From assembly GCF_018873765.1 (NCBI RefSeq), contig NC_057926.1, positions 53,705,378 through 53,769,377 of the forward strand: DNA of 64,000 bases, given 5' to 3'. The position numbers and the translations under genes are program-made. The notes beneath the pieces were generated by a model, which had not been told where the DNA came from, did not search any database, and worked only from the letters and a program-made list of their open reading frames with translations. Of this stretch, positions 1 to 64,000 are shown piece by piece. Origin of the DNA: Telopea speciosissima. Taxonomy: Eukaryota > Streptophyta > Magnoliopsida > Proteales > Proteaceae. Numbering within the stretch: the stretch's first letter is position 1; each line of letters opens with the position of its first letter.

Positions 1-145
1 AATGGGTTGGAGTATCCTCAGTAGCCAGTAGTACTAACTCACTACAAGGCTGGAAAACCCATCACGCCATCGTCGTCTGTCCTTATTCGAACAAATTTAC
101 AGAAAGGTCCCCATTCCCCAGCCTTCATTTTCTTTTTCTTTTTTT

Positions 146-2950
146 GGGTTTTTTTCACGTACTTCTCCTAGGTATCATGTAATTACAAAAATATCTCTTA
201 ATTTTAAAAAATTTTACGCACCTCCTTGAGATTCTTAAAAATTAATCTATGCCCCCATTCCTTAGTGTAGGACTAACAGCATTAAAATCAATTAGTAAAG
301 TGATCAAATTGCCCTTATATATTTATTTTTTTTTTTAAAAAAACCCAACCATCTTCCCCAAATCATTTAGGGTTTGAGGAAGGGGAAGATGAGTTGCAGG
401 TATCCTTCCTGCAACCCAGCCCCACCCCCACCCCCAAAAACTGAATCAAAATACCGAAGAGATGTTGTAGAAAAGAATAAAGCGGTTCTTCAGTGAGCAA
501 ATCTTCCTATTGCTTTCTCCTTCGATAAATACAAATATACAATGGAGTCTCCTTGAGTTTCAACTTTCAGAAATGTGAATAGGAAGAAGCAATTTAATAA
601 GAAGGAATGATTAATGGAGTGAAATCGTAAATAAGGATGTTTAAATATAGGATTAAGAAGAAAAAAGCGATACAAGTACACAATTTTTTCCTTTTTCCCG
701 CTGGATCTCCACCAAAGTACTTCTTGTTTTGGACAATCTCTAAGAATTGTATCATGTCCTCTTTGAAACCATCGATGTCTTATACAAGTGCTCGTCCGTG
801 ACAAATCTGACATATTTGTGGATTCAAACGATGCTGGAAAAATGTGTGGTTACTGTTTCGATCTAATTAGGTTTATCGCCATCCATTCTTAGAGGATTTA
901 AAGTGATTTGGCATTTGAGTTAGTTGATTTGGATGTTATAGCTTATGTTTATGGAAGATTTCGTCGAGAACAAACCAGAATTTCGTCCCTATTGAAACGA
1001 AATCTTCTGAGTTCAATAAGCTCATCAATCAATTATTGAGTTGGTTCATGTCCCTGCCATCTTCCCCTTTTCAAACCCTAAACGATTTGAGGAAGATGAG
1101 TAGGGTTTTTGTTTTTTTTTTCAAATCCTAGGATAAGTTGGATTCTTTTCACCGTAAGGAAAAAATAAACTATTTGGGGAAGATGAGTTACTGGTTTTTT
1201 TTTTGGGTTTTTGTCAAATGCCCCCTTGAAAATACCCATTTGTGTAAATGCCTCTCTACAACTTTTCTAATTGTAAATTCTCTCTTATTTTCAAAACATT
1301 ATAGTATTTTGGTCCAATCCGCTAAAATGGGACGTTAGGCGTTAGTTTTAGAAAATCTAATGACCAAAATGACCCTTTGATAAAAACCCATCAAAATTAA
1401 AGAACAAATGAACCAAATTGCCCTCATCTTCCCCAAATGGGTTTGAGACTGAAATCTTTTTATCAGATAGGGTTTGAACCCATCTGGAAAGCAAGGGATC
1501 AAAAGAAGAAATTGGATACGATACTGGGCGCTCAACGAAAATGAAGAAACAGTTTCAAAGTTTGATAAATGCAAACATCACAAGAGAATTGGGATTTGTA
1601 ATACCAACACATGAAATTGGATACGATACTGGGCGCTCAAAATTGGGAACTTTTAAATCCATGGAGGCAACCAAGTAACCAACAGATGTCATCTAACAAA
1701 ATTTGTAAGCTTTGTAGGTTCTTGCTCTCCTCCCAAATGCATAAAGATAAACCGTGAAAAATGAATAAATTTCACTGTAAATGGAGAAAGCACTTTCGTT
1801 TATGAAACATATTTCACTTGACATTTCCCATTCAACTATCACATGCTCAGAACAGAGTCTATTTTCATATTTAAACTTGGAACTAAATACCACAGTATCA
1901 GTCAATGGATTAGGGAGGAAGTTACCATCAAATGGAAAGAATGATATGGTGAACCAGCTCTTCAAAAATCAGGTTCAATTGATGGCTGGAACTGCAGTTG
2001 CAAAACTTCCCTAATTTAGATCACCAAAGGAGAAATCTGGCATCAGCCCTTGCAGTGATCCAAAGACTACCTACTTCAGGTGGAGTGTTGGTTTCTGTGT
2101 GAAGGTCCTAGGCTCCAAATATCACCCAATTCCAATCGGTGATTGCTAAGATATAGCTCTTCAAAGTTGCAGCAGAGGAAAACTTGGGGACAAGTCAGTG
2201 CAGGTAATGATTGGAAATTTTAATATCTCCCAGATCTGAGGTCAGATCTCCTTCAAATGCTGGTCGAGTGTGACTCCTTAGGGGGATATTTCAATCCCAA
2301 ACTATCAGCAGCAAAGGCCTTAAGTTTGCAGAGATCAGTACACTCGGACTAGCAGCAGGAACAGAGAAAATAACCAGCCGCAAGGTCTGGTTTGATCTTC
2401 AAATCAACAATAACTTACAAGCAGTGGTGTGGTCTCAGAATCCACCATTTTCTTCTTCTGATCCCTTGCTTTCCAAATGGGTTCAAACCCTAACCGTTTT
2501 GGGGAAAAGAAATTTAGTTTCAAACCCTAAACGATTTGGGAAAGATGAGGGTAATTTGGTCATTTTAATCTTTAATTTTGATGTGTTTTTATTATAAGGG
2601 CATTTTGGTCATTAGATTCCCTAAAATTAACGTCCAACATCCCATTCTAACGGATTGGATCAAAATGCTACAAAGTTTTGAAAATAGGGGGAGTTTATAA
2701 TTAAAAAAGTTGTAGGGGGCATTTGGATAAATGGGTATTTTTAGGGGGCATTTGACAAAAACCCTTTTTTTTTCTTGCAAGGGCAATTTGGTAACTTTAC
2801 TCATTGATTTTAATGTTATTAATCCTACACTAACGGAATGGAAGCATGTGTTAACCTTTAAAAACCATAGAGGGGCACGTAGAATTTTGAAAAACTGAGA
2901 GATATTTTTGAAATTATCTGATACCTCAAGGGAGGTACGTGAAAAAACCC
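146..2950. mobile_element. Non-autonomous Mutator-like element (outer, long TIRs)
   Basis: The left arm (about 146-325) and right arm (about 2774-2950) are inverted copies of each other over roughly 175 bp. Both end in GGGTTTTTT followed by CACGTAC, and both contain matching blocks such as the sequence around CAAATTGCCCTT. Long inverted repeats and no recognisable transposase suggest a non-autonomous MULE. The flanking 9-mers (137-145 and 2951-2959) match at only 7 of 9 positions, so the target duplication is degraded or uncertain. The interior outside the nested element (about 326-1204) holds several copies of a CATCTTCCCC-type subterminal motif and no protein I recognise. Confidence 0.65.
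1205..2764. mobile_element. Nested Mutator-like element inside the outer MULE
   Basis: The ends GGGTTTTTGTCAAATGCCCC (1205) and its inverted copy (ending 2764) begin inverted repeats of about 175 bp (1205-1380 and 2590-2764). A 9-T run lies on each side (within 1195-1204, and 2765-2773), consistent with a 9-bp MULE target duplication, although a homopolymer is weak proof. A second inverted pair occurs further in, near 1470-1520 and 2457-2497. A 26-bp direct repeat containing GATACGATACTGGGCGCTCA occurs near 1515 and 1617. The interior has short open frames (for example 1781-2014) that I do not recognise; a captured host fragment is possible but not shown. Confidence 0.65.
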
Positions 2951-3220
2951 TGTATTTTTTTTTCTTGGACAGATATACCACATATGGATTAGATAGCTAG
3001 CCACCCAAAGCGTAGGACCATTGACAGAAAAAGCCTTCGTCTACTCTGCATTGTCCCCGTTCTTTTTCGATCAAAATTATTCAAATAAAAAAGGGGAAGA
3101 GTCTCATACCAATGCGGGGTTAATGAGAGCACGCAAGAAAGCATCAATAGAGATGGGCGCAGAAGCTACACTCAGGACAGTCCTTTTTCCAATAAAAAAA
3201 TATGGGTCCTTCTAGACTTT

Positions 3221-3550
3221 ACTATGCCTATTCAAGTATAACACTTCACTTTTTGTCATTTGGGCACAACATTGTGCCCAACACTATGTTTGCCTCTCTC
3301 CTCACTCCATGGAAAAGCCCCCCAACCCCTTCCATCCCAACCCTCAGTGATTGAGTCGCTAGCTCCAAGAAAACTAGCGGCATGCCCAATCTCTGACCTT
3401 AATAAAATTATCAAATTTCCATCAAATAGTGCTGAATACAAGTTGAAATTGTACTAATGAGATGTTTGTCTGATTCACTATCACATTGACTAATTCATGT
3501 ATTGCATGTGGCAAATGGTGAAGTGTTATACTTCACTAGGTAGGTATAGT
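3221..3550. mobile_element. MITE with about 38-bp terminal inverted repeats
   Basis: The left end, beginning ACTATGCCTA and running into GTATAACACTTCAC, is mirrored at the right end by GTGAAGTGTTATAC and TAGGTATAGT. The element is about 330 bp and has no coding potential of its own. Superfamily not determined. Confidence 0.6.
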
Positions 3551-5165
3551 GGCGGGAAAAAAATTCTATATAAGAGAAAATAAAAAAGGAGAGGGATCTA
3601 TAAGCTAGCTTCACACATCATTCACGTTAAGGAGAGGAAAATGTCCCTTTCGATAGATGTTGAAGTGTATGATAGAGCCTACAGTGTTACTAATAAAAGA
3701 AGCGAGAAAATATATGAGAGGTCATATATTTCAGCACTCACATGCCATGGATGAAACATAACAGGGGTAGCTATTGGATCAGGTGGGTCCTACTCTCCCC
3801 TGTTTGTCTTCTTGCACTCAAAATGATCATCAAAAACCCAACTTCCCTTGAGTTTTCCGTCACCCATAATGAAATAGAGCATCCTATACCACAACATCCG
3901 AACTATGGCGTAAAGGCGTAAAGTGTGGAAGAGTGTTTTCGACTTTGTACAATAAGAATTGAAAACTAATGGTGAAACTCACCTGCCCAAAAGACCTCCA
4001 TAATGTCAAATCATGGTTCTCTCTCCATCCACAAACAAGAGAAAAACTTTATCTCAAAATGAAATACAGAAAAATGGGTACATCTTGCCTGAGAATTGTA
4101 GTTGAGGTTTCAAATATAATTTTCATGAAGGATTGAAACAAAATATTTCAAACTTTTGAAAATTTTGATTGAAGTTTTTTTTTAAACATTTTATTTCAAA
4201 TGATATTTTCATTTCCCAAAATGTAATCCTAAAATTTTGGTTATTATTTTTCTATTTTTACATTTCATTCAACTTTTAATATAGCTTTGTGTCATATTTA
4301 TTGGTCAACATGTGAACTTCAATGCATGAAAATATTGTACATTATACAATGACTGACAACATTATATTATTGTAGACATCTCATTTTGTCTCCTCGAAGA
4401 GCATGAGATTTCTCATAATTTCGAAAGGCCAATACAATATCCTCTCTTTTAAGCAACTCTAGTAAACACAGAGACCTTGACAATTTTTTTTATTGACAAC
4501 CTTAAGGTGTCAACTGATTTGTAATATTATTTTTTCACTCCTTTTAGTTTAATGGACTTTTTTTAATGAGGGTATGATCAATCATTTCACAAGTGTACCC
4601 GAAAAATATGCGAGAGAATTACACCTTTTGAAATGATACAATGGTAGGTCACTTTCAAATAATTTTGAAAACTCTCTCTCTTTTACTCCTACTTTAAAGA
4701 ACAACAAGCCAAGGGGCAATCAAAAGAAGATTATATGTTCTAAATACACCTATAGATGTGCAATTCAAACAATTCCTTCCTATGGAAAATTTTATTGTAA
4801 CCAAAGTTGGTGAAAAACAAGTTGCAACTTACTTTTACTCACCTTAGTGCAAGGCGTTCATTCTATTTCGTGTAACGCTTCTTCTTCTAATGATGGTAAA
4901 ATTTTATTTCACATGTATGCTCAAAAAATGTTCAAGACAATGACAATTGTTGGTAATGGCGTAAAGATAACTCACTTTCGAATTATTTTGAAAACTTTTT
5001 TACCCCTAACTTAGATAATTTTTGTGAATAAAAAAAGGAACAATCAAAAGAAGGTTACAACTTCTGAGTTTCACCACTTTGGTGACAACAAGAACCAGTA
5101 TTCACAAATAAAGCAAATTCATGAAACTAACTTATTTATCTATCTCGTTCAAATCTATTAGCTTC
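3551..5165. other. Gene-free AT-rich stretch
   Basis: Both strands show only short, unrecognisable frames. No RNA gene or clear transposon end was found. Confidence 0.5.
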
Positions 5166-5648
5166 GAACTTCACTTTTAAGAACGGTTCTTGGATTTGGA
5201 ATAATATAAAACACATCATTCCATCTTTGAGAAGGCTGGTCTATTGGAAAATTGGAGATAACCATTCTATTAACATTTGGCACGATCCTTGGATCCCTTG
5301 CTGGCCAGAGTTGGTGCTATATAATGTTAAATTAAGTTCCTTTAAGCAATATGGTTCATCAGGAATTTTGGTTGTCCCTACACTAACTCTAGGGTTCTCT
5401 CTTTGGAACAATTCACTACTTACTGGGATTACGCAGTGAACACCTCCAAGCTTCCTCACTCTATGATTTGGTCCTTTCTTTTCTTACTAATCCTTCTATT
5501 TTTAATTACGGGAAAAACATTCTTTCTTTCATTTTTCTCTATAATTATTTATTTTATTTGGATAGCTCAGAATCAAAGAATCTTTAAGTTGTTGTCCAAA
5601 CTCCTTTGTAATTGTAAATACTATCAATCATTGGGTTACATATTTTAA
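5166..5648 (+). mobile_element. LINE (L1-type) 3' ORF2 remnant
   Basis: From about 5172 the plus-strand frame reads SWIWNNIKHIIPSLRRL and then YWKIGDNHSINIWHDPWIP. This is the block that follows the reverse transcriptase in plant L1 ORF2 proteins (zinc-binding RVT region, typical form W.VGNG..I.IW.DPWIP). The frame continues only to about 5439 and then decays. No reverse transcriptase core, 5' end or poly(A) tail is visible, so this is a short truncated fossil. Confidence 0.65.
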
Positions 5649-7300
5649 ATTTTTAAAGTTATTTTTCACCTCCTAAAGAACTCATTTTTTCTTGGGCCAT
5701 ATTATCTCATATGGGCTACTTGGAGCTGGTTTAATCACATCATCCAATTATTATATGTGATGGGACCTCTGATAAGGACTTCTTTTTTTTTTTTTTTGGT
5801 GTAAAAAACTATTCATTAGGCCGAATCAAAAAAGAAGTTACAATGTCCATGAGATCCCTAGAAAAATGGGGTTCCCAAAAGCAGTTTAGCAGACTAGAAA
5901 GGGCCCATTTATATACTTGACAATAAATTTGTTTTGACTTCTATGGATTTTAGAATTGTAGGATGTTCTCAGGGACAAAGGGAAGGGGATTACTTTAAGG
6001 AATGCAAAGAGCAAAGTCATTGAAAGATACAATAGTTGATGTTTGGACGGATTGTCAAGACTCAGGATCTAATTGATTGGTTATATCAGTGCAAGGAGTT
6101 TCAGTGGCAAGGAGTAGGAAAGAGTTCAAGTTTCCATACCCCATATGCTTTCGAAACAAAACTAGAATAGATAAACATAGGAAGATAATATATATGGATC
6201 GAGTTGGTTTTGTTCTTTTATCTTAGTGCTTAATCTATTGTTTTACCCTTAAAAAAGACTTATTTCTCTCCCCACTTGATTTTTGTTTTGCACACTAATT
6301 AATTTGTATTCGGTGGCATGAGCCACAGCGCTCGCTCTCTGTCTCTCTCTCTCTCTCTCTCTATTTCTGTTGGAATAAACCGTCAAATCATACATGATAT
6401 CACATGTAATAAGAGAGATAGATTAATTATCTTAATTGTAGACAAACTGATGAAGTTGATGATAGTAATCTCAAGTACCATATAAAACGTCATGAATTTG
6501 AAAAAAATCATGTAGAACTTAAGGAATCGGTTGGGGTAAGTCATTCCACATAGTCACTCTCCTTAAGACTGTAGATGCCCCTAGGGTGCAAAGTGCATTC
6601 TTGCAAATCAGCCTGCAAGATAAAATAACTCCCCAAACATGAGGCTACTGAGTAGGGATGTACTTCACTTACTAGGCCACTAAGGGCACGAAGAGTTGTG
6701 CTCATTTGGATATAAACAATAGAGAGCGAATAGCCAAAGCAAAGAGATTGTGATTGTCTTCAAAATTGTCAGAATTTTGGGCTAAAACCTCATCTCTATA
6801 TATATATGAAAGAAAGAGACATCACCAAGGGTTGTCTCCAAGATATACCCAAATATCAAATCTTTTATCACAAGACATATTTGTTGACCATTCAAACATA
6901 TATTCTAATAGACACACTCATTGATCATTTAAGTGTCTATTAAGAAAAAAACATAACCTTCTAATAGATACAATTATATATTTTAGTTCATGAAAAATTC
7001 CATCTCTCTCTTTCTCTCTCATAAAGGAACTCCTTAATTGACAGTCTCATCTCAATCAAATTTTATGCTTACACCATGTCATTCGTCTTGGAGTCAAGGA
7101 TTCTCATCGTCCTATACCCTGGGGGGATTTTCACTCTTCATCTTGCGTTCCCCCTCTCTCAGGAGTCACGACTATATTCAAATTTCAAATCAATATGAAT
7201 AGCCCAAGAACATGATTTTTACCGACTAGTGGTTGGTGCCCTTTTATTCCTCACCAAATATGTCAATGGTTGTTCATACAAAAAAAAACAGAAAATTGTC
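5649..7300. other. Gene-free stretch with a CT microsatellite
   Basis: A (CT)n run lies at about 6338-6362. Nothing else was recognised; parts near 5880-6150 may be more LINE debris but could not be assigned. Confidence 0.4.
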
Positions 7301-7565
7301 AATGGGTCCACTTGACAAAGGAGCTAGAGAGAAGAACCATTGTACATTGACAAAGTTGGTGTTGGCCGGCCCAATCTACTATGACAATGGGTCCACTTGA
7401 CAAAGGAGCTAGAGAGAAAGAATCATTCTACATTGACAAAGTTGGTGTTGGCCCAATCGACTATGACATGATCACAATGGGTCCACTTGACAAAGGAGCA
7501 AGAGAGAAAGAATCATTTTACATTGATAAAGTTGGTGTTGGCTCAATCGACTATGACATGAATAC
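7301..7565 (+). repeat. Three-copy tandem repeat, about 85-90 bp unit
   Basis: Units begin at about 7301, 7385 and 7475, each opening with AATGGGTCCACTTGACAAAG and running through GACAAAGTTGGTGTTGG to a CTATGA block. Copies two and three are closest. The open frame over this array (7381-7653) is a by-product of the repeat and not a gene. Confidence 0.85.
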
Positions 7566-7589
7566 ATCGTCATCTCTCTGTCATATATA

Positions 7590-7748
7590 TGTATATGAAA
7601 AAAGATTTTGTCCGGGACATAGAATGGGGCAAAATAATCACCCTGTCCCTTGAAAGTCAGAAATTCTGCACCTGTTGATGCTTTAATACGTGTTCCCATT
7701 GACCCTTCATTGGTGCAGAGGCCACAATCTAGAACATAAAATTCTTTC

Positions 7749-7794
<46 letters not shown>

Positions 7795-8090
7795 GCAAGA
7801 GATCTTTACTTAGTCGCATGGTCTCTATACAAGCATCTGGGCCAATGGGGGAGCATGTCTGGGTATCTCCGTAGGGGGCAGAGGTGTCATCTCACAGTGC
7901 CCTGTGAGAGGACGTAGAAAACACCACCAAGTAGTGATCGTTTTTTCCCACAGCCAGACACAGTGGGGGTGAAATAACCGCCCTATCCTCAACGAAAAAT
8001 AGAAATCTCATTCCCATGATGCTTCCACGTGCGTGCGAGCGGCAGGGGCACCGCTCCCCCCACAGAGAACATTTGCCCTATACATATATA
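7590..8090. mobile_element. Cluster of related MITE fragments with an (AT)n core
   Basis: The segment 7793-7950 (from GGGCAAGAGATCTTTACTT, through a GTCGCATGGTCTCT block, to TTTTTTCCCA) is the same family as 32,851-33,007 and 33,196-33,350. Related pieces lie on both sides (about 7610-7740 and 7951-8090). An (AT)21 run at 7751-7792 separates the first two. No coding content. Confidence 0.55.
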
Positions 8091-8925
8091 GGGAAAAAGC
8101 TCTGAGCGCCTAAAGCGTACATTATCTCGATTATTTTTTCAGTGATTTTCCTTTTAGTTAATTACTCTTCTTTTTTCCTTTCAATCAATTAAAGATTTAT
8201 ATATTTTATAAAAACAAAAAATGTCAAATTGTATATAATTTGTATCCCTAAAACATAACAATCTATCTCATGTCCCATGCCCTCTTCTTAAAGCATTTAG
8301 TTGTTGGAGTCTTTAACATGATAGAGCACCATGAAAATCCACACCATTAAGTGTGCAAATATCCATCAAAAGTCCAGCTCTTACTCCTACAATTTGGGTT
8401 ATGATACCATATATATTGATAAAGGACTCATAAAAAAGTTATCTATGTAGATGTATCATTGCTGGTGTTTTTATCATTTCATATATTGTCTTAAAAATTG
8501 CTATAACAACCTAACAAGGGAGTATTTGGTTAAGAAGCCTTAATTGTTTCATAAATATAGCTATTTTATTAAACCACGGGTTTACTAGATAGGATTATTT
8601 TTTAAGGGGCTTTTAAGATTCTTCCCCTGCCCTTTCAGTCTTTCACCGTTGTCGGGAGCCACACCACCTTTTGAATTTAAAGAACCAAAGGAGCATGAGT
8701 CATATATTCCATGTATATTAAATTATGGGTTTCCTGAGTAGGATTATTTTTTGTGGTGCTTTTAAGATATTTTCCCTTTTTTACTAGTTTTTGTTCGTTG
8801 CTTTGATTTTAATAATTGCAAAATAGCGAGGGAACTCCAGAACTCCAGAACTCCAGAAAGGAATGCTAGGGTTAGAATAGATCACAAGATATTTTTCGTT
8901 TCATGTATCTCCATTTGAATCGATT
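8091..8925. other. Gene-free stretch
   Basis: AT-rich sequence. A three-fold CAGAACTC short repeat sits near 8835-8858. Nothing else recognised. Confidence 0.4.
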
Positions 8926-9050
8926 GGCTGTGTTTGGTATGCATTCTGGTTCAATGTCGCATTATTGAACTATAAAAACAATTATTTTTATCATTTGAGA
9001 ATGCAAAATCAACCCAAAATGCATTCCAATAATGTATACCAAACGCAGCC
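8926..9050. mobile_element. Small MITE of the GGCTGTGTTTGGTATGCATT family
   Basis: The ends GGCTGTGTTTGGTATGCATT and, inverted, AATGTATACCAAACGCAGCC enclose about 125 bp. Other copies in this window are at 36,261-36,371, 10,368-10,463 and partly 10,631-10,745. Confidence 0.7.
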
Positions 9051-9637
9051 TATAACTATTGTATGTTGTCATGGTCGAAGGATCAAGGGAAGAGGTGGGG
9101 TAAAGAAATGATATCAATGCTCTACATGCTAAATTCCATTTTTGCCCTTTCCTGATTTGCTTTAATTATTAAAAGATTGGAATCTCGTTAGACACGTGAT
9201 CTGACCCTTCGATTATAGCAAAAAAAAAAGATATTTTGAACTTTTATTAATAAGGGATGAGAAGTAAGGATGAGACTCACTGTTTCAAGAGTCTAACCAT
9301 AACGTCAAATTACCGTTGATGAAAAAATACTACCCTAACCCTGATTGATCTTCATTTTACTGCAAAATATATTAACCTTGAATTGATAAAGTTACGAGGT
9401 TAATGAATCCCTAACCCTCTATCGACCAAGTTTACTCAACTCAGATCAACTCAACTCAACTCTATTGTTCTAGCCACATGGTTTGGCCAGGCTTACATAA
9501 AATTTGAAGCTCTCTTCCCACAAGAAATTAATGGGAATTTTTGCTTCTGGGTTGGCACATATCCATAAATGGGTAAGCCTACTGCACATATTTTACTCAT
9601 TTGAAGAACTTCAAGATAGATTGGATTAAATTTAACT

Positions 9638-9780
9638 GCTACACTTGTAGAAGGAATGTGCCCATAGCAAAGGAAATGAGATCTTAAAAGGTATTTTAGA
9701 AAATACTAAAACTTAGAGGAGGGCTTTTATGAACCGAAACAGAAGCAGACTAGCAGGAACATTCCTTCTACAAGTGTAGC
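9638..9780. repeat. Perfect 22-bp inverted repeat with 99-nt spacer
   Basis: The arms GCTACACTTGTAGAAGGAAT(GT) at 9638-9659 and its exact complement at 9759-9780 could form a hairpin. It lies about 300 bp beyond the 3' end of the aquaporin gene. It may be a decayed foldback transposon. Confidence 0.6.
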
Positions 9781-10075
9781 AACACATTTTTTTCCGGATA
9801 GATTCGACACGAAATAATATTTTCACTTGCACGCCCTTGAAGGGGTTAGAATAACTTGTACATGCGTGCATGCTACGCGTACGGTCAAGTGCCGATATTA
9901 ATTATCCCACATTTGTAAAACAAAAGAATAAGATGAACAATCATGATTGATCTTAAATGAATTGAGACTTAAAAGGTTAATACATGACAGATAAAACTTT
10001 ATGACTTCCAAGACAGTTATGTTCAAATGTGTACTGAATGAGCAATGGCCTATAAGAAAGAGAGGTAAAGCTAAA

Positions 10076-13000
10076 TTATTTTTTGGAGAAGCTCTTGAGG
10101 AATGATCCACTCTTGGTAAGCTCCCGTAATGGTTTGTCTGTAAACCTGATCATGTTATAGGCTAGAGCTCCAAGAATGGTGCCGATGGGGGGGCCTAGTA
10201 AGTAAACCCAAATCCCTTTGTAGTTGCGCATAATAATAGCAGGACCGAGACTCCTTGCAGGGTTCATGGAAGCTCCGGACACTGGCCTGCAAATTAGCAT
10301 ATATGCCATTTAATTTTTTTCTTCTTCTTCATTAGGTTCAGAAAATATGAAAATCTAAGAATGTTTTTGGTATTCATTCATAAAATAGATTCTGGGTCTA
10401 GAACGTATTATGAAATCCAATTCTTCTCTAATCTATTTGAGAATATGTACCAAACACAACCTTAAGAACTAAAGATTGACTAAAAAGAGAGCATAAGAAT
10501 GAGGACTTACCCAGCAACCAATACATTTAACAGTATTGTCATTCCGACTGCAATTCCAGCAAGTTCTCCAATCTGAAAAATCATGTTTCGAAATCAAAGT
10601 CCACACAATTTTAATTCCAGTCATAGTTGAAGGTTGTTTTTGGTATGTATTCTCGGAATAGATTCTAGGTTTAGAATGCGATCTGAAAATCAATTCTTCT
10701 CCATTTTCTAGCTTCAGAATGCATTCTAGACCTAGAATCTAATATTAAGTTGATATCACCAAGGAAAAAAAAGGTAGAGTTGCTAACCGCTCTGTTATCC
10801 GTAGCAACGCCGGAAATGACAAACATCAACAGGAAGGAGATGATAATCTCCATGGCTAGAGATTGAAGATTAGAACCAGTGGGAATTGTACCAAAGAAAT
10901 GCTTCTGTTGGATATCAAACGCTAAGGACAAGGTGCCACTGGCGAAGATTGATCCTAATATTTGAGCAACCATGTATAGAGGCACCTGAATGTACAATAG
11001 CTTGAATATCATACTATCAAGTCTACAAAATATCAAAGCAAAAATATTAATTTCACAAACGACAAACTTTCCTCTACCCGTAGTGAATGGGAGAGGATTG
11101 TGGGGGCTAGGAGCTAGGAGGGGTTGTGAACCCTAGGGTGATGGGTGAACTGTTCTCTATGAGCGGAGAGAAGCTCAGTCCTTCCACAAATGACAATTTA
11201 ACAGTTAAAGCATAGTTGGACGATTGGGTTGATTGGGACGAGTCACCCGAGTCGAGTCAAAAATTTTGGAAAACTTGGTCAAGAATCGTATAGACTAGAT
11301 CAAGGCAAAAAATTGGCGAGACTAGGTTATAAACCGTCTGAGTCAAATAAGACTTGATATTTTTACCCGAGTTATGATAAACACGATGAGTTTTTTAAAA
11401 CACCATAAAGTCGGTTCACTTAGAAACTAAGTTGAGTAAAATAGTAAATCTATATTCTAAAACATTAAGAAACACTCAAATCCTCTATTCCCTTCTCTTT
11501 TTCAATGGTTTAAATTAAAAAATGCATTGATATGTGGGTCCTTAAATTATTTTTTCTGGTTTTCCAATATTTTTCTATATTTTCTATGTTTTATTAATCT
11601 ATACATATTTATGGTATTAAAAAATTAAAAAACATGATTCGCCTTGACCAGATTTGACAAGACCAAGTCACCAGGTTTTCTGAAAGATGAATTGAACTAG
11701 AATTACTTCGTTTTACCAAAAAAAATTATAATTATTCTTGGTAAGACCTTTTGCAAGGCCTTAATGTCTACGCATGGCGAAACAAGAAAACAAATTTTTT
11801 GGGTAGGTATGTCTCAACAGGGTCCTCACACGCATGACTAGTTTTAGACAAGGGAGTATGTGGATGACACCTCTGTAGGTATATTTAGAACTTAACACCT
11901 ACTTTTAGTTATCCCTTATCTTATACTAAAAAGTTTATAAAAAAAATTTCAAAAAATAATTTGAAAGTGATATATCTTTATCTTATCATCAAAAGGTGTT
12001 ATTGTCATGTACATATTTCAAGTATATTTATATAAAAAGATAATATTTATCCTTATTAGAAAAAAACCTACAGAAAATACTAAAAGGATAAGAAATTAAT
12101 TGACACCTTAAGGAATGCCGATAACAAAAACCCTTTAAACAAATTCAAGTTGACCACATGACAGATAAAGAAAAAATGTTGTAGAAATAATTCAAAATAT
12201 TAAATTTCAAAAAATATTTTAAGACAAATGGATAACTATAAAAGAAGGAAACTATCACTACATACCAAAGTATATATGATTTTTTACAAGTAACGTATCC
12301 AAATACCCAATATCCCATATCCAATCATTGAAATTGCCAAATCATTTTCTCAAGTGGTAAAAATAAGTGGGTTGGATCATGGAGGAAGGCTTCCTAGGTA
12401 GGTCGGTAAAGGAGCATTAGACATATTATATCAGTTCAATAATTGTGCAAATATCTTTTATGCAAGAATAAAAATATGCAAAAGAAGGTGAGATTAACCT
12501 TTCAAACTTGCGTAAGTATTGAATTAGTGCTAATAAACTTGATTATAAATTTTGTTGTGTTTAAGAGGACAAAACGGAGGAATTGTTGAGTGAAATTTTT
12601 TAGTTTTGTGCCTCAATTATTTTGGTTCTTTCAGCTAAAGCACATACTAGTCAAGGATTTGAATTTTCTTTTAAGTTAGATTTGTTGTTTTTACATTTTT
12701 AATTTATTGAAATAAAATTCTATTAAAAATAGCAGACATACGCATTTTGTGGCCAATTTCAAGGGTTTATCAATGAAGGATCAATTGAAAAACAAAGTAG
12801 TTTTTTTATACGAGAGTGTAACCTACTCCCATGTGTCTATCTCTCTGTTCTTCAAAACAAGGTGGGAGAGTCGCAAAAGTATCTTTTCATATCGAAAGAA
12901 GATAGCTAAACAGACTCGTGGGAGTGCTGGCATATGCCATACTTCCTCCTCAATTGGATTATACCATTAAATCAAAATTTAGAAATATTTACTAAGAACT

Positions 13001-14242
13001 ATGGTAAAGTTGTGTTCATGATTTGTTTTTGTGGTAGATTTGAATTTAAGGATGATGAAAAATTCAACTCCAAATCAATTATGGGTTTTTTTATTTTGTG
13101 GTAAACAATCAATTATGGGTTGGAAACCTACTAATCTTTATGATTTGTTTTTATGGTAGATTTGACTATAAGAATGATGAAAAATTCAACTCTAACTCAT
13201 TAGAGACCTACTAAATAGACTTTGTAGGCGAAAAGCCAATATATTTTTATATTATATTTAGTTAATTTCATATTTTATTGAAATAATGCATTAAAATATG
13301 AGAAAAAAAAAAACTCCGAATGACCCTACGATTGGACTCTTGAACAATAACTTTCATCATTAAACTCCCAAATTGAACACTTGAACGATGGATTTCATCA
13401 TTAAACTCCCACCTCTATTGTGGTTCAAGCGATTTTTTCTTCCCTAAATAAGTTGAAAATTTTCATTTCGGAACCAATCCAAAGTACAAACCGGTCACCC
13501 CAACAGAAATTTTCATCTAATTAATTAAAACCGACCCCACATATAGACTTTTGTTTTCTTGAGTTAGAAACTTGTCGGCATGGGTTATGTTATATTTGGT
13601 TCAAAAGAAAATACTATGACTGGTGGGAGGACAAAATGATCACCCTCCAATACATGAAATGGTGCCAAAATCAATGCAACTATAGATTGGATTACCGGAA
13701 TAATAATCTTTCCGGCTAAACCAGACCAGACTGGTGATTTAGAACTTAGAACAAAAACAACTAACAGAGAAAACGAGTGAAAATGGGAAAATCTTAACAG
13801 ACCTGAGCCCAAGGGAAATGGCGGAAGATAGCAAAGGTGACAGTGACTGCCGGATTGAAATGGGCACCGGAGATATGACCAACGGAGTAAACCATGACCA
13901 TCACTATCAAACCCCAGGTAACACAGATCCCTGGAAACGTAACCGATCCATATATCTTATTAACCACCACCGATCCACATCCGGCGAAGATCACAAAGTA
14001 AGTTCCGATCACCTCTGCAATAAACTGAAAGATCACCCAATTCACGATTCACAGAAAAAATTCAAAAAAATCGTTTCTTTCTTCATTCAAGTAATTAAGG
14101 TAAGAGACAGAGCACGTAGAAGTACCTTCTGGGTCAGAACAACAACGGCAGAAGATGAACAAACCCTGTTATCGCTATCTTTGTTGGTTGTCACAGACTG
14201 AGTGCCTCCTTCTATATCACCTTCTTCGATGTAATCAGCCAT
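10076..14242 (-). CDS. NOD26-like intrinsic protein (aquaporin, NIP subgroup I)
   Basis: A channel for small neutral solutes (water, glycerol, ammonia, metalloids in this family), probably in the plasma or ER membrane. Exons: 14,242-14,126; 14,024-13,803; 10,985-10,788; 10,572-10,511; 10,286-10,076. They join in frame to 269 aa, with GT-AG at every intron. Both NPA boxes are present (HFNPAVT at residues 94-100; SMNPARS at 206-212). By alignment with rice Lsi1 the selectivity filter reads W76, V196, A205, R211, the signature of NIP subgroup I (nodulin-26 type). The C-terminus LTKSGSFLKSFSKK resembles the region phosphorylated by calcium-dependent kinases in nodulin 26. Five exons is the usual NIP layout. 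Intron 2 is unusually long (2.8 kb) and two small MITEs sit in introns 3 and 4. The start codon is the first ATG after a TATA box at 14,356. The function assignment is by family; the substrate is not proven. Confidence 0.93.
10368..10463. mobile_element. MITE copy in aquaporin intron 4
   Basis: It begins ATGTTTTTGGTATTCATTC and ends TGTACCAAACACAACCTT, matching the family at 8926-9050. It lies wholly within the intron between exons 4 and 5. Confidence 0.55.
10631..10745. mobile_element. Partial MITE copy in aquaporin intron 3
   Basis: It begins AGGTTGTTTTTGGTATGTAT and contains two inverted blocks of TAGGTTTAGAATGC / GCATTCTAGACCTA. Same family as 10,368-10,463, with the outer right end missing. 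Confidence 0.5.
10986..13802 (-). other. Long intron 2 of the aquaporin gene
   Basis: This 2.8-kb intron holds an old dispersed repeat at about 11,215-11,700 (CGAGTCACCCGAGTCGAGTC; a related copy lies near 28,080-28,250). A MITE-like piece sits at about 12,815-12,955, with CCCATGTGTCTATCTCTCTG and an inverted GGGAGTGCTGGCATATGCC block, related to 33,019-33,188. The open frames seen here (for example 12,749-12,970) lie inside repeats and are not genes. Confidence 0.5.
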
Positions 14243-14355
14243 TCTCAACTATATTGTTCCTTTTCTCAGTTTTCTGTACGAGTATACTCTGTTTTTGTGT
14301 TCAAACTTGAAGGGTTTGGAAATACAAATTAAAACGGCAAGAACGAGGAAGGTTA

Positions 14356-14367
14356 GATATTTATATA
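14356..14367 (-). promoter_or_regulatory. TATA box of the aquaporin gene
   Basis: Minus-strand TATATAAATATC lies about 115 bp upstream of the start codon, implying transcription begins near 14,330. Confidence 0.6.
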
Positions 14368-14639
14368 AGGTGGTGGATGAATTTAAGGGGAAGGTTTTAA
14401 TGGTTATGGAAGTTAACGTGTAATGTGGCGTAATCTGATGATCTGGTAAACTAATCCGTCTCTTCGTTTAAAAAACAAAAAAGGAAAAAGGGAAGTTTCC
14501 TTTTATTTTTTTAGAGAGGTGTAAATGCGTACAGTTAATCAATTGGTCACGAGACGGTGAGTAATAGGGGAGAAATTTGTGATAGGAATATATGCAGGAA
14601 CTAGCAACTCTTTTCCTCGAACATCAGCGAGGGCTCAAT

Positions 14640-14672
<33 letters not shown>

Positions 14673-15290
14673 AAGAGAGAAGGAGGAGAAGAATGGAAAC
14701 TAGAAGTTTAACGAATTTAACAGTGGGCGGTCAAACTTCAGAGGAGGTTTATTTTTTGGAAACAAAGACGGGTAAGAGTAGTGCTAGCCATGAAAGAATC
14801 ATAAATGGAGTTTCCATGAATTGGGCGTCATTTAAGACTGGACTTCAATTTCGTGACTCTTACCGGAATTTTTGTTCTTTCTCTTTTTGGAGTCACAGGT
14901 GAGAAAGTCTAGAAGGGCACCTAAGTTCTTCCACGGAATTTAGTGATCATAATTTCATAGTTTGGGAATTTGCACTATACTTATCCAAAAAATTTAAGCC
15001 TTCTACGGTTCCACCACATGTCATATAGGTAGTAAATTCTTGAATCTACCGGCTAAAATTTAGGAAAAAAGAGGATCCTGATCCTCTATTGCGCAGACAC
15101 AGCAAGGCGAGAAAGTAAGGCAGCAGACACAGCAAGGTGGGAAATAACTGCCTTACTCCCATTTAAGCAAGGTGCTCGGACTGAAGTAAGGTGGTCATTT
15201 CCTGCCTTGTTGCATTTGCGCAGCATGGCCCTGTTGGGCAGCTTGGCAGTAGAGGATCCAAATGCAAAAAGAGAACACTGCCTGCATGAA
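14368..15290. other. Aquaporin upstream region and gene-free stretch
   Basis: A (GA)n microsatellite lies at 14,642-14,670. Short direct repeats (CAGCAAGG, CAGACACAGCAAGG) occur near 15,094-15,140. No gene recognised. Confidence 0.4.
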
Positions 15291-15868
15291 AACCTGGGAG
15301 CACGCATAGGTATCCAAGGGGAGGGGTGGGTTGGTCATTTTACAATTTCATATGAGAAGGCATAAGAGGACAGTGTGGGCAGTTTTCTCTTTCATCTTCA
15401 TATGTATGTATGTTTATATGTAATAAACCCAAAATCACATCGGCCAATTGTGAGCCGCCATGTGTCTCGGCCCAAGTAGGAAGACCATCCCAAGGCCAGC
15501 CACCTTGTATCTCACTTGATTAGCCCGAATGGGAAAGGACCAACAAGGAAGTCCAAGGACCAAGTCCAGGTACTATGGGCTAACCTGGGAGCACGCATAG
15601 GTATCCAAGGGGAGGGGTGGGTTGGTCATTTTACAATTTCATATGAGAAGGCATAAGAGGACAGTGTGGGCAGTTTTCTCTTTCATCTCCATATGTATGT
15701 ATGTTTATATGTAATAAACCCAAAATCACACCGGCCAATCGTGAGCCGCCATGTGTCTTGGCCCAAGTAGGAAGACCATCCCAAGGCCAACCACTTTACA
15801 TCTCACTTGATTAGCCCAAATGGGAAAGGACCAACAAGGAAGTCCAAGGACCAAATCCAGGTACTACG
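15291..15868 (+). repeat. Tandem duplication, 291-bp period
   Basis: The segment starting AACCTGGGAGCACGCATAGG at 15,291 recurs at 15,582 with few changes, each copy running through a GTATGTATGTTTATATG block and a CCATGTGTCT block. The second copy leads straight into the 36-bp minisatellite. Confidence 0.85.
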
Positions 15869-16490
15869 GGCTACTACCACCAATGACCAAGTTCAAATGC
15901 TACGGGCTACTACCACCAATGACCAAGTCCAAGTGCTACGGGTTACTACCATCAACGACCAAGTCCAGGTACTACAGGCTACTACCATCAACGACCAAGT
16001 CCAGGTACTACACGCGGGCTACTACAATCAACGACAAGATATGCATCACCTTATCAGTTGAGGGTACCACCTTCCAAAGGTACAATTCCAGACGGACTCA
16101 TGCACCAAGGACCTTATCCAATATACGATGGTGCATGCATGTCTATCTACCGAGAACATCCTCCCTACTGGGACTCTACCTCCCATGGGAGAGCAACCAA
16201 CCAGGAGATGAATCCTACCAACTAGGAACGTCTATCTATTATGAGGACTACTCATTACCAACTGGGACTTTCCATACCGTCACATTCCACTATAAATTCT
16301 AAGGTACTCTACCCCATTAACCCATCTTGAATTCTAACTATTCATCTGTTTGCTCAGTGAGATCTAACTTAGGCATCGGAGAGTCTTAGGCCCGAATCAC
16401 ACCAGTTCTCCTTTGTCACCCAGGTCCTTTTGCAGGTTACGACACTCGAAGGGACCACCAGGCGATTTCTTGACGCAACAGACATCAACA
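15418..16490 (+). mobile_element. Probable solo LTR, Ty3/Gypsy-like (fossil)
   Basis: A promoter-like CTATAAATTC near 16,293 is followed by an LTR-style R/U5 region (GCATCGGAGAGTCTTAGGCC, then CTTTTGCAGG) ending near GACGCAACA at about 16,480. No primer-binding site or internal region follows, which fits a solo LTR. The left edge is uncertain because the 291-bp duplication overlaps it. It looks broken and old. Confidence 0.4.
15849..16030 (+). repeat. 36-bp minisatellite, about five units
   Basis: Units open with GACCAAGTCCAGGTACTAC and run through GGGCTACTACCA; the fifth unit is 4 bp longer. Because 36 is divisible by 3, all frames stay open and give a 12-residue repeat (VLRATTTNDQVQ), which I take as a by-product. 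Confidence 0.85.
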
Positions 16491-16817
16491 TGGATTTGAT
16501 TTTTTTATTTCACAGGGCGAGATAGTAATTTCGTGCGCTCCTATGTCTAGGCGTAGGGTCCACGCGACAATGCAACATTCTTTTCCCCTAGCCCTAGGTA
16601 TGTATATAGAAGAGGTTTCTTAGGATTTACCAAAAACAAAAAAGTTCCCCTACGACACTAGATTATAATTTCTCAACAATAAGCATCGAGGGTGACAAAA
16701 AAGTCCAATAGAGGGACACTTAATGTAGAAAGAGGGTATGGGGTCCATGGGAGGAATGTGAGAGACTCTGAAAGAAATCTAATGTTATGAGTTTCTTTTT
16801 CCCAAATATATAATTAA

Positions 16818-16974
16818 TGGGCACGAGATCGCTGCTTGGTCATGCAACCCTTGCACCAGCATGAGTACCAATGAGAGCACGTATAGGGGCATCAACATGG
16901 AAGGGGTTTTTGAATTCAAGAGGGAGTGGGCGGTAATTTAGGAACCACCTGACCAAACAACGTTCTTTTTCCCA
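16818..16974. mobile_element. MITE of the GGGCA...TTTTTCCCA family
   Basis: It begins GGGCACGAGATCGCTGCTTG with a GGTCATGCAACCCTTGCACC block and ends CGTTCTTTTTCCCA. It is related to the copies near 7.8, 32.9 and 46.0 kb. Confidence 0.5.
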
Positions 16975-17280
16975 TAATTTATATTTGGAGAAAGGAAGCA
17001 AAACCCTTTTTTATTTTTTCCAATGAAAATAAAATGTTTTTTTTTCCCACATCAGTACTTGAAAAAAAAAATATGTAAAACGATTGACAGTTTTTGATAA
17101 TTGACATAATAATGCATCATTTTTAAATTATTTTTTGAAACCCTTTTATACTTTTAACTTAAACAACATTAGGAATAAAACAAAATGCAATTAAAAGACC
17201 TTAAAAAGAAGGGGCCAACAGTCAAGTTATACAGGCACCCATAAAGAATGCCTTTTATGCTTGCATAATTTCAAACTGGG

Positions 17281-17581
17281 TCTATCAATGGTGTGGGCTG
17301 ACATATTTTGACAATTTGATTCTTTTCCCCTTAAAATATGGCAATAAATTAACCCCATATATATATATATATATATGGTCTATCAATGGTATGGGCTGAC
17401 ATATTTTGACAATTTGATTCTTTTCCCCTTAAAATATGGCAATAAATTAACCCCAATATATATAATATATATATATATATATGGTCTATCAATGGTATGG
17501 GCTGACATATTTTGACAATTTGATTCTTTTCCCCTTAAAATATGGCAACAAATTAATCCTAAAAATATATATATATATATG
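17281..17581 (+). repeat. Three tandem copies, about 100 bp, each ending in a TA tract
   Basis: Units begin at about 17,281, 17,379 and 17,485 with TCTATCAATGG, then GGGCTGACATATTTTGACAA, then TTTTCCCCTTAAAATATGGC. Each closes in an (AT)n run of different length. Confidence 0.85.
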
Positions 17582-19294
17582 GCAAGAATATAATACGTAG
17601 GATAGATAGTTTCACCTAAAAATAAGGGGATTTACATGATGTGATAGCATATAGTTTCACCTAAAAATATATATATGGTATTTTATATAAATTTCTATAT
17701 TACCATTTTTGCTTCCTTACACGACAAAAAAGATCACCCTTATTGTATATAGAAAGAAAATTTTGGCATAGAGAGCAATGTTCCCTTGGGGTCCTCCTCA
17801 ACCAAAAGCTTTAGACTAAGATCAGGGTGAAGGTCATCTATACACATTGAGAAGTCATTTACAGTTGACAAAAGGGCTGCCAAGGATATCTACACAAAAA
17901 TACATTTGTTCTAACTCTAAAATCAAAATATCAAATCCCCTAAAGACAGACCTTGAGATGAGAATCTCTAATATACTAGAAGACCCAATACACCATGGGG
18001 CCCTTTGGAGTCAGAATAGAACAATGACCTAACAACAGGATTTATACATTTTTCCATTTATAGGAATGATTAGGTTCTACATCTTTGCATCTTTTTGTTA
18101 TTTGTCTAATGGGGTCTTGTATGGGCGCTAGATTGGATCAGCCTAAATAAAGGGTTTGATCTAATACATTCCATCAGCTTTGGAGCTTTTTACGTATCGA
18201 TCACGTACCTAACACTTTTTTATTCCACTTGATATGTCCCATAGCAAATATGCTGTCCATTCAGCCAACTCTTCAGTTGATCCAAATTGATCCCCCACTG
18301 ATTCTGAAAAATTGAATCTTTAATTCCCTGTACATAATATCAATTAACTCCCCATTCATGTAAGATTGCTCTTCCAGGGTTAAATTCAGAACCCAAACCA
18401 AACAGAGCTAACTGTGGTGAAAAGCCTGGGAATTGGGGTTAGTCCGAACCGAATTGCGTCTCTGGTAGGCGTGGTTTTAGTTATTGATATCGAATCAGCC
18501 GATACATATCAATATCGGTTGGTGAAACAGCCATGAACCCTAGATTTTTAGGTAAAAAGGTGAACTTTCGAAAAATCAGTTCCATTGGATATAAAGAATT
18601 GTTGACCTTTCCGTAGCTACAGAGCTTCCATTGATGCTTCTGTAACTACTCTCTTTTTATTTCAGTGATACTTTATTTGTTGACGTAATCTATATAGATT
18701 CCTTCTACCAAAAACAAAAATCTATATAGATTCCTTTTGTTCCCTGAAGATTCTCCATGCTAATTGAAAAAACCATCAACCACAAAAAAAAAAAAAAAGC
18801 TTTATGGAAACTTGGAAAGGTTTAGACAACGTTAGCTTAACTTCCAATGTAGAGACTTCTTACCTCATTCAATTTCTGTCTTGTTTTTGTTAGGTTATGC
18901 ATTTAATCAGTTAGTTTAGCTAACATCATCTCCTTTAGTCGTTCTTCTGTCTCAAAAGGATTTCAATCTCATCTCAGTGGCCCTTATGTGAAGTGACAAA
19001 GTCCAATTAGTCCATGTTTTGTTGATGAAGATTTGCCATGTTTATGTAGTGTGGCAACTGTAGAACCAGAAAAGGAAAGAAAGACCCTTTAACTGCTCAG
19101 GAAACAGTTTAAGAATACATTTCTTATACTACAAACCAATAAAACAACCATGCTTACACTTCTAAGTATTGACAATTACCAGTCACCCGACCTCATAGCC
19201 TGGACTGGCTTTCTTTTTCACGATCTTATTTCTTCACTATGGATAATTTGATGACCCACACTCTGAGAAAGCATAATGCCGACAACCAAAGCAA
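17582..19294. other. Gene-free stretch 3' of the ARM-repeat gene
   Basis: A short copy of a dispersed TATCGAATCAGCCGATACAT-type repeat occurs near 18,480-18,560. The 3' UTR of the ARM-repeat gene should lie just below 19,295. No other gene recognised. Confidence 0.4.
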
Positions 19295-22200
19295 TCATTT
19301 TGAAGAAACTTTGGCAGTGCAGTTTGAGAGAGATCGATCTTTTGGGGTACACACCAATGCCCTCTTCTGTAAATGTCTCAAGCTTTGTTCCATGCTAACT
19401 TGCACCATCTCGGCTAGCATCTTCTGTGCTTTTCCACCTCTATCTTCACCATCAATCTGAGAGACAATATTGTAGACAATGTTCTCTAGCGTGTCGGCAT
19501 GAAATTCAGTCCTCCGGTAGGGAGAATCTCTCAATAACCCCAACAGGGTCTGTGCTTTTGACTGAGACTTTGGTGTCCCCTGGACTGTGAGCTCAAGAAG
19601 ACCAGGAATGACACCTTCCCTAAGAATTGGTTCTCTATACCTATGTCGATCACTCTCGCACATTGTCAGAAGTGCACCAACTGCATGCTCTCGGCTTTGT
19701 AGTGAACCACTCTCTAGTACTTCAACCACTGCAAGCACTCCACCTTCTTCAGATGTCAATGCAGTTCTCCCCTCATCAAAACTTAACAAGGATTCTAAAA
19801 GCGCACTACATTTCTCTGCTGTTTTTGAAGATTTCCTGCAACTCTTAAGCAAGTTAACAAGCAGAGAGATGGCTTTTGCTGCAAGAATGATGCTGAGGTT
19901 CTCTGGGAGGGTAGAGAGATTGTATAATGCCATCAATCCATCTACCTTCGCTTGTGGACTTGCATCTCTGAGGATTTCAACAAGGAGAGGGATGGCACCA
20001 GAGGCACTGATTTTTGGCTTGTTGATGGCAGAAGCAGAGAGGGTTAGTAGAGCTGCAGTGGCATACTCCCGCAAATTGGAATCATTTGATTTTAGAAAAC
20101 AGATGAGAGGTTGAAGGGCCCCAGCATTCACAATTGCAACCTTATTCCTGTAAGATGAAAGAGAGAGTCACACCTTACTGAGGACAAACTTAAGGAAAAC
20201 AGGTGTATATACAACTAAATATCAAGTCTAGTTTCTCACTACAACAAGAATCAGCTAGCACAGTGAAAAGGGGAATGGAAGCTCTAAATAGTAGCAATTC
20301 ATACTATAAATTAAAACCATGTGGACATGAATATCAAGATATAATGTGTAAATTAGTGGAAGAAAGAAAGAAGAAACATGATATATTCCAACCATGAAGT
20401 TGAATTATGCACTTTAAAAACAAAAAGTTCTTCACAGCGGTTTTTTGCATGGCAAGCTGTTGACTCTATACCAGTTTTGAGCAAATTTTTTTAAGCACAA
20501 GAAATCTAAACATTGAATAATTAACATCATTCTGGAAATATGAAATTTGGTTTTATCCCTATTCATTCAAGTCCATTGGCCTTTGACTGTCCTGATGGAA
20601 GATGTGTCTGTTATGCAGATATCTAGTCTAAAGTTTCAAACAGGTAAACCAATTCAGGTAGAACATGTGTTTCACCATGTTAATCTGGATTTTCCATTTC
20701 AAATGTCTTAAGAATCTATACAGGAATTGAGGATTTAAATCATGCTAGTGCAATAGTAATCAGCCAACAACAATAAAAGAAGCGGAATTTTAGCAAATTG
20801 CCAATGTGGATTCTGATTAATTAGTAATGGCACCATCATACCTAAACATGTGTTTCTAATACTTAAAAATTCAAATGGTTATCACAATTAACACAACAAA
20901 AGGATAGTTACATCTAAGGGAAACTGTAATTGCTCAAGATATTTCGATGACTGCTCCTTGAAATTACTTTAAATGAAAAATCCATTCCAAGTCATAAGCA
21001 TTTTGCTAAACTTGTGTTTCATTCCTTCCCAAGGCACTCAAACATAGAAACACTTTTGCACGCATCTTTGTTTAACGCCGAAAAGATTAAGAGAGCACCA
21101 AAACACGACATTTCTCTCAATAAACCATGTGGTAGTTCTCTTTATTAGATATATCTTAATCATCCCAATCTATATCTAAGCAAGACAGACAGAGAAAATA
21201 GACTAAGGGGATCGGGCATATGAGTAAGTAAAATAACTGGATATGGGAACTGATTTACAGGATGAGGGAAACAGAACCTATTGAAAGGAAGGTGGTCTAT
21301 TGTCATGAGTTATGACAGTCCAATTCAATATATAGCAAAGGCTAGTACAGAGCTTGCAAGACTGTAAATCCAGTTTGAGTTGATGATATTAAATGGCTTG
21401 ACACAAAAGGCAGTTGGATCAGTGTTTTTCTTGTTAAGTGGGGAAATGTACTCTGTACTGCAGAATCACTTCCTTTGCTGATGATCATCACCTCTAGCGG
21501 TCCATAACACATAGATGGGTCTTGATATCTACATGAGTATAAAATATAACTAATTCATGAATATACAATAGATGGATCCCCTGCCTTGGTGCAATTGTAA
21601 GGTTGCTCCATTATCATCAAGTGGTCACGGGTTCGAGGTCGGGAAACAGCCTTTCTGCGAAAGCAGGGGTAAGGCTGTGTACATTATGACCCTCCCCAGA
21701 CCCCGCAGTGGCGGGGAAAAATCTAGCACAAAATTAATCCGATGTACTAACTGAGAATTATAAAGAAACTGTCTTATCTAAGTTTTGGACATAATGATTT
21801 TTCACAGATCAGGGACTAGGATTCAGATTTTGCCACTGTACCCCTCCAGTTGTGTTTCAAAAGGGCCTTCACAAGCTATGAGCATAGTTGGCTAGATCAG
21901 CAAAGCTAACCAGAAGCACCCACTGTAAACATACATCCTGCGGCATATTAATTGGCAAGGATCATGAATTCGCTCAAAAGCGCGAGCAGTTACCATGAAG
22001 GCATGAAGTAACCCGGCTACGGCTTTTAAAAAAATTAGTTGCCTAGCTATTCTACGAGAAACAGGGCAAGAACAATTGTTCTTTTTCCTGGATTATGGGA
22101 GTGGAAAAGAGAGGATGGGAAGGGGGGGGGATTACCCAGAAATCTGAATAAGATGAACAGATCAGAGTGTAACATCTGATTCAATTTACATAACCAACTG

Positions 22201-22963
22201 TTCCTCTTGCCTACCTTTCTCTGAGTCCCCAAGGCCCAAACCATTGCCTATTCCTCTTGTAATGAAACATTTCGGATAAACAGAAATGACTAGATAAACA
22301 TTCAATAATAATATTCTTCAATTCCGATGGTACAATGGAACAGGATAAGCCGCGGATTAGTTAAGAAAAAAGAGGAAGAGCAGAATACCTTCTACCTTGC
22401 AAGTAAAATTCAGTTCGAGCAGAAAAATCCGGCGGAAAGGAGAAAGTAACAGAGAAAAGCAAAAGAGGGAGAAAATGAGAAAAAAGATGAGTAACAACAG
22501 AAGTAAAAAACAATACACCTTCGAACCTCAACACCCAAAACCAATAAAGCATCGATTTTTATCATTAGAGACAACCCAAAACGAATCAAATTATTTATAA
22601 ATGCAGCAACCAAAAAAAAAAAAAAAAACACCAAAAACAAAAAGAAAACGAATTGGCGAAGTGAGCGGAACTGGGAACTCACGTTTCATCCCTGACGGCA
22701 AGATTAAGGATCGCGAGAAGAGCAGCTTCGTAACAGTCCGGCGAGTCAGATCTAAGCATGGCAACGAGTGGCTCAATTGCGCCAGAAAAGTGACGACGAA
22801 ACTTCAGAGACGTCTTCGTGAATCGTCTGATTTCTCTCGCAGCTTGAATCTTTGAATTTGGGTCGTCCGATTGGATGAACTCTATAGTTTGTTGTACGAT
22901 TGGAGGAATTTTTATGGAATTTACACCGGAATCATTGCCGGGAAACTCATTTCCTGACTCCAT
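19295..22963 (-). CDS. ARM-repeat (U-box-like, U-box lacking) protein
   Basis: Two exons, 22,963-22,683 and 20,147-19,295, join in frame (GTGAGT donor, TTACAG acceptor) to 377 aa. The protein is built of armadillo repeats. Visible repeat cores are AIEPLVAMLRS, GALQPLICFLKS, GAIPLLVEILRD, ISLLVNLLKS, GGVLAVVEVLES and GVIPGLLELTVQ, spaced about 42 residues apart. No U-box precedes them, as in the short plant ARM proteins related to PUB genes. The C-terminal tail (QKMLAEMVQVSMEQSLRHLQ) is conserved in a small plant subgroup; from memory Arabidopsis At3g03440 is closest. Such proteins serve as binding scaffolds; no specific role can be claimed. The start is set by a good context (GCGATGG) at 22,963. 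The 2.5-kb intron carries an antisense Au SINE, and a CT-rich 5' leader lies upstream. Confidence 0.9.
21577..21735 (+). mobile_element. Au-type SINE in the ARM-gene intron
   Basis: A CCTTGGTGCAATTGTAAGGT box-A region, then GGTCACGGGTTCGAGGTCGG (box B), GAAACAGCCTTTCTGCGAAA, GCAGGGGTAAGGCTGTGTAC and CCCCAGACCCCGCAGTGGCG match the Au SINE family of angiosperms in order and spacing. It is antisense to the host gene. Confidence 0.85.
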
Positions 22964-23059
22964 CGCCTCTCTTCTTCTTCTTTTTCTTCACAACTACGCG
23001 AGAGACAGAGAGATGAGTCCAGAGAGAGAGAGAAAAAATCTGAGCGAGTATAGAGAGAG

Positions 23060-23062
<3 letters not shown>

Positions 23063-23094
<32 letters not shown>
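23063..23094. repeat. (GA)n microsatellite in the ARM-gene 5' leader
   Basis: About 16 GA units. On the gene's strand this is a CT tract about 100 bp upstream of the ATG, a common feature of plant 5' leaders. Confidence 0.8.
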
Positions 23095-23102
<8 letters not shown>

Positions 23103-23395
23103 CAGAGAGAGAACGTGGCGTTAAGCAACAGTCGCAAAAGGCCTTTTCAACGGTTTCTACTGAAGAGTGGAGAGAGTTGGTTTGGTTCGGTAGAAGAAGC
23201 TACAGAGCCATCTCTTAGTTCTTATCTTACAAGCGAAGCCAATTTACTGTAATACCCTTATCTTTATACGATATTACATAAATATACCAGAATATCCTTT
23301 TCGCCTACGATACGATTTCCTTTCTTGTCTTCTACGTGAATTTTGTTCTCTAAAAAAAAAACATAAAAAAATCTACCATGATATTTTTGAATTAG

Positions 23396-23637
23396 GATCG
23401 TCTCGAGAGAGTGCGGAACACCCAGGGTGCTGCCAGCTGTTGGGCTTTGTCACACACATTCTTAGGTGTGTACCAAAATGTATGCAGCACAACTCAACCA
23501 TTGAATACCCCCTGGTAGCACCCTGGGCGGGCTTTGTCACACACATTCTTAGGTGTGTACCAAAATGTATGCAGCACAACTCAACCATTGAATACCCCCT
23601 GGTAGCACCCTGGGCGTATATCTCCATTGAGACGAGC
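23396..23637. mobile_element. MITE containing two perfect 87-bp tandem copies
   Basis: The ends (GGATCGTCTCGAGAG and, inverted, TTGAGACGAGC) and inner inverted blocks (CCCAGGGTGCTGCCA / TGGTAGCACCCTGGG) mark a MITE. Inside, an 87-bp unit starting GGGCTTTGTCACACACATTC occurs twice without a difference (23,442-23,528 and 23,529-23,615). Confidence 0.7.
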
Positions 23638-24726
23638 TAAATTCGATATTTTCTGGTTGAGAAAATCTTTCCTACATTCAAGGAATTGATATGAAAGTAG
23701 AAATATCTCTTCGCTTATTGTGATAAATGGTTTTCTTGGTAACTAGAGTATGATCAAATATTATCAACTTTTGCATCCTTAAGCCAGAGAGGAAATTAAA
23801 GATTTAGACAGGAAGCAGGTGGTGGGGGGAGGGTCTGAGTCTGAAAATGGAAAAAGGATTTTCCACCATTAATGGCCAAACGGCAATTAGCCATGCATTG
23901 TGCTTGACTGCTTCCACTTTTCAGGAATCTGGTGCTCAATGTATTCAAGATCTTTAGAAAGCAATGGAAAGCTTACTTTAACAATGCAGATATGTGTGTA
24001 ATTATTTTAACCTTTGATTTTTTAGTTATAAAAAGGAACAATTCATTGTCACCAAAATAGTGAATTAAGAAATTGTAATCTTCTTTTACTTGTCTTTTAT
24101 TTTAACTATTTTATCACTTGACAAACTCTATCGTACAAACCAAAAAACCCCAACTCATATAATAAAGTATGTATATTAAAAAAAAATTGTAAAAGAATTG
24201 AATAATGCAAATTTGAGCAACTTCAGTGGAAGGGGCCATGCATTTTGGCTAATTCTAGACATAGGATATCTAACCTAAGATAATTTGGCATAAAACAAAT
24301 TAGAAGATATTGGTGACGATGGAAATATAAAATAGGAAAAAATAGATGTAATGTGACCTTCCTTCTATGTAATATGTATATTTAAAAAAGAAAAAATAAT
24401 TTCCACATAGGCAGTGGGGAATCTCTCTCTCTTTCTTCTTGACATTTCAATTCACCCAAATTGGCTACATGGAGAATCTTTGCCCTATAAGAAAATGAGA
24501 TTTTATGTAAAATAATGGTTGGTCATACATAGCTTCTCATTCAGTATTCATTTGTTTTTATTGTCACTTTATAAAAAGTGACGTGTTATTCTAACTTCGA
24601 TTTTAATGAAAAGAATTTAATGATGGGGTTTATCTTTAGAATTTGACACGTTTTTTTAATTGCACTCATCTATTTTCAAATTGTTTTTAAAAGATGAGTA
24701 CAAAAAGGTTTTCAAATTAAATATAG
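23638..24726. other. Gene-free stretch
   Basis: AT-rich with no recognisable gene, RNA or complete element. Confidence 0.4.
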
Positions 24727-24992
24727 GGGTGTAAATGAATAGCCGAAATCCGTTTCCGTATCCGTGTCCGTATTCGTTTAGCACTATCCGATTCCGTCCG
24801 AAAGCTAAATGGATGTGGATACGGATAGACTATAGCTATCCAAAAAGTTATATAATTATATTTACATGTAAATGGATAAAATATCCAATCCGTATCCGTT
24901 TAGCACTATCCGAATCCATCCGATAGCTAATCGGATGCGGATGCGGATATAGCACTATCCGAGCCGAATCCAATCCATTTATAGCCCTAAAT
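24727..24992. mobile_element. MITE with internal CCGTATCCG repeats
   Basis: It begins TAGGGGTGTAAATGAATAG and ends CCATTTATAGCCCTA, inverted and imperfect. Internal blocks TTTAGCACTATCCG occur twice. The flanks are similar AT-rich 8-10-mers but not an exact target duplication. Fragments of related elements occur at 39,414-39,790 and near 30,720-30,830. Confidence 0.55.
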
Positions 24993-25952
24993 TTAAATAG
25001 GAAGTGGCATATCATTATATCATTATCAAGAGATGTCATTGTCTGCCATATTTTTCAAGTATACATGTTACATGATATAATTATATTCATAAAAGAATTG
25101 TTTGGTATACCAAATTGATAAAAAGGTAAGGTCACAAATTATTTGCCACCTTGAGGGGTGTCAATTACCAACAAGAAAACCCATTTTCTATCCTATTAAT
25201 AGAAATAAGGGCTAAGTTATCTAGAATAAGCCATCCTAATAAGTTTGTCAGGATCATCAAAGTTGCTCCCACTTTGCAAATCAAAATGGGGCTTAAATTT
25301 GTGGACAACCTCAAAGTCCCTAGCGTGAATGTTTAGTATCAACCCAAATAGAGTTTGTCAAGTTGAAGAACAAAACTTTGAAAATTAGGGACTACAAGAG
25401 GGTACATATGTATTCACATCGATTTGAAAAGTACAATGATGCATGAAACACGGGAAAATATTTTATTAAATTAGGTATTTAAACTTTACATGTGGCTAAT
25501 TTGATCTATACCTATCTATCCAATGGTCAAAATTTTCATGTGATTAAAAATTGATGAGCCACCCTCGTAATCTTATTAGGATAGTGTGTCCTGAATAACT
25601 TTTGTCTAGAAATATAAATAACAAAGTATATCCAATTGTCATCAACAATTTACAAGAAAAAAAATACAAGACAAATGGAGGCAGTTGTAGGTATTCAGTT
25701 GTTGACGGATGGAACAATGTGTATAATGGATCATTATCGTTTCAAGTTCGGTGCACTGGGCGTGGCGCATCAGGCGGTGCACAACACTTGAGAGGATAAA
25801 AATCCATCATTTTTTTTGTGTGGTGCATCGTCTGATGCGCCACGTAGGTGCACTGGGCAATGCACTGCACTTGAGACTTGACAGGATAAAAAATGTATAA
25901 TGTTTTGTTTGTGTAGTTTCTTTTTTTCCTTTAATCTTCTTGGTTTTCTTCT
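24993..25952. other. Gene-free stretch with a palindromic GTGCAC repeat
   Basis: At about 25,748-25,890, blocks GTGCACTGGGCGTGGCGCAT and GATGCGCCACGTAGGTGCAC form an inverted pair with extra partial copies, probably a small foldback element. No gene. Confidence 0.4.
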
Positions 25953-26133
25953 ATTTAGAAAATTATCTGCTCCATTTCCCCAAGTGCTTCTAATAGGGAA
26001 GGGGGAGGGTGGACTCCACCCAGGCAGTGTGGTTGGGCAGGGGTTTGGTGGTCATTTCTGCCCCTCTATTTGAGGAACTTGGGGAAATGGATCTGCCTGG
26101 GAAATGGAATGATCCCCTTCTATCCTTCCTCAA
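25953..26133. mobile_element. MITE of the TTATCTCCTCCAGTTCCC family
   Basis: The inverted ends (GAAAATTATCTGCTCCATTT; GGAAATGGAATGATCCCCTT) enclose a GGGCAGGGGTTTGGTGGTCA block. Same family as 50,881-51,043 and 51,066-51,275. Confidence 0.55.
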
Positions 26134-27345
26134 TACTATTTTGATTTTTGTTAATTAGGTTCAAAACTTTTTGGAAGATGTCTTCATTATTAGCGAATCC
26201 TGATCGATTTTCATAGTAATTTGGTTTCTTCTATTCATTCAATTATACTTTAGAAAAAAATTCAATATAAGTTATTTTTACTTGAAATTATATAAAAAAT
26301 GGGGACTGTTGAAACTGAAAAACTGTAATTGAAAAAAAAAATAATCTGAGTAGGGGTTTTAGAGTTGATCCATCAACTCATCTGTTGATGTTGATGGCCA
26401 TTTCATCCCTCTCCCAGCAAAAAATTGTAATAAATGCAAAGGGATTTGACCAGGAATCCACCGATCCTATAGGACTTACTTATTTATGGCAATCGACAAA
26501 TTAAATTAGCAAAATTTATATAATATTAAAATGAATAAATATAATTGAGATACGTGTTTTTATTGACACCCCTTAACATGTCAAATAATTTATAATTTTA
26601 CTTTTTCGACTCTTTTTTAGCATGGGCATGCAATGCACCACAATTCACCAACTGCACTAGGCAGCTGTTGGTGCTTTTCGACTCTTTTAATATAATACAT
26701 TTTTATTCCAATGAAAATAAATACGATTATTTCACATGTGTATTTAAAAAATGTACAAAACAATGACAGTTTTTTATAATAACATGATGATAAGTTCACT
26801 CTTAAATTATTTTTAAAACTCTTTTAATTTATACTATAACTTTAAGGATTTTTTTGGAACAAAACAAAAAGAAATTAAAAGAAATGATCAAATTCTAAAT
26901 AAAATTACAATTATGGGACAAAGAACTCTGTCTAGGAGTGTGGCCTACGGAAGCACTCCCATGACTCGCATGAGTCTATCTCTCTTCTCCCCAAATGGAC
27001 ACCTTTGACCTTTTATGAAACAATCCTGATAGATTGATTTTGATTGGAATCATTATTGGTTGTGGTCCATACACTCTCTTCCAAAAATTCTCTATTATTG
27101 TGTGGAGCAGATGTGACCATGGCCCAAATGATCAAGAATAGAGGAAACCTATGGGTCCTAGGCTCCTAGTAGAGAAAAGGTTTTTCGTATGTACTTTCTT
27201 GTCTCAATAGCTGACTGATAGGAAGAAGGAATTTGGACCTAATGTTAGTATGTTGCTTCCTTCCTATGTAACCTTGTGGGTCGCTTCCATTCGAAAATTC
27301 TACCCTCATAAATTCTGATCATATTCAGTTAAATGTTGTATAGCA
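26134..27345. other. Gene-free stretch with MITE debris
   Basis: A half copy of the 33,019-33,188 MITE family is visible at about 26,920-27,000 (CTGTCTAGGAGTGTGGCC). Otherwise nothing recognised. Confidence 0.4.
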
Positions 27346-27541
27346 TTGGGAGAAAGAATGTTAATTAGTGTTGTGCCTTGGCGTGTATCTGCATCCAGAC
27401 ATAGCCCACTGCGAAAAGATCGGTACACCCCTAGTCCTTTCCACCTTTTCAGGGGAGTGCATCGATCTTTTTATGCTGGGTTTTGCCTGGGCGTAGGTAC
27501 ACACCGCACCAAGCAACCGATTAGCATTCCTTTTCCCATAA
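27346..27541. mobile_element. MITE with GGGAGAAAGAATG ends
   Basis: The left end GGGAGAAAGAATGTTAATTA and the right end ATTAGCATTCCTTTTCCCA are inverted copies. The single long frame inside is incidental. Confidence 0.55.
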
Positions 27542-28312
27542 CATTTTAAGGGAAAAAAAAAATCTCTAAGCCACCATGGCTCATGTTATAGCTACAATAT
27601 CTTATTGGGTGTATCGGTTGATCGATTGTATAATGGCAGATATCGGTGTATATTGATATTGATATGATATCAACATAGATCGATGGTATCGATATCATTA
27701 GAGAGTAATTAAAATGGTTAAAAAAGCAGTGGTATCAGTACTTCTTAAGAATAAAATGGTCCAATTCGATCCAATAGGGCTGAATCCGTATCGGTATTGG
27801 TATTAATCGATAACAATATGACTACTGATACTATATACTATAACCATATTGGGCTATACGCTCTCACTTTATCTCTGCTTACATGAAATAATCTCACTAC
27901 TCTCCTATGTATGAAACCATTCCACTACACCTAATTAATGTAACACTTTTCTATGCTGCTTGCTCATAAACCTTTTCCCGTATTTTTTGTTTGGTAACAA
28001 ACTTTTCCCATTTTTTAATGCCTCTTTATTTACTAGGTTTCTAATGCCAAATTCACCTTTGCATTATAGTTGGAAAATCAAATTTTGACTTGGACGAATC
28101 ACCTGAGTCAAGTTAAAAATACACATGAAATCTGATCAAGAATCATGAAGACTCACCTAGGTTTAAGAAATGACCTGATCAATTCGAATTGGATTTTTAT
28201 TGACTCAAAGTTTGTGTCCAAATCATGTGAAACTCACTTAGTCTATTTTTTTATTGGACGATATAATATTCATAAACCATAAATTTGGTCTACAACTAAC
28301 TAGACAGAACCT
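27542..28312. other. Dispersed TATCGATAT-type repeat and flank
   Basis: About 27,595-27,850 is rich in TATCGGT / GATATCGATA blocks, as are 30,955-31,195 and 18,480-18,560. About 28,080-28,260 resembles the CGAGTCACCCGAGTC repeat of the aquaporin intron. No gene. Confidence 0.45.
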
Positions 28313-28568
28313 TATAATTTTGGGTTAATTCCAAATGCCCCCCTAAAAATGGCCAAACGTACAGTTGCCCCCTAAACTTTCACTAATGCAATATGCCCCC
28401 CTACTTTCCAAATTAAGTATCAATATAGTCCCTCCCGTTAGTCTAAGACGTTAAGTGATAACAGAACCTAGTTTTTGAAAATTTAAGAACCATTTTGCCC
28501 CTTGATAGAATAGAATGACAAAAATACCCTTGTTTGAAAAAAAAACAAAAAATAAAAAAATCCCTGCA

Positions 28569-28610
28569 ATTCATCTTCCCCAAATCGTTTAGGGTTTGGG
28601 GAAGATGAAT
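28569..28610. repeat. Perfect subterminal palindrome of the Pack-MULE
   Basis: The 16-bp arms ATTCATCTTCCCCAAA and TTTGGGGAAGATGAAT flank a 10-nt loop (TCGTTTAGGG). Diverged forms of the same sequence occur at about 352-392, 1058-1096, 1423-1448, 2490-2548 and 29,711-29,748, always inside a MULE. Confidence 0.75.
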
Positions 28611-29038
28611 TTTTGAATTTGAAATGGAACAACTACATCTGAATTGCAGCAAACAAAGAAAAGAAAAGAACTTTCAATCAAAGCCCTAACCTAGCTACAA
28701 CTGAATTGCATAAGCTTATCCGACGATCTGCCGACAACAAGTTACCAAAAAAAAAAAATTTAATCCAAAATTTAAAGGACAAACAGATACAAACCTGTAA
28801 ATAAAAAATCAGTGATGAGTTCGAAATTGAATTGCTGAGAGTCGCAAGTAAAGAACGTCGAGATAAAGATCATCTCGATCCGGGAGGTAGGACCCACTCG
28901 CGTCAAACGCAAAATAAAGCGAAATCGGATAAAAAATGGATAGATTTTGGAGTCCTCTTTACACTAATTTCATATTCAACAAAAAAAGGCGACTCTGTAT
29001 TATTCTGATCAAACCAATGGAGATTTAATCAACTGCAT

Positions 29039-29404
29039 CTATTTGGGAAGATTTGCAGCAAGGGAAAGAGATGGGGTTTGGGCCTTTAGGGTTCTCTTGC
29101 TCGAGAAGGGAACAAGAATCGTGAAAGGGTGAGTGAAATGTGAATCGATTGGGGTTTTGATGAGAGCGTCGAGGACGATGGGACTGCAGTCCTTGAGATC
29201 AATCTGGAAATCTTGGAGTTGGGGTTTGGAAGGGTTGTCAGGATTCCATCGGTAGATGGAGAAGGTCTTGAGCAAAGAGGTGTCTTGTGCCTTGGCTTTG
29301 ACATGCTGGGCTTCATCTTCGGAGGCTTGAGTTCGAGCCCGTAGTAGCTTTGAGGCTGGAGCTAATACCTTTGAAAGTCCTCCGCGGAACCGACCAGTCG
29401 CCAT
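29039..29404 (-). pseudogene. Captured fragment of succinate dehydrogenase iron-sulphur subunit (SDH2)
   Basis: From an ATG at 29,404 the frame reads [14 protein letters not shown], an alanine/lysine-rich stretch like a mitochondrial presequence, then [27 protein letters not shown] and VLDALIK. This is the N-terminus of mature plant SDH2 (complex II, mitochondrial inner membrane). After VLDALIK the similarity stops. The plant-type ferredoxin domain and all three iron-sulphur cysteine clusters are absent, and the frame ends about 40 residues later in unrelated sequence. An ATG 15 bases upstream (29,419) is also in frame. It lies entirely inside the Pack-MULE, so it is a transduplicated piece and not the functional gene. 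Whether it is transcribed is unknown. Confidence 0.85.
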
Positions 29405-29608
29405 GGCAGTGAGCAACAAGCACCATCACGGTGGACTCTGTTTGGGGATCCGGGTGCCATAACAGTGAGCAACAAGCACCAGAACAAGTTCTTCTTGGAG
29501 ACCATCACCATCGAAGGGTTTGCTTGTGGTCTTGTTCATTTCGTCTGCAACTCCTGGGTTCAATCCAGGAAATAGGATTTTCTTCTCTAATAAGGTAATT
29601 TTCCAGCA
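29405..29608 (+). pseudogene. Captured fragment of a 13-lipoxygenase (PLAT-domain exon)
   Basis: The plus strand reads FGDPGAITVSNKHQNK, FFLETITIEGFACG and LVHFVCNSWVQS, then in another frame GNRIFFSNK directly before a GTAATT donor-like site at about 29,609. Plant chloroplast 13-lipoxygenases carry this order in the N-terminal PLAT domain, usually with a KD-P stretch between VQS and RIFFSN. Here that stretch is lost with a frame change, and the sequence before FGDPG is also out of frame. The fragment begins immediately next to the SDH2 start codon on the other strand. An 18-bp block of this exon (AGTGAGCAACAAGCACCA) is present twice, at 29,408 and 29,464. Confidence 0.8.
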
Positions 29609-30003
29609 TTGGCTTTTCTTTCAAATTTTTTTTCTCGATCAGATTGATGTTGGTAAAATTTTCAACTAGTTTTCATATCCAATTGAAGATTCTAAGGTCA
29701 ATTGCTCAAGAACTCATCTTCCTCAAACAGTAAACGATTTGGGGAAGCTGGTTGTTGGTTTTTTTTTTTTGTTTTTTTTAAGGCAAGGTCATTTTGGTCA
29801 TTTGTACAATCAAGGGGTAAAATGGTCTATCGATGTTAAAAAATTGGGATCCGTTAGGTTATAACATCTCTGTCTAACGGGATGGACTATATTGATACTT
29901 AGTTTGAAAAGCAAGGGGGCACATTGCATTAGTGAAAATTCAGGGGATCAACCGTACGTTTAGCCATTTTTAAGGGGGCATTTGAAATTAACCCTATAAT
30001 TTT

Positions 30004-31660
30004 TATTTGTTAGTCTTAAAAAAAAGTAGAGTAATAAATTTGGTTCTCTCCGATCCTTTAAAAGGTTCGTTGGCCACCACTACTCACAGGAATCCACCTC
30101 CGGCCAACACAACTCACGGAAAGTCTGCCTCACGCACAGCTCCTCTACTCCTATACTCCCTGGAGAACGACTATTCTTCTATAAACATCCTCTCTTTTTC
30201 TTTCTTTTATTTATTAGCCATTCAAACTTATCCGAATGGAGAATGAAAACGGAAACGGAAAAGAAAAAGAAATAAAAAACACTATTCTGAGTTGCAGTGC
30301 TGCCCTCGTTTATCTTGGGAGAATGCACAACTCACGTGGCTGACCTCAGAATAGTCTAATCGCTCAACTAATACACACGTGGAGAGGTAGTTGAGAGTTT
30401 GATTGAACTCGCATTTCTCTAACGGTCCGAAAACTCCAGATAACAACAAACAGATGTACTCCAAGTTAGAGATGAGAAAGCCTGATCTAGATAGGTCACG
30501 ATCAAATACAGATATCCATAAAAAGATATGGATGAATTTTACATTCCTGACTTGTGTCCTCCCTCCCGCAGCAGATACAATTCACTAATTTCATTCTCAA
30601 CATGTCTCTCAATTGTCGTAGTTTCATGATTTTCATTTTCTCATACCTTAAAATTTATTGAATCTTCAAAAACCCTCATCAAGATCATTAGTTATTAATT
30701 TTTTTTAATTATTAATTGGATATATATTTGGATCCAATAAAATTTTTTTCTTGTAGATATCCATAAACGGATACCGTAAATGAATATGGATGTGAATCGA
30801 ATTTGGATTTTTGAATATTTGATTGCATCCTTAGTCTTAGGTGGGGGCATCTATCTTTGCACCAGTTTGAGGGTTGAAAATACCCACTTTCAATTCCCAA
30901 TAGGACCGTCAATGTAATAACTGTAAATAAAAGACCAGGATCTACTATTGCATCCATAGTTTGAGGAATTGGTATCCGATCAGTTGATTCGACCAATTTG
31001 TATCGATATTGGTAGAGATCGATACCAATTCTTGATTGTTATGAAACCGATCCAAGGTACTGATCAAGAATAAAAATATAAATAAAATCAATTTTTATTG
31101 AAATTTAGGGGTAAAACGGTCTGATCCGGATTAATATCGTATTAATATCGACCGAGACTGATACCAATCCCGATATTGATTACTGAAACCCTGACTGCAC
31201 TTGTTGGCTTTAGATGTGGTTACCCTTATTATGTAACATTTTATTTATTGATGGCTTTTCTTGTTGTATTTAGATTTATTTACTTGAAAAAAGAAGTGTT
31301 CTCTTGCTTCAAGGATTTTCTTGATGGATCGAGCTGTTGTACATTTTGACAAGAGTGAGGGTTGGGATTGAGTTAAACACCAACATGCCCTTCTAATAAT
31401 TTAGTTGGGTATGCAAATTTATAGATTGATGGATGCCAAAGCTTCGTGATTAGTTGTCAAATTTCTGATCAATCTGAGTTTACCAAGTGACAAAATAAAA
31501 ATTGAAAAGAGACTACTAAATAGGTGTGTGTGACTACAGTAGGAGCGCATGGATACATAGGAGAATATATTTAAATTCAAAATGAAATTTTAACATGTGG
31601 CGAATTTACATCATCCCTATACATGCAAATGAATTGCTACATCACTCTTTCAAATATGAT
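30004..31660. other. Gene-free stretch with a TATCGATA-type repeat
   Basis: About 30,955-31,195 is a copy of the GATATCGATA dispersed repeat. About 30,720-30,830 holds a fragment of the GGATATCCATAAACGG-type MITE. Nothing coding was recognised. Confidence 0.45.
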
Positions 31661-31663
31661 AAA

Positions 31664-32087
31664 AAATACAAAAATATTATATGGAAACATGAATAAACCT
31701 TTTTATTTTTTTTTTTTCATAAACGAGATGTAAGTACATTGCAAACCGTTCCCAAAAAGGAATTTGTGGCCTCCCAGTTTTTCTCAATTATAAATTCCCA
31801 TACAAGACTGAAGCCTTGTGTCACGGCCCAACAAAGGCCCATGGGCCTAACTTGCAAGCCCATGGACTTAGACATGGGCTAAGACCTGTCCATGGCCCTA
31901 ACTCTCACAAGCCCATAAGAATCCTAAATACAAAAAATATTATATGGAAACATGAATAAACCTTTTTTATTTTTTATTTTTTTTTTCATAAACGAGATGT
32001 AAGTACATTGCAAACCGTTCCCAAAAAGGAATTTGTGGCCTCCCAGTTTTTCTCAATTATAAATTCCCATACAAGACTGAAGCCTTG
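31664..32087 (+). repeat. Direct duplication of about 155 bp around a 107-bp spacer
   Basis: A block starting near AAATATTATATGGAAACATG and ending GACTGAAGCCTTG occurs at about 31,664-31,818 and again at 31,926-32,087. The spacer begins TGTCACGGCCCAACAAAGGC and is rich in GCCCATGG motifs. Copies differ mainly in poly(T) length, so the duplication looks recent. Confidence 0.8.
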
Positions 32088-32369
32088 GGATACTTGGAGT
32101 GTAGTGTAAGCTTAGAATCATAGCTTTATGTGGACCTACTCGGCTACTCCCAAACCCCACAAAAAGAGAAAAAGACTGTACCCTTTTGGTGCTCATTCTT
32201 CCACTGTGTATGGATCCAATAAATCTTATCAAAAAAAAAAAAAGTATGGATCCAATAAAATGCCATTAAACTTATCATTGTAAATCATTGAAAAAAATTA
32301 ATAATGCCTCTGGTTAAGGGTGCAATCAGGGAAGCTTTTTCTTTTTTTTTTTTTTTTTTTTAAAATCCG

Positions 32370-33545
32370 TAGCCCAACCCTAGGTCCCTTTGACTCAGTC
32401 CCTGTTTGGCCCGACTTGAGGTCGTGCTAGGATATCTCAGCTCAGGCTCAATACAGTCCAGTCTGGCCCTGAAAGCCTGGTGCCCGGTAAGGTTGGGTCA
32501 GCTTGGCCCTAACTGATCTTGGTTTTTGCCATTTCTTGTTCTTGTCTACACCATCAAAACTAATTTTGTGATGTGTATCAGATTATATGTTAATAAATAT
32601 TGTAAAAAAGTTCTTTGTGGGGGAGTGTACTGCCCACATTCAGACATAAAAAAGGGGAGGTGAATGAAATAACCGCTCCACCCATAAAATGCGAAAATCC
32701 TGCCCCCATGATGCCAATGTACAGCTCTCATTGGCCCCTGCACATGCATAGAGGCCACACTCCCCTATTGAGAATGCTGACCCATAAATAAACGTGATGA
32801 TCAATGATTCTCATCTTAGCATACATTACATATGCGTGTATATTAATAAAGGGCAAAAGATCTCTACTTGATCGCATGGTCTCTCCACAAGCATCTGGGC
32901 CAATGGGGGGAGCATGCCTAGGTATCTACCCAGGGGGCAGAGGTGTCATTTCAAAATGCCTTGTGAGAGGGCGTAGGAAACACCACCTAGTAAAGATCTT
33001 TTTCCATTGATAAATATAGGGAGAAAGTTCTCTGTCCAGGAGTGTGGCTTATGCCAACACTCCCATGAGTCTATCTCTCTCCTCCCCATTTGAAAAGACA
33101 CCTTAACTCCTTGTTTTGGGGAGGAGAGAGATAGACACATGGCAGTGCTGGTGTAGGCCACACTTCCGGACAGAAAACTACTTCCTATAAATATAGGGCA
33201 AGAGTTCTCTACTTGGTTGCATGGTTTGTACACAATCGTCTAGGCCAATGGGTGAGTACGCTTGGGTATCTACCCGGAGATAGAGGCGTCATCTTGCGGT
33301 GCCTTGTGAGACGGCGTAGGAAACATCACCAAGTAGAGATTTTTTCCCCATAAATATATTATGTACTATACAAGGTTGGGCCGGGGGCTCAGAAAGAGGC
33401 CTCATCTCAGGCCCAGTTTAGCTTGAGCTCTGCCCTAAAAATCTAAACCCTATCCCAACCTGTGAGCTGAAAAGCCTGGCCCAGGTCCTAACTTTTTCTG
33501 GTCAGATTTAAGGCATGCTCAGGTTTGGCAGGCCTTATTTCTGGT
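32370..33545. mobile_element. Nested MITE cluster
   Basis: GGCCCGACTTGAGG-type sequence at about 32,390-32,510 and a related GGTTGGGCCGGGGGCTCAG block at 33,375-33,540 flank at least four smaller elements: about 32,610-32,775, 32,851-33,007, 33,019-33,188 and 33,196-33,350. The second and fourth are the same family in the same orientation. The third is a foldback with inverted ends CTGTCCAGGAGTGTGG / CCACACTTCCGGACAG. No coding content. Confidence 0.55.
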
Positions 33546-34634
33546 TCCCCTATGTATATATCCTCACCTTCAATTATAAGCCCAAAAAATGGTATCTTAC
33601 TGAGTTGAATCTTTTGGAATATTAAATCTAACCATGAAATAAGCTTCTAAACCCTGAAATAAATCTCAATTGTATGAGTAAATGAATATTATTTATACAA
33701 GCTATTTTCCCTAAAATCACATTAGCACATAGAAGTGATGCAATTTTCCATTAAACTAGTAGAATAAATATTATTTTTATGTTCTTAAAAGATTATCTTT
33801 ATACCTTTAAGATCTTATTTTCTGAAGAAAATGTCAATATCTTAGATCAAAACAAATGAACTGACCATTGGGTTTATAAGCCCACTCCTCCATCATGAGC
33901 CTGGGTTTCCACTTAACCTTTTTGGATAAGTTATCCAACTGGGCTTTTGTTATAGGCCCAGAAAAAACCTAGGATTTGAATAAGATTGAAATTGGCCAGA
34001 ATCGAACGAAATCCTAGAAAGAAATTGGAATCGGGAAGAAGAAAAAAAGATAAACTCATAAACAAGAGATTTGGTGAGTGCACGTGCATCCTCAATCACA
34101 CCTTATCATCTACTTGTGAGTTGTTAGCCTCCCACGTCAGGCATTACACTTATAGTAGTACCCTTTGGCTGAAGGTTGTGATAGAAATTAGAAAAATTGA
34201 GGGATTGAGTCGCACATGTACGTCATGGAGTTTTTAAGGCAGAAATAGTTACATATATGAAGAAAATTTACATATCTCGTCTCTTGACATGTTTGTGGAG
34301 TTGAGGTTGTGATTTCTATTTTTTTTTTGGGAGGGGGGAGAGGGGTGTTACATGATTATACTTTAATTTATTAATGGATGAAGGTGATATTCCTTTTGTT
34401 CCGCGATATGTAATATGTACTTTCGGTGATATCCTCATATCCTATGTAATCCTATAATACAAGTGTTTTATTGATGGGAAAGGGTTCTCCACCAACAATG
34501 CTGGTGTGGCCACCCCAAATTAATGGCGGTGTAAAGAAAGGTACCATCCACATGGGGTTCACGTACATGATTAGAAAAGGAGAGAGAAAATAATATAAAA
34601 ACCCATGTGAGAAATGCGGGCTTAAAAGTTTTAG
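33546..34634. other. Gene-free stretch
   Basis: No gene or complete element was recognised. Confidence 0.4.
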
Positions 34635-34773
34635 GGACAATGTTTCTTGCCCGGAGGCGTAGCCTCTATCTTCTGAAATGACTTTTCTGCCCCCTATTGA
34701 TTGAATCAATAAGGAACCCTCATCGGCTCTCATCTGCCTGTGTAACCTATGCTACAGGGCAGGAAACACCTTC
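34635..34773. mobile_element. Small MITE
   Basis: The ends TGTTTCTTGCCCGGAGGCGTA and, inverted, TATGCTACAGGGCAGGAAACA enclose about 139 bp. Confidence 0.6.
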
Positions 34774-36260
34774 CCAAAGTTATATTTTCATATTTTTCAG
34801 ACCCACAAATCAATGATCCATAGGGTTCATAGTCCACGCATCAAATGACCATGATATTCGCTTTGGACTGGGTTGGGTTTTTCAAACCCATGGTTAGCTC
34901 ATGAGGCCCATCTTAGCATGTCACATGGAATTTAGGTATTGAAAAACCTATAAAAGAGAGGGGGCACCGGCAGTACAAAACAAGGGAATGGGTTTCTGGT
35001 CTAGTAGTTGTAGGAAAACACTTGAAGTATTATTTTATAATTTATATTATAAAATAAAATTTGTTATTTATAAAATAATTTGGTTATTATATAAAATAAA
35101 TTTTGTTATTTAATACTGCATAGTATGTTATCTTGTATTGCATGTATTCGTGTATCACGTGGTCCTCCAAAGGGGTCTGTTTTGTATTAAATTAAATGTA
35201 ATGGTGGTGGTGAGTGCTGACCACGAACATGGAGACACGTAAAAGTGCATGAGGTCATGCATCGTGTGTGTATTGTGGAATAAGAAGCCCCGCAGCGCCA
35301 CACCTTCCGCTTTCCACAGCCGCATTGCATGACCCATGCCTTTCCGGCGTCAACTCCCATAGTCCACCACCACCACCACCACCACCACCGCTAGTTATAA
35401 TAGTTTTAGAGTTTTAGACAAACACATTGCACTATTTCCAAACGTTTATGTCGGCCTTTCATTTCTCGCTGATTTCAGGCTGTGAAACAGAAGACCTGAG
35501 GGAGTCATAACTGTTATCTGAATATGTGGCAGTTTATTTAGCATTTGCTTACTTACCTGCATTGGGTGCACACATCGATATTTTACAATGGTTTTTCTTC
35601 CCTGTCACTTGTTTAGTAAAGTGTAACATTTTACTATTTGCTTCATGGCAGTACATGAATTAGTCCATGTGATAGAAAATCGGTCAAGAATCTCATTGGT
35701 CAAATTTTAATTTAAAATGAATAGAGGAAGTAGGTAAAATTACAAAGACGAAATAGTTCTGTATAGTTGTGTCTACCTCCCTCCTCCCACAACGGAGGGG
35801 CAAGTATGTCATTTCAAAGGGGAAGAGAGATATTGGGTATGTTTTTTTTTTTTTTTTTTTCACATTGATACATGCATATTTAAGAAATTAAAAAGAAAGA
35901 GGGTTGACTAACCGTATGATCATGTCCAGTAAGAGATGTCACTTACAAAGTGAAAGGTTCCTTTCTTACACGACGAACATAGGAAGGCCGTTCTATGTGG
36001 CTTAATTACCTAATTATACCACATGCAAGGGTGATATGACAACTTTGACCTTTAGATAGATAGGAGATTGTCTAGATTTTTCATATGTCAAAGTTTAGAA
36101 CTAAAATCTATCATGGCATGCATTGGCATTTTTTCTCCATGTTTTGAATTATATTTTGTTTTCAATCATTTCTCGAAAGATAGGTGTTTTTTTGTTTTGC
36201 ACTTTTTAGAATTATAAAGTTTTATTTACCATATAAACAATTCTCCAGGGTTGAAACTTA
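34774..36260. other. Gene-free stretch with a CCA microsatellite
   Basis: A (CCA)n run lies at 35,364-35,389. Nothing else recognised. Confidence 0.4.
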
Positions 36261-36371
36261 GGCTTCATTTGGTATGCAATGTAGGTCGATTTTGCATTCT
36301 CGAATGATTAACATAATTGTTTTATCGTTCAAGAATGCAAAATGACCCTAGAATGTATACCAAACATAGCG
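36261..36371. mobile_element. Small MITE, GGCTTCATTTGGTATGCA family
   Basis: The ends GGCTTCATTTGGTATGCAAT and, inverted, GTATACCAAACATAGC match the copy at 8926-9050. Confidence 0.65.
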
Positions 36372-38514
36372 TTAATGTGTGAGCAGGGGCCTTAAGACCT
36401 ATTTAAATACAAAATTTAGGCCCCACTGAACAGCCACATGACAGATTATAGTGATTGTACGTACAGGATGATTTTCACAAAACACACCAACATAGAAATG
36501 TAGAAATCCAATGTTCTCCCTTTTACCCACACACACAAAATCAAGGAGCGCTATCAACTCAAATTTATCATAGGAGAATTAATTTTCAAGACTTAAGAAA
36601 TTATAATAATAATAATAATAATAACTCAAAAGTAATGAATTTTTTTTTTACCCTAGCCATGTTATTACTGGGTTTAGATCCATACAATATACTACAGTTA
36701 ATTATTATTTTTTGCTAAACTACTACAAATAAATTATTATGCCTTGCTTAAGATGCATTTTGTGCCATAGGGTGAGAGAAATTGTGTTGGAATTTTCATT
36801 GTATTTTAATACTATATATATGCTGAATAATTAATTCTTGAAATAACTATTTAATTTACTACATTATTATCGACATAATTGATCTATATTATGAAAATAA
36901 ACGGGTTGTTGAATTAATAATTTATTGGTTAGGAAGAGTTTGGGTCCAATTGTATGAAAAAACAGTGATAATTCAAACTTAGCAAGTTGACATCTTCAAT
37001 AATTCCTTATATAGTATTTTTTTTTTAATTTTATAAATTTAGGATAGTTCGGGACCCTTGGGATGCCCTGATTAATTTTTAATACATATACATTATACCT
37101 TCCAATTATTCATAAATAGACTATTATTATTATCATTCTTTACCAAAAAAAAAGACTATTATTATTATCATTAATACGAAATGCTTTTATAGTTCACATT
37201 AACAACTTGATAAATAATAATCTTTACTAAGGACAATAATAATTAGTATTTTAAAAGAACAATAGATTTAAAAAAAAAAATTTCTTATTTGAGCTTTAAT
37301 TTTTATTTTGTGTATAACAAGTTAAGAGTGTACGATGTGGTCCTATTTGTACAGTACAAGCTCATGCAAAGCATATACAATTCTATGGTACAAGGTCTAT
37401 CAAGCCTTGCAATCCAAGAAATTCAATTTATAGATTCTTTTTTTTTGATAAATATTCTTTCATATAGATTGTTGACTTTAAAAATAAACTCAAATACAAA
37501 ACCAATAACCAGCAATTCGGTCTCTTTGGAGGGCCAAAAATACTGTACTTTCTACCAAAATTGCACCGTAAAGTGTAAACAAACTTCGTAATTAATGGTT
37601 ACATTCCATCAGACAATTTCTATGGAAGAGGTTTACTACATGAAGTCTAATAGCTCTATATGAAATTTGTGTTAAAAATCAATTTAGTTTTTGTCACATA
37701 TGGACTAGGATTACATATCGATGAAATATTGTTCTCAGAAAGAATTCGGGAAGAATATCCCAAAAATATTTTTGGAGAAAGAATTAGTCTCAGAAAAAAT
37801 GTGAGAGAATTGACATCCCTTGAGGCATTAAATAATTTATAATTTTACTTTTTTGCCCTTTTAGTAATTACACAATTTTTTCCTATGAAGGTAAATATTG
37901 ATTTTACATTTGAACTCGAAATATGTGCATGACAATAACACCTTTTGATTGTGACATAATGAAAACTTTAACACTTTTCGGTTAATTATTATGAAACTTT
38001 TTTTTGTTGACAAGTTTTGACCTGTAACTTTGTTTTGTTGACAAGTTTTGACCTGTTTTGGTGAGAATCCATTGCCCTGAAAGCTTAAGGGTTCCTCCTC
38101 AAGGTTCGTCCACATAGGGCGAGTTAGGGCCTAAGCTCAGGTCAAAAGGCATACCTTGTTGAGAGAGAGAGAGAGAAAGTTTAGGTATATCCTTTTTCTT
38201 TGGTTTAAAATGAGAGTAGTTCATTACCCAAAAAAATGAGAGTAGCTGATATGAGATTCAGATCTTCTACGACATGCTATCCGCAGTGGTCTGAGCGGCA
38301 TAGAAACATGGGTGTGTGAATTGATTGCCTTACCCCTCCCCTCTCAGGCCTCTACGGGCAGCGGAGCATAGAGGATCTGAATTGGTTGTTAAGAGGTTAT
38401 ATGCTCCTTACGTAGTTCGGGAGTCGAACGTTATTAAGTGGAAGTTTCTTCCGAACAGTCTGGTTCCCACGTCTTTATGAAATGTGGGAGTGCTTACCAA
38501 AAGAAAAACAAAAA
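36372..38514. other. Gene-free AT-rich stretch
   Basis: An (AAT)n run at 36,602-36,624 and a (GA)n run near 38,162-38,174 are the only simple features. No gene recognised. Confidence 0.4.
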
Positions 38515-38648
38515 AAAATGAAATGTGGAAGGGCCCACCCCGTGATGAGCATCTAGTTATCTGAACCAATCCACTGTTAGCTATAGTTATGGAATGTGGG
38601 AGGGCCCACCCCGTGATCGCATCTAGTTAGCTGAACCAATCCACATAG
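38515..38648 (+). repeat. Short tandem duplication, about 70-bp period
   Basis: A block GGAATGTGGGAGGGCCCACC(CCGTGA) with CATCTAGTTA and TGAACCAATCCAC occurs at about 38,519-38,574 and 38,590-38,645. Confidence 0.7.
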
Positions 38649-39413
38649 GTTTATATCTGTTTACGTGTGTGTTGCACGTGCAATCTCAACTTCTCAAAAC
38701 CTTAGCAACCTTAATTAACTGAACCATTTATTAAGTACAAATAATCCACGCTGCCATTCCCTGAAACTCACATGACTTCCTTCCTCAATAATCATTCTTT
38801 AAAAAAAAATAAAAAAATCAGATGGGCCTAAACTACTACTAAACTAGCTTCGTGGAGAACGATTAGTACTCCCTCAGTACTGATCATGTGCAAATCCAGG
38901 CTTTCCCAGAGACTTAATTCCTTGTTAAATCATTCTTTATATTCCAATTACAGTCTAATTGGTTGTAGTAGGTCTTCAGTCTTAAATAATGATTAACAGT
39001 GGTCCAAGTGTTCCATCTAATCACTAGAGAAATTAATTATACTAAGTTAATAACTAACCACATGAGCTTTGCTCTTAATCTTGGACCCAAACTGATGATC
39101 GAACACCTATTTTTTCCATTAGTCCATTAGTGTTATGATGAAGCAACCCAACAGTAGCACTGGCAATTAAGCTAATATTAATGAGATTCCTTTATCCACT
39201 AATAAACCAATCTTTATACACTAGTCAGGTTTAGCACAAGGGTTAGTAAATAATACAAGGGAAAATGATATACATGCTATCGGGGTGTAATAGAATCTTA
39301 CACATTATTAGCAATTATTGACTGTTAGATGGGCCTTTTGAATCTCAGCCGTCTGTTGCGCTCAGTTGTTGCTGCGTCACCTACAATTCATCACATGCAT
39401 GTGCCTTAGGGAT

Positions 39414-39790
39414 GTAAACGAATATTCAAAAATTTGAATTCGATTCGCATTCGTATCCATTTAGGGGTATTCGTATCCACTAATTAGTGGTATTTGGATT
39501 TAACTCTGAAGAATCTAGAAAAAAATTTATCCGATACAAATAGATATCCAACTATTAATAAAAATTAAGTAACCAATGATTTTGAGGGTTTTTAAAGATT
39601 CGACAGGTTCTAAAGAATGAGGAAATGAAAATCATTAAACTAAGAAAACTGAGAGACATGGATTGAGAGTGAATTGTATCAGTCAAGGGAGGAAGGTCCG
39701 GGTTACATAAGTCAGGAATGTAAATGGACAATCGAAAATCCGAATTCGATTCGCATATGTATCCATTTAGGGATATCCATATTTGACCCG
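39414..39790. repeat. Two MITE-end fragments in direct order
   Basis: AATTCGATTCGCATTCGTATCC (about 39,437) and AATTCGATTCGCATATGTATCC (about 39,741), each followed by ATTTAGGG, are diverged copies of one end of a MITE related to 24,727-24,992. Confidence 0.5.
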
Positions 39791-41389
39791 ACAAAGTGAT
39801 TGTGATTGATGTGCCACCAAGGACACACTAATATCTTATTGATTGCCGTAGGAGGGGTTGTGGGGGGGGGGGGGAGGGAGATGTGTTGGGGTATTTGGCT
39901 ATCATCTTCGAGAAGAGTAGTTCTGATTGATGTGCCACCAAGGACAACCTCTGTGGGGAACCTGACCAAGCTTGTGGGAGGAAAGGAGAGAGTTTGCCAG
40001 CATAGACCACCGATTTGGGGGGGGGGGCTGAGAGAGGGTGTAGTTGTAGTTAAGAGAAAGGATTTGTAACAACGGACAGGTGCATTTAATGGCTAAGATG
40101 CAGAGAAGGAGATCCAACGATCAATAAGATACTAGTATATGTTATTCCATTATACACCGCCCTCTCCTTATTATGTAAATGCTAAATTGGTTATTAGGAC
40201 AAATTTAGGCATGCAAATTAATATTGTTTGATCAACTTTAAGTTGACTCCATATCTGTGAGACCCCAATGTCTCCAAACCTAAGGTTAGAAAAAACAAAA
40301 AGGAAAAGATAAAGAGAAGAAGAATAAAATGGTTTTAATTAGTAGTTGCAGTTCAATGTTGTAAGAGCCCAAACTAGTACATCTCTCATACATCTTGGTT
40401 ATTAAAAATTAGATGAGAGAAGACCAAGGTTCCAATCATTGCCCATAAACTAATGTGGCTTATCCCAGTGGGGGAGACAATAGAATTAAAGTGATTGGTA
40501 GTTCTTGGGACACATAAGTCATCTCATTATTGCTTTTGCCTCTCTCTACATGGAATTCCCAAATGCGTGAAAGATAAACTGAAATCAAGGAGTCAATCCA
40601 ATGAAACTAATTCAAATAAATAATTTCATTATAATATCATCACCTGTACAACTATTGAATTTGGATTCAAAGCTGGATATCTCAAAGAGCTGTACTGGCA
40701 TCGATCACCCTTAGAAAGTCAGGAATAACAGCTCCTTGGATCTAGCTACACCCTTGGATTTGAGGTTGGCAAGTCCATTACAAACATGATTCAAGTAAAA
40801 AACCAATAAATATTTATTTACATATACCATTTGGTGGTGGTGGTGGGGTTCGTTTTAGTTTTTGTTTTTTAAAGGCTTTAAATTTTGTTGAAGTTAGGTT
40901 ACTTGTTTTTGGGAATGTGGTCCGTTGTATAAGGGATTGGGCATGTGGTTCACCATGTGACCCTTAATTAAAAGTCTCACACGAGCCCAGTGAACAAACC
41001 ATTGGTCTCTTCTAATTCAGTTCCTTCCCCGCAGGCACCATTAACACACAACACAACACACACACGAAGGAAGGAGAGAGATGAAGAATGGAAGGAAGGT
41101 TCTAAGTGCTTTCTTTGGCTGATCAGTAGACTTTTCCAATGTTTCAATTATTCGATCTCTCGTGATCCTTCAACAACAGTACGGAACTTTTTGTTATCCA
41201 GCCAAAAAAAAAAACAATAAAAATCTGTAACTGGATCGGGTCAAACTAGCAACCATCGGGTCACTCCAAATTCGGGTTTGAATTCACAAACATGTTTTGA
41301 ACCTACATCAACTGTTAATTTTGAATTTTTCTCGTAAATCATTATTTTAGTATTTCTCTCATTTTTAGATTCTGTTCTTAGTAAAAGAC
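39791..41389. other. Gene-free stretch
   Basis: Two copies of TTGATGTGCCACCAAGGACA (about 39,808 and 39,927) and two poly(G) runs (39,863 and 40,017) are present. No gene recognised. Confidence 0.4.
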
Positions 41390-41971
41390 TTTAGTTGAGT
41401 ATTTGAATTGGATTATGATTTTAGTCAAATTAGGATGATATTTACAACTCTTAGCTGTTTTATTGTTCTAGAAAAGATTGTTTATATATGTTCTTTAGTT
41501 TATCCTATTTAAGTTCCCAGTTGAGGTTGTTCTAGAAAAAAGAAAATGGAAGATAGAGATCTTCTTCCTTGTATTCTCCTTGAATCACTCATATTATCTG
41601 TTGAGGGTTTTTTGTCCTGATTTCTGATGATGGATTGCTGTGTGGAGCCTCCAAGTTTCGTATTGTTGAAGGATCACTCATATTATCTTTTTTAAGGACC
41701 ATATGGGTATTTCGGTAAATTTTCTGTATGGGGTTTTCGCTATAAATCTATAGCGAGAGTTCTTTCTCTGCATTGAAAAATCTGAGAGAGATGTGAGGAA
41801 CGAACGACTGTAACCCTATTCTCTATTGATAGTGAAACAGATCTTATCTCATCGTGGACGTAGGCAACTTTACCGAACCACATAAATTCTTGTGCGCATT
41901 GTGTGATTGTGTTTGCGATTTCCATTCTTCTCTACATCGTGTTAGGTTTTATTACAAATTGGTATCAGAAC
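41390..41971 (+). mobile_element. Copia-type LTR end with primer-binding site (fossil)
   Basis: An LTR-like end (TTTTATTACA, about 41,956) is followed at 41,960-41,971 by TGGTATCAGAAC, close to the initiator-tRNA-Met primer-binding site of Copia elements (TGGTATCAGAGC). A promoter-like TCCTATTTAAGTTCC lies near 41,501. The left edge is a guess. No gag or pol coding region follows, so the element is broken and old. Confidence 0.5.
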
Positions 41972-42008
41972 TTCCAGGTTTTCTGTTTTCTAGGGTTTGC
42001 TATCCTCT

Positions 42009-42855
42009 AACTAAGGGTGTCATTTTGGGATCGGTACCAGGAATTGTTCAGAACTGATAATTAATGGGTTGGTTCTGAGAGTTAATTTTGGGACTGATAC
42101 ATAAATGGGACGGAACAAGAGTATTCTTGGATAACTATTAAGTTTATCCTAATTAATACTTGATAGTTATAATATACAAAGATTATATCGTAAGAAAAAA
42201 GGAACACTACATGCATGGTTGCTTGGTCCCTTCGTTTTGACACAAGAGTGGGTGAAATTACTGCTTTGCCCTCCATAAAATCAAATATCCCACCTATGTT
42301 GAAGTTGTTGCGCACAATCTCATTGGCCCCACGTTGATGGAGGGACTACATGACCATTTAGCGATCTCTTGTCCATATCATAATTACGAAGAAAAAAAAT
42401 AAGGATTGATGTTTAATATTTGTATTTTTAGGAATATATATATTCTATTATTTGTATACTTGGGATGATTTGATTCAGATTGAAGGAGCTAAAAGAACCA
42501 AGTGCAGGCCTAAAATGACTCTTAGAGAAGTGATCAGGAAAGACACACATAGTTTAAGACGAATGGCAAGCATGACTTTGAATAGAGTTGATAAAGGAAA
42601 AAAATCCGAACAGCCAAACCTATTTAGTCGGGGTAAGATTGAGTTCAGCTGAGCTTATTTGAATGTTTGGACTTATTTGAGTATTTGAACTGTTCTAAGG
42701 AACCAGAATTGAACCATTCAATTATTAAACAGAGCTGGGTCCTAGTTTTGGAACCGTTTAATAAGTAGAATAATTCTGAAATTAGCTTTTTGGGATCAGA
42801 ACCGATTAAAAATCATCCTAATTACATCAAAACCGTCCTAATTGACACCCTTAAC
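42009..42855. mobile_element. Foldback-type element with CTAAGGGTGTCA ends
   Basis: The left end AACTAAGGGTGTCATTTTGG and the right end AATTGACACCCTTAACTC are inverted copies. The interior includes a MITE-like piece near 42,200-42,370 and a LINE-like fragment near 42,470-42,640. Confidence 0.45.
42470..42640 (+). mobile_element. LINE (RTE-like) C-terminal fragment
   Basis: The frame reads EGAKRTKCRPKMTLREVIRK and then DTHSL. It resembles the tail of RTE/L1 reverse transcriptase proteins (R.RGRPKKTW.EVIR.D...L). Only about 55 residues remain, so this is a weak call. Confidence 0.4.
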
Positions 42856-43649
42856 TCTAATTATAAATGTAACACAACTCTCGAAGGGATTTAGATGATT
42901 CCATCAATGGCACCACCCCCGGCAAAAAGAAAAAAAAGAAAAGAAAAAATAAAATTGGCCACCCCCTACGCCTAGAAATTCGTGGAGGCATACAATAACT
43001 AAATAAACACCTATGGTCCCTGTGTTTAATCTCCTTCTTTACAATTGCTTAAAACACAAAATTAATGTAAAATTTAATAAGAAGAGTAGGAAAACATATT
43101 CCTGGACCACTTTCTAATGACGTCATCAGCTTCCTTAAAGAGTGGTTTATTGTTAATAAAAGAAGTTAATCCTTGAGTTACAATTGCCTGTTTTTCTGTT
43201 GTTGATAAAATAATTCCATGGTTACCATGGAATTTAATTTATATATTACTAATCAAAACCAACTAGAATAGGGACCAAAAAAGGGAATGTCAGAGAGAAT
43301 CTAAAAATATGGAGTTAAATTGGATGTGATAAATCGTCCTTTTTTTTTTTGTCTTAATCTCTTTCTCTCTAATACAACAAAAAGGAGATCATTCATAGAT
43401 CCTCATTAAACCTAAACTTAGGACGAGGTTGAAGCCTCAGTTTGTCCTTACATGTCAAAGAAGTTTGAAGAAAACCCATTACACAATTATAGAACTTCGT
43501 ACAAAGAAGAAAACACCTGAGAAAAATAAAGAAATCGGTGATTTTAGCTTCTAGAATCTTCTTCTTCTCTCACTTTTTTTTCTTTCATATTATCCCTCTT
43601 GTTTTTCAAGTTCTTGTCTTTGGCTTCTTCATCTTCTTAGATGGGTATC
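42856..43649. other. 3' flank of the bHLH gene
   Basis: The gene's 3' UTR should lie just below 43,650. Nothing else recognised. Confidence 0.4.
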
Positions 43650-45054
43650 TTACTTTGAGCTTGAGCTTGAATTATTGTCTCTATGAGATGAGAGAATTCC
43701 ATCAATGGCTTCTTTTACTTGAGAAATCTCAGGAGCTTTTCCACCTTGAGCTGGCCAGAATTCATCAGTTGCCAACACCTGAACCAAAGATATAATTCTT
43801 ATTATTTTGGCTATCCTTATAAACTTGTTAAAAGGTTTAAGATCTTTTGAAAAATAATTAATTGAGTAATCACCTTCACTTGTAACTGAAGAAACTTAAC
43901 ATAGCTGATGGCCTTCTCTAGCATGGTAACTAAATCAACCTACATTAACAAAAACAATTATTATAATCAAGAAAGAAAGAAAGAGAAAAGAAAATTGAAA
44001 TTGGTAAAAGAACTAGGAATTAATCAAACCTTTGCTCCATTGGGTACTAGATCCTGCAATACCTTCAATCTCTCACTGATTCTTTCTCTTCTATTCTGAA
44101 ACACAATTGAGATTTTAGCATTAGTTTTTTTTTCAAAATCCCCAAATATGACAATGCAATGAGGCTTCAAATTGATGAGTCAAGTATGCTAGCAGATCAC
44201 CTTGGCTGCAATACTCTGAGGGTCCTTGGCTGGGGCTGACTTTTGTTTGGGCTTCTTAGGTACACCAGTGCACTGCCTCTTGAAAGCTTGCATTTCTTCA
44301 CCCTGCAACAACATTTTTGTTATAATTACTTCTATCGTAGTATAACCAACTTTTTCTTAAAAGCTAGCCGTTAAGGAGAGGGTGCCCAAGTACCTATAAA
44401 TCTTCACATTTAATAAGAAAGAAAGAGATAGAATCATACCATGGAAGGACGCTTGTGGGAGAATTTATCAGGCCCTCCAGACTGCTGAACACTTTCATCT
44501 GCATCAACAGAGCCGGAGTATAACCACCCGACTCGCTCCTCCCCAAGCTGAATACTATTAGCGGTGGTGTTCAACAAGCTATAAACACTTGCCATTTCAA
44601 AACAATTAGAGTCCTCGGAAAGGCGAGATTCGATGTTATTCTTGTCAATGGCGTCTGCCCAAATTGAGTACTCATCCCCTTGTTCAAAGCTAAGCAAAGA
44701 CGACTCACTTGGTCTCCCCCAATTACCATAACCAGTAGTCTTGAAGTTGATAACAGACTGAGCTTCTTCTGGTAGAGTAGTATTTGTTGTGCTTTCAAAC
44801 ACAAAGGCTGTGTTTTTTGAGTTGCTTGGACCAGAAAGAGAAGGAAGACGACTGAAGGCAAAATTCCTGCTGATAGAATCACTACCACTTGTATTATCTG
44901 AGCTCTCTCCTTCTTCAAATCCAAACAAACCTTGAGATGAAGGATCAGGAGCTCCAGCAGCTCCAGCAGCTCCATATAGGTTTCCATAGAAGGAACAAGC
45001 TTGAAGAAGTGCCATGTGTGAGTCCTGCGCTGTGTGCTCCTTCTCAATTTCCAT
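43650..45054 (-). CDS. RSL-type bHLH transcription factor (RHD6-like, subgroup VIIIc)
   Basis: A DNA-binding regulator; RSL proteins drive root-hair growth in Arabidopsis and rhizoid growth in mosses. Five exons: 45,054-44,440; 44,302-44,201; 44,095-44,030; 43,939-43,874; 43,778-43,650. They join in frame to 325 aa with GT-AG introns. The bHLH begins DPQSIAAKNRRERISERLKV (residues 233-252), crosses two short exons of 22 codons each (…QDLVPNGAK; VDLVTMLEKAISYVKFLQLQ), and is followed by the RSL hallmark VLATDEFWPAQGGKAPEISQ. The basic H/N-E-R pattern fits E-box binding. The N-terminal half is acidic and serine-rich, as in class II RSL proteins (RSL2-RSL5). The length is close to Arabidopsis RSL3 (about 328 aa, from memory). 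A TATA-like box lies at 45,163-45,170. The class II choice is inference; the RSL family call is strong. Confidence 0.92.
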
Positions 45055-45162
45055 TGGAAAGAGTAAAACAGATAGAACTGGTTAAAGGGTAGTTAAGGCT
45101 CAAAGAGTAGATGACAAGGAACAAACTTCTTATAGAGAGAGCTTTACTATGAAATTCTAGCC

Positions 45163-45170
45163 CTTAAATA
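45163..45170 (-). promoter_or_regulatory. TATA-like box of the bHLH gene
   Basis: Minus-strand TATTTAAG lies about 110 bp upstream of the start codon. A (GGT)n run is immediately upstream (45,178-45,204), and a CACGTG G-box lies at about 45,498. Confidence 0.45.
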
Positions 45171-45580
45171 GATAGGGTGGTGGTGGTGGTGGTGGTCATC
45201 AATTAAAGAGTTAAAATCCAATGCTTGGATTATGGGAACAGGAGATAGATAGAGATATAAATTTTTTGGGTTTTAATTTCTGTGGCTTTTGGGGATTGTT
45301 AGCTGGCAGAGAAGTTAATAGATTTGAAGAAGAAGAAGAGGAGATTAAAAACAAGAAAGCATAAGAATCGCCGGATCTTTCGGATACCCACGTCTTAGAT
45401 TCCTCACAGAAGGAACCTGGACCCATTCAGAAGTGAAGACTCTGAGTCTGAAGACCCTTCTCCCTCCTTTCCTTCTAACTTCCAAAGCCTTAAAGCACGT
45501 GGGAATGATTCATATACTTGGGCCATCTTATGTCATGCTTCACTGTAGATAAGTGTATCAAGTCTTGATGATTAACCCTT

Positions 45581-45583
<3 letters not shown>

Positions 45584-45635
<52 letters not shown>
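45584..45635. repeat. (TA)n microsatellite
   Basis: About 26 TA units lie roughly 420 bp upstream of the presumed transcription start of the bHLH gene. Confidence 0.9.
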
Positions 45636-45636
<1 letters not shown>

Positions 45637-45984
45637 TTGTATTTGATGAGGTCCCCTCAACCATTTCTGAATTTAGAGGTGTTTTCCAACCCTTTTTGCC
45701 TCATCATTTGCAACAAGATTAAACCAAACACAATGAAATAATGGTGTAGAATTTCAACAGTTAACATAAATTAATTAGCTGTTCTAATGATGCCACTCTT
45801 ATTTTAAAATGGAATGGTGCCATATTCTTTTATATCCAATAGATAAGCCCCATCTGTAACACATTAATGAAGACTTGATTATATCATTTGATTAAAACCA
45901 GTTTTAAATTTCTTTTCTTCATTGGTACCCCCCTTTTTTCCTCAGATAAGATCTCTAATAACATTTTTTTTTGGGTTAATAAAA

Positions 45985-46172
45985 ATATGGGAAAAAAAAT
46001 GCTGTTTGGTCGCATGGTTCCTGTGCCCAGATACAAGAGCGTGCAAATTTACCATCCTACCTCCTGTGGAATAGAAAAATCCATACATGTTGATACCATG
46101 GTGCACGCTATCATTGGCCCTGTGCTAGTTACAGGGGTTACACGAACAAGCAATGATATCTTGCCATAAAAA
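45985..46172. mobile_element. MITE of the GGTCGCATGGTTCCTG family
   Basis: It begins ATATGGGAAAAAAAATGCTG, then GGTCGCATGGTTCCTGTGCC and a CATTGGCCCTGTGCTAGTTA block, ending AATGATATCTTGCCATAAAA. It is related to the copies near 7.8, 16.9 and 32.9 kb. Confidence 0.5.
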
Positions 46173-48042
46173 TATGTAAGGAAATAAAGCAGGTTATAGA
46201 GGGAAAGCCAAATGAACTAACTAATAGGGATCCCCAAAACAGTTAACAAAGGATGATACAACAAAAGGGGGAGGGGGAGGAGAAGGAGAAGATCCCGTGA
46301 AGAGGCAAGATGCCTGTTTCTTGAAGTATCAGGATTCGTAGTACGAATAGGAAGAAGCTTGTATTATTTAGAACCATGTAGCTTAATTTCAGTGCAATCT
46401 CTTAATTAAAGGGTCATTACTCATCATAAGACTCAATTACGTGAATTCGTGAATTTAATTTGAGATGGATAGATTGGTGATAATACTTCCACCACGACCT
46501 TCACTGTCACCACCACTACCGCCATCTCCACCTCCACCAAATTTTTGGGTATTCAATGACATTTTTTAAAATTTATAAAAGTTCCAGAAACATAAATTAC
46601 TACACATAACAGACGCGTTTCTATTTCTTCTTTTGCCCAGAAATATAAATTACTATATGTTACCAAACACTTTTTTTTCTTCCAAAAATTAGGCCTAAAA
46701 ATAGAAATACAAAAAATTATTTCTGAAATAGAAACATTGCCTAGAAACAGAAGTGGTATCATACCGGGCAATAATGACTATTTTATTGATGATGAGACAA
46801 GAACATTTTTTCAAACCAGTTCTAAACTGGTACATTCTTCCCCCCCCGCCCCTCCTCCTTTTTGTTTTTTGTTTTTTTTTTTTTGTTGAGACATCTATAA
46901 CCTGGCTTATGTTCTTAAGTCTCCTCAATCAAGCAAAAAAGGGTCGTTGCCCCTAAGAATCATGGAATAGTACTGATGAACTTAATTTGGCTGAATCTCA
47001 TCTCACTTAATCTGGCTCATACCTCAAGGAATTCTTATAATATCTCTAAACAAAGGGATACTAGTCATGTAGATTCATTTAGAGATATCCATAATATAAA
47101 ATGTGACTTCCACAGCAACATTGAAGTTTATCATTCCCTATACCCGAAAAAGATCGTCACCCACATGTTTGGTCTCTTCCAATAGAAAAGTAGGGTAAGG
47201 AAATTTAAACTAAGCAATGCATTAAAAGGAGTGGGATTCCCTAGTGAAGGAGATTGTGTTGTTCCATTCCATGAACTTGGAAAATATTCAAACAAAACCT
47301 AATCTGTCATCCCCATTTTATTTTAATCCCTACCTTGCCTTTATCTTCTAATCAGAAAACATTTAAGTACTCCTAATTAAATCAAACCCCAAATTAACTA
47401 ATACTTAACAACCCAATGGACTAGTTTTGATCCTTAATTTACATTAAAATAATGTTTTAAATTAATGATAATCTCTCCTACGAACACCTGTTTCGCGGTC
47501 TATTCCAATAAACATGGACAAGAAGATCTCAAAGAAGTAGAGATCGAACAGTTGTACATTACCTCTTTAAAGCAAATAAGAGAACAGTCTCATGTGTACA
47601 AATGGATTGAAGATGATGGGAATGGTATGCTTCATGGTAGGCTTTTCTAAGAATATATTTCATTTCAAAGGTAAGTTGGAGGAACACAAGGTAATAGAGA
47701 AATGACCTAAACATCATCATGAGAATAAGATTATGCTTTTGGAATCGTTTTATACTTAGTTAAATGCCAAGTTCTTTAATTAATGTTCACAAAAATAACA
47801 AATTAATAAAATCTTGTAGACAGATTGTCTAGATTCCTTTGCCATTTTACTTGATCATCATTCTGTTCTTGATCCAATCCATGTAAGTTCTAACTAAACC
47901 TTATATATCAGATCATCCACATCTCCAAGTTGTAGCTTATTTGGATTGTCTCAGGAGATTTAATTTATTCCATAATGTGTGTTGTAGCAGATATCATAAT
48001 ATTCCAAAATGCCCAACTCAGATTGAATGACTTTCTATAGGT
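46173..48042. other. Gene-free stretch
   Basis: No gene, RNA or complete element was recognised in 1.9 kb. Confidence 0.4.
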
Positions 48043-48276
48043 CGATCCAGAGGGCTTGCCCTGGTGGTTCGCTACTCTCTTGGGAGAACTGTGTCAGGAG
48101 CTTGATCGGTGGTTCAAGTCTCCTTAGTGACATCAAGTCCACATTTACTTGCTTTCCAAAAAGTAGAGCTCATGTGGGTACCATATTGATCCCTTGTGGG
48201 TCTTCTCTTGCCTCCTTGTGGGGCCCTGATGGCCAATACCCTTGACAACTGCACCCACAAAAAAAAAAAAAAAAAC
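48043..48276 (+). mobile_element. tRNA-derived SINE with poly(A) tail
   Basis: CCTGGTGGTTCGCTACTC (box A-like) and GGTGGTTCAAGTCTCC (box B) lie about 50 bp apart, as in tRNA-derived SINEs, and the element ends in an 18-A tail (48,259-48,276). CTATAGGT on the left and CTGTAGGT after the tail may be a decayed target duplication. Confidence 0.6.
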
Positions 48277-48835
48277 TTACTGTAGGTACTTCTGATTTGG
48301 TGCACACAATAGGAATTTGAGAACTGGCACAAGCACCTCTTTCTTATTTTTACTGGACCTGGACCAAAAATGAATATATGGGTTCAATACACCTCAAAGC
48401 CCATGTTGAGTAAAGATAATCATCCCATTAGGTTGCATATTAGGGGGTGAGAAGTGAAATCATTGGATTGAAGTCTTATTCTATCCTACCCAGTTCTGCA
48501 TTTGGTGCCACAACACCTTAACTTGCTTGGGCTGCATCAGGCCCATGGGCTTTGGAATTAAGGTATGATCCATAAATTAGTGGACCTTGGGGCTAACTTT
48601 GGAGTATGATTGGCTTTTCCATAGTTAAGTCTTTTAAGTACCAAGTAGAGACCTTTTTATATTAAACTCAAACCATTTTTCCGGAGGCAATGCCAAGGCT
48701 AAAAGCAATTATAATTTTCCTATTTGGTGCGTTGTGATAAGAGAAGAACAATAGAGTTAGAGCAGGACCCCAAAAGGTTATGTCCACACCCCAGTCTATA
48801 GTAAATTCGATTTTCTAATTCCGATTGGACCAGTA

Positions 48836-49345
48836 AAAACAGTTTTAAAAAATATTTGTGAAAATAAATAATATTAATTTTCAAAACTTTACAAATAATT
48901 TGCTTTAGACACTCTTTCGGAAGACCTTCTGGCGATGGTGATTGGGGCCCAACTTACTACCACGCCTATCGAGTAGCAAAAATGACCATTTTACCCCTAA
49001 GCTAATTTTTAAACCCAAACCTTCCCAAATAAATCGAGTGGTTAAAATGCCTAGCCTTGCCTTGCACCAAATCCTGTTTGGCCTATGATTAAGATGGCAT
49101 CACAGCCTACTCATATACCCAAAATATTTCCCCCACCCAACTTTTGCTTTTTCCCAAACTTACCAAGCACATGCAACAAGTCACCATTTCCCTAGTCTTG
49201 AGTACCCTTGCATTACCATATTGCTCAAAACTCTACATTCATTGTAGCCCTCTGAATTCTTTTTGTGTGTCAAGACTAAAAGCCTTTGAACATCATCCTT
49301 TAGTGACTCTAAATGTTCTTTCTTAATCAAAATATAATTTCATTA
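48836..49345 (+). repeat. Single copy of the 460-bp repeat next to the first BURP gene
   Basis: It matches the tandem units at 51,952-53,326 over its whole length, for example GACCTTCTGGCGATG, CTTGCACCAAATCCTGTTTG and CATGCAACAAGTCACCATTT (allowing small changes). It lies on the 3' side of the BURP gene, as the array does for the second gene. Confidence 0.85.
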
Positions 49346-49636
49346 TAGGGCTCTGTTTGGTTAGATGTGAACCAATAAGAATTCTACCAAAAAAAAAAAA
49401 ACAACCAATAAGAATTGTATGGCCAACACAATCATTTTAGATATGTAAACTAACCATGTCACTACAAAATTCTCATTGATATTTTGATAAAAAAATGAAG
49501 TAAATATTTATATTGAAACCTGAAAGATACAAGAAGCAAGCCAAAATAGGTCATTATTTATCATTCAAATAGCATAAGCGTTAACATGTAACACAAACAA
49601 GGGATTTGGAAGAAAAATCAAATTTTTAAACGCCTC

Positions 49637-50771
49637 TCAAGTTAGAGTCTTTGTCCAAACCATTCCATTCTCGTTTATCCAATGACAAACTTCGATTATT
49701 CCTGGGCCAAAACCCAACTGCTTAAAAGCAATATTGTTTGGATTCCAAGTTGATGTGTCATAGTGGCATGCCATGATCACATGATTCAGTTTCTTCCGAG
49801 TAAGTATATCAACTGCATATACTTTAACTTTATGGAATACATGGCAATAATAGACTTGAAATAGGAATGGCATACTATGACATAAAACTGGTGGTTCAGA
49901 GAGATTTCCATGGATGAGTTTCACAGATCCAATTGTGACATTCTCATAAGATCCTTCGATGCTCTTAGTACTCCATATGCGTATATGATGCCCTAATTTC
50001 TCAACAACAAAGTCGATGAGGTCCTCCGCGGAAGTTGCACAAGTGTATTGTTCGCCTCGAATGGGGCTTTTCTCACATATCATGAGGGTTTTTTGAATAT
50101 ACTCATCCATGTCTGAGTCATCCACCACACCAAAAATCTTCTTCAATTCCTTGATTCGAGCAAAGGAAAATGGGATTTTTGATACCAAAGATCGCGGCAA
50201 GAACGATTTGTATGATATTGGGTCCCTTAGATCTGGGATAGGCCTGATACCTCCTTTTTTCACCATTGACTCTCGGAAATAAGGCAGCCCCCCTTGGTTG
50301 GCAACTGATAGGGGTGTTTCATTGGGAAGATCATCGTATGTCTCTTTGACACCATTCCACTGGGCAATTGGTGGTAGGGTTTTGCCATTTGTTGTCTTGT
50401 TTACCAATGCATTTGTAGAACAAGCAACATTAGCCTGCTTACAAAATGAATGTAGGTGGGAAGCCAATTCATTTTCCTTCATAAGTTTCATAAACACTGC
50501 CACTTGATGGAGGTTTAATGGAGAAGCCTTTGCAGCTAACCAATGTGGAGGGTGTGGAAGACCAATATATTTTTCCCAATATTGTGTGAAGGCATTTTCA
50601 GCTTCAAGACCCTGCATTTTCTTGGAGAAAAATAGCAACCACATAAGAAAGATAAAACAGGAAATACAGTAACAACATTGAAAAGAATAGACTGATAACA
50701 ATAAACATCATTTTTCTTACACTAAAGAATGCCATTATTAGAAGGGCAAACAACATAATCGGATGTGTCAT
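49637..50771 (-). CDS. BURP-domain protein, PG1beta-like (copy A)
   Basis: Exons 50,771-50,721 and 50,611-49,637 join in frame to 341 aa; the intron is 109 bp. A signal peptide (MTHPIMLFALLIMAFFS) is encoded by exon 1, so the product is probably secreted to the wall. The middle (QYWEKYIGLPHPPHW, LAAKASPLNL, SFCKQANVACS) resembles the N-terminus of polygalacturonase-1 non-catalytic beta subunits. The BURP domain follows, starting YFRESMVK, with the full histidine pattern CH-X10-CH-X24-CH-X25-CH-X8-W (LCHSM, YYCHV, MACHY, EVCHW, VW). The FXXY repeats that make PG1beta proteins about 600 aa long are absent, so this is a short form. A TATA box lies at 50,861. A paralogue lies at 53,595-54,732 with about 88% protein identity by eye. 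The biochemical role is unproven. Confidence 0.92.
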
Positions 50772-50860
50772 GGTGGAACTGAAACAGAGAACATAATGAG
50801 TTGGGACTATGGCTTTGTAGGAATATAATAATGGGTTTGTTGCATGGAGAGGGGGTTTTA

Positions 50861-50870
50861 ATTTATATAG
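50861..50870 (-). promoter_or_regulatory. TATA box of BURP copy A
   Basis: Minus-strand CTATATAAAT lies about 90 bp upstream of the ATG. The sequence and spacing are the same as in copy B. Confidence 0.65.
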
Positions 50871-50880
50871 AGGGAAAATT

Positions 50881-51043
50881 GGGATCTTTATCCCTTCCAG
50901 TTCCCCTCGTCCGGCCTAGTTCCTCCAAAGTGCCATAAATAATGGGGGAGGGGGCAATGACCACACTACCCCGAAGACTTTGTCCCTTATTACAAGCATC
51001 GGGGAATTGGGTCGGGTAGGAATCTGGAGGTGATAATTTTCTA
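50881..51043. mobile_element. MITE inserted just upstream of the BURP copy A TATA box
   Basis: Copy B runs straight from ATATAGAGGGAAAATT into TATAATACCAACA. In copy A the same junction is split by 163 bp flanked by an exact 8-bp duplication, GGAAAATT (50,873-50,880 and 51,044-51,051). The inserted ends (TTTATCCCTTCCAGTTCCCC / inverted AGGAATCTGGAGGTGATAAT) are imperfect inverted repeats. The 8-bp duplication fits hAT-type MITEs. Confidence 0.8.
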
Positions 51044-51065
51044 GGAAAATTGTATAGTACCAACA

Positions 51066-51275
51066 AATAAAAAAGGCAAGGGCGAGGGGGTTTCTGGAAA
51101 ATTATCTCCTCCAGTTCCCTGCCCGGTCCAATTCCCTAGTTCCTCTAAAGGGAGGTGATGGATCCCACTCGAGCAAAGTGTTCGAACAAGGGTAGGGTGG
51201 TCATTCTAGCCCTCGTTGTTAGAGGAACTGAGAATTGAATCGGCGAGAATTGGAGGATATAAAGATCCAGGGGTT
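51066..51275. mobile_element. Second MITE of the same family
   Basis: TCTGGAAAATTATCTCCTCC on the left and GGAGGATATAAAGATCCAGG on the right are inverted copies. It sits about 20 bp beyond the first MITE and is related to 25,953-26,133. Confidence 0.6.
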
Positions 51276-51279
51276 TCTA

Positions 51280-51951
51280 GCTAGTCCTCTAAATGGCTAA
51301 ACGTATTCCGTAATTTTCCAACTTCTCTTACAGAAAGTGAAAGACTTCTCTTTTATGACCATCATTAAAGCAAACTTCCAATTTCCCTTCAGCCCTCAAC
51401 TTTGAAACCAAAATTACTCCAAGTTGCAGTATATGAGCTGTGAGGAGATTAGATTCCAAACATTTCTTATCAAAATCCACTTAACCAAAAAAAATCACTA
51501 GAGACAACGAATTTGTGCATGTTAGCTGTTTTTTTCTGAAATGGATCGATACCTTGTTATGTGTGTTTTAAATTCTTGTATCCGTTGAGAGATTTGCCAA
51601 GTTGTTTTGACATTAAAGAGAAATTTTGTGAGATCTGTAATGATAAAGCGGTATTCTACCATATAATCAAATCCAATAGACCCCAAATTTGACATTCAAG
51701 TAGGGGACCTGTCTACCCACAAATTTGGGCCTTCAATTGGTTTACCACATGACATATATTTGGGAGATGGAGAAAATTGTTGTTATGATAAGGTAGCTCA
51801 GTTAGAAGTTAATTTTATTGGGCTTGATCTCCACATGATGATGCATCCTTCGAAATCTTTCAGCCATTCTGCTTTTCTTACATGGAGTTATAATATTTTT
51901 TCACCAAAAAAAAAAGGTGGAGTTATAATGTATGTGAAAATAAATAATATT
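51280..51951. other. Spacer between the BURP duplicates
   Basis: No gene recognised. The right part (from about 51,925) begins to match sequence flanking the copy A repeat (GTGAAAATAAATAATATTAA). Confidence 0.45.
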
Positions 51952-53326
51952 AATTTTCAAAACATTATAAATAATTTGCTTTAGACATAGCATTTTGACA
52001 CTTTCGGAGGACCTTCTGGCGATGATGATCGGGGCCCAACTTACTCCCATGGCTGTCGAATAGCAAAAATAACCATTTTACCCCTAACCTAATTTCTATA
52101 CCCTAACCTTCCCAAATAAATCAAGTGGCAAAAATGCCTAGCCTGGCCTTGCACCAAATCCTGTTTGGCCCATGATTAAGATGACATCACAGCCTACTCA
52201 CATACCCAAAAAATTTCTCCTACCCAACTTTTGCTTTTTCCCAAACTTACTAAGTATATGTAGGACATGCAACAAGTCACCATTTCCCTAGTCTTAGAGT
52301 GCCCTTGTATTACCATATTGCTCATAACTCTATATCCTTTGAACATCATCCTTTAATGACTCTAAATGTTCTTTTTTTTATCAAAATATAGTTTCATTAT
52401 AGGGCTCTATTTAATTTTCAAAACATTATAAATAATTTGCTTTAGACATAGCATTTTGACACTTTCGGAGGACCTTCTGGCGATGATGATCGGGGCCCAA
52501 CTTACTCCCGTGGCTGTCGAACAGCAAAAATAACCATTTTACCCTTAACCTAATTTCTATACCCTAACCTTCCCAAATAAATCGAGTGGCAAAAATGCCT
52601 AGCCTTGCCTTGCACCAAATCCTGTTTGGCCCATGATTAAGATGGCATCACAGCCTACTCACATACCCAAAAAATTTCTCCTACCCAAGTTTTGCTTTTT
52701 CCCAAACTTACTAAGTATATGTAGGACATGCAACAAGTCACCATTTCCCTAGTCTTAGAGTGCCCTTCTATTACCATATTGCTCATAACTCTATATCCTT
52801 TGAACATCATCTTTTAATGACTCTAAATGTTCTTTCTTTATCAAAATATAGTTTCATTATAGGGCTCTGTTTAATTTTCAAAACATTATAATTTGCTTTA
52901 GACATAGCATTTTGACACTTTCGGAGGATCTTCTGGCAATGATGATCGAGGCCCAACTTACTCCTGTGGCGTCTGAACAGAAAAAATAACCATTTTACCC
53001 CTAACCTAATTTTTATACCCAAACCTTCCCAAATAAATCGAGTGGCAAAGATACCTACCCTTGCCTTGCACCAAATCCTGTTTGGCCCATGATTAAGATG
53101 GCATCACAGGCTACTCACATACCCAAAAAATTTCCCCTACCCAACTATTGCTTTTTCCCAAACTTACTAAGTATGTGTATGATCGACATGCAACAAGTCA
53201 TCATTTTCCTAGTCTTAGAGTGCCCTTGTATTACCATAGTGCTCATAACTCTACATCCTTTGAACATCATCCTTTAATGAGTCTAAATGTTCTTTCTTAA
53301 TCAAAATATAGTTTCATTATAGGGCT
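51952..53326 (+). repeat. Three tandem units of about 460 bp
   Basis: Units start at 51,952, 52,413 and 52,873 with AATTTTCAAAACATTATAA and end in TTTCATTATAGGGCTCTRTT. The first two are the most alike. The last unit ends in GTTTGGTTAGATGTGAACCA, as does the single copy at 48,836-49,345, which shows the array lies within the larger duplication that made the BURP pair. Confidence 0.9.
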
Positions 53327-53594
53327 CTGTTTGGTTAGATGTGAACCAATAACAATTGTATGGCCAACACAAAAAACATATTAAATATGAAAACTAATTA
53401 TACCATGTCACTAAAAAATTCTAGCATTTTGTTGAGTTAATTAGTTATACAATTGAAGAACAAAATTATATTGAAACTTGAAAGATATAACAAGCAAGCC
53501 AAAATAGTTCATTATTTATCATTCAAATAGCACAAGTGTTAACTAGTCACAAAAACAAGGGATTTGGAAGAAAAATCAAATCCTTAAACGCCTC

Positions 53595-54732
53595 TCAAGT
53601 TAGAATCTTTGTCCAAACCATTCCATTCTCGTTTATCCAATGACAAACTTCGATTATTCCTGGGCCAAAACCCAACTGCTTAAAAGCAATATTGTTTGGA
53701 TTCCAAGTTGATGTGTCAACGTGGCATGCCATGATCACATGATTCAGTTTCTTCCGAGTAAGTATATCAACTGCGTATACTTTAACTTTATGGAATACAT
53801 GGCAATAATAGACTTGAAATAGGAATGGCATACTATGACATAAAACTGGTGGTTCAGAGAGATTTCCATGGATGAGTTTCACAGATCCAATTGTGACATT
53901 CTCATAAGATCCTTCGACGCTCTCAGTACTCCATATGCGTACATGATGCCCTAATGTCTCGACAACAAAGTCGATGAGATCTTCAGCAGAAGTTGCACAA
54001 GTGCATTGCTCGCCTCGAATGGGACTTTTCTCACATATCTTGAGGGTATTTTGAATATATTCATCCATGTCTGAGTCATCCACCACACCAAAAATCTTCT
54101 TCAATTCCTTAATTCGAGCGAAGGAAAATGGGATATTTGATACCAAAGATTGTGGCAAGAACGATTTGTATGATATTGGATCCCTTAGATCAGGTATAAG
54201 CATGATACCTCCTTCTTTCACCATTGACTCTCGGAAATAAGGCAGCCCCCCTTGGTTGGCAACTGATAGGGGTGTTTCATTTGGAAGGTCATCATATTTC
54301 TCTTTGACGCCATTCCACTGGGCTAGTGGTGGTAAGGTTATGTTAATTGTTGTCTTCTTCATCAGTGCATTTGTAGAACAAGCAACATTAGCCTGCTTAC
54401 AAAATGAACCCAGGTGGGTAGCCAATTCATTTTCTTTGATAAGTTTCATAAATATTGCTGCTTGATGGAGGCTTAATGGAGAAGCCTTTGCAGCTAACCA
54501 ATGTGGAGGGTGTGGAAGACCAATATGCTCTTCCCAGTACTTTGAGAAGGCATTTTCAACTTGAAGACCCTGGAAATTCTTGGGAAAAAAAAAATAACAC
54601 CAAATAAGAAAGATAAAACAAGGAAATGCAATAACCACACTGAATTAATCAATGGATAATGAAAAGCATCATTTTTCTTACACAAAAGTATGCTACAATC
54701 AGAAGGCCAAACAACATAATGGGATGTGTCAT
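53595..54732 (-). CDS. BURP-domain protein, PG1beta-like (copy B)
   Basis: Same gene structure as copy A: exons 54,732-54,682 and 54,569-53,595, 341 aa, intron of 112 bp at the same site. The signal peptide is MTHPIMLFGLLIVAYFC. The PG1beta-like segment reads KYWEEHIGLPHPPHW and LAAKASPLSL. The BURP pattern CH-X10-CH-X24-CH-X25-CH-X8-W is complete (LCHSM, YYCHV, MACHV, EVCHW). Compared with copy A, the first 230 residues carry most of the differences, while the last 100 differ at about two positions and the matching DNA is almost the same. Its promoter lacks the MITE found in copy A. Both frames look functional. Expected to be a secreted cell-wall protein by family; no specific role shown. 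Confidence 0.92.
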
Positions 54733-54816
54733 GGTGGAACTGAAAACAGAGAAGAAAATGAAATGGAACTATGGGCTTTGTGGGATTGGGTTTTGTTGCG
54801 TGGTGAGAGGGTTTGA

Positions 54817-54826
54817 ATTTATATAG
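54817..54826 (-). promoter_or_regulatory. TATA box of BURP copy B
   Basis: Minus-strand CTATATAAAT lies about 85 bp upstream of the ATG. Confidence 0.65.
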
Positions 54827-54849
54827 AGGGAAAATTTTATAATACCAAC

Positions 54850-56930
54850 ACATAAAAAAAAGGGAGAAAAGTTGTGTATTCTGTATTTTTTCAAATTTCC
54901 TTACGAAAAAGTGAAAGACTTCTCTTTTATGACTAACATTAAATAAAGGAAAATTTCCAATTGCACTTCAGCCCTCAAATTTTTAAAAACCAAACTTACC
55001 CCTCAATTCTGGGTAATTCTCTGAAATCCACTTTTCTTATTTGGCTAGATATTCATGTAAAGCTTAACTAACAAAGTCAAATAAAAGCTTCATCAAGATA
55101 TCAGTTATTAATGCTATAAATGACCAGAAATTGTGGAGAGAAATTCCTGCTTTTCCCACCTCTACCATGACAATAACCCTCTACAATTGAACCAAAGCTA
55201 CCCCTAAATCCACCTACAAAGAATTCCGATGGATTTCCATTCTTGATCATGCATCCCTTGGAAAAGTTTAGTCCAATCAGACTTGGGAAAATACAAGGGT
55301 TGAAACTTTAAACCCTATAATGGTGGGCCATACAATAAAGATGAAGCCTGAAATTTTATATTTACACATGGTTAATCCGAAGTGGGGTCTTCCTATCCAA
55401 ATAATCAATTTAAATAAAGGGTACCCCACGTGGTAGATATTAGGTAAAATTGAACAAGAGAACCATAAAAATAGGGCCCTAAAAAATATTCTTTTCATTA
55501 AGAGTAATTGGGTGTAAACCCATTATACTTGCCCTGGTTTTTTCCTATGACATTTTTTATAAATTTTTGTGATAGGTAAGTCTCATTATATGGGTAGCCA
55601 GGTAGGGGAAGGTCGGGTAATGTACTTTTCTTTTTGCAAGGAATCTCAATTCTATGTCTAACTCTACACACAATAAAATTCACATTTTACTCCAAATATA
55701 TTGGAAGCCCTATATACCCAAGAAAGGGTACTTATTTTACAAAAAAGTTGGTAAGGAAGATATAGATAACAACAAAATTATCAAATTCATTTTTTACAAT
55801 TAAACCCACTATAAAGTGCATTCCCCTTTTAAAAAAATTACCGATCAATTATTTCCTTTGACATTCTTAACACCAAAAATGTGATGTTAAATATTTTCTA
55901 AAACAACACATCAATCAATAAGTTGATGTCTTAAAGTGATATTCAAATTAAGGAGATAACTGAAGAGCCTCAGCCATACATTTTTTAGGTAGAATAACTT
56001 CCCATATGGTTAGATTTATCCAAAAAAAAAAATCCCCATATGGTTAATTAGCATTAGGAGCAATTCAAATTGCAACTGTAGGAACTAAGTTTGGGATTTT
56101 TGGACCAGAATACATGACCATGGAAAGAAAGCTTTGAGAGGAGAAATTTAATGATAGTAAGAATTGGTAAGAGAAATTTAGGCATTGAAAAGATAAAACA
56201 ATAATTATTCAAGGAAACTTTGATTGTGAATAAACTAAGATATGTCTAATGTAGCACCAAGCAATTTTTCTAATTTAGAAGTTTTATGGCCAAAAAAATT
56301 CTGACCGACAAACTTTAAAGGGTATTTCTAGACCAGCACCAAGTTTTGCACATAAAAGGTTGAAGTACCATTTCCCATCATATGGATATATGAAAAATGG
56401 TCTAGGTTGGGTTGGCCACATGTTAATTTTTAGAATAAAATTCAAGCATATAATTTCAATGTCTTGCATATTCACTTGTATATTCAGCTGCCCATTTCTT
56501 CTTAAAAACTTACATTCTTCGCAAGATTTTCAAAGTTTTATTTTTTCATTTGGCTAAATCCTTTTTTTGCTAAAACTTGACATGTGAGCATGGAAGGACT
56601 TTGGCTCTACTTATCCATAAAATTTCAGCTCTATTGAATGCTCCACATGGTAAATATTTGTGGAGGTATAAAGATACTGCTGGATTGCTAAAACTAATCC
56701 AAAGGTTTATGGACATGCATGAAGAAAAATATTTCTTTTCTCTCACTCTGTTTTTCCTTTGTACTCCCAAATTTTTTAACTGAATGCCAATGCCAACTCA
56801 AATGATTACATGCAAACTCGATATTTATTTCACCATCTTCTACTAATAAGTCACTTAAAATAGAAATGCACCCGAGTCTAATGTAACATGCTTACATTTG
56901 AACATTTGAAACTCAATTATTTAGTCTTTC
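54850..56930. other. Gene-free stretch between the BURP and ABCC genes
   Basis: Nothing coding was recognised on either strand in 2.1 kb. The ABCC 3' UTR should occupy the right end. Confidence 0.4.
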
Positions 56931-56935
56931 AAAAA

Positions 56936-59900
56936 CTAGGAATTACCTCTTTCAGTATACTGCTTAACAAGCCTTGCAAATGATGAGGACTTGATCTTTA
57001 ACAATTTGGTTGGGGAATTATATTCCATTATAAGTCCTGTTTAAGAAAAGAAAATATGTTAATCTAATTAGGAAATCACCAAAATAGGAAGAGAAGACAT
57101 ATTACCAAACTTCAACCGAACCCATTTGGTTGTGATGTTTCTTATTGCTAGCTACTAACCATTGTCAAGGAGGAGGACCATATCGGTATCAAGAATAGAT
57201 GTTATTCTATGTGCGATTGTGATAATAGTACACCCTGAGAAGTGTTGCCTAAGCGTTTGCTGAATTAGATAGTCAGTTGCAGTATCCACTGATGCAGTAG
57301 CTTCATCAAGTATTAACACTTTGCTCCTCTTGAGCAGTACCCGCCCTAAACAAGCTAGCTGCCTTTGACCCATGCTCCAATTTTCTCCATTCTCAGTCAC
57401 TACGACATCCACCATATGACAATGTGTTAGCTATTCAGGTTCTTATTTCCATTAACCTTTCTCCCTTTATTTTGTGTCAGAATTGTGGGCTAGGAGGTTG
57501 GGCTGTGCTCAAGAAGTTACATATCATATAATAAGAATTTTGGAACCATTGTGCACTTGTGCATGGATAAATTGATACTGAGAAACCTTGGAATAGAGTG
57601 AATAGGAGAAGAAACCAACCTGCACAATAAAGCTTTCCTTCATTCTTTCTAACTTTATCACCAAGCTGACATCTATCTAAAGCCTACGACACCAAAAAGT
57701 CCATATTAGCTTACCACATTGCTTGGTTATTCAAAACAAAATAGAATCATTAAAGATGAGCTAAGAGAAAGATGAAATGAACAAACAAGGGGTGCCAAGT
57801 GGAAAACATGATAGCAAAAATAGTGCACTTCCTAGGTCCCAACTAAAAGAATCTCTTTGGCCAAGATTAGCTCAAAGATGATCCTATACATCCAATGAAA
57901 TAATTTCAACATCTTAGTGGAAAATTTAAGAATGAATAAAAAATAAAAAGTAGACGACCTGAGCAAGGAGTTCATAGATAGATATGTCCTTCCCAATCAA
58001 TTGCGATGTGTTTGTTTTGTGTGTAAATCATCACTAAGTAAAAAAAATGTCCATCTTATATTTGTCACTGATTTAAAAAAATTCATCAAATGTAAAAAGA
58101 AAAAAAAACTCACCTCCCAAATCTCTTCATCAGTGTACTCTTCAAGTGGGTCAAGATTGCTTCGTAGAGTTCCTTTAAACATTGTTGGGTCTTGTGGGAT
58201 GACACTTAATCTTGACCGCAAGTCATGAAGGCCAATCTTGGCAATGTTGATACCATCTATCCAAATTTGACCAGCTACAGGTTCCAGCATGCGAAAAAGA
58301 GCCTGTACAAGCGTTGATTTACCACTTCCTGTTCGCCCAACTATGCCAATCTTCATCCCACCAAGGAAAGTGCATGTGAGACCTCGCAAGATAAGAGGAA
58401 GGTGTGGGGCATACCGGACCTACATACACATTAATTATCAAATTATGAAGTTTAGCACAATTTTATAGGAGGAGGAAAAATTGTCCACCAACATTAGGCT
58501 TCAGAGGGTCTATTTCATAAGACGAAAAAATAAGTAAAGAAATAACGACTTGAGGAAACTAGATTGGGAATTGCCTGCAGATCAACAATATCAATTTTTC
58601 CTTGTGATGGCCATTCATGATCTGGCCTATTTTCTTCTATCAACAAAGGGGGTTCACTAGGGATACATGTGTGTTGTAGTATTCTCTCAACAGATATGAT
58701 TTTATTCTCAAGACTGCTAAGATCCCATACGACCCCATGCATACTGAAACCAAGCCCATATGTGACTGCTAAGCCCAACACACCTTCAAGAGAAAAAAGA
58801 AAATAAAATAGATTCAATAGCATGCTTCATTGGAGTGATCAATATGGTTTCCTTAAAAGATGATTTTATATTATCTCAAGCCTCAACTTTTTACCAGGAC
58901 TGAGTACTCCCTTCAACATCGAGATCAAGAAAACCAAAGAGACAACATATGTAATGGATGCTAACATATCCATGCGGAAACATAACCACTCCATTGCACC
59001 AGAGAGATGAAATTTGGGCCGGAAATACCCATCCACTAGCTTGAGGTTTGTGTCCATAAACCTCTCTTCTTGGTTGAAACACCTGATTGTGGTTGAACCT
59101 AAACTAGATTCTGCAAAATGTTGTATAATTGGAGCTTGGCATACTCCGGTCAGACGTGATAGTTCTCGTGCTGCAGATGTATAGTATTTCTACAAGACAA
59201 GGTCCATAAAAAATAAAAAAATAAAAAAGAAATTAGATACAATGTAAGGAAAAAAAATATAGAATCAATATACAATTAGTGAGAAAATGACATGGATTTT
59301 TATTTATGAGGGATTTCTTATTGTGAGCTACTTATATTTAAATGGCTGATAATGACACTAACATCATGGCATTCTATTTTTGTTCTAGTTTGAATGTTTA
59401 CTATTTTCTATTTTTATTAGATATTGATTGAGTTATATGATTTATTTGCATGTCTACTATACCTCAAAAATTTTGCCCCAAAATTCTTAGATGAAATGTT
59501 TATCGAACATGAACGTAGCTGTATTTGAACTTTTTGTGGTATCCATTTTCTCTTTTTTTTTTTAAACCAAAATTTGTAATTATGTTATCAAATTTTTAAT
59601 TCAAGTAATGACTGCTTTTGTCTATATCAAATTAATCTAAATTGGCTAATGATGAATTGGACAATATTTCCTTATTCATTGGTACATGTTAGAGCAAAAA
59701 TGTGCATAGTGCAGCCTAAGTACTTCACATAGGCAAAGTCCAATGCCTACCATAGCCCACGCGCTTTACTGGGAAAGGGTTAGGGATTTGAAGTAAATAT
59801 TAAGAAAAGAAAAGAAGTGGAAGGAAAAGAAATATTAAAACAAAAAAAGGAAGGAGAAGATTTTCCATTGAAAATTGTCAATTACTTAATAATACGGCAT

Positions 59901-62900
59901 AGATTCCTAAGTGGTCCACCTAAATAGGCATCTCTTGACTATCCAAATATCTGCCACATGGTAGTTCTATTGGAGCACAAATTTTGTCGTTATGGATTGT
60001 CCAAATCACCTCCAATTAGTCTATCAATTTTGAGTTCTAATTGGTCAGGAAATCAACTTTCACAACTTTTGAAATCATCTTTAATTCGACTATTGAAAAT
60101 ATAGGGATAGTAATCCACAGATGGTGGACCATATATGGAGATTGAGTCTAAATCTTGACACATGAATAAACCAAAGAAGGAACAACTATCCAATAGTTGG
60201 TTTGACTAAAGCTGCCTCTACATGGCTTGAAATTGTTGTACTAAGACAAGGTTTTGCAATGAAAATTTTCCTTTCCTCCTTAATATTTAGTTATTGAGAA
60301 ATACTTATTGGATTGACCTTAACTAATGAAAAACCGTTTATCAATTTATCGTTTTAAAATTATCTAGTAGTTTATTTTCATAGTTATAAACTAATTTATT
60401 GTTTAACCACTGTAATCATGAGAAATTATTTATTAACTTTTGTTAGTTATAATCTTATTTTTAATATAAGATTCCATTGATAGAGCTACAAAGATAGTTA
60501 AGCGGACATATTTAATTTTTATCCACAGATATTTAAAATATTTTATGTATATCAAAAGCGAAACAATGTTGCATTAGGTGCGCACTTTGCAGTTTCATAA
60601 CTTTGGACTTGTTTGGTCATTTCTTCTTAAACAATTTTGATAAGAAAAAGAAACCATTTTGCATTAATTTAATGTGCGATTAGGAAAATGGATTTATTGT
60701 GATTACTCTTTATAAATTCAAGAAAAATAATAAGATTTAAGTTACCACCTTCACACCTAAGCATATATGCTTCCACCACTAAATCAATTTTGGTGTGAAT
60801 AATGCAAATTCAAGATTCCTTGATTGTGTGAATCAACTTGTATTGTGGCCTATTAACCATGGGAATGATATGGTTGAACTTGATTTAATCATGAAAAATG
60901 GAAGTGGTTATAAAATTACTTGGTACCAGATGCATGTCACAGACATTGGAATAAAAACCATTAACATCTGCCATGAAATCTGTGACATTACTGCAGTAGT
61001 TCCTAAGAGTTCCATGATTGAGATAAGAAGTTCTTCAATTTGGCGTGGAATAGAGGTATCAATTACACTTTGATCTATTGATGCCTGCATAGGAAAATAG
61101 AATTTCTTTAGAATTATATTATTTTTACGGTGATCAAATAAGATCATTTGGATCTAAAGAGTATTAAGGATATTTACTAACCCGATTTAGAATCCTTCCA
61201 CTTGGAGTAGAATCAAAAAATGACAAAGGAGCACGAAAAATACACAAATGCATTTTATTGAAGAGTAGAGTGGCTGTCTTATATCCAGTAGTTACAATGA
61301 GCATGATCCTTATAAGTTCACATAGAGATCTTCCAAGGGTCAAAGCAACATAAACAAAGATGATAGTGGATCCTCTAAAATGGGGTCTCATATCTTTTGA
61401 AATGGGAGTGGCCAACACCATCCAGTAACTGCTGATTATTCGGAGAAGCTGAAAAAGAATTTCTGCCAACAATATAAATGGTACAAAAGCCCCTTTATAT
61501 GCAGCAGTAACATACTTCCAGTATAATGAAAGCCTAACTCCACCTTTATCTCTCTTTTCTTCTTGGACAAGCTATCCTTTTGGCCCAACTGGTTCTTCTA
61601 TTTTGTGGTTTATAGGTTCTCTTTCCTTATCATCTTGAATAGAATTCTCGCAATGTAGCACATTATCATCATCTTTCTCCCCATTAACTAAATTATTCAA
61701 AGTAACCCCACATTCAATAGAATTAAATTCAGCTAAAGCTTTTCTATGTGGACCTACTAAATCCATAAAATCGGTGCCTGAACTAAGAATATCTTCGTAT
61801 TTTCCTGCTTGAGTAATCTTTCCATCTTTCATTACCTATTAAACAAGAGAAGGAAAATGGTCACTCTCATACCAGGTTGAAGGATTTAAAATCGGGAAAG
61901 AAAGATGACATATTCTCACCAGGATAAGATCAGCAAAAGATAAAAACTCTACTTGGTGGGTAACATAAATTACTGTTTTTGAACCTAAAATTCTCAACAA
62001 GCACTCCTGTCACAAAAAATTTAGATATTCATAATTAGTTACCCAAAAAGAATTTTCTTGGTTATATAACAGAGTCAAAGAGTTTTACATATGCTTTTTA
62101 TTTTAATTTTAAAAAATATAAGAAACATACATAAAAAAGCCAAGAGTTTTACATATACTTTGTATTTTAATTTTAAAAAAGATAAGAAACATCAAACAAT
62201 AGATTTTATGTAATAACATGCATCACTAAGTATTATGTGTTCATCAAGCAAAGATTTAGAAGTGAAGGTCAAAGAGCAGCTACCTTAAAAAGATGAGTTC
62301 CTGTGTGAGCATCAACAGCACTAAAAGGATCATCAAGCAGATATATATCAGCATCATGGTACAAAGCACGTGCAATCTGGATTCTTTGTTTTTGCCCACC
62401 ACTGAGGTTGACCCCTCTGTCCCCTATGATAGTCTGGTCTCCAAAGGCTAATAATTCTAGGTCCTTCTTCAATGAACATGCTTCAATGATCATTTCGTAC
62501 CTTTCTTTGTTCATTTCTTTACCAAACAATATGTTGTCTACTATCTTGCCACTCTGTATCCAAGGAGATTGTGGAACATAGGCCTTTGTTCCATTTAACC
62601 TAATAGTTCCAGATACCTTTGGCACTTCCCCCAATATACATGAAATTAGGCTTGACTTGCCTGACCCAATAGAACCACAAACAACCACTCTCATACCCCG
62701 GTACACTCGAAAATTAATATCTTTTAGTGTAAGATTAGGGGATTGAAGGTCCCAAGAGAAACTCCCATTGACTATCTCAATTGCAACGTTGACACAATCT
62801 CTTGGAAGCTTTTGTACTATATTTGGATGAAGATTATCGAGACAGAGGAATGAGGTGATCCTGTTTAGGGAAACTTTAGTCTGAACTACATAAGAAATTG

Positions 62901-64000
62901 TGTCTGGTAGATTATAAATAGGCCCTCGTAATATCTCAAATGTTGCAAGTGCAGATAGAATCTTCCCCGATTCTAGTGGAATTCCCATAAGCACACAAAA
63001 GCCAAAAGTAACCATGGATACAAACATGGGGGCAGACATGTAAACAGAGCCAATTAGAGCTGATGTATAAAGTACCTTTTTTAGCCATCTTGTTTCCAAC
63101 TTCCTGAGCTCAATTATCTTGTCTAAGAACTTCATCTCCCAACCATGGAGCTTGAGAATTCTCATATTCCTCAGAGCTTCAGATGTCACCTTCATCCGTT
63201 GATCCTTTGAATCCATCAATTCCCCTTGAAAAGTTCCCTGGAGTTTTCCTAGTGGAACATTTGCTAACATCAAAATTATTGTGGCAACAAAAGCTACAAG
63301 TGAAGCGAGCCTAAGGCTCTTGTATAAGATCAATAGTGCTAGAACAATCTGAAGAGGCACCCTCCATATATCATGTAAGTACCAACTGAAGAAGCCAATC
63401 CTTTCAACATCTACACTTATCAAATTAATGTTCTCTCCACTAGAGTGGTCCCGCTTTGATTGGCTTGAAAGCCTGAGACCCTTCTTATAGATTATTGCTA
63501 ACAAGGCAGCACGGACCCTATTTCCCATCTTTCGCAATTGAAAGAACAAGTGCCTCTCTGAAAGGCTCCTTATGAGTTTTGAAAGAAAGAAAATAAACAC
63601 TAGTATATAACCTTTATATTTTAGTTGGTGAGGGCTATTAAGATACTGAACAAAGGCGTCAATAAGATATGGTCCAATATAAGAAGCCAATGTGTGTACA
63701 ATGGAGAATAGAGCCGTCCATAGAATTTCTTTCCATGTTGAGAGAATCAATGCCTTCACCAGCTTAAGTATGCTTATATGATCAACATTACCCTTATCAT
63801 TACCATCAGATTCAAGTTTATTTTTGAAACAAGCAAAGACCACCTTAGCACTATCATAATTGGCAAGTTGAGGAACATCATCAAGGTCCAGTGTTTTTGT
63901 ACACCCGAGTGCAAGCAAAGGATTCATCCAAGAGAAAGTAAAAATACTACTAAGATTTGCATTTGCATAAGGAGTTACAGTCTCTCCACTGAAATTTGAT
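56936..64000 (-). CDS. ABCC-type (MRP) transporter, 5' end outside window, one in-frame TAG
   Basis: Plant ABCC proteins pump glutathione conjugates and similar anions across the vacuolar or plasma membrane. Ten exons: 64,000-62,284; 62,006-61,920; 61,835-61,182; 61,084-60,920; 59,189-58,895; 58,783-58,575; 58,419-58,114; 57,683-57,620; 57,399-57,160; 57,036-56,936. They join in one frame of about 1,278 codons. About 230-240 N-terminal residues (TMD0) lie outside; the window opens before [21 protein letters not shown]1: Walker [10 protein letters not shown] (about 62,663), VPQSPW, signature [30 protein letters not shown]2: GRTGSGKST (about 58,325), VIPQDP, signature [23 protein letters not shown]. 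All catalytic motifs are intact. A TAG at 61,572-61,574 interrupts [14 protein letters not shown], where relatives have glutamine, so the product would stop after NBD1. The intron after 58,575 has a GC donor. Closest family by memory: the ABCC3 clade. The 1.7-kb intron 59,190-60,919 holds nothing recognisable. Confidence 0.9.

Follow-up and report, generated by a model that had tools for sequence, protein, structure and literature searches.

A Pack-MULE of Telopea speciosissima with pieces from at least five sources, and the probable order of its assembly

The available text of two publications on Mutator-like elements (MULEs) and related transposons still leaves open the mechanism by which MULEs pick up pieces of genes (PMC3310237, PMC13317346). 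A 64,000-nucleotide stretch of Telopea speciosissima DNA (NC_057926.1, positions 53,705,378 to 53,769,377), here called the window, contains an element that bears on this question. A first-pass annotation, made from the letters of the window, described it as a Pack-MULE holding a fragment of SDH2, a gene of mitochondrial respiration, and a lipoxygenase (LOX) fragment in opposite orientation, and we investigated how these pieces came to lie between one pair of terminal inverted repeats (TIRs). The results very probably identify a non-autonomous Mutator-like Pack-MULE that was assembled by stepwise captures and by replacement of its left end, and that spread by transposition.

Ends and interior of the window element

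The outer ends of the two TIRs are identical at 45 of 51 nucleotides, whereas the best of 200,000 random 51-nt pairs drawn from the window, element ends excluded, reached 31/51. Each TIR is about 290 nt long, with 79% identity across ~296 aligned columns; the TIRs of a MULE need not be identical at insertion. Both flanks carry TATAATTTT without a mismatch, for which the chance is ~1e-5 given the base composition. Searching the genome with the TIRs recovered at least 40 places matching the 301-base query at 251 or more positions, a lower bound (40 of 1,100 candidates scored) that includes cases in which both ends belong to one element. The long inverted ends, the exact 9-bp target-site duplication (TSD) and the recurrence of the ends elsewhere are thus borne out, as is the Pack-MULE with SDH2 and LOX pieces in opposite orientation.

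Captured pieces make up nearly the whole interior (Table 1); transposase is absent, and the longest open reading frame (ORF) is a 126-aa SDH2 frame. Sources could be assigned to the whole interior except 28637-28644 and 29030-29040. At least five sources are present, in place of the two fragments first recognized.

Table 1. Features of the window element and its target site (window coordinates)
Feature	Position	Strand	Remarks
Window element	28322-29994		TIR-bounded, TSD-flanked
Left target-site duplication, TATAATTTT	28313..28321	.	9/9 against right copy
Left TIR	28322..28616	+	Groups with L004 and L006 TIRs, not with the right-TIR lineage
Inner flank	28617..28643	+	L004-like up to ~28636 in alignment
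Piece A	28645..29000	+	85% to C7:59829958-59830337, taken as donor
Piece E stub	29000..29029	+	25 nt common with L015/L016; 30 nt at 93% to C1:86.41M
Piece B, dispersed repeat fragment	29041..29160	-	C1:1700928, C8:52709512, C3:63387332
SDH2 N-terminal fragment	29158..29404	-	Start codon to '...VLDALI(K)'; donor C3:4801
26-nt direct repeat, copy 1	29400..29425	.	92% to 29456-29481; at SDH2/LOX junction
LOX piece	29405..29594	+	Duplicated bit, 3' part of PLAT-domain exon from ~29426, to GT donor
LOX intron start, joined to right TIR	29595..29711	+	From alignments
Right TIR	29706..29994	-	Groups with L015/L016 right TIRs
Right target-site duplication, TATAATTTT	29995..30003	.	Exact

Sources of the captured pieces

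The SDH2 piece is 93.5% identical over 247 nt to the C3:4801 gene. A PDB sequence search matched its peptide to a solved SDH iron-sulfur subunit (aa 35-89, E 2.7e-15); a Pfam scan of the peptide returned zero families at E<=1. In the C3:4801 gene, the frame continues beyond the point at which the piece breaks off, through the Fer2_3 domain. Of the sites fixed among the eight SDH2-LOX elements defined below, 24 side with the C3 gene and 2 with a C8 paralogue, and the capture clade has moderate support (89/89). Sequence comparison thus identifies the C3:4801 gene as the likely donor. An SDH2 fragment had been annotated at 29039-29404, and the protein search of that interval upheld its identity, while limiting SDH2 homology to 29158-29404, since 29041-29160 matches another family of loci. 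An SDH2 intron as the origin of 29041-29157 was ruled out, as the frames of the C3 and C8 genes both run past that point.

The peptide of the LOX piece matched the Pfam PLAT domain (E 1.5e-7) and plant lipoxygenases, as expected from the annotation of 29,405-29,608. Its nearest gene, at C7:65.19M, has lipoxygenase-domain exons beside it; the capture clade has moderate support (84/91, bootstrap unsettled). The donor may be a 13-lipoxygenase, judging from an N-terminus that reads as a transit peptide. The donor genes of the SDH2 and LOX pieces sit on other chromosomes. Relative to the donor gene, the LOX exon piece has a 14-bp deletion and a frameshift, and about 115 nt of the next intron follow it. 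Gene-like LOX homology starts near 29426, with 29400-29425 representing a duplicated bit. The 26-nt repeat marks the SDH2/LOX junction; the 56-bp unit is absent from the copies at C2:63.62M and C2:56.38M. The PLAT exon fragment that had been annotated therefore exists, but it comprises the 3' end of an internal exon together with intron sequence and is not a start region. Since the LOX piece is an internal exon, the two start regions do not lie back to back, as had been thought; only that of SDH2 lies at the junction.

Among the 40 candidates scored out of 43, piece A occurred only in the six copies of the window form and at C7:59829958. A search with one ORF adjoining the latter locus found no protein family. 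Beside this locus, a stretch at L017:2-382 (-) is COX1-like (E 1.7e-7, below the Pfam cut-off) and perhaps reflects an insertion of mitochondrial DNA. Piece E probably came from C1:86.41M, near an ORF with an LRAT domain; on the other side of this likely donor, L062:2285-2791 (-) reads as a reverse-transcriptase-like ORF. Piece B matches the three related loci of Table 1 along its length, and ~57 bp of it also occur inside a 1.5-kb repeat that starts with TAGGGGTGTCAATA and ends with TTGACACCCCTA. This repeat is found at L041:1073-2597 and similar places (L039-L045), those in L042-L045 being 97-99% identical to that in L041. In five copies, reading of the flanks revealed apparent 8-bp duplications (L041, L042, L043 and L045; 7/8 in L039). 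From its sequence, the repeat looks like a young, non-autonomous, hAT-like family.

Copies, relatives and the order of capture

The layout of the window element recurs at C1:83.39M, C9:51.87M, C10:36.46M, C2:9.70M and C2:63.62M, giving six copies. Five cover the interior across 1-1078, and the C2:9.70M copy covers 9-990 and a short end. K2P distances among the six are 0.048-0.071 (mean 0.059, 15 pairs), and the flanking bases differ between copies. Together with C1:20.87M (L015) and C2:56.38M (L016), these copies make up the eight SDH2-LOX elements. The TSD is exact in four of the eight, namely the window element, C2:56.38M, C2:63.62M (within an A9 run) and C1:20.87M (a T9 run), and matches at 8/9 positions in C1:83.39M and C10:36.46M. 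For C2:9.70M, it is 3/9 as extracted and 8/9 if one extra base is assigned to the element; for C9:51.87M, it is 7/9, within a T run.

L015 and L016 carry piece E, a longer SDH2 piece and a LOX exon without the 14-bp deletion; the SDH2 extension of L016 comprises 56 nt at 98% identity to C3:4801150. Since the E stub of the window type extends a few bases past the E/SDH2 junction of L015 and L016, these elements are cousins and not direct ancestors. Direct descent of the window type from them was ruled out, their junction being shorter in E. In L018 (C9:34.79M), LOX sequence from its start region is joined to a TIR remnant, and the border between LOX and the right TIR is the same as in the window type. 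L023 (C1:64.96M) and L024 (C5:66.39M) have a shorter LOX piece between TIRs. L018:430-2090 is itself a composite MULE that contains a second, internal TIR remnant besides its long LOX piece and represents a separate line of payload growth; one stretch resembles class I glutamine amidotransferase (E 0.0018, under the Pfam cut-off).

These relatives suggest the following order of events. A LOX piece, from the start region into an intron, would first have been caught between two TIRs; both of its borders survive in L018, which would since have lost some parts and gained others. In a second lineage, represented by L015 and L016, piece E and the SDH2 start region would then have been added on the left-TIR side of a shortened LOX piece. 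The window type would have received a TIR of another MULE lineage as its left end, followed by piece A, with the E stub left behind; piece B would have taken the place of the SDH2 tail, and LOX would have lost 14 bp. This form would finally have reached the six sites at which it is now present, probably moved by MULE transposase supplied in trans. MULE transposase domains are abundant in the genome (at least 150 matches over the cut-off, with 150 of 828 candidates scored); none was linked to the TIRs of the window element.

Origin of the left end

The left-end replacement was examined in a tree of 32 TIR rows, in which 12 of the 29 inner branches were unresolved. The six left TIRs of the window form joined both TIRs of L004 and that of L006 (support 98/96), whereas the six right TIRs joined the right TIRs of L015 and L016 (99/98). 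Forcing all eight left TIRs together lowered lnL by 105.5 (p-AU 1.2e-29, which is only indicative because the tested group was chosen in view of an initial FastTree tree). The mean identity of the six left TIRs was 0.92 to the L004 TIRs, 0.80 to the left TIRs of L015/L016 and 0.80 to the six right TIRs. The TIRs of L023 and L024, which carry LOX, were nearer to the left type of L015/L016 (0.86-0.91) than to the six left TIRs (0.78-0.84), and for this reason we take the left end of the window type to be the derived one. Since its left TIRs group with a MULE lineage different from that of its right TIRs, the window type qualifies as a hybrid.

L004, taken together with L070, represents a 4.75-kb element at C3:63603985-63608734, both TIRs of which are of the window's left type. 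This element, the one long relative that the analysis covered, was considered as an autonomous partner and rejected: no Pfam match to a transposase was obtained among 10 of its 12 ORFs of at least 80 aa, and one ORF is TIC20. The fragment of this chloroplast import gene lies at L070:2465-2758 (-) (Pfam E 1e-19). The L004 element is therefore itself of the Pack type, so that at least one gene-carrying element belongs to the lineage that donated the left end.

We lean toward a hybrid interpretation of the window element, in which each end of this MULE derives from a different TIR lineage and the chromosomal piece A lies at the seam. The switch could reflect a fusion of two neighboring elements that took in the chromosomal stretch separating them, a route modelled for Pack-CACTA elements, or alternatively template switching during repair. 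If the hybrid interpretation is true, Mutator-like elements also capture genes by the fusion route put forward for Pack-CACTA, and payloads are extended beside the left end, with older pieces surviving as stubs. Gene conversion restricted to the TIR, in which an L004-like TIR overwrote the left TIR without any fusion of elements while A and B were captured separately, is an unlikely but serious competitor. It accords with the end of the L004-like similarity near 28636, shortly inside the left TIR, and with the paucity of TIR-like sequence within 1.5 kb of the piece A locus, where a single 22-nt match (in L017) was detected. Against it, the six copies that changed TIR type are also those in which A replaced E, and the two changes share a border, a coincidence for which one event would be the simpler explanation.

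Silencing, coding potential and constraint

The fragments might instead act as a silencing locus, transcripts across them being antisense to one parent and feeding small RNAs directed against SDH2 and LOX. By the layout of the pieces, SDH2 antisense RNA would come from a plus-strand transcript and LOX antisense RNA from a minus-strand one, and the window copy shares exact 21-mers with both parents (22 with SDH2 and 58 with LOX), as do the other seven copies (35-81 and 45-96, respectively). Four control stretches of the window, compared with seven parent loci, gave 0 such 21-mers, bar one single match. Given that read-through in either direction would yield antisense RNA of one parent and that exact 21-mers are shared, silencing of a parent is conceivable. 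We nevertheless consider it improbable, as SDH2 21-mers are fewer in the window copy than in any of the other seven copies and zero Rfam families reached the gathering score in 27000-31500. Methylation decay was too weak to serve as a sign of silencing, C-to-T changes in SDH2 affecting 10/140 CpG, 20/189 CHG and 34/616 CHH sites in seven copies.

Production of a protein from the SDH2-derived frame (121 aa from the ATG, comprising the SDH2 start and a tail from piece B), as expected of a new coding gene, is very improbable. The SDH2 part of the frame is open in the window and C10:36.46M copies, and comparison of the SDH2 pieces with the donor gene gives omega values under 1 (0.11-0.52). However, the frame is broken in six of the eight copies, by stops in five and by a frameshift plus a lost start in one, and pooled pN/pS among copies was 0.96 (21 pairs). 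The latter value was obtained from the seven copies with full-length SDH2, C2:56.38M being excluded for its length; another treatment of stop codons gave 0.92 for the element pairs. These seven copies contain 9 stops, whereas placing the same changes at random would be expected to give ~5.4. The SDH2 piece thus shows no visible protein constraint in its evolution among copies. Since omega against the donor is 0.11-0.52 and not 1, simple neutrality since capture from exactly this C3 gene does not fit; the piece may have been under constraint for a time, either before its capture or shortly afterwards, or it may derive from a donor copy outside the sample. The payload would have no protein function today, and for the host the window element looks like a mostly neutral remnant.

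An origin without any transposon, with inverted ends flanking an old gene duplication by coincidence, has next to no probability in view of a TIR match far over chance, its recurrence at at least 40 scored places and the 9-bp duplication.

Relation to known elements

Pack-MULEs of rice, maize, tomato and Arabidopsis likewise have long TIRs, a TSD of 9-11 bp and captured host fragments, according to the available part of PMC3310237, and the accessible text of PMC4858842 describes several sources per element and mostly neutral evolution. The latter source lists, for Oryza sativa japonica, 264 MULE-derived genes with at least two parents versus 1186 with at least one. Elements joining pieces of two genes in divergent orientation had been called rarer; these counts contradict this for multi-source elements as such, and no published counts were found for divergent orientation of captured pieces. 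The consulted part of PMC8903248 describes multi-locus Pack-TYPE elements, often in maize, and in its rice set a significant multi-locus share (19%) only for Pack-Mariners. Unlike in known Pack-MULEs, the capture order of the window family is partly readable from surviving relatives, and the two TIRs of the window element group with different lineages.

The hybrid Pack-CACTA/Pack-TYPE model also joins one transposon's end, chromosomal DNA and another's end; in the available text (PMC13317346, PMC8903248) it is worked out for CACTA, with a compatible maize PIF cluster among the examples, whereas the window element is a MULE. FoSTeST and gap-filling models of animal Pack-TIRs similarly build the payload by template switching with microhomology; the available text (PMC8277862) argues them for animals, and for the window element the evidence consists of junction anatomy. 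L018, with its internal TIR remnant, recalls tomato MULEs with multiple TIRs, from which the window element differs in its single TIR pair.

As multi-source MULEs, Pack-TYPE elements and fusion or template-switch models are documented, the kind of element found here is already known, and the window element illustrates a known process in well-preserved form. PMC titles and opening lines on Pack-MULEs in Proteaceae, on stepwise or sequential capture and on Mutator-like hybrids did not describe the window family. Its parts of interest are the readable assembly order and the lineage switch at one end. Since several assembly stages of the family coexist with their likely donors in one genome, the order of events and the switch of terminus are directly testable.

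Surroundings of the element

Among ORFs of at least 130 aa, the window element is flanked by an ARM-repeat ORF of the plant U-box type (19295-20131) and, on the other side, by a 206-aa ORF (44434-45054); BURP-domain ORFs start at 49.6 kb. Those at 49637-50701 and 53595-54638 (-) are neighbors and probably a tandem duplicate. ABC transporter ORFs at 57997-63927 (-) are ABCC-like by reading of the sequence, and Pfam bore out transmembrane and ATP-binding parts for 62269-63927.
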